DNA of 42,291 bases, taken from NCBI GenBank assembly GCA_024281075.1, contig JAMXLK010000068.1, positions 1 to 42,291 of the forward strand. Reading direction: 5' to 3'. The notes beneath the pieces are model-generated. The model was not told the origin of the DNA and searched no databases. It saw nothing but the letters and a program-made list of their open reading frames with translations. This stretch comes from Vulcanimicrobiia bacterium (GTDB lineage Bacteria > Vulcanimicrobiota > Vulcanimicrobiia > Vulcanimicrobiales > Vulcanimicrobiaceae). Positions 1-42,291 of the stretch are shown piece after piece (position 1 is the first letter of the stretch; every line of letters starts with the position of its first letter). The translations under genes were made by a program, and so were the position numbers.

Positions 1-88
1 TGCTCGATCCCCCCGTCGTCGTCTGTCGAGCGACCGGAACCTGCGTCACTCCGAAAGACAAACAGCGCAAGTAGCTTCGGAGGCAGCT

Positions 89-1486
89 TCACACTAGGCG
101 TTCGTGGGTTTTCTTCTTCCAGACGAACTGGTAGTAGCAGAACTGCAGCAAGAGGACGACGCAATACGAGATCGGATAGCCGAGCCACACGCCGTCGAGT
201 CCGATACGCAGCATCAGCAGGTACGCGGCCAGAACCTCGACGCCGATCGCAAAGATACCGTTGATCGTCGGCACGATCACGTCGCCGCTTCCCCGCATAA
301 CGCCGCTGAGCACCGCCGAGTTGCCAAAGAGTAGATAGCCCCAGAGTGTGATCATCAAGAGCTCGTGCGCAATCCGCAGCGTGTTCGGATCGGTGATGAA
401 CCACCCGAGGATCACCCAAGCGAAGAGATAGCAAAGCCCGATGATAATGCCGCCGATGACGTAGTTCAAACCGACCGCCGAACGTATGACGCTGCCGAGC
501 TTGTCTTCGCGGCGCGCCCCAATGCATTGCGCGCCGAAGATCGAAGCCGAGATGCCGATCGAGATCGCCGGGAACTGAACGTAACCGACGACCTGGTTGA
601 CCGCGCCGTACGCCGCAGTCGCGCTCGACCCGAACTTATTGACCATCCAGATAACGGCGAGCTCCGCGAGCGAAACCATCATTACTTGTATTCCGGTCGG
701 CACCCCGATGCGGACGACGCCGCCGAGGATCTTCCAGTCGATTAAGAGATCGCCGAGCATTTCGCGGTCGAACTTCAGCGGATGATCGCGTCGCTTCAGA
801 TAGTACAACATCCATGCCAGGGCCGCGAAGTTGGCGATGAGGCCCGCTACGGCCGGGCTCACAACGCCGAGCTTCGGCAAGCCGAACCAACCCAGAATGA
901 AGAGCGGAGTAACGACGATCGCAAGCAATGCCGAGACGATGAGCGCGTAAAACGGTGTCGTCGAATCGCCGGTTCCACGCAGCAGCGTCGCGTACACGAA
1001 GTAGACGAAGAAAACCGGCATGACGAGGAAAATGACGCGGGCGTATGCGTCGGACTGACCGATGATATCGGGCGGCGTGCGAAGCCAACTCAGCACCGCC
1101 GTCGACCCGAGAATTCCGATGATGGCGACGATGATCCCGAGATAGAGTGCGGCGCCCAACACGGTGCCGGCGATGCGCTTGACCTTATGCAAGTCACGCG
1201 CGCCGAAGGCTTGCCCGACGAGCACGCTCGCGCCGCTCGATACGCCGAAGACAAACGAAAAGAGCAGAAAGACGATCGGAAAGACGGCCGAGATTGCGCC
1301 GAGCGCCTGCGTGGAAATGAGGCGGCCGATCCAAATGCTCGCCATCGTCTGCGAGGCCGATTGCAAGACGTTGCTGAGCATCAAGGGGATGAGAAAGACG
1401 AGGAGGATCTGCCACATCGGCTTCCCCTCCTCGAAAATGTTGACGCCGTGCCGCCGCGGCGCTGGTCGAGCCTCGGCCTGGGCCAT
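89..1486 (-). CDS. MATE family multidrug/metabolite efflux transporter
   Basis: A 465-residue inner-membrane transporter of the MATE family, which exports cationic drugs or metabolites in exchange for Na+ or H+. The sequence shows about twelve hydrophobic segments in two halves of similar layout, typical MATE length, the N-terminal SNVLQSASQTMASIWIGRL segment and a second-half counterpart near GIQVMMVSLAELAVIWMVN. The first 25 residues are a polar cytoplasmic tail. The ATG at 1486 lies 3 bases after the stop of the padR gene, so both are transcribed together and PadR very likely controls this pump. The substrate cannot be told from sequence. A DinF-type or polysaccharide exporter is possible but less likely given the PadR partner. 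Confidence 0.93.
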   Translation of the reverse strand: MAQAEARPAPRRHGVNIFEEGKPMWQILLVFLIPLMLSNVLQSASQTMASIWIGRLISTQALGAISAVFPIVFLLFSFVFGVSSGASVLVGQAFGARDLHKVKRIAGTVLGAALYLGIIVAIIGILGSTAVLSWLRTPPDIIGQSDAYARVIFLVMPVFFVYFVYATLLRGTGDSTTPFYALIVSALLAIVVTPLFILGWFGLPKLGVVSPAVAGLIANFAALAWMLYYLKRRDHPLKFDREMLGDLLIDWKILGGVVRIGVPTGIQVMMVSLAELAVIWMVNKFGSSATAAYGAVNQVVGYVQFPAISIGISASIFGAQCIGARREDKLGSVIRSAVGLNYVIGGIIIGLCYLFAWVILGWFITDPNTLRIAHELLMITLWGYLLFGNSAVLSGVMRGSGDVIVPTINGIFAIGVEVLAAYLLMLRIGLDGVWLGYPISYCVVLLLQFCYYQFVWKKKTHERLV

Positions 1487-1489
1487 CGC

Positions 1490-2014
1490 TTATTCCTCTG
1501 CTAAAGCTTGGTAGATCTCTTTGCGTGCTTCGTCGAGCAGCTCGCGCACGTGCTCGATCGTCTCCGGTTTTGAAGACGGTCCGAGCTGCGAAATCGCTTG
1601 CATTAACCGTCTCGCCGAGTCGCGCAGTTGCGAACCCATGTCGTGCATCTCCTCTTCGTCGTCATCGTCGTCTTTGAGCCAGCGTTCGAGGTCCGCCGCA
1701 TGCTCGCCGAGCAGCCTTCGTCCTTGCTCGGTGAGCTCGTAGATCCGGCGATCGCCCTCGTCGCGACCGCTCACCAAGCCGGCGGCCTCGAGCGCAGCGA
1801 GCAACGGATAGACCGAGCCCGCTCCGCCGCCCCAGCCTTTCTCCCGAACGGCGCGGATGAGGTCGTACCCGTGGCGCGGGAGCTCGTCGAGCAGCTTGAG
1901 CACCGCAAACTTCAGAATTCCGCGCCGCATGCGGCGCATGCCGCGCCGGCGTTCGCGCTTGCCGGGCCAGCTCCACCAGCCTGAATGGGGATCACCCCAG
2001 TAACCCATGTTCAT
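1490..2014 (-). CDS. PadR family transcriptional regulator
   Basis: A 174-residue DNA-binding repressor of the PadR family. A Trp- and Arg-rich N-terminal tail (residues 1-32) precedes a winged helix at about 33-105 with the family marks LLDELPRHGYDLI, GSVYPLLAALEAAGLV and GDRRIYELTEQGRRLL. An Asp/Glu run near 115-122 and a C-terminal helical dimerisation region follow. It is the first gene of a two-gene operon with the MATE exporter, the usual arrangement for PadR proteins that sense a toxic compound and release the pump gene. The -10 box ends 6 bases before the ATG at 2014, so the mRNA is probably leaderless. A second ATG at 2008 is an alternative start. The effector is unknown. Confidence 0.92.
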   Translation of the reverse strand: MNMGYWGDPHSGWWSWPGKRERRRGMRRMRRGILKFAVLKLLDELPRHGYDLIRAVREKGWGGGAGSVYPLLAALEAAGLVSGRDEGDRRIYELTEQGRRLLGEHAADLERWLKDDDDDEEEMHDMGSQLRDSARRLMQAISQLGPSSKPETIEHVRELLDEARKEIYQALAEE

Positions 2015-2020
2015 GTCGCA

Positions 2021-2050
2021 ATACTATTCGATATATCGCTATACTGTCAA
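2021..2050 (-). promoter_or_regulatory. padR-MATE promoter with embedded palindromic operator
   Basis: On the minus strand a perfect -35 box TTGACA (2045-2050) is followed after 18 bases by TAGTAT (2021-2026). The spacer holds the 10-bp palindrome CGATATATCG (2029-2038), flanked by TATAG and AATAG, well placed for PadR autorepression. Transcription would start at or within a base or two of the padR ATG. On the plus strand a TATACT (2040-2045) overlaps the same DNA and could serve rqcP, so the two directions may compete. Confidence 0.7.
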
Positions 2051-2065
2051 GGCATCCGCGCGCGG

Positions 2066-2080
2066 CCCCGTCGAACGGGG
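2066..2080. other. Short GC hairpin before rqcP start
   Basis: CCCCG-TCGAA-CGGGG forms a 5-bp stem ending 5 bases before the GTG at 2086, exactly where a ribosome binding site would be. It could limit translation of rqcP or simply be chance in GC-rich DNA. Confidence 0.4.
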
Positions 2081-2085
2081 GCGCC

Positions 2086-2358
2086 GTGCGACTCGACAAG
2101 TTCATGAAGGTCTCGCGGCTGGCCAAGCGGCGGAGCGAGGCTCATGAAGCGCTCGAGCACGGACGCATTACGAAGGACGGCAAGCCGCTCAAGCCGGGAT
2201 ACGCGGTCAAACCGGGCGACGAGCTAGAGATTCACTACGCGACGAAGTTCGTGACGGTACGCGTTCGCGAAGTGCCGTTGCGCGTGACGCCCGCGCTCAA
2301 GCCGGGCGATCTCTACGAGATTCTGCAAACGCGCAAGGACGACGCAGAATGGCTGTAA
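2086..2358 (+). CDS. rqcP: RqcP/YabO-type S4-domain RNA-binding protein
   Basis: A 90-residue S4-domain protein that closely resembles Bacillus RqcP (YabO) over most of its length: MRLDKFMKVSRLAKRRSEA at the start, GRITKDGKPLKPGYAVKPGDELEI in the middle (shared pattern), and a short tail ending in an LYEILQTRKDD region like the LYTILKEEK end of YabO. RqcP binds stalled 50S subunits and cooperates with RqcH in adding alanine tails to nascent chains. Start is GTG at 2086, since the family begins exactly at MRLDKF. The gene overlaps whiA by 10 bases, so translation is likely coupled. HslR (Hsp15) is the alternative name, but the short length favours RqcP. Confidence 0.85.
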   Translation: MRLDKFMKVSRLAKRRSEAHEALEHGRITKDGKPLKPGYAVKPGDELEIHYATKFVTVRVREVPLRVTPALKPGDLYEILQTRKDDAEWL

Positions 2359-3218
2359 TCTCCGCGGATACGAAGGATGCGCTCGCGCGCGACGTGCCCG
2401 CAGCGGTGCACTGCCGTGACGCGCTGCTCGCCGGGCTCGCCCTCTACGGCAGCGCCGGCAATGAGTTCGTGACGCATCGTAATGCCGTCGCGCGGCTCTT
2501 TTGGTCGCTGCTCGACGAACGTACGCAGCCGATCGAGGCGCGTTCTCCGACGCGTTTGCACCGCCTCCCGACGTTTGCAATCGCGCTGCCGCCACGGTTG
2601 CGCGGGATGCCGCCCAAGCCGGTGCATAAATGTGACCGGCTCATCGAAGTACGCGCCGCGTTCTTAGCATGCGGATCGCTCGCGGCCGGCGCACGCGGTT
2701 ACCATCTGGAGTTCGTGGTGCGCAGCGAGGAGATCGCGCAGCGCCTGAAATGGATGCTGCGCAGCGCCGGCGTCCCTCCTAAACTGGTTCGCCGCAAATC
2801 GCGCGTGATTCTGTACTACAAGGACTTCGACACGATTGCGGAGCTGCTCACGAGAATCGGCGCCTTCGCCGCGGTCCTCGCGCTCGAAGACGTGCGAGCG
2901 TTACGCGAAACGAAGAATCGCATTCATCGTTTGGTGAACACCGAGGCGGCGAATCTCGAGCGAAGCGCACAGGCAGCTGCCGCGCAACGGCACGTCATCG
3001 AGTATTTGCGCGCTTCGTACGGCCTGACGCGTCTGACGCCCGCACTGCGCGAAGTGGCCGAGCTGCGGCTCAAGCACCCCGACGAATCGCTTGCAGAGCT
3101 GGGCCGCCGCTGCAATCCGCCGATCTCCAAGCCGACCGTCAGCAGCCGGCTCGGTGCGATGACCCGGCTCGCCGACCACGTTCGCCGCGGGCAGGTGAGC
3201 GCGAAAGCCGTCCGGTAA
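2349..3218 (+). CDS. whiA: WhiA-like DNA-binding protein
   Basis: A 289-residue member of the WhiA (DUF199) family. The N-terminal part is a degenerate LAGLIDADG homing-endonuclease fold, seen in ALLAGLALYGS and RAAFLACGSLAAG, and the C-terminal part (about 215-280) is a helix-turn-helix with SLAELGRRCNPPISKPTVSSR. The hallmark NRIHRLVNTEAANLERS is present near residue 200. In Streptomyces WhiA controls sporulation septation; in Bacillus it influences division and metabolism. It begins inside the 3' end of rqcP. The common rapZ-yvcK-whiA cluster is not seen; instead the gene is followed 10 bases later by gap, an unusual link between a division regulator and glycolysis. Confidence 0.9.
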   Translation: MAVISADTKDALARDVPAAVHCRDALLAGLALYGSAGNEFVTHRNAVARLFWSLLDERTQPIEARSPTRLHRLPTFAIALPPRLRGMPPKPVHKCDRLIEVRAAFLACGSLAAGARGYHLEFVVRSEEIAQRLKWMLRSAGVPPKLVRRKSRVILYYKDFDTIAELLTRIGAFAAVLALEDVRALRETKNRIHRLVNTEAANLERSAQAAAAQRHVIEYLRASYGLTRLTPALREVAELRLKHPDESLAELGRRCNPPISKPTVSSRLGAMTRLADHVRRGQVSAKAVR

Positions 3219-3228
3219 ACGCGCCTCC

Positions 3229-4242
3229 ATGCGCATCGGAATTAACGGCTTCGGCCGAATCGGACGTAATTTCACCAAAGCAATCGTCGAGCGCCATCCG
3301 GAAATCGAGATAGCCGCCGTCAACGACCTGATCGATGCGAGTCACTGCGCGCATCTCTTTAAGTACGATAGCAACTACGGCGCCTACGCAGGCGACGTTT
3401 CCGGCGGCGACGGCACGATCTCGATCGACGATCGCAAGATTCGCGTCTTCGCCGAGCGCGATCCCGGAAAACTGCCGTGGAACGATCTCGGCGTCGACGT
3501 GGTCGTCGAATCGACCGGCCTCTTTACCGATGCCGCCAAAGCTCGCGCCCACATCGACGGCGGCGGCGCGAAGAAAGTGATCATCTCGGCGCCGGCCAAA
3601 GGCGAAGACATCACGATCGTGCTCGGCGTCAACGACAAGAACTACGATCCGTCCGCGCATCACGTCATCTCGAACGCGTCCTGCACGACCAACTGCCTTG
3701 CGACGGCGGTTAAGCCGGTCGTGGACGAGCTGGGTTGGGTCAAGGGTTTCATGACCACGATTCATTCGTACACCAACGATCAGAACGTGCTCGACGGACC
3801 GCACAAAGACCCGCGGCGCGCCCGCAATGCGGCAACGAACATCGTACCGACCTCGACCGGCGCCGCCAAGGCGCTCTACCTCACCATTCCCGAAGTTGAA
3901 GGGACGTTCGACGGCTTTGCGCTGCGCGTACCGACGCCGACCGTTTCGATGATTTACTTAGTCGCACAAACGCGTACGCCGACGACGCGCGCGCAGCTCA
4001 ACGAGATTCTGCGGCGCGCCGCGGAGGGCGACATGAGCAAATACGTCGCCTATACCGAAGCGGAGCTCGTCTCGAGCGACTTCAAGAAGGATCCGCATAG
4101 CTCCATCATTGACTCCAAGCTCAACAACGCCAACGGCGATCTCGTGCAGATCGCAGCGTGGTACGATAACGAGTGGGGTTATTCGTGCCGGCTCGCGGAG
4201 CTGACCGCTCTGGTGCTCGCGACGATTCCGGCAAAGGTCTAG
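3229..4242 (+). CDS. gap: Glyceraldehyde-3-phosphate dehydrogenase
   Basis: Catalyses oxidative phosphorylation of glyceraldehyde-3-phosphate to 1,3-bisphosphoglycerate. The 337 residues contain the Rossmann start INGFGRIGRNF, the catalytic Cys at about residue 152 in SNASCTTNCLA, the catalytic His in TTIHSYTNDQN, and the substrate loop RARNAATNIVPTSTGAAKA. The Asp in AAVNDLIDA suggests NAD preference. Full length for the family. It starts with ATG 10 bases after whiA without a clear Shine-Dalgarno sequence, and is followed immediately by pgk, so it lies in the rqcP-whiA-gap-pgk-tpiA-gpmI operon. Confidence 0.97.
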   Translation: MRIGINGFGRIGRNFTKAIVERHPEIEIAAVNDLIDASHCAHLFKYDSNYGAYAGDVSGGDGTISIDDRKIRVFAERDPGKLPWNDLGVDVVVESTGLFTDAAKARAHIDGGGAKKVIISAPAKGEDITIVLGVNDKNYDPSAHHVISNASCTTNCLATAVKPVVDELGWVKGFMTTIHSYTNDQNVLDGPHKDPRRARNAATNIVPTSTGAAKALYLTIPEVEGTFDGFALRVPTPTVSMIYLVAQTRTPTTRAQLNEILRRAAEGDMSKYVAYTEAELVSSDFKKDPHSSIIDSKLNNANGDLVQIAAWYDNEWGYSCRLAELTALVLATIPAKV

Positions 4243-4255
4243 CGCCTTCAAAAAA

Positions 4256-5443
4256 CTGCGGGATCTCGACGTCCGGGGCAAGCGCGTGCTGGTACGCGAA
4301 GATCTCAACGTCCCAATCACGAGCGCGCCGGGTGGTAGCGCGCCGCAAATTCTCGATTACGCGCGCGTCGATGCGGCGATTCCGACGCTGCGCTGGCTGC
4401 ACGAGCAGGGTGCCCGCACAATCGTGCTCTCGCACCTGGGACGGCCCGAAGGTAAGCCCGATCCGCGGCTCTCCCTGCGCCCCATCGCGCAAGCACTCTC
4501 CGACCGCCTCGAGACCGCCGTGCACTTCGCCGGCGATTGCGTCGGTGAGATCGCCGAGGAGGCGGTCGCGCAGCTGCGCGACGGCGACGTTCTACTGCTG
4601 GAGAACGTGCGGTTCCATTCCGAAGAGGAGCGCGACGATCCCGAGTTCTCCAAGCGGCTGGCGCGGCTGGGGGATTACTACGTCAACGACGCGTTCGCAA
4701 CGGCGCACCGCGCGCATGCCTCCACCGAAGGCGTGGCGCATCTCCTTCCGAGCGTAGCGGGATTTTTGATGGAAGCCGAGCTTTCGGCGCTCTCCAGACT
4801 CATCCACGACCCGGCGAAACCGTTCGTGTGTGCGATCGGCGGCGCCAAAATCAAAGACAAGATCGGCGTCTTAGAGCGGCTCTCCGAATTCGTCGATGCG
4901 TTCTGCATCGGCGGCGGCATGGCGAACACCCTGCTCGCTTCATCCGGCGTCGACGTTGGACGATCGTTGCGGGATGCGGATCTCGAACCGGCGCGTCATA
5001 TCGCGGCGGTGCTCAAAGAGCGCAACGTAGCGCTTCATCTGCCGACCGACGCGGTCGTGGCGCCCTCACTCGACGCGGAAAAAGAAGCGCATATCGTACC
5101 CATTCGTGCGGTCGGCACGGAAATGATTTTGGACATCGGTCCCGAGACCGCCGCTGCATACGCCCGCACGATCGAAGGTGCGCGTACGATCGTCTTCAAC
5201 GGACCGATGGGCGTGTACGAGCGCCCCGCCTATCGCGAAGGCACCAAAGCGATCGGCGAAGCGATTGCGCGTGCCACCGCGGCGGGAGCGGTGAGCGTGG
5301 TCGGCGGCGGGGATGCCGCGGCGGCCGCGCATTTGCTCGGATTTGCGGCACGGACGACCTTCGTCTCTACCGGAGGCGGGGCGACGTTAGAGTATCTGGA
5401 GGGAAAATCGTTGCCGGGAGTCGTCGCGCTTGAACGTCCGTAG
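4256..5443 (+). CDS. pgk: Phosphoglycerate kinase
   Basis: Transfers phosphate from 1,3-bisphosphoglycerate to ADP. Family marks: LDVRGKRVLVREDLNVP at the N-terminus, LSHLGRPEGKPDPRLSL, the hinge GGAKIKDKI, VFNGPMGVYE and the C-terminal GGGDAAAA and STGGGATLEYLEG. The first in-frame ATG/GTG/TTG is the GTG at 4286, which would delete the first beta strand. The family homology KKLRDLDVRGKR continues upstream to about 4250, where the only near-cognate start is CTG at 4256, so I place the start there (395 residues). An in-frame stop at 4202-4204 limits further extension. The gene lies 13 bases after gap and overlaps tpiA by 14 bases. Function is certain; the start is not. Confidence 0.93.
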   Translation: MRDLDVRGKRVLVREDLNVPITSAPGGSAPQILDYARVDAAIPTLRWLHEQGARTIVLSHLGRPEGKPDPRLSLRPIAQALSDRLETAVHFAGDCVGEIAEEAVAQLRDGDVLLLENVRFHSEEERDDPEFSKRLARLGDYYVNDAFATAHRAHASTEGVAHLLPSVAGFLMEAELSALSRLIHDPAKPFVCAIGGAKIKDKIGVLERLSEFVDAFCIGGGMANTLLASSGVDVGRSLRDADLEPARHIAAVLKERNVALHLPTDAVVAPSLDAEKEAHIVPIRAVGTEMILDIGPETAAAYARTIEGARTIVFNGPMGVYERPAYREGTKAIGEAIARATAAGAVSVVGGGDAAAAAHLLGFAARTTFVSTGGGATLEYLEGKSLPGVVALERP

Positions 5444-6182
5444 GCTCGTCGTCGCCAATTGGAAGATGAACAAGACGGCGGCCGAGACCGCCGATTACAT
5501 CGATGCTTTCGTCGTGCAGTTGCCGTCGCTGCCGCGCGACGTCGAGATCGTCCTGGCGCCGCCGTTCACGTCGATTTGCCGTGCGGCCGCCAAACGGGAG
5601 GGATCGCGCGTGCGGCTCGGCGCTCAGACGATGCATTGGGAGCTGCACGGCGCATTTACCGGCGAGATCAGCGCGCCAATGCTGCGCGAATTCGGGGTGA
5701 GCCACGTCATCTTGGGGCATTCGGAGCGGCGCGCGCACTGCAACGAAACCGACCGTACGGTGAACTTGAAAGTCCATACCGCGCTCGAGCAGAGCCTCAT
5801 CCCGATCGTTGCGGTCGGCGAGACGCTCGAACAGCGGCGTGCGGGCGTGACCGACGATCACGTCGTGGCGCAGACGCGAGCCGCATTCGACGGCGTTGAC
5901 GCCGGCGCGCTTGCGGGCGTGGTGATCGCATACGAGCCGATCTGGGCGATCGGTACGGGTGAGAACTGCGAACCGGCCGAAGCGAACCGCGTGATGGCGA
6001 CGATTCGATCGTCGTTGCAAGGCTTGCGTGAGACTCCGATACTCTACGGCGGCAGCATGAACACCGGGAACGTTGCTTCGTACGCGACGCAGCCCGACAT
6101 CAATGGCGGTCTCATCGGCGGCGCATCGCTGGATCCCGACGGATTCGCGCAGCTGATTCGCAGCGCCGCTAGCCCGCCCTGA
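5430..6182 (+). CDS. tpiA: Triosephosphate isomerase
   Basis: Interconverts dihydroxyacetone phosphate and glyceraldehyde-3-phosphate. The 250-residue barrel shows the N-terminal VVANWKMNKT, the catalytic His in VILGHSERR, the catalytic Glu in AYEPIWAIGTG and the phosphate loop LYGGSMNTGN. The TTG start at 5430 fits the family N-terminus and lies inside the end of pgk, which suggests translational coupling. The stop codon TGA at 6180-6182 is supplied by a copy of the dispersed repeat (6177-6196), so the last residues SAASPP were probably shaped by that insertion. Confidence 0.96.
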   Translation: MNVRRLVVANWKMNKTAAETADYIDAFVVQLPSLPRDVEIVLAPPFTSICRAAAKREGSRVRLGAQTMHWELHGAFTGEISAPMLREFGVSHVILGHSERRAHCNETDRTVNLKVHTALEQSLIPIVAVGETLEQRRAGVTDDHVVAQTRAAFDGVDAGALAGVVIAYEPIWAIGTGENCEPAEANRVMATIRSSLQGLRETPILYGGSMNTGNVASYATQPDINGGLIGGASLDPDGFAQLIRSAASPP

Positions 6183-6196
6183 GCGGAGTCGAAGGG
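6177..6196. repeat. Dispersed repeat copy 1, tpiA/gpmI junction
   Basis: CCCTGAGCGGAGTCGAAGGG, the cleanest copy of a short repeat seen five times here. It reads Pro-stop in the tpiA frame and its last base is the first base of the gpmI GTG start. The GGAG inside it may act as the gpmI ribosome binding site. Confidence 0.8.
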
Positions 6197-7746
6197 TGAT
6201 ATATCGCCCCGTTATTCTGGCGGTACTCGACGGGTGGGGATGCCGCAACGACGCGTACGGAAACGCGATCGCGGCGGCACGGCTGCCGCACTTTGATGCG
6301 CTGCTGGCGCGTTATCCGCACACGCTCTTGCAAGCCTCCGCGCGAGCCGTCGGCCTTCCCGACGGCGTGATGGGCAACAGCGAAGTCGGCCACATGAATC
6401 TCGGCAGCGGACGCGTCGTTGCGCAGGGCGTGACGCTCATCGATGCCGCGATTGCTGGGGGAGAGTTCGCGAGAAACGCAACGTTGGTGCGTGCCGTCGA
6501 GCACGTTGGAGCGAGCGGCGGAACGCTGCATCTGATGGGCTTGCTCTCGGACGGCTGCGTCCACAGCTCGATGCTTCACTGCTTCGCCTTGATCGATGCG
6601 GCCGTCACGGCCGGCGTCCCGGTTGCAATACACGGCTTTCTCGATGGGCGCGACACGCCGCCGCGCTCGGCGCTAGGCTACGTCGAGCAACTCGAAGCCA
6701 AACTCGGATCCGTCGGGCGCAGCGGCTCGATTGCGAGCGTCACCGGCCGTTTTTACGCGATGGACCGCGACCGCCGGTGGGAACGGACGCAGCTCGCATA
6801 CGACCTGCTCGCCAACGGTAGCGCGCAATGGCGCGCGCCCGACGCACGGACGGCGGTCGAAGCGGGCTACGCGCGGGGCGAAGACGACGAGTTCGTTCGT
6901 CCGACGATCGTCGCGCAAACCCGGCCGATCGAAGATGGAGATGCGTTCGTCTTCTTCAACTTTCGACCGGACCGCGCGCGACAGCTGATGACGGCCTTCA
7001 ATGCGGGCACGACGATCTATTTCGACGACGGCTTTGGAGTGTTCGCTTCAAAACCGTACCACAATCCCTTCTTCGCAACCATGACCAAGTACGATGAAAA
7101 CTATACCAATCCGGTGCTCTTCGGACCGCGGCCGCAGTACGACACGTTCGGCGAAATTCTTGCGCGCGCGGGGCTGCGCCAACTGCGGCTTGCCGAAACC
7201 GAGAAGTACGCCCACGTTACGTACTTTTTCAACGGCGGGCGCGAAGATCAATTCGATGGCGAAGAGCGCACGCTGATTCCGTCGGACCGGTCGGTTCCGA
7301 CGTACGATCTCGCTCCGGCGATGCGTGCTCGCGAAATCACCGACGCGGCGCTTGCGGCGATCGCAGGCGGCACGTTCGATGCAATCGTGATGAACTATGC
7401 CAACGCGGACATGGTGGGGCACACCGGCAAATGGGAGCCGACCGTCGCCGCGGTTGAAGTCCTCGATGCGTGCTTGGGACGCCTCAGCGATGCCTCGTTG
7501 AAGGCTAACGCGTTGTTGGCGATCACCTCCGACCACGGGAACGCCGAAGAGAAGCTCGATGCGAAGGGAAATCCGCTGACGGCACACACGACGAATCTCG
7601 TTCCATTCCTGCTCGTAGCGAACAATTTACGCGGGCGGCTTGCCGACGGCGGAAAGCTCGGCGACGTTGCGCCGACGCTGCTCACGCTGATGGGATTGCC
7701 GATTCCCGAGCGCATGACCGGAAGAAACTTGTTCACGCCGCAATAG
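6196..7746 (+). CDS. gpmI: 2,3-bisphosphoglycerate-independent phosphoglycerate mutase
   Basis: Interconverts 3- and 2-phosphoglycerate through a phosphoserine enzyme using two Mn2+ ions. The 516 residues match the family length. Visible motifs are the N-terminal metal site LAVLDGWG, the nucleophile Ser62 in MGNSEVGHMNLGSG, the substrate segments GRDTPPRSA and SVTGRFYAMDRDRRWERT, NFRPDRARQL, and the second metal site ITSDHGNAEE. The GTG start at 6196 comes directly out of the repeat copy that ends tpiA. It is the last glycolytic gene of the operon; no enolase follows in this window. Confidence 0.96.
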   Translation: MIYRPVILAVLDGWGCRNDAYGNAIAAARLPHFDALLARYPHTLLQASARAVGLPDGVMGNSEVGHMNLGSGRVVAQGVTLIDAAIAGGEFARNATLVRAVEHVGASGGTLHLMGLLSDGCVHSSMLHCFALIDAAVTAGVPVAIHGFLDGRDTPPRSALGYVEQLEAKLGSVGRSGSIASVTGRFYAMDRDRRWERTQLAYDLLANGSAQWRAPDARTAVEAGYARGEDDEFVRPTIVAQTRPIEDGDAFVFFNFRPDRARQLMTAFNAGTTIYFDDGFGVFASKPYHNPFFATMTKYDENYTNPVLFGPRPQYDTFGEILARAGLRQLRLAETEKYAHVTYFFNGGREDQFDGEERTLIPSDRSVPTYDLAPAMRAREITDAALAAIAGGTFDAIVMNYANADMVGHTGKWEPTVAAVEVLDACLGRLSDASLKANALLAITSDHGNAEEKLDAKGNPLTAHTTNLVPFLLVANNLRGRLADGGKLGDVAPTLLTLMGLPIPERMTGRNLFTPQ

Positions 7747-7839
7747 CGCAAGAAATTCAGCGAGGTCCCAGGCCGTTCTCCGCGTTCTATAAGGCTGGCA
7801 TGCGAAAGTCTTATCTGTAACGCGAGAGGAGATTCGTTG

Positions 7840-7968
7840 ATGCCAGGTCAGTTCAGCGACGCCCACGATGTACTGCTCGTAACGCGAGCCCTCATCTATT
7901 TCGTATTCGCCGGTACCGCAACGGTGGCCATCGCGGTGCTCGCGCACTTAATGCCCGCCGGTGGTTAG
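7840..7968 (+). CDS. Small single-span membrane protein (42 aa), unknown
   Basis: A short ORF, below usual gene-calling length, with a good Shine-Dalgarno sequence (GAGAGGAGA, about 7 bases before the ATG at 7840). It encodes a polar start (MPGQFSDAHD), one hydrophobic helix (about residues 12-38, with ALIYFVFAGTATVAIAVLA) and ends MPAGG. It lies 93 bases after gpmI and its stop overlaps the 3' end of the opposing CadC-like gene by 4 bases. The codons look like those of its neighbours. No family is recognised; it may be a small regulator or subunit of a membrane complex. Confidence 0.55.
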   Translation: MPGQFSDAHDVLLVTRALIYFVFAGTATVAIAVLAHLMPAGG

Positions 7969-9050
7969 GGAGCGATCGCCGCCGCCGCAGGCTCTTCGAC
8001 CGCCGCCCGCATCGAATGATTGCGCGGCAATCGTCCCGGAGCAAAACGTCCTCCGAGCTCGCGCGCATCGCGAGCGAAGAGACGCGCATCGGCGAAACGG
8101 CGTTCGCGATTTGCGATCACCGCAAGCCATGCGCTCGAAGCGACGGAGAGGGGCGCCAGCTGTGACGCGAGCGTCATCTCGGCACGCGCGGCATCGAATC
8201 TTCCTTCCGCAGCCAAGGCGAGGCCGTACCATTCGTGCGCGGGTGCATAGGAACCATCCGCCGCAAGCGAACGGCGAAACTCCACCATCGCGTCGTGCCG
8301 CCGGTTTTTATGCAATAAAAGGAACCCGAGCGTCGCGTGAGCCGGCGCCGAACGCGGATCGATTATCAGCGCTTGGCGCGCGTAGGCCGCTGCCTGCGCA
8401 AAATAGATCGCAGGCCGGTGCGTGCCGTAGCAGTAATCGCCGATCGTCGCGTACGCGTCTGCCATCCCGGCGTAGCCGAGCTCGCTTTGCGGATCGCGCG
8501 CGATGATTTCGCCAAAATACTTCATGCTCGTGCGCACCGCGCTCGAGGTCCGAAGATTCCAATAGTAACGCCCAATCGTATAAAGCCGCTCGATTTGTGC
8601 GATTTCGGCCGGCGGCTCGACGGCCTGGGAATCCAGGTGCGTTGCCAGCGGATAGATGCAGCCGGCCGCCACGAGCGCCGTAACGGCCGCCGGCCAAAAG
8701 CCAAACGCCGATAACGTGCGCGAGTGAACTTGCGGTGCGCCGGGCGCCTCCGCAGAAAGCACAAGCCGGTATCCAACGCCCGGCACCGTTTCGATGGCGT
8801 CGTCGAATCCGTACTCGCGGAAGAGGCGCCGAAGCACGTAAACGTTTTGTGCGAGACTGGTTTCGCCGGCGGAGCCATCCGGCCAAATTCGACCGAGTAG
8901 CTCCTCCTTCGTCACGACGCCCGCGCCGCATTCGATCAGCGCCGCCAAGGTGTTGACGACTTTTCGTCCAGCGGCTACTTGCCGTGCGCTGCACGCGACA
9001 ACGAGCCGCGCGCCGTACACTTCAAATGGTCCAATACGATAGCGTCTCAT
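7965..9050 (-). CDS. CadC-like membrane regulator: winged helix, TM segment, TPR repeats
   Basis: A 361-residue protein. Residues 1-100 form an OmpR/CadC-type winged-helix DNA-binding domain (LVTKEELLGRIWPDG-like segment, SLAQNVYVLRRLFREYG, ETVPGVGYRLV). One membrane span follows at about 115-135 (FGFWPAAVTALVAAGCIYPLA), then TPR-like repeats from about 155 to 340 (LGYAGMADAYATIGDY, PAHATLGFLLLHKNRRHDA, PAHEWYGLALAAEGRFDAA). Such proteins bind DNA from the membrane and sense envelope or cytoplasmic signals through the C-terminal half. No phospho-acceptor domain is present. It is transcribed divergently from the secreted protein at 9122, its most likely target. Confidence 0.85.
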   Translation of the reverse strand: MRRYRIGPFEVYGARLVVACSARQVAAGRKVVNTLAALIECGAGVVTKEELLGRIWPDGSAGETSLAQNVYVLRRLFREYGFDDAIETVPGVGYRLVLSAEAPGAPQVHSRTLSAFGFWPAAVTALVAAGCIYPLATHLDSQAVEPPAEIAQIERLYTIGRYYWNLRTSSAVRTSMKYFGEIIARDPQSELGYAGMADAYATIGDYCYGTHRPAIYFAQAAAYARQALIIDPRSAPAHATLGFLLLHKNRRHDAMVEFRRSLAADGSYAPAHEWYGLALAAEGRFDAARAEMTLASQLAPLSVASSAWLAVIANRERRFADARLFARDARELGGRFAPGRLPRNHSMRAAVEEPAAAAIAP

Positions 9051-9121
9051 GGCGATAGCATCAAAGGATTTTGATGGCGGTTTTCAAGACCGGGGCAGGC
9101 CGGCCCCGTTACGATCCCCGC

Positions 9122-9652
9122 ATGATGAATCGAATTGGAGTCGCCGCGGCGTCCGCCGCCGCGATCGTACTAAGTTTAGGCGGACCGACAGGCGCGACGA
9201 CGGCGCAGCAAGCAATCGCATCGCGAGCCTATCTGATCGGTAACTGGAGCTGCACCTTCACCGTTGGTGACGAGGGCGGCTCCTACCGCACAACCTGGAC
9301 GCCGACCCTTGGCGGCCTCTGGATCAAGCAGACGATCGATCAACCGGCGCAGCCGCGCGCGCAGGCGTTTACGGCGGAGTACCTCGTCGGTTATGACGAG
9401 CGTCGTGGCCAATGGGTTCGCTTCGGAGCGATGACGACGGGACAGTACTTCGTGATCCGCATGGCCGATACGCCCGAGGGTTGGGGATGGACATACGTCG
9501 GACTCTTTCGCAACTCTCGGCCGCCGTCGCAACAGTATGACACGATCTTCAGCCGGACGTCGGACGAATCGTACCGGATCGACGGGCCGACTTACCCCGA
9601 TGCAAAAGGCATGGTCGTGACGGAGCATCATCGCTGCAGCAAAACGGGCTAA
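9122..9652 (+). CDS. Secreted DUF1579-like beta-barrel protein
   Basis: A 176-residue exported protein. Starting at the ATG at 9122 gives a good Sec signal peptide (MMNRIGVAAASAAAIVLSL, cleavage probably after ATTA). An upstream ATG at 9074 would add 16 polar residues that spoil it. The mature part is beta-rich with GNWSCTFTV, GGLWIKQTI, EYLVGYDERRGQWVRFG, a pattern like DUF1579 or lipocalin-like proteins that may bind a small hydrophobic ligand. A GC hairpin (CGGGGC/GCCCCG, 9091-9108) sits in the leader. The gene diverges from the CadC-like regulator and ends 4 bases into the opposing ORF. Exact function unknown. Confidence 0.72.
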   Translation: MMNRIGVAAASAAAIVLSLGGPTGATTAQQAIASRAYLIGNWSCTFTVGDEGGSYRTTWTPTLGGLWIKQTIDQPAQPRAQAFTAEYLVGYDERRGQWVRFGAMTTGQYFVIRMADTPEGWGWTYVGLFRNSRPPSQQYDTIFSRTSDESYRIDGPTYPDAKGMVVTEHHRCSKTG

Positions 9653-9957
9653 GCGTCAATCCGGTAACAGCCACTGGCGTCGACCCGCACGCAGCAATCG
9701 CCGACGACGATTGCGCGCATGCGGTGATCCCAGAAGCTCAGCACGCGGAGTGCAACCGGGCGCAAACGCGCGATGAGTTCTCGCGTTCGCTGTGAAACGG
9801 CGACGGCGTCTCTGACCCATCGCGGCCGATCGTGCGCTGATAGCGGCGTTTCGAGCTCGCCGTCGGGGACGACGGGCACAACGGCTTCCGATGCGACCGT
9901 CCCGATCTGGGCGGGAAGCGTTGCGCCGGCGTCATCGAGCTCAAGGCGGCGAAGCAT
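9649..9957 (-). CDS. Hypothetical protein downstream of sigma-28 gene
   Basis: A 102-residue ORF with no family I recognise. It starts at an ATG inside the last 17 bases of the sigma-factor gene, an overlap typical of coupled genes, and ends 4 bases into the opposing secreted-protein gene. The middle is Arg-rich and amphipathic (QRTRELIARLRPVALRVL) and the C-terminal part is short and beta-like with two cysteines (VVGDCCVRVDASGCYRI). It could be a sigma-associated regulator such as an anti-sigma factor, but nothing in the sequence proves that. It might also be a spurious ORF in GC-rich DNA. Confidence 0.45.
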   Translation of the reverse strand: MLRRLELDDAGATLPAQIGTVASEAVVPVVPDGELETPLSAHDRPRWVRDAVAVSQRTRELIARLRPVALRVLSFWDHRMRAIVVGDCCVRVDASGCYRIDA

Positions 9958-10618
9958 GAATCCGGCGTTTCAGTTTCGTTAGCGCGCTGGTATGCAGCTG
10001 TGACGCGCGCTGGGGCGAAATCGCAAGCCGTCTGCCGATCGTGCGCAGCGAGGTTTCGTGGAAGTAGTGCATCAGTACGAGATCGCGCTGACGCCGCGGC
10101 AATGCGTCGATCAACTCGGCGAGATGCGCGCGCTCCAAGCGGCGTTCGACGATCCGCGCCGGATCGTCACCCCAGTCGTGGGCAAGCGACTCGCCGCGAG
10201 GAAGCGGAGCGTCAAGCGACAGGGGTTGGCCCTGATGCGCCGCGGCGAGCGCGCGCCGATACCCGGGGCAGCGACGTTCCATCTCGTCGAAACTCGGCAC
10301 GCTGCCCCGCTCCGCGGCGAGCGCATACCGCCGGTTCTCGCCGTCGCGCACGATGCGCCGCGCGCGCTCGGAGACCGGATCCATGCGTCTGATGCCGTTG
10401 AGCATCGCGCCCACGACGAGCCGGCGCGCATACTCCGCAATATGCGGACCGCGTGCGGGATCGAACGAATCTACCGCGCGGATGAGTCCGACGCAGCCAT
10501 CGCCGACCAGATCGTCGACGTCGAGCGACGGAACGAGCCGCTTCAATCGGCGCGCCGCCCTGCGCACCAGGGGCAGCATCGAGCGCACCGCGTCCTCGCG
10601 AGCCTCCGCATCGATCAC
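9941..10618 (-). CDS. FliA/WhiG-type sigma-28 RNA polymerase sigma factor
   Basis: A 225-residue group 3 sigma factor. Region 2 (about 10-85) has LVRRAARRLKRLVPSLDVDDLVGDG and GLIRAVDSFDPARG with the RRLVVGAMLNGIRRMD segment, region 3 follows, and region 4 (about 170-220) carries MHYFHETSLRTIGRRLAIS with SPQRASQLHTSALTKLKRR, very like FliA (VSQLHSQAIKRLR). FliA/WhiG factors read promoters of the TAAA-N15-GCCGATAA type for late flagellar or developmental genes. It starts with GTG at 10618, overlapping the stop of the FlgJ-like gene as GTGA, and sits in an operon with two flagellar rod-type genes, which supports a flagellar or related role. Confidence 0.9.
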   Translation of the reverse strand: MIDAEAREDAVRSMLPLVRRAARRLKRLVPSLDVDDLVGDGCVGLIRAVDSFDPARGPHIAEYARRLVVGAMLNGIRRMDPVSERARRIVRDGENRRYALAAERGSVPSFDEMERRCPGYRRALAAAHQGQPLSLDAPLPRGESLAHDWGDDPARIVERRLERAHLAELIDALPRRQRDLVLMHYFHETSLRTIGRRLAISPQRASQLHTSALTKLKRRIHASPP

Positions 10619-10809
10619 GGCACGCGCTCCAAGCGACGAGCGATGAGCTGCGCGAATCCTCTGCCGTCGTGGCGGGCGATCTCGCCGGCAAGTAAATCGA
10701 GCTCGTAGTCGCCCAGCATGCTCAATCCGGCAACCATCGGCCGCAGAATCGGCGCGAGCAGCATCGCCTCGAACGTTTCTCCGACACGCTGCGCGGTGAC
10801 GCTATCCAC
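10615..10809 (-). CDS. FlgJ N-terminal (rod-binding) domain protein
   Basis: A 64-residue protein matching only the N-terminal rod-scaffold domain of FlgJ: the VGETFEAMLLAPILRPM segment corresponds to the QFEALFLQMMLKSMR region, followed by DYELDLLAGEIARHDGRGFAQLI. The peptidoglycan-hydrolase half of proteobacterial FlgJ is absent, as in many other phyla. The GTG at 10809 overlaps the end of the flgG-like gene by 8 bases and the stop overlaps the sigma gene, so it is translated in a tight series. A longer upstream start exists but would run through flgG in another frame. The match is short, hence moderate confidence. Confidence 0.65.
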   Translation of the reverse strand: MDSVTAQRVGETFEAMLLAPILRPMVAGLSMLGDYELDLLAGEIARHDGRGFAQLIARRLERVP

Positions 10810-11533
10810 GTTGCAAGTTGTTTGCGATGCGAAGCATTTCGTCGGCGGCTTGTACGCCTTTTGCGTTGGCTTCATACGCGCGTTGTGCCGTTAAGATTTG
10901 CATCATCGCATCGATGATGGTCACGTTTGACTCTTCCAGCATGCCGAAACGCAGCTTCGGACCGTCGTCGCCGCCGGGTGCGACTGCTCGCGCCGCACCA
11001 GACTCGCGCGTTGCGGCAAAGAGTGCGCCGTCGACTGACCGCAGCGACTCCGGCGCGGCAAACTCGGCGAGCCGGATGCGTCCCACGATGCGTGCCGGCC
11101 CTTTTGCAAACGTTGCCTGAACGCTGCCGTCGCCAAGAACCGCCGCCGTCAGCGCGTCGGCCGGAATCCGGATGCCGTCGAGCCGCATATCGTGCGCCTC
11201 GCGCAACGTTCCGTCGGCCGCGCGTGAGAATCCACCGTCGCGCGTGTAATACCGCCGACCACGTGAATCGACGACCGTGAAAAAACCCGGACCGTCTATC
11301 GCGACGTCGAATGGCCCGGCGCTGCGCGCCAGCTTTCCCTGCTTGAAGACGACGCGCGCGCCGAGCGCGACCGTTCCAACTCCGCCGCGGTTGCGCAGGA
11401 TCAACTCGGCGAAGCGCTGCGCGGAGCCTTTGAAACCAACGACGCCGGCATTGGCGAGGTTATCGGCAATCGTTTCGAGATTGCGCTGCTGCGCGGCCAT
11501 GCCGCTGGCAGCAGCGAAGAGCGCTCGGTCCAC
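10802..11533 (-). CDS. flgG: Flagellar basal-body rod protein FlgG/FlgF type
   Basis: A 243-residue rod protein. The N-terminal motif ASGMAAQQRNLETIADNLANAGVVGFKG is the flagellar rod signature. The central FDVAIDGPGFFTVVDSRGRRYYTRDGGFSRAADG is the FlgG/FlgF/FlgE domain, and the C-terminal EESNVTIIDAMMQILTAQRAYEANAKGVQAADEML is the coiled-coil partner of the N-terminus. FlgG forms the distal rod, exported by the flagellar type III system. It starts at GTG 11533, 2 bases after the upstream rod gene. It is slightly shorter than the usual 260 residues. FlgF cannot be excluded. Confidence 0.88.
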   Translation of the reverse strand: MDRALFAAASGMAAQQRNLETIADNLANAGVVGFKGSAQRFAELILRNRGGVGTVALGARVVFKQGKLARSAGPFDVAIDGPGFFTVVDSRGRRYYTRDGGFSRAADGTLREAHDMRLDGIRIPADALTAAVLGDGSVQATFAKGPARIVGRIRLAEFAAPESLRSVDGALFAATRESGAARAVAPGGDDGPKLRFGMLEESNVTIIDAMMQILTAQRAYEANAKGVQAADEMLRIANNLQRG

Positions 11534-11535
11534 CG

Positions 11536-11853
11536 CTACTGTATCCGAGCGGCTTCGGCGGATTTTTGCCGCGATTGGTCGATCGCCGCGACCGCCTTTT
11601 GAGCGCTTTCGAAAGAGCGCTCGGCCGCAAGCACGTCGATCATTTCGGCAATCGCATCGACGCCGTTGGGCATTCCCGGCGCAGAAGCCGCCTCGCGAGA
11701 ACGCGATATCGATACGCCGTTCGGAGTCAGTGCACCGTGCGCGGCGATCCTTGCAAATCCGCCGGTCGACACGTTCGCCAGGTTATCGGTCGCGATCTCG
11801 AGCCTCGTTCGCGCGGCGACCATCGCGCTTTGCGCCCATGCAATACCGTCCAC
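11536..11853 (-). CDS. Minimal flagellar rod protein (FlgC/FlgB-like)
   Basis: A 105-residue protein keeping both ends of a flagellar rod subunit but almost no middle: the N-terminal SAMVAARTRLEIATDNLANVSTGGF matches the rod signature, and the C-terminal DAIAEMIDVLAAERSFESAQKA matches the FlgC/FlgG C-terminal helix. Only about 25 residues separate them, so it is shorter than FlgC (about 135). It is the first gene of the operon, starting at GTG 11853, with the divergent lipoprotein start 44 bases away; the promoters of both must lie in or near that gap. The gene may encode a proximal rod subunit or a reduced FlgF. Confidence 0.72.
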   Translation of the reverse strand: MDGIAWAQSAMVAARTRLEIATDNLANVSTGGFARIAAHGALTPNGVSISRSREAASAPGMPNGVDAIAEMIDVLAAERSFESAQKAVAAIDQSRQKSAEAARIQ

Positions 11854-11897
11854 GACCGCATGGTAGCTGGCCGCCGTGGCCGAATCGTTTCGATCAG

Positions 11898-12260
11898 ATG
11901 AACGAAGCGCGTCTCACGCTGGCCGCCGCGACGATCGTACTGGTTACCGCCTGCAGCGCCCCGGCGCCGAAGCAGCAGTCGACCGATGCGGAGATCTCCG
12001 CGATGATGCCGCTTAAGCGGCAATATTCCGACGTCGTGATGGGCTTCGACGTGCATCCGCAAACGACGCTCATCGTGAGCGTCGATCTTCAGCAATACAT
12101 TGAGACCGACGACGAAACGATCGCAGCGATCCGGCGCGACGCCGTAGGGCGTTGGCGCGCGGCGTGGATCGCGGCGCATCCCCACCAGCACGCCATCCTC
12201 CACGTGCGCTTCATCGACTTCATCGGCCGCAAAGTCGTGACCGAATCGACGAAAGTCTAG
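11898..12260 (+). CDS. Small hypothetical lipoprotein
   Basis: A 120-residue protein beginning at the ATG at 11898 with a lipoprotein signal peptide (MNEARLTLAAATIVLVTAC, lipobox VTAC, Cys19). The ORF is open far upstream, but that part is antisense to the flagellar genes and is not used. The mature part has alternating polar and hydrophobic stretches (TTLIVSVDLQQYIE, HAILHVRFIDFIGRKV) that suggest a small alpha/beta fold; no family is recognised. Its stop codon is directly adjacent to the stop of the convergent leuB. It diverges from the flagellar-type operon, so it may share its regulation. Confidence 0.75.
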   Translation: MNEARLTLAAATIVLVTACSAPAPKQQSTDAEISAMMPLKRQYSDVVMGFDVHPQTTLIVSVDLQQYIETDDETIAAIRRDAVGRWRAAWIAAHPHQHAILHVRFIDFIGRKVVTESTKV

Positions 12261-13340
12261 CTAAAGCCGCTCCACGACGGCGTCGGCAAAGGCGCTTGTC
12301 GAAAGGGCGCTCGCCGGTCCGGCGAGCTCGGCGGTGCGCTTGCCGTCGGCATAGGTACGCTCGACCGCGCGCTCGATTCGCAAAGCGTTCGTCTCGTCTT
12401 CCAGCGAGTGGCGCAGTAGCATCGCGGCAGATAAAATCGAGGCAGTCGGATTCGCTTCGTTCTTTCCGGCGAGTGCCGGCGCGGTTCCACCGATTGGTTC
12501 GTAGAGACCGAAGCGCCGCCCCGGAGTTCCTCGAGTTCCGAGGCTCGCGCTTGGCAGCGTTCCGATGGAACCGGTCAATATCGCGGCTTCGTCCGATAGA
12601 ATGTCGCCGAACATATTCTCGGTAACGACGACGTCGAAATTGCGCGGGCGTTGCACGAGTTGCATCGCAGCCGTATCGACGAGCAAATGTTCGACTGCAA
12701 CGGAGGGATACTCGCCTGCAACGTCGTTCACGACGCGCCGCCAGAGACGCGACGTTTCGAGGATGTTCTGCTTATCGACCGACGTGAGCCGATTGCGGCG
12801 CGCACGCGCGAGCTCGAAGGCAATGCGAGCGATACGCTCGATCTCCGGCGCGCGATAAATCATCGTATCGACCGCCTCGTCGACGCCGCCGACGCGTCGC
12901 TGCTCCTTCGGCACGCCGTAATAGATGCCGCCGGTGAGTTCGCGCACGATGACCAAGTCGAGACCCGCAACGAGCTCGCGCTTCAACGGCGAGGCGTCCT
13001 CTAAGCCCGCGAAGACGCGAACGGGACGCAAGTTCGCATAGAGCTCGTAATCGCGGCGCAACAGGAAGAGCGCATACTCCGGACGCTCGGGTAGCGGTTT
13101 TCCATCGTATTGCGGAAGCCCGACGCTGCCGAAGAGAATCGCGGCGCTGGCATCGCAGAGCTCGCGTGCTTGCGGTGGAAGCGCAGGGAGGCCACGCGCA
13201 AGCGCCGCCCCGCCGACGTCGGCCTCGACGCACTCCAGATCGGGGCGCACGCGCGCCAGGACGCGCACCGCCGCGCGCGTCACCTCGGGGCCGATACCGT
13301 CCCCGGGCAGAACGGCGACGCGTCGTTCGACCTGCCTCAG
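12261..13340 (-). CDS. leuB: 3-isopropylmalate dehydrogenase
   Basis: Oxidises and decarboxylates 3-isopropylmalate in leucine synthesis. Motifs: AVLPGDGIGPEV at the N-terminus, GSVGLPQYDG, substrate Args in LRRDYELYANLRPVR, the VRELTGGIYYG segment, the Lys in LTSVDKQNILETSRLW, and the metal Asp region TENMFGDILSDEAAILTGSIG, then EPIGGTAPALAGKNEANP. The first in-frame ATG/GTG/TTG (GTG 13283) would remove the GDGIGPE loop, so the start must be upstream. The only near-cognate codon there is CTG at 13340, giving 359 residues. That CTG lies inside a degenerate copy of the dispersed repeat. It is the last gene of the lgt-yggS-sepF-divIVA series. Confidence 0.92.
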   Translation of the reverse strand: MRQVERRVAVLPGDGIGPEVTRAAVRVLARVRPDLECVEADVGGAALARGLPALPPQARELCDASAAILFGSVGLPQYDGKPLPERPEYALFLLRRDYELYANLRPVRVFAGLEDASPLKRELVAGLDLVIVRELTGGIYYGVPKEQRRVGGVDEAVDTMIYRAPEIERIARIAFELARARRNRLTSVDKQNILETSRLWRRVVNDVAGEYPSVAVEHLLVDTAAMQLVQRPRNFDVVVTENMFGDILSDEAAILTGSIGTLPSASLGTRGTPGRRFGLYEPIGGTAPALAGKNEANPTASILSAAMLLRHSLEDETNALRIERAVERTYADGKRTAELAGPASALSTSAFADAVVERL

Positions 13341-13347
13341 GATGGCA
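13321..13347. repeat. Dispersed repeat copy 2 (degenerate), leuB start
   Basis: On the minus strand TGCCATCCTGAG followed by GCAGGTCGAACGACG aligns with the longer repeat copy in the phosphoesterase at 37124-37168 (TGTCATCCTGAG ... GCAGTCGAAGGACG) with the middle 18 bases or so missing. It covers the N-terminal codons of leuB and its probable CTG start. Confidence 0.5.
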
Positions 13348-13356
13348 CTATGCGGA

Positions 13357-13923
13357 CTAGTAAACGGTGATGCGAGTCGTGTCTTCTTTTTTCGGCGTCT
13401 TCTCTTTGACGGGTTCCGGCTCGGGCACCACGTTCTGCGCCGGCGCGCCCGGCAGTTCGCCGTTGACCTTCGCGCCGTCGCCGCGTTCGAGCAACGCTAG
13501 GTGCGTCATCAGCAGGCTGCGCAGCTCGCTGCGCGCCTTTTCCGCCGCTTCGACCGCGCGCTGATGTTCGCGGCGCACGTCGGCGATCGCATCGTTGTAG
13601 CCGGCGATCTCACGCTCGCCCGCCAAACGCGCCTGCTCGCGAATTAGGTCTGCCTCTTTATGCGCCGACGCCTTGACCTCGTCGGCGGTCCGCTGTGCGA
13701 GCACGAGCGTGTTTTGAAGCGATTCCTCCATCGCCTTGAAATGACTGATGCGCTCTTTGAGGTCGGCGATCTCCGCGTCGAGCGCCGCGCGCTGTTGCGC
13801 CTCGTCCTCGAGCGTCTCGATCACCTCGTCGAGAAACCCGTCGACGTCCGCGCGGTCGTACCCCTGAAGCGCCTTCTTGAAGCTCTTGTGCTGTATGTCG
13901 ACCGGAGTAATCTTGTTCATCAT
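13357..13923 (-). CDS. divIVA: DivIVA domain cell-division/polarity protein
   Basis: A 188-residue DivIVA-family protein that senses negative membrane curvature and recruits partners to septa or poles. The conserved N-terminus is clear: ITPVDIQHKSFKKALQGYD then DVDGFLDEVIETLE. A long coiled coil runs from about 30 to 140 and a charged tail follows with a Pro/Glu/Lys-rich end. Two adjacent ATGs (13923 and 13920) can start it. It lies 5 bases after sepF, the arrangement seen in Bacillus and actinobacteria near yggS-sepF. Confidence 0.93.
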   Translation of the reverse strand: MMNKITPVDIQHKSFKKALQGYDRADVDGFLDEVIETLEDEAQQRAALDAEIADLKERISHFKAMEESLQNTLVLAQRTADEVKASAHKEADLIREQARLAGEREIAGYNDAIADVRREHQRAVEAAEKARSELRSLLMTHLALLERGDGAKVNGELPGAPAQNVVPEPEPVKEKTPKKEDTTRITVY

Positions 13924-13928
13924 CTTTC

Positions 13929-14342
13929 CTACGTTCGGTTCGCCATGAAATCGAAGGTGCCATCCGCCATCATGGAATCGCGCAAACCTGCTGCGTTCAC
14001 GACGATGCCGGCCGGAACGACCAGGTAGATTGACTCCGCAAGCTTCTGAATCTTGCCGTCGATCGTATAGGCAACGCCGGACATAAAATCGACGACACGC
14101 TGCAGCAGCGACCGGTCCGCATTCTGCAGATTGATAATCACGACTTGACGGTTTCGAAGCGAATCGGCGATTTCGACGACGTCTTGATAACTCCGCGGCG
14201 AATAGACGCTCACCTGATTGTTGCCGCGCCGGCCCGCCGCCGAAAGCGGCACGACGCGCGCCGATCCGCTCTCCTCATCGTAAAACTCTTCCTCGTCGTC
14301 GCGGATCGAAAAGAACGATCCGATCTTGCTGAACACACTCAT
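13929..14342 (-). CDS. sepF: Cell division protein SepF
   Basis: A 137-residue SepF, which binds the membrane by an N-terminal amphipathic helix and FtsZ by its C-terminal fold, anchoring and bundling the Z ring. The N-terminal helix MSVFSKIGSFF, an acidic linker with EEFYDEES, and the conserved core SYQDVVEIADSLRNRQVVIINL, RVVDFMSGVAYTIDGKIQKL and YLVVPAGIVV are visible. The ATG at 14342 is chosen because it has a near-perfect Shine-Dalgarno 7 bases upstream and makes an ATGA overlap with the stop of yggS. A longer open frame upstream runs inside yggS and is not needed. Confidence 0.95.
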   Translation of the reverse strand: MSVFSKIGSFFSIRDDEEEFYDEESGSARVVPLSAAGRRGNNQVSVYSPRSYQDVVEIADSLRNRQVVIINLQNADRSLLQRVVDFMSGVAYTIDGKIQKLAESIYLVVPAGIVVNAAGLRDSMMADGTFDFMANRT

Positions 14343-15034
14343 CGCGCAACCTCCTTTGCCGCACGAGGACCGAAGAGCGCTTCGCCGATGCGCAACATCG
14401 TGGATCCCGCCCGCAACGCTTCGCGCCAATCTCCCGACATGCCGACGGAGAGCGTACTTCCACCTATACGGGCCAACGTCTTGGCGGCCAGCTCAAATGC
14501 GCGCAAGATTTCATCACGATCCAAGCTCACCGGCCCGATGGCCATCACGCCTTCGAGTCGCAAGCCTGGCTGGCCCTGGAGCATTTCGGCAAGCTCTTGC
14601 GCCTCGCCGGGCGGACATCCGAAGCGCTCGACCGGCGAGATGTTGAGTTGGAGCAGCACCGGCAGCGTTTTGCCGGCGTCGACGGCGGCTTTCGACAATG
14701 CGGCACCGGCCGCCGCGCGATCGACGCTCTGCACGACGTCGAACTCTTCTGCGACTGCCTTCGCTTTATTCGTTTGAAGATGACCGACGAAGTGTTTGCG
14801 CACGGGCGGCAGCGATGGCATTTTGCGGCGCGCCTCCTGAAGGTAGTTCTCGCCGATGTCGGCCAAGCCGGCGCGAATCGCCGAGGCAATCGTCTCGGTC
14901 CGCTGGCCCTTCGATATCCCGACGAGCGCGATTGCGGCCGGATCCCGGCCGCAGCTGCGAGCTTCTTCGTCGATAGCGCGGCGCAGGCTCCGGTAGCGCT
15001 GCGCTACGCCCTCGCTCCCTTCGACGGAGTTCAT
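14339..15034 (-). CDS. YggS/PLPBP family PLP homeostasis protein
   Basis: A 231-residue single-domain PLP-binding barrel protein involved in vitamin B6 and amino-acid homeostasis. Motifs: AIALVGISKGQ with the PLP-binding Lys (the usual VAVSK), IGENYLQEARRKM, KHFVGHLQTNKAK, VVQSVDRA, and the C-terminal LSVGMSGDWREALRAGSTMLRIGEALFG. The start at ATG 15034 gives the normal short N-terminus (MNSVEGSEGVAQRY) before the first helix. These first codons lie in a dispersed-repeat copy. The ORF is open beyond this but that part overlaps lgt in another frame. Stop overlaps sepF start. Confidence 0.93.
   Translation of the reverse strand: MNSVEGSEGVAQRYRSLRRAIDEEARSCGRDPAAIALVGISKGQRTETIASAIRAGLADIGENYLQEARRKMPSLPPVRKHFVGHLQTNKAKAVAEEFDVVQSVDRAAAGAALSKAAVDAGKTLPVLLQLNISPVERFGCPPGEAQELAEMLQGQPGLRLEGVMAIGPVSLDRDEILRAFELAAKTLARIGGSTLSVGMSGDWREALRAGSTMLRIGEALFGPRAAKEVAR
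14350..14356 (-). promoter_or_regulatory. Strong ribosome binding site of sepF
   Basis: AAGGAGG on the minus strand, 7 bases before the ATG at 14342 and inside the 3' end of yggS. It fixes the sepF start and is the strongest Shine-Dalgarno sequence I noticed in the window. Confidence 0.8.
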
Positions 15035-15060
15035 CCCGGGCGGAGTCGAGGGGCTCAGGG
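15007..15060. repeat. Dispersed repeat copy 3, inverted pair at lgt/yggS junction
   Basis: On the minus strand CCCTGAGCCCCTCGACTCCG is followed by GTCGAAGGGAGCGAGGG, two repeat halves facing each other, able to form an imperfect hairpin of about 15 pairs with a 20-base loop. The first half contains the lgt stop (CCC-TGA, same phase as in tpiA); the loop contains the yggS ATG; the second half encodes VEGSEG of YggS. Confidence 0.7.
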
Positions 15061-15921
15061 TAAACTGCGGGCCGGCTGGGGCGAGACGGGTCCGACCTCG
15101 GTCCGCGGTCCCGGCCGCGTCGCGCAGTAGACGATGCCGATTATGCCGGCGAGGATCATCGGGATCGCATAGAGCTGTCCGCCGGTCAAGCCCATCCAAC
15201 TGAACGCGGTCTGCCGCCACATCTCGGCGATCGTCCGGGTGATGCCGTAGAGCGTGAACCACGTCCACGCAACGACGCCGTCCTTCGGCTTGAGGCGGTA
15301 GACGATGAGCAGAATCGGCAGCGTCAAGATGTCGAGAATCGCTTCGTAGAGCTGTGACGGATGACGATACGCTGGGACACCGTTGACCGGCGGCGCGGTC
15401 GGAAAAATCAAACACCACGGCCGATCCGGAGTGCAGACGTCGCCCCAAAGCTCGTCGTTGATGAAGTTGACGAGGCGGACGAGGGTAATGCCGACGGGCA
15501 GCATCATGACCACTTCGTCGCCGACGACCGTGTACTTGAGTCCGGGGTGCTTACGAATGAAGAGCCAGATGGCGACGAGCACGCCGATCAAACCGCCGTG
15601 GAACGCCATGCCGCCGTTCCAAACGGCCACGAAATTGATCGGATTGGAGAAATAAAAAGACGCGTCGTGCATGCTGATCATGTCGTTGATGACGAAGAAC
15701 GTCCGTCCGCCGACGAGCACGCCGACCAGCGCATAAAATAGGAAATCCTGGATCTGCTCGCGCGTCAGCCCGAGCCGACGGCGTCCGGCCGGACGGCTCA
15801 TCCAAAGGTAGACGCAGACGAACGCAACGAGGTACGCGATGCCGTACCAATGGATGCCGAAACGCCCGAAGTGGATTGCGACCGGGTCGATATTTGTCGG
15901 ATATGTAAACCAGTGCTGCAT
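15055..15921 (-). CDS. lgt: Prolipoprotein diacylglyceryl transferase
   Basis: Transfers diacylglycerol from phosphatidylglycerol to the lipobox Cys of prelipoproteins, in the inner membrane. The 288 residues hold seven hydrophobic segments with the family marks GIHWYGIAYLVAF, the essential His in MAFHGGLIGVLVA, the signature RLVNFINDELWGDV, and RHPSQLYEAI. The ATG at 15921 gives the typical N-terminus. The gene heads the yggS-sepF-divIVA-leuB series and is divergent from ccdA; its last codons and stop come from the dispersed repeat. Its presence fits the many lipoproteins in this window and lspA 0.8 kb away. Confidence 0.96.
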   Translation of the reverse strand: MQHWFTYPTNIDPVAIHFGRFGIHWYGIAYLVAFVCVYLWMSRPAGRRRLGLTREQIQDFLFYALVGVLVGGRTFFVINDMISMHDASFYFSNPINFVAVWNGGMAFHGGLIGVLVAIWLFIRKHPGLKYTVVGDEVVMMLPVGITLVRLVNFINDELWGDVCTPDRPWCLIFPTAPPVNGVPAYRHPSQLYEAILDILTLPILLIVYRLKPKDGVVAWTWFTLYGITRTIAEMWRQTAFSWMGLTGGQLYAIPMILAGIIGIVYCATRPGPRTEVGPVSPQPARSLP

Positions 15922-15932
15922 TGCTAACCAAG

Positions 15933-15951
15933 TGCGCTGGAGGCCGACAAA
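15933..15951 (-). repeat. Direct repeat a upstream of lgt
   Basis: TTTGTCGGCCTCCAGCGCA on the minus strand, first of two related sequences in the 98-bp lgt/ccdA divergent gap. The core shared with the second copy is TAGGAnTTTGTCGG, one mismatch in 14, with 55 bp between copies. It lies 12 bases before the lgt ATG. Possibly a regulator site. Confidence 0.45.
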
Positions 15952-15989
15952 GTCCTATTCCGGCAAAAAGCGGTCCCAAGACGGAAATG

Positions 15990-16006
15990 TGCCCGAGCCC
16001 GACAAA
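15990..16006 (-). repeat. Direct repeat b between lgt and ccdA
   Basis: TTTGTCGGGCTCGGGCA on the minus strand, 55 bp (about five helical turns) from repeat a. A near-identical sequence, TTTGTCGGGCTCGCGCA, occurs on the plus strand at 25102-25118 in the gap upstream of the DUF5693-csaB-ileS operon. Confidence 0.45.
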
Positions 16007-16019
16007 CTCCTAGCGGCGC

Positions 16020-16751
16020 ATGAACGAAACGACCCACATTACGGCCGGAATCGCCTTCCTCGCGGGCCTCGTTTCCTTCGTTTCACCGTGCGTCTTGCCG
16101 TTGGTGCCGGCGTACCTTTCACTGCTTACCGGCGAAAGCGTGGAAGATCTCAAGGCCGAGACGGCAGCACAAGCACGCGTTCAAACGCTGGCGCACGCCG
16201 TCGCATTCGTACTCGGGTTCAGCCTTATTTTCATCGCACTGGGCTTGAGCGCCAGCGCCATCGGCGGAACGCTCAACGCGAATCGAAGCTTGATTGCTCA
16301 GATCGGCGGGGTGATCGTCGTGCTGCTCGGCTTGCAGATGATGGGCATGATCCGAATTCCCGTCCTTATGATGGACAAGCGGTTCAGAGTCAATCGAGAT
16401 CGCGCAACCTTTTGGACCTCGGGTCTGGTCGGCATGGCATTTGCCGCCGGCTGGTCGCCATGCATCGGCCCGATCCTCGCCGGGATTCTCGCAATCGCTT
16501 CCCAGCAGCACAGCACGCAAGCCGCGGTGCTGCTCGCATTTTACTCACTTGGTCTCGCCGTGCCGTTCCTCGCCGCCGCAGGGGCGATCGGTGTCGTGTT
16601 GCCTCTGTTACACCGCATCAAGCCGTCGCTGCGCGCAGTCGAGTTCGGCGCCGGCGTTTTCCTCATCGCTGTCGGATTGGTATTAGTGAATGACGCCTTC
16701 CTCAACGTCGCCGGATGGTTCTATCAGTTTGTCCCGCAACCGAGTCTCTAA
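16020..16751 (+). CDS. ccdA: Cytochrome c biogenesis protein CcdA (thiol-disulfide transporter)
   Basis: A 243-residue polytopic membrane protein that carries reducing equivalents from cytoplasmic thioredoxin outward, for cytochrome c maturation or disulfide repair. Six hydrophobic segments are seen, with the two redox Cys in SFVSPCVLPLVPAYLS (about Cys24) and AAGWSPCIGPILAGIL (about Cys148), each in the usual Ser-Pro-Cys setting. Length is normal for CcdA. ATG start at 16020, divergent from lgt. It overlaps lspA by 23 bases. The Cys-rich secreted phosphoesterases in this window are possible beneficiaries of the pathway, but that is a guess. Confidence 0.93.
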   Translation: MNETTHITAGIAFLAGLVSFVSPCVLPLVPAYLSLLTGESVEDLKAETAAQARVQTLAHAVAFVLGFSLIFIALGLSASAIGGTLNANRSLIAQIGGVIVVLLGLQMMGMIRIPVLMMDKRFRVNRDRATFWTSGLVGMAFAAGWSPCIGPILAGILAIASQQHSTQAAVLLAFYSLGLAVPFLAAAGAIGVVLPLLHRIKPSLRAVEFGAGVFLIAVGLVLVNDAFLNVAGWFYQFVPQPSL

Positions 16752-17211
16752 CGTAACGAGCACCCTGACGATCGCGGCCGTCGCGATCGCGGTGTTCTGG
16801 GCCGACCAATACACGAAAAACCTCGTCGCACGGTCGTTCTTGCCGGGCGAGAGCCGCTACTTCATACCGCATTTCTTAAAGTGGACGTACGAGCGCAACG
16901 TGCACGGAGCGTTCGGACTCTTCGGCAATAACGCCGTACTCCTCATCGCGATGGCGATCGTCGTGCTGGTGCTCTTCTGGTTCAGTTTCCGCGACGCGGC
17001 CGCTCGCTCGATAACGGTGCGCATCGCGTTCGGGATGATCGTCGGCGGAGCCATCGGCAATATCGTCGATCGCGTCCACTACGGATACGTGATCGATTTC
17101 ATCGACTTCTATCGGATTTGGCCGAACATCTTCAACGTCGGAGACTCGTGCATTACCATCGGCGTCGGGCTGCTCTTGCTCTCGAGCCTTGTTACACGTC
17201 GTCACCGCTGA
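16729..17211 (+). CDS. lspA: Lipoprotein signal peptidase (signal peptidase II)
   Basis: Inner-membrane aspartic protease that cuts the signal peptide of diacylated prelipoproteins. With the TTG start at 16729 it has 160 residues, the usual length; an ATG at 16690 would add 13 residues and cannot be excluded. Marks: ADQYTKNLVA in the first helix, ERNVHGAFGLF, catalytic Asp114 in GAIGNIVDRVHYGYVIDF and Asp139 in FNVGDSCITIG (the usual FNVAD with Ala changed to Gly). It overlaps ccdA upstream and rluD downstream by 23 bases each, so the four genes ccdA-lspA-rluD-tgt form a compact operon. Confidence 0.94.
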   Translation: MSRNRVSNVTSTLTIAAVAIAVFWADQYTKNLVARSFLPGESRYFIPHFLKWTYERNVHGAFGLFGNNAVLLIAMAIVVLVLFWFSFRDAAARSITVRIAFGMIVGGAIGNIVDRVHYGYVIDFIDFYRIWPNIFNVGDSCITIGVGLLLLSSLVTRRHR

Positions 17212-18085
17212 CCAAGCCGGAGAACGCACCGACGTCCTCGTTGCTGCCCTTTCGGGCGCTTCGCGATCCGCGGCCGCGCAGAGCGCGAAGGAGGGCGGCG
17301 TTCTCGTCAACGGCGTGCCCGCGAAGCCGAGCCTTGCGCTGGAGCCCGGCGACGTGCTGGAGTTTTCGGTTTCCCAGCGCGCGCCGCTCACCGCAGTACC
17401 GGAACGCATCGCACTCGATGTCCTTTATGAAGACGACGATCTAATCGTCATCAACAAACCCGCGGGTATGGTGACGCATCCCGCGCACGGCGCGACGAGC
17501 GGAACGCTCGTCAACGCGGTACTCGCACATACCGGCGCACTCCCCGGGGACGCGCTGCGGCCCGGACTCGTACACCGTCTCGATCGCGATACGTCAGGCC
17601 TCCTGATCGTCGCTAAGCGCGAAGAGAGCCTGCGGCGGCTCGGCGCGGCGATGAAGAATCGGCGCATTGCGCGGGAGTATCTCGGCATCGTCTGCGGCGT
17701 GCCGCAACACCCGCGGGGCACGATCGAAGGGCCGATCGGGCGCGATCCGCGCAACCGTCTGAAGTTTGCGATCGTCGGCGACGGAAAGCCGGCAATAACG
17801 CATTACGAGCTGAGGCAGGGTTTTGCAAAACACGCGGAGCTCACGTTTCGTTTGGAGACGGGCCGGACGCATCAAATACGCGTGCATCTCGCGGCAGCGG
17901 GACATCCGATTCTCAACGACCCCGTCTACGGCAACCGCGATCCGAGGATCGACTTGCCGGGACAAGCGCTGCACGCCTGGCGGCTCGCATTTCGTCATCC
18001 CGCAACCGGCGTGCCGCTCGAATTCGAAGCCCCCCCGCCGCCGGGCTACGAACGATCGCGCGCGATTGTTTCCGACGCAGACTAG
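17189..18085 (+). CDS. rluD: RluD-type 23S rRNA pseudouridine synthase
   Basis: A 298-residue RluA/RluD-family pseudouridine synthase. An N-terminal S4 domain (about 12-60, with RTDVLVAALSGASRSAAAQ and GGVLVNG) precedes the catalytic domain with LYEDDDLIVINKPAGMVTHPA, the catalytic Asp132 in HRLDRDTSGLLIVAK, and the C-terminal TGRTHQIRVHLAAAGHPILNDPVYG. RluD modifies helix 69 of 23S rRNA; exact uridines cannot be inferred. The TTG start at 17189 overlaps the end of lspA, the common lspA-rluD pairing. Its stop abuts the ATG of tgt. Confidence 0.92.
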   Translation: MLHVVTADQAGERTDVLVAALSGASRSAAAQSAKEGGVLVNGVPAKPSLALEPGDVLEFSVSQRAPLTAVPERIALDVLYEDDDLIVINKPAGMVTHPAHGATSGTLVNAVLAHTGALPGDALRPGLVHRLDRDTSGLLIVAKREESLRRLGAAMKNRRIAREYLGIVCGVPQHPRGTIEGPIGRDPRNRLKFAIVGDGKPAITHYELRQGFAKHAELTFRLETGRTHQIRVHLAAAGHPILNDPVYGNRDPRIDLPGQALHAWRLAFRHPATGVPLEFEAPPPPGYERSRAIVSDAD

Positions 18086-21912
<3,827 letters not shown>

Positions 21913-21917
21913 TTAGC

Positions 21918-22997
21918 TCACAGAAGTTCTCCGAGCACGTCGAAGTTGCGCTCTGCCGCCATCTCGAGAGCGTGACGGCGCGTCATGAGGTGTCCGGCGA
22001 GCGCATCGCGGTCGCGCACGAGCCGGTCGGCGAGGTCGTCGATCGCGTCGTCGGTGGGTCGCTTCCCGTCGTCGTAGAGCGGCGCGAGCGGATATGCGAG
22101 ATCTTGGCAGAGTGCCGAGACTTTCGGATCGTACGCAATGGCCAAGAACGGTATGCCGTAGCGTGCCGCGAGAATGAGCGAGTGCAGCCGCATGCCGACC
22201 ACGACGCGCGCACCGCGAAGCATCGACGCCGCTACTTGCAGCGTGCACTCCGGCAAGAGCACGGGGTTGGACTTGCAGAGACGAATGACGTCGGTGGATG
22301 CCGCCGCATCGGCGGCTCCGCCGAGCGGCAAGAATGCGACGCGAATCTCGTGGCGCAACGCGAGGCGATCGACGATGCGCGCAACAACGGATGGTGCGTC
22401 GCGCAATCCCGCAGCCTTCCGAACGCTCACGACGGCATACGGGCCGCTCTCGGGCCCGAGCCCTTCACCTGAAAGATCGACGGACTCTTGCGCACCGTCG
22501 TACAGAAAGACCGGATCGGCGGTTCGTTCCACCGGAGTCGATGGAAGCAGCTCGTGCAGCAGCCGCTGCGAACGCTCGTCGCGAACCGTCGCGCGGTCGA
22601 GTCCCTTGCAAAACTGCCGGACGATGAGCCTCCCCCAAAAATCGAGTGGACCGATCGACTGCGCGAACAGCATCGTCTTGCGGCGGCGGCGAATCGCCTC
22701 ACGCAGAATTCCGGCATAATAGAGCAGACTACGCGTGCTCGTTGCGTTCTGGAGGAGCCCACCACCGCCCGAGACGACGACGTCGCTGCGCGCGATCGCG
22801 GCCCGCACCTCACGCCAGTCCCACCGCGGCGCGGTCTCGACCCGGTGCTGTGACGCGGTGAGCTGCGGCGACGCAGAAAGCACTTCGAGGCGTGCCGCCG
22901 GAAAACGCGCGCGCATTCGCTGGAGGATGACCTCCAGCAACGCCTCGTCGCCGAGATTTCCGAAACCGTAGTAGCCGGAGAGCAGCACGCGCGGCAT
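21918..22997 (-). CDS. csaB: CsaB-type polysaccharide pyruvyl transferase
   Basis: A 359-residue PF04230 enzyme. In Bacillus and Thermus CsaB adds pyruvyl ketals to secondary cell-wall polysaccharide, creating the anchor for SLH-domain surface proteins. Seen: the N-terminal LLSGYYGFGNLGDEALLEVIL, SDVVVSGGGGLLQNATSTRS, FAQSIGPL, and the C-terminal VVGMRLHSLILAARYGIPFLAIAYDPK. The ATG at 22997 shares its A with the TGA of the DUF5693 gene (TGATG). The ORF is open far upstream, but that lies inside DUF5693 in another frame. The pairing with DUF5693 recurs in Firmicutes and suggests an envelope polymer in this organism too. Confidence 0.9.
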   Translation of the reverse strand: MPRVLLSGYYGFGNLGDEALLEVILQRMRARFPAARLEVLSASPQLTASQHRVETAPRWDWREVRAAIARSDVVVSGGGGLLQNATSTRSLLYYAGILREAIRRRRKTMLFAQSIGPLDFWGRLIVRQFCKGLDRATVRDERSQRLLHELLPSTPVERTADPVFLYDGAQESVDLSGEGLGPESGPYAVVSVRKAAGLRDAPSVVARIVDRLALRHEIRVAFLPLGGAADAAASTDVIRLCKSNPVLLPECTLQVAASMLRGARVVVGMRLHSLILAARYGIPFLAIAYDPKVSALCQDLAYPLAPLYDDGKRPTDDAIDDLADRLVRDRDALAGHLMTRRHALEMAAERNFDVLGELL

Positions 22998-25033
22998 CAC
23001 GCCTTGGCGAGCGGAAGCCGGCGGTAGACCCACATGACGATCGCGCCGACGATCGCGCCGATCACCAGACCGTTGACGATGCGCAAAATCGAGATCTCGA
23101 TCGGCGTGTGCAGATGCGAAAACGTGTCGATCACGTCGCCGACGCCGACGCCGATGCCGAGCGCCAGCAGCCAGCCGATGACGCGCCGATGCGGCGGCAG
23201 CAACGCCGGCAGCAGCATCATGCACGGGAACCCGATGAGAAACTCTTTGAACCGCGGCCGCACGCTGAGCACGTGCGTCAAGATATGGCGCAGTGCAAGC
23301 TCGAAGGCCGACGGCGCGACATCGCTTTCGTTTCCGCTTCGAACCAGCATCAGGGCCCCCAGTGCGACGATGGCAATACCCGCAAAGAGCTGATAGGCAA
23401 GCACCGGCGAGAGAAAGACGTCGCGCGGCTGCGCCGACGCAGCGCCAAAACGGCGATCGAACGTGTAAAGCAGCAGCGCGACGAGCGGCGGCAGCGCCAA
23501 GATCAGCCGCACGCCGCGAAATCGCTCGATCTCCGTCATTGCCAGCGGCGAGCTCATGACCCCGACGACCACGAGCGCGCCGAGCGAGGCAACACCGGTC
23601 GCCGCGAGCATCCAGCCGGCGCTGCGCGCGAACTGCGTTCCGAAGCTCCGCGACGGCATCTCGTTCCACGCGGGAATGAGGACCAGCAAAGCCGCGGTTG
23701 CGAAAAGCAGCGCGCCTGCCAGCGCAATCGCCGAGCGCGCCGCCGCGTCGTGGTGTACGGCGACGCCGGCAACGTAGAGAAGGACGGTCAACGCGTACGC
23801 TGCAGCCGCGATTCGGCGGCCATACCAGCCGAAGAAATCGAGTAAGAGAATGAAAATCGAAGGGACCGCAAGCGCGGCCAGACCCACCAACACGCGGTTG
23901 TTGCCATGGTACTGCGGAATCGGCGTCGCGCGCCCTAGACGAAAACCGCCGGAGCGCAGCTCGTCGGCAACGGCTTTCACCATCTCGACGTTGGTCGCCT
24001 CAACCGAAAGATTCCCGTCTTGATGAGTCCACGGACGAAGATAGACGACGCGTACGTTGCGTTCGCGAACGCCCAGCACGTACCGGCCCACCGCGTCGTC
24101 CAGCTTGATCTTGTCGAGCTCCGTCTTCGCAATCGCCTGCACGCGAACGGTTCTTCCCGGCAGAAGGCGCGCAAGCGTGTCGTTTCCCTTCTGCACCTGC
24201 GCCGCATCGTACGTTTCGATCGAGCCGAAGTTGACGAAGGGATGAAGTTTAAAAGCGTTGGCAGTATCTTCCAGGTGGTCGGGATAACCCAATACCTGAT
24301 TGCCGAGACCGAAGAAGATCACCGTCGACACCTTAGGATCGTAGCGAAGGACGTCGGCGAAGTATGCGTCGATCTGCGCCGGGCCGAGTCGTTCGTCGTT
24401 CTGAAAGCGCGGGACGACGAGCAGGCCCAAGCGGTGCGCGAGCTCGATTTGATCGGTCGGTATGCCGAGCGCGGTTGCATTAAAATAGTCGATCTGCGTC
24501 CGGACTTCGATCAGCCAGGGGCGTACCGGGCGTAAGACGCGCACGCTGCGCGGTGAGAAGTGCAGCGGCAGCACCGTCCGGTATCGCCGGTACGTCGCCG
24601 CGTCGGAGACCAGCAGATAGACCGCGCCTTCGACGATGCGATGCGTGCGCACGAGCTGCGCTAAGAGCGGATCGGCGATCGGCGTAACGCGGGCCGCATT
24701 GACCAGGGCGGCGCCGGTTGTCGCAAAGGCCTTTCCGTCGGCGCCGACGTTCGCTCCGAGCTCTTCGGTAACCGCAAGCGACGTTAGACCCGCACGCCGC
24801 AGCGCGACGAGCAACGCTGCAGGGTTGTAGTCGTACGATCGCGCTACCGCATCCAAATCGCTGAAATCCATCGCCAGTTCGACGCGGTTTGCGCGCGCTT
24901 CGACCCGTACGCGGAAGAAGGCGACCGCGAGCGATGCAAGCAGACCCAGAATTAAGATCGCTTGCGCGTAACGCGTTTGCGGAGTGAGGAAAAGCACGAA
25001 GCGGCTCATTCCCGTTTCGCTCCGAGTGTCCAT
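22997..25033 (-). CDS. DUF5693 family membrane protein
   Basis: A 678-residue protein with one N-terminal membrane span (YAQAILILGLLASLAVAFF), an extracytoplasmic domain of about 370 residues with YNPAALLVALRRAGLTSLAVTEELGA, and a C-terminal half of about eight hydrophobic segments. This layout and the location directly before csaB match DUF5693 proteins of Firmicutes and relatives; function is unknown but it is plausibly part of surface-polymer pyruvylation or export. ATG 25033 is the longest start; ATG 25009 is an alternative that would leave a leader after the hairpin at 25050-25072. It heads the operon with csaB and ileS. Confidence 0.85.
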   Translation of the reverse strand: MDTRSETGMSRFVLFLTPQTRYAQAILILGLLASLAVAFFRVRVEARANRVELAMDFSDLDAVARSYDYNPAALLVALRRAGLTSLAVTEELGANVGADGKAFATTGAALVNAARVTPIADPLLAQLVRTHRIVEGAVYLLVSDAATYRRYRTVLPLHFSPRSVRVLRPVRPWLIEVRTQIDYFNATALGIPTDQIELAHRLGLLVVPRFQNDERLGPAQIDAYFADVLRYDPKVSTVIFFGLGNQVLGYPDHLEDTANAFKLHPFVNFGSIETYDAAQVQKGNDTLARLLPGRTVRVQAIAKTELDKIKLDDAVGRYVLGVRERNVRVVYLRPWTHQDGNLSVEATNVEMVKAVADELRSGGFRLGRATPIPQYHGNNRVLVGLAALAVPSIFILLLDFFGWYGRRIAAAAYALTVLLYVAGVAVHHDAAARSAIALAGALLFATAALLVLIPAWNEMPSRSFGTQFARSAGWMLAATGVASLGALVVVGVMSSPLAMTEIERFRGVRLILALPPLVALLLYTFDRRFGAASAQPRDVFLSPVLAYQLFAGIAIVALGALMLVRSGNESDVAPSAFELALRHILTHVLSVRPRFKEFLIGFPCMMLLPALLPPHRRVIGWLLALGIGVGVGDVIDTFSHLHTPIEISILRIVNGLVIGAIVGAIVMWVYRRLPLAKA

Positions 25034-25227
25034 TCCGCCATATTACAGAAGGGCTCGCCGTAGGCGAGCCCTCCTGCCGTCGCGTATACGCGGGATCCCT
25101 TTTTGTCGGGCTCGCGCATACCGGGTGTGGGCGACGCTTTTTTGGAGTGCGCGACGCGCTCGCTGGCCCACGCGCGAACGCTGCGGCCGCTCCGCTTCAA
25201 CGGTGCAGCGGCATCCCCTCCATAGCG
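25034..25227. promoter_or_regulatory. Structured 194-bp gap upstream of DUF5693-csaB-ileS
   Basis: This gap between two minus-strand genes holds three inverted repeats in a row: GCCGCT/AGCGGC (25186-25191 with 25207-25212, inner CCG/CGG), the 12-bp palindrome CGCGTATACGCG (25081-25092), and a 10-bp stem (25050-25072). It also carries a copy of TTTGTCGGGCTCGCGCA (25102-25118) like the lgt/ccdA gap. An operon with ileS may be expected to carry a leader RNA, but the T-box core is not visible. No clear -35/-10 pair was found. Confidence 0.5.
25050..25072 (-). terminator. Strong hairpin, terminator or attenuator-like
   Basis: On the minus strand AGGGCTCGCC-TAC-GGCGAGCCCT, a perfect 10-bp stem with a 3-base loop, followed by TCTGTAAT, a poor T-tract. 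It can end transcripts from the crotonase gene or act as an attenuator or start-masking structure, since the DUF5693 ATG is 17 bases further on. Confidence 0.6.
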
Positions 25228-26013
25228 TTACGGTTGCCACGCCGGCTTGCGCCGCTCGAGAAATGCCGCGATGCCCTCGGCTGCGTCGGGCTCGAGCGCA
25301 TTGGACGTCATCACGGCCTTCGTATAGTCGTATGCGCGCGCCTGATCGAGATCGATTTGCGCGTAGAAAGCGGCCTTCCCGAGCGCGACGATGCCGCGGC
25401 TGGCCGATGCGATGCGGCGCGCGAGCGCAACGGTCACATCGTGGAGTTCGTCGGGCGCCACCACGCGATTCACCAAGCCCCACGAAAGCGCGGTCGGCGC
25501 ATCGATGGCGTCGCCCGTCAAGAGCATCTCCATCGCGCGCTTTCGCCCGATCGCGCGCGTGAGCGCGACCATCGGAGTACTGCAGAACAAACCGATGCGT
25601 ACGCCCGGCGTCGCGAAGCTCGCCTGCGTCGAAGCGACCGCGAGATCGCAGGCCGCAACGAGTTGGCATCCGGCGGCAGTCGCAACGTTCGCGACTTCGG
25701 CGATAACGGGTTGCGGCACCGTCTGAATGCGCGTCATCAGCGCGACGCAGGCGTCGAAAATTTCACGGTAGGTCTCGACGTCGCGCCCGACGAGTTCGCG
25801 CAGATCGTGGCCGGCCGAAAACGCCGCACCTTCGCCGCGCAGTACCACCGCGCGAACCTCGCGTTCCGTCGCGAGCTCCGCGAGCGCGGCGTCGAGCTCG
25901 CGCATCATCTGCAGCGAGAGCGCGTTGCGCTTCTCCGGCCGCTTCATGGTCAGGACCGCGACTTCGCCTTCGCGCTCGACCGCGATCGCGGCGTTGGATT
26001 CTGCGATTTTCAT
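25228..26013 (-). CDS. Crotonase-fold protein of the ECHDC3 type, catalytic Glu residues missing
   Basis: A 261-residue enoyl-CoA hydratase/isomerase-fold protein. RPEKRNALSLQMM and AAFSAGHDLREL form the CoA and first oxyanion sites; ATAAGCQLVAACDLAVAS and ASFATPGVRIGLFCSTP follow. In true hydratases the two catalytic Glu residues lie in GGGCEL and in the PE before the LG; here these read AGCQL and TPG, so neither Glu is present. This pattern is the one I know from ECHDC3-like proteins, whose reaction is not settled. ATG 26013 is the start; the open frame beyond it runs through the tRNA. The tRNA-Val 3' end is only 10 bases upstream, so cotranscription is likely. Confidence 0.85.
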   Translation of the reverse strand: MKIAESNAAIAVEREGEVAVLTMKRPEKRNALSLQMMRELDAALAELATEREVRAVVLRGEGAAFSAGHDLRELVGRDVETYREIFDACVALMTRIQTVPQPVIAEVANVATAAGCQLVAACDLAVASTQASFATPGVRIGLFCSTPMVALTRAIGRKRAMEMLLTGDAIDAPTALSWGLVNRVVAPDELHDVTVALARRIASASRGIVALGKAAFYAQIDLDQARAYDYTKAVMTSNALEPDAAEGIAAFLERRKPAWQP

Positions 26014-26023
26014 ACGTAACAAT

Positions 26024-26096
26024 TGGGCGATGCAGGGCTCGAACCTGCGACTTCCTCCTTGTAAGGGAGGCGCTCTCCCAGCTGAGCTAATCGCCC
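26024..26096 (-). tRNA. tRNA-Val (anticodon UAC)
   Basis: A complete 73-base cloverleaf on the minus strand: acceptor GGGCGAT/ATCGCCC with discriminator A, D arm with AGCTCAGCTGGGAGAGC, anticodon stem CCTCC/GGAGG with loop CTTACAA (anticodon TAC, reading GUA valine codons), and T arm GCAGG-TTCGAGC-CCTGC. CCA is not encoded. Confidence 0.97.
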
Positions 26097-26189
26097 GCAT
26101 CGTCGGCAATTCGCGCAGACGGTAGGCTCCCCTCGTCAAGGTTTAGCCGAGCTTGAGAACAGGGCAAGGTTTCAGCGAGACGACTGACC

Positions 26190-26585
26190 TTGAAAAAACA
26201 CCGCCGCGCCGCCTACTCAAGCGACATTAAAAACGTAGCTTTGGCGCGTCAGAGCATCGCCAGCTTTGCCGCGAATTGCGGATTTTCAGCGGAAGACGTC
26301 TCGGATATTCGCCTTGCTGCCGGCGAAGCGCTGAGCAATGCCGTAGAGCACGGCAGCGGAACGACCGCTCGCAATATCTTCGTCGAATGCACGTTCGAGG
26401 ACGATAGCTTAGCGATCGTCATTGAAGACAGCGGCAGTTCGTTTACGGAGCCTTCGGTCCGCGCGACCGTCGAGCCGGACGACCGCGGTCGCGGCTTCGG
26501 AATATTTCTCATGCGCCGGTTAATGGACGAGGTGACGTTCGCGCGCAACGGCACGATCGTTCGTCTCGTCCGCCGCCGCGGCTGA
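26190..26585 (+). CDS. RsbW/SpoIIAB-like anti-sigma factor serine kinase
   Basis: A 131-residue GHKL ATPase-fold protein of the RsbW type. The N box reads AAGEALSNAVEHGSG (Glu, Asn and His in place), the G1 box IVIEDSGSSF, and the G2 box GRGFGIFLMRRLMDEV. Such proteins bind and inhibit a sigma factor or phosphorylate an anti-sigma antagonist. No sigma factor, antagonist or phosphatase is adjacent, so its partner is elsewhere; the sigma-28 gene at 9941 is a remote candidate. TTG at 26190 fits the family N-terminus. It lies between the tRNA-Val gene (divergent) and ctpA (convergent, 7 bases apart). Confidence 0.87.
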   Translation: MKKHRRAAYSSDIKNVALARQSIASFAANCGFSAEDVSDIRLAAGEALSNAVEHGSGTTARNIFVECTFEDDSLAIVIEDSGSSFTEPSVRATVEPDDRGRGFGIFLMRRLMDEVTFARNGTIVRLVRRRG

Positions 26586-26592
26586 GGAGACG

Positions 26593-27924
26593 CTAGCTTT
26601 TTTCCGCGATCTTCTTTTGCAGCAGGTCGACGGCCGCGCGCAACTGGTCGTCCTTCGCGACGTCGCCGAATCGCGCGTCGCGATTCTCGTCGACTCGCAC
26701 GTCGGGATCGATCCCGCGCAGATTGATGTCACGATGGTTCGGCGTGAGATAGTGAGCCGTGGTGATTTTGATCGCAGCGCCGTCGGGCAGCGGCGTGAGC
26801 GTCTGCATCACACCCTTGCCGAAGGTTCTCGCGCCCACCAGCGTACCGATCCCGTCGTCCTGCAGCGCTCCGGCGGTAATTTCCGATGCCGATGCGGTGT
26901 ACTGATTGACGAGCACGGTCACGGGGAGTGTAACCGACGGATCGCCGTCGGCGTCGATGGTCGTCGCGCGCTGACCGCGCTCTTCGACCGTCAGCAGCGC
27001 CTTGTTCGCGATGAAGCGCGAACTGATCTCGAGCGCCGAATTGACGTAGCCGCCGCCGTCGTTGCGTAAGTCGAGCACCAGCGCCTTCGCGCCGCCTTCA
27101 CGCAGACGGGCCACGGCGGTATCGAACTCGCTGGTCGTGGCCTTTCCAAACTCCATAACCCAAATGTAGCCGATCCCGTTGGGCAACATTCTGAAGACGA
27201 CCGTCGGCGGGTGCACGGTTTCACGCGTGATGCTGACGGCCGCAACGCTTGCGCCGGATCGCTGCAGAGCTACCGAGACGACCGTGCCCTGTGCGCCGCG
27301 AAGGCGCCCACTGACACCGTCGACACTGAGCCCTTTGGTCGTGGTGCCGTTGACTGCGGTGATGAGGTCGCCGACCTGCAGGCCGGCGCGCTCCGCCGGC
27401 GTCGCAGGGAGCACGTACGTGATGCGCACGTAGCCAGACGCAGTGTCGGGCTGAATCATCACTCCGATGCCGCCGATCGGCTTGGGATCGAGCGCATCGG
27501 TAAACGCCTTGTATTGGTCGGGGGTGAAGAACTGCGTATAACGGTCGTTCGTCGCCTTCGCCATCGCATCGATTGCGACGTAGGCAAACTCACTCGGACT
27601 CGCATGCGCCGCGTGCGCCGACGCCGCGATCGCATCGTCCAGCTGCGCCATCGTCGCTTCGCGGTCGGATTGCGCGTGCAATGCCGGCGGCGGGATTGCC
27701 ACACCGTGCTTGTGCGCGGCTTGCGCGAGCGCGTCGGAGGCTGCGGCGAGCAAGATCTGCGGATCGACCGGGTCGTAGTACTTGGTCGTCAGCAGCGAAA
27801 AACTTTCGGTCACGTCGCCGGCGACTTGATATGGAAGCGCGGCCGGCGCGGCACCCAAGCAACAAAATGCGAGCAGGACGGCGGCTGCCGAGCTACGGCG
27901 CGAAAACGCGGAAAACGACTTCAT
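26593..27924 (-). CDS. S41 family C-terminal processing peptidase (CtpA/Prc-like)
   Basis: A 443-residue secreted or membrane-tethered serine protease. With the ATG at 27924 there is a GAGGGG ribosome site 7 bases upstream and a clean signal peptide (residues 1-25, AVLLAFCCLGAAPAA). A PDZ domain at about 120-200 (IGGIGVMIQ, ERAGLQVGDLITAVNG, LRGAQGTVVSVALQR) precedes the S41 core with LVLDLRNDGGGYVNSA, the catalytic Ser in NQYTASASEITAGAL and the Lys in GKGVMQTLTPLPDG. These proteases trim the C-termini of envelope proteins. An ATG at 27954 would add ten residues in front of the signal and is less likely. Confidence 0.92.
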   Translation of the reverse strand: MKSFSAFSRRSSAAAVLLAFCCLGAAPAALPYQVAGDVTESFSLLTTKYYDPVDPQILLAAASDALAQAAHKHGVAIPPPALHAQSDREATMAQLDDAIAASAHAAHASPSEFAYVAIDAMAKATNDRYTQFFTPDQYKAFTDALDPKPIGGIGVMIQPDTASGYVRITYVLPATPAERAGLQVGDLITAVNGTTTKGLSVDGVSGRLRGAQGTVVSVALQRSGASVAAVSITRETVHPPTVVFRMLPNGIGYIWVMEFGKATTSEFDTAVARLREGGAKALVLDLRNDGGGYVNSALEISSRFIANKALLTVEERGQRATTIDADGDPSVTLPVTVLVNQYTASASEITAGALQDDGIGTLVGARTFGKGVMQTLTPLPDGAAIKITTAHYLTPNHRDINLRGIDPDVRVDENRDARFGDVAKDDQLRAAVDLLQKKIAEKS

Positions 27925-27990
27925 CAGAATCCCCTCTTCGGTATGTACCGGCATAACGCATGGCGCAAGCGCGGCGTTGCGACAAAATCG

Positions 27991-28947
27991 TTAGAGTCTA
28001 CGGCCCGCCGCGGCGCGGCGCAGACGGTCCATCATCGCACGCCCCAGCCCATGCTCGGGCATCGGCTGCACGTCGATGCGTTCGAGCGCGAGCCCGTCGA
28101 GTTCGTGCAAGATTTCAAAGAACCGAGCAGCCGCTTCCCGTAGATCTCCGGCCGGCGAAAGCCGCCGGGAAACCGCGTATCCATCGAACTCCTCGCGCAA
28201 CGCAAGCACCGCCGCGCTGCCGCGCTCGTACGCCGGAACCGACGCCGGCTCAACGAGCCGGACCGCCGTTGCGGGGGCGTAATGCTGCGGCAGCATACCC
28301 GGCGCGCGGGAATCGGCCGCGGCCGGCAGATCGAGCGGCCCCACGACGGCCTCAATGGCTTCGGCTTCGATGGCGCCGGGGCGCAATAGCTCGCAGCGGC
28401 TCCCGATTGCGACGATCGTGGACTCGAGTCCGTGCTCGGCACGGCCGCCGTCCAGAATCAGATCCACCTCGTCGCCGAGGCCGGCCGCGACGTGGTGCGC
28501 CCGAGTCGGACTCAAGCTTCCGAACGGATTGGCACTCGGTGCGGCCAGTGGCGCACCCGCAGCCTCGAGCAATGCGCGCGCGACCGGATGCGACGGCATG
28601 CGAACGGCCACCGTTGAAAGGCCGGCCGTCACCAAATCCGGCACCTCGGGACGCTTGGGAAGCACCAGCGTCAGCGGTCCGGGCCAGAAACGTTCGCCGA
28701 GCGCTTTGGCCGCGTGCGGCATCGACGCAACGACGCGAGATAACATCGCGTCGTTGAGGACGTGAACGATAAGCGGATCGAACTGAGGCCGCCGCTTGAC
28801 TTCGAAGATTCGGGCGACCGCCGCCGGCGTGAAGGCGAGCGCTCCCAAGCCGTAGACCGTTTCAGTCGGAAATGCGACGACGCCGCCACGCTGCAGCACG
28901 CGGGCCGCACGCGCGATGCTGCGAGAATCCGCCGCCAAAACGAGCAC
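27991..28947 (-). CDS. tsaC: L-threonylcarbamoyladenylate synthase (TsaC/Sua5)
   Basis: Makes threonylcarbamoyl-AMP from threonine, bicarbonate and ATP for the t6A37 modification of ANN-decoding tRNAs. The 318 residues include the YrdC domain (1-about 200) with GGVVAFPTETVYGLG, FEVKRRPQFDPLIVHV, APSANPFGSLSPT and ILDGGRAEHGLESTIV, then a Sua5 extension with the conserved linker RAPGMLPQHYAPATAVRLV. The Sua5 form is longer than TsaC. GTG at 28947 fits the N-terminus; the lipoprotein gene on the other strand starts 43 bases away. Confidence 0.93.
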   Translation of the reverse strand: MLVLAADSRSIARAARVLQRGGVVAFPTETVYGLGALAFTPAAVARIFEVKRRPQFDPLIVHVLNDAMLSRVVASMPHAAKALGERFWPGPLTLVLPKRPEVPDLVTAGLSTVAVRMPSHPVARALLEAAGAPLAAPSANPFGSLSPTRAHHVAAGLGDEVDLILDGGRAEHGLESTIVAIGSRCELLRPGAIEAEAIEAVVGPLDLPAAADSRAPGMLPQHYAPATAVRLVEPASVPAYERGSAAVLALREEFDGYAVSRRLSPAGDLREAAARFFEILHELDGLALERIDVQPMPEHGLGRAMMDRLRRAAAGRRL

Positions 28948-28990
28948 GCGGAAGGGATGGCCCCCGGCCCTCGCCGATACCTTTAAACCT

Positions 28991-30358
28991 ATGCCGGGTC
29001 AGCATCGTTGGTTGCGGCTTTTGCCGCTTGGCGCTTTTATTTTGGCTGCGACACTCCCCGGAGCTTTGAGCGGCTGCGGCGGCGGCTCGAGTTCGGGATC
29101 GGTCGTCCCGCCGCTGCCGCCTCCGCCACCCGCGACGAAGGGCAAGTACTTCACGCACATCGTCATCCTGATGCAGGAGAACCGCACCTTCGACAATTTG
29201 TTCGCGACCTTCCCCGGCGCGGACGGCACGCGCCGCGGAAAGACGCACAACGGGAAAACCCTTCTGTTACGCAAGGCCGATCTGGAGAGCCGAATCTCAC
29301 CGAACAACGGCTACTCGTTTTGGAAGCGCGACTACAACGGCGGCAAGATGAACGGGTTCGATACCGTCAACATCGGTAAGGTCAGTGGAACGTACGTTTA
29401 CGAGTACGTCGATCCCGCGCAGATCGCGCCGTATTGGGATCTCGCGAAATCGTACGTACTCTCGGATCATACGTTCCAAACTCAGGGCAGCGGCAGCTTC
29501 ACCGCGCATCAAGATTTAATTCGCGGTGGAACCAACGTCAACGCAAACCAGAGCCTCATCGACTTTCCCAACGACTGGGGGCATCCGTGGGGCTGCGATG
29601 CGCCGCCCGGCACGCGAACGTCGCTGATTACTGCTCACAATCAGTATATGTCGTTTCAAGGTCCGTTTCCGTGCCTGCAGTACGCGACGCTGCGCGATTT
29701 ACTCGACGCGAAAGGCATATCGTGGCGTTACTACACGCCGGCGCAAGGCAGCTTCGCAGGGAATCTCTGGAACGGATTCGCCGCCATCGATGCGGTGCGC
29801 CACGGCTCGGAATGGGGCACGAACGTCGCGTCGCCCGAAACGGGCATCTTTACCGATATCAGCCGCGACACGCTGCCGGCGGTCGCGTGGGTCGTTCCGG
29901 ATTATCCCAACTCCGATCATCCCGGCAACAATTCCGATACGGGGCCTTCGTGGGTCGCGCAGATCGTCAATGCCGTCGGTCAAAGTCCGGCGTGGAACAC
30001 GACCGTAATCCTCGTCGTGTGGGACGATTGGGGAGGATGGTACGATCACGTCGCGCCCCCGGGAACGCGACGATATGGCGGCCTCGGATTTCGAGTTCCG
30101 TTGCTCGCGGTCGCACCGTACGCGAAGAGCGGATATGTTTCGCACGCCGTTTACCAATTAGGCAGCATCGTTCGCTTCGTCGAGGACAACTGGAGTTTGG
30201 GACGTCTCGGCACGACGGACGCGCACTCGGGTGATTTCGCCCGCGATTTCTTCGATTTCAGCCAAAACCCGCGCAAGTTCGTGCCGATCGAAAGCAAGTA
30301 CTCACGCTCGCAATTGTTGAGCAGGCCGCCGTCGAATCATCCGGTAGACGACGAATAA
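28991..30358 (+). CDS. PF04185 phosphoesterase lipoprotein, copy 1
   Basis: A 455-residue lipoprotein (ATG 28991; signal with lipobox LSGC, Cys about 29, then a Gly/Ser/Pro linker) of the phospholipase C/AcpA-type phosphoesterase family, which hydrolyses phosphate esters outside the cytoplasm. Motifs: MQENRTFDNLF (metal-binding Glu-Asn-Arg), SDHTFQTQGSGSFTAHQDLIRGG with the likely nucleophile Ser, NSDHPGNNSDTGPSWV, and VVWDDWGGWYDHVAPP. It resembles copies 2 and 3, the other + strand copies, more than 4-8. It stands 100 bases before the polyketide synthase gene and may belong to the same unit. The substrate (phospholipid, phosphomonoester or other) is not predictable. Confidence 0.88.
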   Translation: MPGQHRWLRLLPLGAFILAATLPGALSGCGGGSSSGSVVPPLPPPPPATKGKYFTHIVILMQENRTFDNLFATFPGADGTRRGKTHNGKTLLLRKADLESRISPNNGYSFWKRDYNGGKMNGFDTVNIGKVSGTYVYEYVDPAQIAPYWDLAKSYVLSDHTFQTQGSGSFTAHQDLIRGGTNVNANQSLIDFPNDWGHPWGCDAPPGTRTSLITAHNQYMSFQGPFPCLQYATLRDLLDAKGISWRYYTPAQGSFAGNLWNGFAAIDAVRHGSEWGTNVASPETGIFTDISRDTLPAVAWVVPDYPNSDHPGNNSDTGPSWVAQIVNAVGQSPAWNTTVILVVWDDWGGWYDHVAPPGTRRYGGLGFRVPLLAVAPYAKSGYVSHAVYQLGSIVRFVEDNWSLGRLGTTDAHSGDFARDFFDFSQNPRKFVPIESKYSRSQLLSRPPSNHPVDDE

Positions 30359-30458
30359 ATAAGTAACCAGGATTAACGATGATGATCAACGTTTGTGCGG
30401 CGCTCGCACGCACGAATGGAAGAGGGGAGCAGACGGAGAACGTTGCTTCCGAAAGCAC

Positions 30459-31706
30459 ATGCGCATTTTAGAGACATCCCTTGGAACGATCGTCGCCGAG
30501 CCGCGGGTCATGGCAGTTCCGGTCGTCTTATCCGATTTCGAGATCGTGGACGTTACTGCGCCGGTTGCGCAAGACGAGCTCAAGCCGATTCAGGCACATT
30601 TCATGACCATCGCGCAATGCGCGGCGCAAGGAATTACCGATCCGTCCGACCGCCAACGCGTCGCGCAGACGCTGCAGGATCGCATGGCGCGATACGGCAC
30701 GTCGTCGGAGTACATCGCTCGGCGCCAGGTGAGCGTGTTGAGCTCGTGCTTCGTCAAGCACGACCCACAGAACGAAAGCGAAACGATTCGACGTTTCGGC
30801 AATCTTCGCAATCCTACCGGAGAGACGCTCGACGAGCGCATGAATCTTTTCGAAGAGATCGCCTGCGGCGTTTTCGAACGCGTCTATCCCGACGATACGA
30901 CTGCTCCGCCGGACGACATCGTCCACGTAAGCTGCTCCGGATACGTTTCGCCGAGCCCGGTTCAAACGTTCCTATCCCGGCGCGGCTGGCTCAACGTCGG
31001 CGTCACGCACTCCTACCATATGGGGTGCTACGGAGCATTCCCGGCGATTCGCACGGCGTCCGGTCTCGTCGGCTCTTCTTACGTTTCGCTGCCGACGCGC
31101 AAGCGCCGCGTCGATCTCGTGCATACCGAGTTTCTGTCGCTCCACTTCGATCTGCTCGGCGACGAACCGGATAACTTCGTTACGTCGACGCTCTTTGCCG
31201 ACGGCTTCATCAAGTACTCCGCCTCACCATTACCGGAGTTCACGAAGCGCCACGTCAACGGTTTGAAGATTCTGGCGATCGACGAGCACATATTGCCCGA
31301 CTCGCTTCCGGAGATGACCCTGCGCCCCGGACCGCTGCAGTTCGACATGTCGCTCTCGAAGCGGGTGCCGTTTATGATCCGTGACTCGATCGCCGATTTC
31401 GTTCGGTCCATCTGCGGCCACGTCGGTCTCGATTTCGAGCGCGAGAAGGCGGCGATGATTTTTGCAATCCATCCCGGCGGCCCGGCGATTCTGAATCAGA
31501 TTCGCGGGCGACTCGGGATCGAGGAGTCCGCCGTGGCCATGAGCCGCCAAGTCCTCTACGAACACGGGAACATGGCTTCGGCGACCGCGCCTCACATCTG
31601 GAAGTTGATCGTGGAATCACCCGAGATCCCCGCCGGCTCGAAAATTTTGAGCATGGCGTTCGGACCGGGGCTGACAGTTATCGGCGCACTCTTCGAGAAA
31701 GTATAA
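30459..31706 (+). CDS. Type III polyketide synthase (chalcone/stilbene synthase family)
   Basis: A 415-residue condensing enzyme that elongates an acyl-CoA starter with malonyl-CoA to alkylpyrones, alkylresorcinols or similar. The Cys-His-Asn triad is visible: nucleophile Cys in SYHMGCYGAFPAIRTA, His in FAIHPGGPAILNQI, and Asn in LYEHGNMASATAPHIW. The C-terminus has MAFGPGLTVIGALFEK, the chalcone-synthase signature. The start is uncertain: ATG 30459 is used here, ATG 30510 begins exactly at the family-like AVPVVLSDFEI. The sulfotransferase gene follows after 7 bases and phosphoesterase copies flank the pair, suggesting a small surface-lipid biosynthesis operon. Starter and product are unknown. 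Confidence 0.9.
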   Translation: MRILETSLGTIVAEPRVMAVPVVLSDFEIVDVTAPVAQDELKPIQAHFMTIAQCAAQGITDPSDRQRVAQTLQDRMARYGTSSEYIARRQVSVLSSCFVKHDPQNESETIRRFGNLRNPTGETLDERMNLFEEIACGVFERVYPDDTTAPPDDIVHVSCSGYVSPSPVQTFLSRRGWLNVGVTHSYHMGCYGAFPAIRTASGLVGSSYVSLPTRKRRVDLVHTEFLSLHFDLLGDEPDNFVTSTLFADGFIKYSASPLPEFTKRHVNGLKILAIDEHILPDSLPEMTLRPGPLQFDMSLSKRVPFMIRDSIADFVRSICGHVGLDFEREKAAMIFAIHPGGPAILNQIRGRLGIEESAVAMSRQVLYEHGNMASATAPHIWKLIVESPEIPAGSKILSMAFGPGLTVIGALFEKV

Positions 31707-31713
31707 CGCCCGT

Positions 31714-32895
31714 ATGGCCAACAGCGACGCTAAGACACCGCAGAAATTCTCCGTGCCGGCGCCCTTCTATTGGAGCGTGCGGGGCGTTCACGCCGCCGCG
31801 CCGCTCTTCGTCGGCCTCGGCAATCTCGAATCGCGCATGCTGGCGCGCCGCTTGGCCGCGGAGCATGTCGACCGGCCGGTCTACATCTGCGGGCTGCCGC
31901 GCGCAGGAACGACGATCACGCTGCAAATGCTCAGCGAACACCCCGACGTCGTCACCCACAAGTACGCCGACTTCTTGATGCCGTACATGCCGTGGGTTTG
32001 GAACAAAGTTTTTCCGCGCATTCCGGTAGATGCAATGAAGAAGCCGGTTCCGCGCATCCATCGCGACCGCATTCAGATCACCCGCGACAGCGCGGAAATG
32101 GGCGAAGAAATCTTGTGGGAGCACTTCTTCCCACACATTCACGAGGAAAAAAACTATAGCGTCCTCGACGGATCGACGGCAAACCCGGCCTTCGAGCGAT
32201 TTTATCGCGAGCATCTCTGCAAGCTGGCGCTCGTGAGGGAACGGTCGCGATACGTCAGCAAGGCGATCATGTGCGTCGTACGGATGCAATACTTGCGCAA
32301 GCTCTTTCCCGACGCGCGTTTCCTGCTCTACGTTCGCAACCCGATCGATCACGTCGCCTCGATCATCAAGCAGGACCGCATTTGGGCCGAGATCGAGCGC
32401 GACGATCCGCGTCAGATCGAAATCATCGAGCTGACCGGCCACCACGAGTTCGGTCCGAACCAGGTGATGGCCAACGTCGGTCGGCCCGAAGAACTGCGGG
32501 CGATCAGGCAGCTCTTCAACGACGGCCGCTGGGCGGAGTCGCGCGCACGCTACTGGGCATACGTCTACGGCTTCGTCGTCAACCAGCTCGACGACGATCC
32601 GGAGCTCGCGCGCCGAGTCTGCATCGTTCGCTACGAAGACCTGTGTGCCGACTCTGCCGTAACCATCGACCGCATCCTGGCGCACACCGAGCTCGATCCC
32701 GCGAAGTTCACGGCGTCTCGCGCTGCCTACAGCGAAAAACTCTCGTTTCCGGATTATTACAAGCCGGCGTTCGAGCCGGACGTGCTCTCCGCGATCGTGG
32801 CTTCGACCGATGCCGTGGCGAAGCGTTTCGATTACGACGTCGCGGCCATCGCGCAGCGCGTCGGCGCGACGTCACCCGCACCAACCGCCCCCTAA
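31714..32895 (+). CDS. Sulfotransferase family protein
   Basis: A 393-residue PAPS-dependent sulfotransferase. The 5'-phosphosulfate-binding loop is YICGLPRAGTTITLQMLSEHP (about residues 57-77, shortened pattern GLPRAGTT) and the 3'-phosphate-binding segment is LLYVRNPIDHVASIIKQ (about 206-222), with the Arg and Ser in place. It belongs to the Sulfotransfer_3-like bacterial group rather than the eukaryotic cytosolic type. It sits 7 bases after the polyketide synthase and 21 before phosphoesterase copy 2. The natural inference is that it sulfates the hydroxyl of the polyketide product; a carbohydrate or lipid acceptor is also possible. Confidence 0.88.
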   Translation: MANSDAKTPQKFSVPAPFYWSVRGVHAAAPLFVGLGNLESRMLARRLAAEHVDRPVYICGLPRAGTTITLQMLSEHPDVVTHKYADFLMPYMPWVWNKVFPRIPVDAMKKPVPRIHRDRIQITRDSAEMGEEILWEHFFPHIHEEKNYSVLDGSTANPAFERFYREHLCKLALVRERSRYVSKAIMCVVRMQYLRKLFPDARFLLYVRNPIDHVASIIKQDRIWAEIERDDPRQIEIIELTGHHEFGPNQVMANVGRPEELRAIRQLFNDGRWAESRARYWAYVYGFVVNQLDDDPELARRVCIVRYEDLCADSAVTIDRILAHTELDPAKFTASRAAYSEKLSFPDYYKPAFEPDVLSAIVASTDAVAKRFDYDVAAIAQRVGATSPAPTAP

Positions 32896-32916
32896 CGTTC
32901 CCCGAGGAGGAGTATC

Positions 32917-34386
32917 GTGAGCGTTCGTGGCCTCGCTTTTGGTTTTTGCGCCGTGGTTGCGACGAGCCTCGGTATCACCGCATGCAACGCCGGATCCAGC
33001 GCGCCTAGCGTCGTTCCGCCTCAATCCGATCATCGCCGCCACGGGTCGGGGACCGGCTCGATCCAGCACGTCGTCTTGATGATTCAAGAGAACCGCACGT
33101 TCAACAACTTGTTCGCCGGCTTTCCGGGCGCGACGAGCTCGAAGACCGGGGTCGAGCTCACGCCGAATCCCAGCGGGAGCGGTTACATACAGAAAAAAAT
33201 CAAGTTGAAGAAAGTGCCGCTTACGGATCATGGGAACGTCACGCATCTGTACAAAGCGTTCTTGGTCGGCTGGGATAATGGCGCGATGGACTCGTTCAAT
33301 CTCATTAAATACGTGGTCAACGGAAAGCCTGAAGGCAAAGCACCGTACCAATACGTGAATCCAAAGACGATCGTCCCCTATTGGGCGATTGCCGAGCAAT
33401 GGGGTCTCGCCGACGAGATGTTTCAGTCACAGGGCAGCGACAGTTTTACCGCTCATCAAGAACTGATCCGCGGCGGCACCTGCATCTCGACTCAGTATAC
33501 GTGCGAAAATCCCTCGTCGTATACGATTAGTCTGATCGACCCGCCGACGACGAGCGCCGCATGGGGCTGCGATTCAAACCAAGGCGCAAAGACCACGATT
33601 ATCAACGGCGATCTTCAAGTCACGCCGTCCGGCGGGCCCTTTCCGTGTTCGAACGACTTTCCGGATTACGGATCCGGCGGCTATGCAACCTTGCGCGATC
33701 TGCTCGACAAAAAATCCGTGTCCTGGAAGTATTACACGCCGAAATGGAAGCCGAACACGCCGAGCGCGCTGTGGAATGCGTTCGACATGATCGCGCCCGT
33801 CCGATACGGACCAGAGTGGACCGACGGCCACATCTCCTCTCCGGAATCGAATATCTTTACCGATATCCAAAACGGCGCGCTGCCGGCGATGTCGTGGGTA
33901 ATCCCGAAAGCGGCGAACTCCGATCATCCGGGCTACAGCATGAAGGATACCGGCCCTGCGTGGGTCGCAAGCGTCGTCAACGCGATCGGCCAGAGCCAGT
34001 ACTGGAACTCGACGGCGGTGATCGTCGTCTGGGACGACTGGGGCGGTTTCTACGATCCCGTTGCGCCTCCGCTGCCGCGCGACGATCAAGGCGGCCCAGG
34101 CTTTCGCGTCCCGATGCTCGTTATCTCGCCCTACGTGATCAAGGGTAACGGCAGCCAAGGCGGGTACGTCTCGCACACGGTCTACGAGTTCGGCAGCATC
34201 GTGCGTTTCATCGAAGATACGTTCAATCTCGGACGGCTCGGAACCACGGATCAGAGCAGTACCAGCATGGGCGACATGTTTAACCTCAATCAATCGCCGC
34301 GTCCGTTTCAAACCATCCCGTCGAACTACAAGCGCGAGTACTTCCTGCATCAAAAACCGTCAAACGTGCCGGTCGATACGGATTAG
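32917..34386 (+). CDS. PF04185 phosphoesterase lipoprotein, copy 2
   Basis: A 489-residue lipoprotein. The GTG at 32917 has a strong GAGGAGGAG site just upstream; the signal ends in lipobox ITAC. It has IQENRTFNNLF, QSQGSDSFTAHQELIRGG, NSDHPGYSMKDTGPAWV and [14 protein letters not shown]. The His of the YDHV motif is replaced by Pro, so catalysis or substrate may differ from copy 1. An insert with CISTQYTCENPSS and later Cys residues suggests a disulfide. It is third in the PKS-sulfotransferase-copy 2-copy 3 operon, with 10 bases to copy 3. Confidence 0.87.
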   Translation: MSVRGLAFGFCAVVATSLGITACNAGSSAPSVVPPQSDHRRHGSGTGSIQHVVLMIQENRTFNNLFAGFPGATSSKTGVELTPNPSGSGYIQKKIKLKKVPLTDHGNVTHLYKAFLVGWDNGAMDSFNLIKYVVNGKPEGKAPYQYVNPKTIVPYWAIAEQWGLADEMFQSQGSDSFTAHQELIRGGTCISTQYTCENPSSYTISLIDPPTTSAAWGCDSNQGAKTTIINGDLQVTPSGGPFPCSNDFPDYGSGGYATLRDLLDKKSVSWKYYTPKWKPNTPSALWNAFDMIAPVRYGPEWTDGHISSPESNIFTDIQNGALPAMSWVIPKAANSDHPGYSMKDTGPAWVASVVNAIGQSQYWNSTAVIVVWDDWGGFYDPVAPPLPRDDQGGPGFRVPMLVISPYVIKGNGSQGGYVSHTVYEFGSIVRFIEDTFNLGRLGTTDQSSTSMGDMFNLNQSPRPFQTIPSNYKREYFLHQKPSNVPVDTD

Positions 34387-34396
34387 CGAACGCCGC

Positions 34397-35881
34397 ATGC
34401 GCTCGCGCAAGTGGGCGATTGCGTTTGCGCTTTTGGCGGCGGGCTGCACCGCGTCCATTCGACTCGGCCCTCCAGCCCTTCGACTCGGCGCTGCGCCCCT
34501 CGCTCAGGATCAGGATGACACGTCGATGCCTCCTGCATCGACGAGAGCATCGGCGACGAGTCCCATCAAGCACGTCGTCATCGTCGTTCAAGAGAACCGC
34601 AGCTTCGACGACTTCTTTGCGCGCTTTCCCGGAGCCGATGGCGCAACGCGCGGCAAAATGAAAGTCAAGCAGGGAAGCCGGTACGTCGACAAGTGGGTGA
34701 CGCTTAAAGCGCACGCCCTCCTGATGAAGGGAGACGTCGCGCACTGCCACTCGTCGTTCGAAACTGCCTACGACCACGGCAAGATGGACGGGTTCAATCT
34801 CGTTCCCGTTGGAACGTGCCACAAAGGTGGAACGCCGGCGGGCACCAGCGTCTACCAATACGTGCAAGAGAGCGACATCGCGCCGTACTGGGATATCGCG
34901 CAGCAATGGGTACTGGCCGATCACCTCTTTCAGACGCAAGGCAGTGGAAGCTTCACAGCCCATCAGGATCTCATTCGCGGCGGCACCGGCATCAGCGCGA
35001 CGAAGAGTCTCATCGACTCACCCGACGGATGGCCGTGGGGCTGCGATGCGCCGCACTGGGCGGTGACGTGGACCATCACCAAAGACGGCCGCGTCGGCGA
35101 GAACGGTCCTTTCCCGTGCTCGAACGCTTTTCCCGACTACGGTTCCGGCGGCTATGCGACGTTGCGGGATCTGCTCGACGCGGCGAACGTCTCGTGGAAG
35201 TATTATACGCCCTGTTTCAGCAAGGATGACGGCTGCACGCCCGGCAGTCGTTGCCCGAACTGCGACGGCGATCTCTTGAACGCATTCGACGTCATCTATC
35301 CCGTTCGTTACGGCAGCGAATGGAAAACGAACGTGACGATGCCGCAAACGAAGATTCTCTCCGACGTCAAAAACGGCCGGCTGCCCGCCGTCTCGTGGGT
35401 CATTCCGGGCGACAACGAATCCGACCATCCTGCGGAAACCATCGACAACGGTCCCTCCTGGGTGGCCTCGATCGTCAACACGATCGGCGAAAGCAAATAC
35501 TGGAACGCGAGTGCGGTGATCATCCTTTGGGACGATTGGGGCGGTTTCTACGACAACGCCGTACCGCCGTTTCAAGACCGCCAAGGCGGCCTTGGTTTTC
35601 GCGTGCCGGCGCTCGTCGTATCGCCGTATGCGATCGTTGGCAATTCAAGTCAAGGCGGCTACGTTTCGCATACGAAATACGAGTTCGGCAGCGTCCTGCG
35701 TTTCGTCGAAGAGAACTGGAGTCTCGGCTCGCTGGGAACGACCGACCGCCGCGCCGCGAGCATAGGCGACGTCTTCGATTTCAGCCAGAAGCCGCGCAAA
35801 TTCAAACCGATCGGTTCGCGATACTCGGCGAGGTACTTCGAACGCGAAGCGGCGCGCCCACAGCACGGCGATCCGGAATAG
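34397..35881 (+). CDS. PF04185 phosphoesterase lipoprotein, copy 3
   Basis: A 494-residue lipoprotein (signal MRSRKWAIAFALLAAGC, lipobox AAGC). The linker after the Cys is coded by a dispersed-repeat copy: a 21-bp tandem duplication gives the heptads IRLGPPA and LRLGAAP, then a LAQDQDD tail. The catalytic domain shows [44 protein letters not shown] and [14 protein letters not shown], where Asn-Ala replaces the usual His-Val. A Cys-rich insert (CTPGSRCPNCDGD) is unique to this copy. Last gene of the PKS operon; its stop lies 3 bases from the stop of copy 4, running the other way. Confidence 0.87.
   Translation: MRSRKWAIAFALLAAGCTASIRLGPPALRLGAAPLAQDQDDTSMPPASTRASATSPIKHVVIVVQENRSFDDFFARFPGADGATRGKMKVKQGSRYVDKWVTLKAHALLMKGDVAHCHSSFETAYDHGKMDGFNLVPVGTCHKGGTPAGTSVYQYVQESDIAPYWDIAQQWVLADHLFQTQGSGSFTAHQDLIRGGTGISATKSLIDSPDGWPWGCDAPHWAVTWTITKDGRVGENGPFPCSNAFPDYGSGGYATLRDLLDAANVSWKYYTPCFSKDDGCTPGSRCPNCDGDLLNAFDVIYPVRYGSEWKTNVTMPQTKILSDVKNGRLPAVSWVIPGDNESDHPAETIDNGPSWVASIVNTIGESKYWNASAVIILWDDWGGFYDNAVPPFQDRQGGLGFRVPALVVSPYAIVGNSSQGGYVSHTKYEFGSVLRFVEENWSLGSLGTTDRRAASIGDVFDFSQKPRKFKPIGSRYSARYFEREAARPQHGDPE
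34458..34520. repeat. Dispersed repeat copy 4, inside phosphoesterase copy 3
   Basis: Contains CCCTTCGACTCGGCGCTGCG then CCCCTCGCTCAGGATCAGGATGACA, the longer form of the repeat, preceded by a partial duplicate TTCGACTCGGC (34458 and 34479, 21-bp step). It is translated as the linker after the lipobox. The CAGGAT hexamer is also doubled. Confidence 0.7.
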
Positions 35882-35884
35882 AAT

Positions 35885-37234
35885 TTACTGCGGATCGGGG
35901 ATCCGCGGGTCGTCGGGCTGCGCGAGAAAGAATGCTCCGTCGTGGGGCGCTTTAATCGGCACGAACCGGCGGGGCTTCTGCGAAAAATCGAAAGAGTCAG
36001 CGGCGGGAGAAGCCGCCCGCCGATCGGCACCCGCGAGCTGAGGAAGCCCGAAGAGATCTTCGGCAAAGCGCAGCACGCTCGCGCTTTCGTACTCAACGTG
36101 CGAAACATAGTTCTTCTTTGCATACGCTGAGATCACGATGAGGGGTACGCGAAACCCGTTTCCGTCGAAGTCTTTGTACGGCGGCGGGACCGGATCGTAG
36201 AAGCCGCCCCAATCATCCCATTGCACGAAGATGACCGTTGAATCCCAAAACTTGCTCTCGCCCACGGCATTGACGATCGAGGCAACCCACGACGGCCCTA
36301 AGCCTCCACCGCACAGCGGATGATCGGACTCCAGGCATTGCGGAGTTATCCACGTGAAGCTACCCAGCTTACCGGCCGCAACGTCGGATAAAAACGTCTT
36401 CTGCGGCGTGATGACGTCGTTTTTCCAATCGGGCCCGTAAAAGATGTGCCGGATGGCTTGGTATCCGGACCAGTAACCGCCGAGCGGCTTTTTATAACGG
36501 CTCGTGTAGAAGCGCCATGGTAACCCGGCTTCGTCGAGCTCGTCTCCAAGCGTTTGTTCGTCGAAGCACGGCCGCTGCCACGTCCCGAGCGCGCGCCGAT
36601 GGGTCAGGCGCTGAACTTGAACGGCTAGTCCGCCGCCGCAGCCCCAAATAAAGCCCGGAACGTTGACACTATCTTCGGCCTGCGCGGCAATCGCATACTG
36701 ATGGGCGACGAAGCTTTCGTCCAGCTGGGACGCGAACATACGATCGGCGAGCACCCATTGGTGCGCCATATCCCAATACGGCTTCGACTCCGAGTGTGGA
36801 ATGTACGCATACTGACCGTTTTTCGGACCGTTGAATAGGTTCTCGAGGTTGAAGCCGTCCATTTTGCAATCGGTGCCGGGAAGTTTTCCCGTACCGTCGC
36901 ACGCGGCGAACATGCCGAGCGCCGAGTGGTCGATCTCATACTGCGTCTTCAACGATATGGGCTGCAGAGCGATCGTGTTCCCGTACGAATCTTTGCCCTG
37001 CGACGCCGTCTTCGCACCCGGGTATCCTTTGAAGACGTCGTTGAAGCTGCGGTTTTCTTGGATCACGTAGACGACGTGCTTAATCTTGACCATCCCCTCG
37101 ATCGGTGCGGCGTTCCCAACCTGTGTCATCCTGAGCGGAGCGACCGCAGGGAGCGCAGTCGAAGGACGAATGGGCGAGGAGGAGCATCCCGACAAGAGGC
37201 AGAGCGCCGCAAGGAGCGTGAGCGATCTATTCAT
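35885..37234 (-). CDS. PF04185 phosphoesterase lipoprotein, copy 4
   Basis: A 449-residue lipoprotein; the ATG at 37234 lies inside the last codons of copy 5 (8-base overlap). Signal [17 protein letters not shown], lipobox LSGC. The following linker [19 protein letters not shown] is the translation of a dispersed-repeat copy. Core motifs: [32 protein letters not shown] (Ser in the SFxAHQ motif), [30 protein letters not shown] (His replaced by Pro) and a C-terminus ending RIPDPQ. It is most like copy 8, not its neighbour copy 5, which points to past recombination in the array. Last gene of the five-gene minus-strand operon. Confidence 0.87.
37124..37168. repeat. Dispersed repeat copy 5, inside phosphoesterase copy 4
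   Basis: TGTCATCCTGAGCGGAGCGA then CCGCAGGGAGCGCAGTCGAAGGACG on the plus strand. It is the same element as copy 4 in the same place in the protein (just after the lipobox linker) but on the opposite strand of the chromosome and translated in another frame, so the two insertions are independent events. Confidence 0.75.
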
Positions 37235-38576
37235 AGTCGGGTGCAAAGTAGTTCGCGCTGCGGTCGCGCATGAAAAATCGCGGCGGATGCGGAGCGCCGA
37301 TCTTGACGAACGCGCGAGGCTTCTGCGCAAAGTCGAAGCAGTCGGCCGCCGGGGACGCCGCGCGCCGGTCGGCTGCCGCAAGCGGACTCAATCCCCAAAG
37401 ATTCTCGGCGAAGCGCAACACGCTCGCCGTCTCGTACTGCACGTGCGAGACGTAGTCGCGCTTGGCGTACGGCGAGATTACCAGCAGCGGCACGCGAAAT
37501 CCCAAGCCGTCGTAGTCGGCGTAGGGCGGTGCGACGTGATCGTAGAGACCGCCCCAATCGTCCCATTGCACGAAAATCGCCGTCGAATCCCAAAACTTGC
37601 TTTCTCCGATCGTATTGACGAGCGCCGCAACCCACGACGGCCCGTAGCCGCCGCCGCAATCCACATGATCCGAATCGTCGCAGACCGGCGTGATCCAGGT
37701 GAAGTTCGCAAGCTTGCCGCGCCGAACGTCGGTAATGAATTTCCAATTCGGCGATACGACGTTGCGCTTCCAGTCGGGGCCTTCGTAAATATGTTTGATC
37801 GCTTGATAACCCGACCATTCCGATCCGGAGCCGGCCGAGCCGTACGCGCCGGCATAAAAGCGCCATGACAGGTTCGCGGTATCGAGTTCGTCGCCGAGCG
37901 TTTGGTAGTCGAAGCAAGGCATTTCCTTGGGCCCGTACGGTTTACGTTGCGAGGTCATCGTATAGACGTAATCGCCGGCCCCTCCGCTGCAGCCCCAGTT
38001 GAGATTGGGGAGGTCTGCGCTCGACGCCGCTTGCGCCGCGATGACGTACTGATGCGCCGTGAAGCTCTCGTCGAGCTGCGACTGAAACATCTTGTCGGCG
38101 AGCACCCATTGGTGTGCCATCTCGAAGTACGGTTTTGATTCGTCGTGCGGCACGTAGACGTACATCGGATTCTTGAGATGCTTGACGCGGAAGTACGACT
38201 CTTCGTCGAAGCCGTCCATTCGGCAATGCGTGCCCGGCAGCTTTCCGGTGCCGTTGCAGTCGGCGAACATTGCCTGAGCCGAATGATCGAGAACGTATCG
38301 GCGCGCCAGCGAGACCGGAACGAGCGGGATCGATTTGCCCTTCGAGTTTTTGCCGCTCGAGACGGTGTCGGCGCCGGGATAGCCTTGAAACAGGTTATCG
38401 AAGCTGCGGTTCTCCTGCACGATGTAGATCACGTGCGTAATCTTTCCCGCGCCGGTCTCGCGCAGGGACCGAAGCTCCGATGCGGCGCGCACGGACGGCA
38501 TCGGTGTTGTGCCTGCCGAACATGCCGCCGCAACCAGAAGCATCGCGCCGGCCGCGAGGCGAGTCCACTCACTCAT
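37227..38576 (-). CDS. PF04185 phosphoesterase lipoprotein, copy 5
   Basis: A 449-residue lipoprotein (signal [19 protein letters not shown], lipobox AAAC). It has [36 protein letters not shown] with two Cys, [38 protein letters not shown] and [14 protein letters not shown], with the full YDHV motif. It ends APDYE, and the codons for DYE and stop contain the ATG of copy 4. It groups with copies 6 and 7. It starts inside the end of copy 6 by the same 8-base overlap. Confidence 0.88.
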
Positions 38577-39915
38577 AGTCGGGCGCTTGATACTCTTCGT
38601 AGTGGTGCATGAAAAATCGCGGCGGATGCGGAGCCGAGATCTTTACGAACGCACGCGGCTTCTGCTGGAAGTCGAAGCAGTCGGCGGCCGGAGAGGCGGC
38701 GCGCCCGTCGGCGTCGGCCATCCGGTCGAGACCGAAGAGATCTTCGGCGAAGCGCAGCACGCTCGCCGTTTCGTACTGCACGTGCGAGACGTAGTTGCGC
38801 TTTGCATAGGGAGAGATCATCAGCAGCGGCACGCGGAATCCGAGACCGTCGTACCCTTGGTGCGGCGGGGGCACGTGGTCGTAAAGGCCACCCCAATCAT
38901 CCCACATCACGAAGATCGCACTGGAATCCCAAAACTTGCTCTTGCCGACCGTGTTGACCAGCGCGGCAATCCAAGACGGCCCCAAACCTCCGTTAAGGCA
39001 AGCGACGTGATCCGAATCCTCGCAGACCGGCGTGATCCACGTAAAGTTCGCGAGCTTGCCGCTGCGAACGTCGGTGATGAATTTCCAATTCGGCGAAATG
39101 ACGTTCTGCCAACCGCGGCCGTAGCGGATATGCTTGACCGCGAGAAAGCTGGACCACTCGGCGCCTTCGCCGCTCGATCGGCTGCCGTAGCTGCTCGCGT
39201 AGAATCGCCATGACAAGTGTGCGGCATCGAGCTCGTCGGCGAGCGTCGTATAATCGAAACAGGGCGAAAATTTTCGACCGGTGATGTGCCGGTCCGGAGT
39301 AATCCGCGCGATCTTATTGGCTTTGCCGCCGCCGCAGCCCCACTCACCGGTCGGGAGATTCACCGTCTGCGCCGCCTGTGCCGCGATGACGTACTGATGG
39401 GCGGTGAAGCTCTCGTCGAGCTGGGACTGAAACGTTCGATCGGAGAGCACCCATTCGTGGGCGATATCGAAGTATGGCTTCGATTCCGAATGCGGGACGT
39501 AGACGTATGCGGGATTCGGTGGTCCGAGGAAGGATTGTTCCTTGTCGAATCCATCCATACGGCAATCCGTGCCGCGCAGCCGGCGCGTTCCATTGCATGC
39601 CGCGAACATTGCCTGCGCCGAGTGGTCGAGAATATATTGCGTCGAGAGGCTCACCGGCTTCAGCTCGATCGTTTGGCCCTTTGAGTTTTTGCCGCTTGAC
39701 GCGGTGTCGGCCTCCGGATAACCGTGGAACAAGTTATCGAAGCTGCGATTCTCCTGCACGATGAAGATGACGTGCTCGATCTTGCCGGCGCCGGTTTCGT
39801 TGAGTGCTTGCATGGCGAGATCGCTGCGCATGTAAGGCAGCGCGTTAGGCCCGCGGGTTGCGGAGCAGGCGCACAGCGCAAGCACGGTCAGCGTTGCGGC
39901 AAACGCTCTATTCAT
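38569..39915 (-). CDS. PF04185 phosphoesterase lipoprotein, copy 6
   Basis: A 448-residue lipoprotein (signal [17 protein letters not shown], lipobox LCAC; the ORF is open further upstream but that runs inside copy 7). Motifs: [87 protein letters not shown]. It ends APDYE with the copy 5 ATG inside. The body is almost collinear with copies 5 and 7 over the whole length, the mark of tandem duplication. Confidence 0.88.
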
Positions 39916-41245
39916 AATCCGGTGCGAAGTAGTCGGCGCCGCGATTGTGCATGAAAAAACTCGGCGGCAGCGGAGCGTCGATTTTGACGAATGGACGCGG
40001 CTTATCCGAGAAATCGAAGGAGTCGGCTGCCGGCGAGGCCGCCCGGCGGTCCGCCGCCGCGAGTTGGTGCAGCCCGAAGAGGTCTTCGGCAAAGCGCAGC
40101 ACGCTCGCCGTTTCATACCGTACGTGCGAGACGTAATCGCGTTTGGCGTACGGCGAGATCACCAACAACGGAACGCGGAAACCCAGTCCGTCGCGATCGG
40201 CGTACGGCGGCGGCACGTGATCGTAGAGACCGCCCCAGTCGTCCCACTGCACGAAGATCGCGGTGGAATCCCAAAACTTACTCTTTCCGACCGTGTTGAT
40301 CAGCGCGGCGACCCACGACGGTCCGTATCCGCCGCCGCAGTTGACGTGATCGGAGTCGTCGCAGACCGGCGTGATCCAGGTGAAGTTCGCCAGCTTTCCG
40401 TCGCGGACGTCGGTGATGAACTTCCAGTTCGGCGAGACGACGTACTTCCAATCGGCTCGTTTGTAAATGTGCTTGATGGCACGAAACGCCGACCACGCGG
40501 TTCCGCCGCCGCTCGACGCACTTCCGTAGGTGCTCGCGTAAAACCGCCACGACAGATGGGCGGCGTCGAGTTCGTCGGCGAGCGTTTCGTAGTCGTAGCA
40601 TGGTTGGATGTTTGGCCCGCGCTTGCGCTCTTTCGTGATGGTGGGAACCGTATTCTGTCTCCCGCCGCCGCACCCCCAGAGAAAATTCGGCAGATTAACG
40701 CTCCATGCCGCCTGTGCGGCGATCGCGTATTGGTGCGCGACGAAGCTCTCGTCGAGCTGCGACTGGAACATTCTGTCGGCGAGCACCCACTCGTGCGCCA
40801 TGTCGAAGTACGGCTTCGATTCGCGGTGCGGAACGTAGACGTATTGCCCGTTTTGCGGCGCGCTCCACATGCTCTCCAGATTGAAGCCGTTCATCCGGCA
40901 ATCGGTTCCTGGAAGCTTCCCGGTGCCGTTGCACGCGGCGAACATCGCACGGTCGGAGTGATCGATCGTGTATTTCTGCTCGAGACCGACGGGCTGGAGG
41001 GCAATGGTTTGGCCTTTGGAGTTCTTCCCGCTCGAGACCGTATCGGCGCCGGGATAGCCCGCAAATAAATTGTCGAAGCTGCGATTCTCTTGAATGATGT
41101 AGACGACGTGGGAGATTTTACCGGCGCCAGTCAATTCGAGCGCGTGGAGGGCAAGCGGACTCCGCATATACGGCACCGCGCCGCCCTGGCCGATCGCACA
41201 ACCGCCGAGCGCGAGCACCGCGCCGAACACAGCGAGCGTTTTCAT
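39908..41245 (-). CDS. PF04185 phosphoesterase lipoprotein, copy 7
   Basis: A 445-residue lipoprotein (signal [16 protein letters not shown], lipobox LGGC). Motifs: [88 protein letters not shown]. It ends APDYE and overlaps copy 6 by 8 bases. The ATG at 41245 makes an ATGA overlap (4 bases) with the stop of copy 8. A longer ORF exists upstream but lies inside copy 8 in another frame. Confidence 0.88.
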
Positions 41246-42291
41246 TCTGCGTCGGGAATCCGCGGGTCTTCGGCCTGATTGCGGAAGAACGCGCCGTCTT
41301 GCGGCGACCCAATCGGCACGAACCGGCGCGGCTTCTGCGAAAAGTCGAGGCAATCGCGTGCCGGCGATGCGGCCCGCCGATCCGCGTTGGCGAGGCTGGG
41401 CAGGCCGAAGAGGTCTTCCGCAAATCGCAGCACACTTGCGGTCTCGTACTGCGTATGAGAGACGTAATTCTTCTTTGCATAGGCCGAGATGACGATCAGC
41501 GGCACGCGAAAGCCGTTCCCATCGTAATCTTTGAAGGGCGGCGGCACGGGATCGTACAGGCCGCCCCAATCGTCCCACTGTACGAAGATAACCGTTGAAT
41601 CCCAGAACTTACTCTCCCCAATCGCGTTCACGATCGACGCCACCCATGACGGCCCAAATCCGCCGCCGCATGCCGGGTGATCCGAATTCGCGCAGAGCGG
41701 CGTAATCCACGTGAAGCTCGCGAGTTTTCCCGCGCCAACGTCCGTGAGAAATTTTTTCTGGGGCGTGATGACGTCGTTCTTCCAGTCCGGACCGCTGAAG
41801 ATATGGCGGATGGCTTGGTATCCCGACCAAAATCCGCCGAGCGGCTTCAGATACGAGCTGGTGTAGAAACGCCACGGCAATCCCGCATCGTCGAGCTCGT
41901 CACCGAGCGTTTGATAATCGAAGCACGGGAGCTGAAAGGTGCCGAGCGACCGTTGCTGGGTTATTCGCCGAACCTGGTCCGAGCGGCCGCCGCCGCAGCC
42001 CCAATAGTAGCTGGGCACGTTGACGCTCGCGTGCGCTTGCGCCGCGATAACGTATTGATGCGCGACGAAGCTTTCGTCGAGTTGTGAAGCAAACATTTCG
42101 TCGGCCAAAACCCATTGGTGCGCCATGTCCCAGTACGGTTTGGACTCGGAATGCGGCACGTACGCATACTGACCGTGGTGCGGTCCGCCATACTGGCCTT
42201 CGAGATTGAAGCCGTTCATGCGGCAATCGGTTCCGGGCAGTTTACCGGTCCCATTACACGCGGCGAACATGCCGTCCGCCGAATGATCCAT
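41242..42291 (-). CDS. PF04185 phosphoesterase, copy 8 (5' end outside window)
   Basis: The C-terminal 349 residues of a further paralogue; the reading frame is open to the window edge, so the signal peptide and the ENRSF motif are not seen. Present are [68 protein letters not shown] (Pro in place of His) and the C-terminus RIPDAE. It is the sister of copy 4, sharing the [13 protein letters not shown] and [11 protein letters not shown] segments. It is the first visible gene of the minus-strand array, which may continue to the right. Confidence 0.87.

Follow-up and report, generated by a model that had tools for sequence, protein, structure and literature searches.

The question raised by this locus is whether a type III polyketide synthase (PKS), a sulfotransferase (ST) and the PF04185 phosphoesterase (PE) lipoproteins that surround them constitute one pathway or are in part only neighbours. 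The window, meaning the whole stretch of DNA that was analysed (42,291 nucleotides), is contig C68. The genome (2.47 Mb) comes from an uncultured soil bacterium, and the nearest relatives with a name are Candidatus Eremiobacterota MAGs.

On the plus strand the genes run in the order PE1, PKS, ST, PE2, PE3 (Table 1), with gaps of 7 bases from the PKS stop to the ST start, ~21 bases between ST and PE2 and ~10 bases between PE2 and PE3; because these gaps are short, PKS-ST-PE2-PE3 may be one transcript, as predicted from the sequence. The first-pass annotation had reported four genes here (PKS, ST and two PF04185 lipoproteins), and all four are present where it placed them; its two phosphoesterases, PE2 and PE3, are real, and six further PF04185 genes in the window had been overlooked. 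The tandem minus-strand PF04185 open frames overlap their neighbours by up to ~340 bases, and the true starts are probably internal ATGs preceding lipobox signal peptides. Elsewhere in the window, prolipoprotein diacylglyceryl transferase (Lgt), which is required for lipoproteins, is encoded at 15055-15921, probably by coincidence, and a DUF5693 protein adjoins a polysaccharide pyruvyl transferase (22997-25033 and 21918-23669).

Table 1. Positions and diagnostic features of the genes at the PKS-ST locus.
Feature	Position	Strand	Remarks
Sua5/YrdC threonylcarbamoyl-AMP synthase	27991..28947	-	syntenic anchor; also found in relatives lacking the PKS, there with no adjacent PE, PKS or ST
PE1, PF04185 phosphoesterase lipoprotein	28991..30358	+	~100 bases upstream of PKS
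Type III polyketide synthase, ArsB/ArsC-type (PKS)	30459..31706	+	Cys190 (codon 31026-31028), His338 (31470-31472), Asn371 (31569-31571); switch position Leu288 (31320-31322)
PAPS-dependent-type sulfotransferase (ST), PF13469	31714..32895	+	5'-PSB GLPRAGTT; 3'-PB YVRNPIDHVAS
PE2, PF04185 phosphoesterase lipoprotein, AcpA/phospholipase C superfamily	32917..34386	+	lipobox ITAC
PE3, PF04185 phosphoesterase lipoprotein	34397..35881	+	PF04185 match
Remainder of phosphoesterase array, five more PF04185 genes	35885..42291	-	PF04185 matches
PF04185 gene	35885-37381	-	
PF04185 gene	37227-38576	-	
PF04185 gene	38569-40116	-	
PF04185 gene	39908-41578	-	
PF04185 gene	41242-42291	-	cut by contig end

The PKS matches PF02797 (E 1.2e-17) and aligns over its full length with ArsC, the nearest solved structure (3vs8/3vs9, E ~1e-91), the next PDB chains scoring 1e-17 or worse; PKS18 (1ted/1tee), which we take to be the type III PKS encoded by mycobacterial rv1372, scored ~3e-13, against 1e-91 for ArsC. 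It belongs to the chalcone synthase superfamily, with the Cys-His-Asn residues of a CHS-like ketosynthase, and the complete triad claimed in the first-pass annotation was located at Cys190, His338 and Asn371, unchanged across an alignment that combines 19 rows from Eremiobacterota with 68 homologues from outside the phylum. In a tree of representative homologues, the Eremiobacterota sequences form a single clade among the Ars-type PKS, sister to PKS of Acidobacteria/Blastocatellia, with the Azotobacter/methanotroph group more distant. The sister Acidobacteria PKS genes are neighboured by a chalcone isomerase-like protein and a carboxylesterase, and searches of 68 Ars-type PKS loci from other phyla with ST and PE profiles found no similar ST or PE in flanks of up to 8 kb.

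The residue that switches ring type was mapped by mutagenesis to Trp281 in ArsB and Gly284 in ArsC (PMC6274091). The aligned position is Leu288 here and Leu in 19/19 Eremiobacterota rows, while the 68 outside homologues carry Trp (64) or Glu (4). The clade has neither the Trp of an ArsB-type alkylresorcinol synthase nor the Gly of an ArsC-type alkylpyrone synthase, and therefore the ring type cannot be called; we infer "alkylresorcinol or alkylpyrone" from the PKS family, in a clade that passes the residue test for neither.

The ST matches PF13469 (E 3.3e-22). Both signatures of PAPS-dependent sulfotransferases, the 5'-phosphosulfate loop and the 3'-phosphate Arg...Ser, are present: the loop GLPRAGTT is identical in 19/19 ST rows and the 3'-phosphate motif Y-x-RNP-x-D-x-x-AS is kept in all 19, so the earlier assignment of a PAPS sulfotransferase starting 7 bases after the PKS is borne out. 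No solved sulfotransferase is close to the protein (the best PDB match by phmmer has E 2.6e-6 and covers short stretches), and by sequence profile its nearest solved relatives are tyrosylprotein sulfotransferases, at weak scores. The predicted structure was poor (mean pLDDT 56) and was counted as weak support only; it matched sulfotransferase folds exclusively, best those of tyrosylprotein sulfotransferases (phenol sulfation). A full-length APS kinase (E 2e-62) is encoded in the same genome, and therefore PAPS can be made. Full-length APS kinases were found in 17/19 PKS-bearing genomes, the two without being incomplete.

In a search of all 149 genomes of the phylum, PKS and ST each matched 19, and these were the same 19: 15/18 in the genus of the window and 2/2 in each of two other genera. 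At every locus read the two genes are adjacent and co-directional, spaced by 3-57 bases (mostly 3-23), and what flanks the pair differs between genera, with a PhzF-like gene, an MBOAT gene or a cyclase/NB-ARC gene intervening. Conservation of the pair in relatives, a check proposed in the first-pass annotation, therefore holds. Because co-occurrence is perfect and the genes are always adjacent on one strand despite changed neighbours, the PKS and ST are a real two-gene biosynthetic module; its gene identities, intact active-site residues, obligate pairing and a PAPS-synthesis gene in the genome are established. As a separate observation, an adenylate/guanylate cyclase-NB-ARC-TPR protein is encoded in genus g34 between the pair and the gene corresponding to PE1 (L164:4451-7177; L165:11725-14439).

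By rpoB, all 19 pair-bearing genomes fall in one clade (genera g1, g13 and g34). The three genomes of the window's genus without a match to the pair are incomplete; real loss was considered for G041 and G046 and rejected, the contigs breaking inside the upstream PE beside Sua5, which makes these cases of missing data. The nearest PKS-less relatives retain the Sua5 anchor, mostly with S41, and have no PKS, ST or PE there, and because of this the PKS/ST/PE block would most simply have been gained on the branch leading to these genera. Descent within one clade also means that the adjacency of PKS and ST could be vertical inheritance, with the ST acting on an unrelated acceptor (a quinone, glycan or protein, for example) and the pairing being inherited synteny. 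The weakly scoring tyrosylprotein sulfotransferases closest to the ST, and its distance from solved enzymes in general, would allow another molecule as acceptor; yet co-occurrence is perfect and the 3-57 base spacing was kept while other neighbours were rearranged, and we consider an unrelated acceptor highly unlikely.

The preferred reading, to which we assign a probability of about 0.6, is that the PKS-ST module makes a sulfated, anionic, phosphorus-free alkylresorcinol or alkylpyrone lipid, with the PEs outside the pathway. For substrate, product, location and role we infer the following scheme: the PKS would extend a long-chain fatty acyl-CoA or acyl-ACP with three malonyl units to a tetraketide, closing to an alkylresorcinol or alkyl-alpha-pyrone; the ST would transfer SO3 from PAPS to a hydroxyl of the ring; and the resulting amphiphilic lipid, anionic and free of phosphorus, would probably go to the membrane or the cell surface. 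The suggestion of a sulfated alkylresorcinol or pyrone was made in the first-pass annotation, and the conserved pair, the Ars-branch PKS, the APS kinase and the AdpST precedent speak for it; the Leu switch leaves the ring type uncalled and, being present in all 19 genomes, is a point against the scheme in that another ring chemistry may apply. A further point against it is that the pair has no neighbouring gene for a fatty-acid synthase or acyl ligase, such as ArsA in Azotobacter.

The switch residue, being neither Trp nor Gly, also speaks for an alternative in which the sulfated polyketide would be a small diffusible product or a sulfate carrier in place of a structural lipid, as with the presulficidins, type III PKS pyrones made by Cpz6 that relay sulfate as donors in caprazamycin biosynthesis (PMC4924298). 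However, the identified genes of the window include no second sulfotransferase or antibiotic cluster, and characterised PKS of the Ars type, to which this enzyme belongs, accept mid- to long-chain starters (PMC6274091), so that a carrier or diffusible product appears quite improbable.

The PEs were considered separately from the lipid pathway. PE2 and PE3 match PF04185 at E ~1e-52, and lipobox-like signal peptides were read from their sequences. The E-N, Ser and D-D metal and nucleophile positions are conserved in 15/15 aligned PEs, which places them, with metal-binding E-N and D-D, a Ser/Thr nucleophile and a secretion signal, in the AcpA/PLC superfamily. They most resemble the AcpA acid phosphatase, more closely than phospholipase C; among the PEs scanned, the best score against TIGR03396 (phosphocholine-specific phospholipase C) was 131 bits, below the 580-bit cut-off, and that against TIGR03397 (acid_phos_Burk) was 141 bits, below the 363-bit cut-off. 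The source genome holds 60 PF04185 matches in 2.47 Mb, most on other contigs; a near-complete relative has 58 and one g13 genome 41, giving 41-60 verified matches per genome of 2.5-3.7 Mb, and most other family members have 1-23 first-look candidates. Among members of g1, g13 and g34 in the rpoB tree the count is 34-95, against 5-7 in the nearest outgroups, an enlargement of about tenfold in the pair-bearing genera. A literature search found no report of PF04185 expansion in Eremiobacterota.

Expansion was also seen in G042, G073, G107 (up to 95 first-look candidates) and G108, and further expansions occur in genera g10 (62), g17 (49) and g33 (42). A 399-aa protein whose match to S8 peptidase is borderline (L152:11909-13108) recurs in or beside PF04185 arrays, with homologues in seven loci. 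By their sequences, the flanking lipoproteins are extracytoplasmic acid-phosphatase/phospholipase C-like enzymes and part of an expansion across the genome that probably serves phosphate scavenging. As an unexplained adaptation, the expansion suggests that the use of organic phosphorus is under strong selection.

A link between the pair and extracytoplasmic phosphoesterases had been proposed in the first-pass annotation, including the removal of a protecting phosphate. To our knowledge, neither type III PKS nor PAPS sulfotransferase reactions depend on a phosphate protecting group; the proposal found no supporting evidence and was rejected, since kinases and phosphorylated intermediates play no part in this chemistry. 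In the window's genus a PE lies directly upstream of the pair in 15/15 PKS-bearing genomes and directly downstream in 14/14 assessable ones. The upstream slot, however, is filled in g34 by a subfamily different from that in g1, the g34 counterpart of the g1 PE being located on the far side at a distance of ~6 kb, and the downstream slots are likewise occupied by different subfamilies. In g13, G072 has one divergent PE and G073 has none within ~35 kb of the pair. PF04185 genes consequently do not accompany the pair in every lineage, as those of a functional operon would, and the specific link to two phosphoesterases lacks support in the form proposed, given the tenfold expansion, the differing subfamilies and g13 without a co-directional neighbour; two phosphoesterases dedicated to a PKS operon were rejected on account of the 60 copies in the genome, the slot subfamily differences and G073. 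Because subfamilies differ, g13 has no co-directional PE neighbour and g17 and g33 expanded PF04185 without PKS-ST, the co-location is probably a PE hot spot combined with single shared ancestry, although a functional tie is possible. The PEs are then neighbours, perhaps partners in a phosphorus-saving economy, and not steps of the PKS pathway.

Such an economy could take the form of a lipid swap, in which under phosphate limitation PF04185 enzymes would degrade phospholipids (own or environmental) and PKS-ST would supply a sulfated phenolic replacement, making the neighbourhood functional. The gain of PKS-ST and the expansion of PF04185 fall on one branch, PEs occupy both flanks throughout the genus where assessable, and in the relative G042, where 15 PF04185 genes form one 35 kb array that includes the pair, a random non-PE point would be flanked by PEs on both sides with a probability of ~0.005, a post-hoc figure for one event. 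By analogy, alkylresorcinols take the place of membrane phospholipids in Azotobacter encystment (PMC4824345), and PlcP-driven, phospholipase C-based lipid replacement is established in marine bacteria (PMC9457565). Phylogenetically, though, this is one event (a correlation with n=1); by rpoB, g17 and g33 expanded PF04185 independently without PKS-ST, G073 keeps the pair with no PE for ~35 kb, the flanking slots hold different subfamilies, and the PEs look nearer to an acid phosphatase than to phospholipase C. We regard the swap as unlikely. A form of it with a new ring type, in which the expanded exported PEs would strip phosphate from lipids or other esters and a sulfated phenolic lipid from the Leu-switch PKS and ST would take their place as the anionic lipid of the membrane, seems more doubtful again. 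The possible novelty of the locus lies in this phosphorus-sparing exchange.

Should the preferred reading be right and the product be a sulfated alkylresorcinol or pyrone, the range of a rare class of compounds would widen beyond Actinomycetes to take in an uncultured soil phylum, and three genera would gain a testable lipid biomarker; the Leu found at the ArsB/ArsC switch position allows a direct test of the rule by which long-chain type III PKS choose their ring.

Among known systems, ArsB/ArsC of Azotobacter vinelandii (3vs8/3vs9) are the closest characterised PKS by sequence, with a full-length alignment and the same triad; their Trp281 and Gly284 correspond to Leu288 in the present enzyme, and in arsABCD the partners are a fatty-acid synthase and a phosphopantetheinyl transferase, with no sulfotransferase among them (PMC6274091, PMC4824345). 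The PEs share the E-N, Ser and D-D positions of the AcpA/phospholipase C superfamily (2d1g, 8yk5), but no PE scanned here reaches the NCBIfam cut-off of either named subfamily. The adp cluster of Streptomyces davaonensis, in which AdpST sulfates alkylresorcinols from a clustered type III PKS (sulfatostatins, PMC12135136), is similar in the clustering of a type III PKS with a PAPS-dependent sulfotransferase and in the proposed sulfated alkylresorcinol chemistry. This actinomycete cluster has a dedicated PAPS cassette, and AdpST is reported to lie far from most bacterial sulfotransferases (PMC12135136); the present locus, compared with AdpST by description, has no PAPS cassette next to the pair, its PKS is of the Ars type and has a Leu switch, and PF04185 genes flank it. 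Cpz6, likened by description, also makes a type III PKS product that accepts sulfate from PAPS, but there the sulfate is relayed to an antibiotic within a large cluster. In the mycobacterial operon rv1371-rv1372-rv1373, likened as a PKS-sulfotransferase operon, the PKS (rv1372) adjoins the sulfotransferase (rv1373) and is accompanied by rv1371 and no phosphoesterases (PMC13141999). Type III PKS-sulfotransferase pairs are already known from adp/AdpST, Cpz6 and rv1371-3; new here are a lineage outside the Actinomycetes, an Ars-type PKS, a Leu switch and the phosphoesterase setting.
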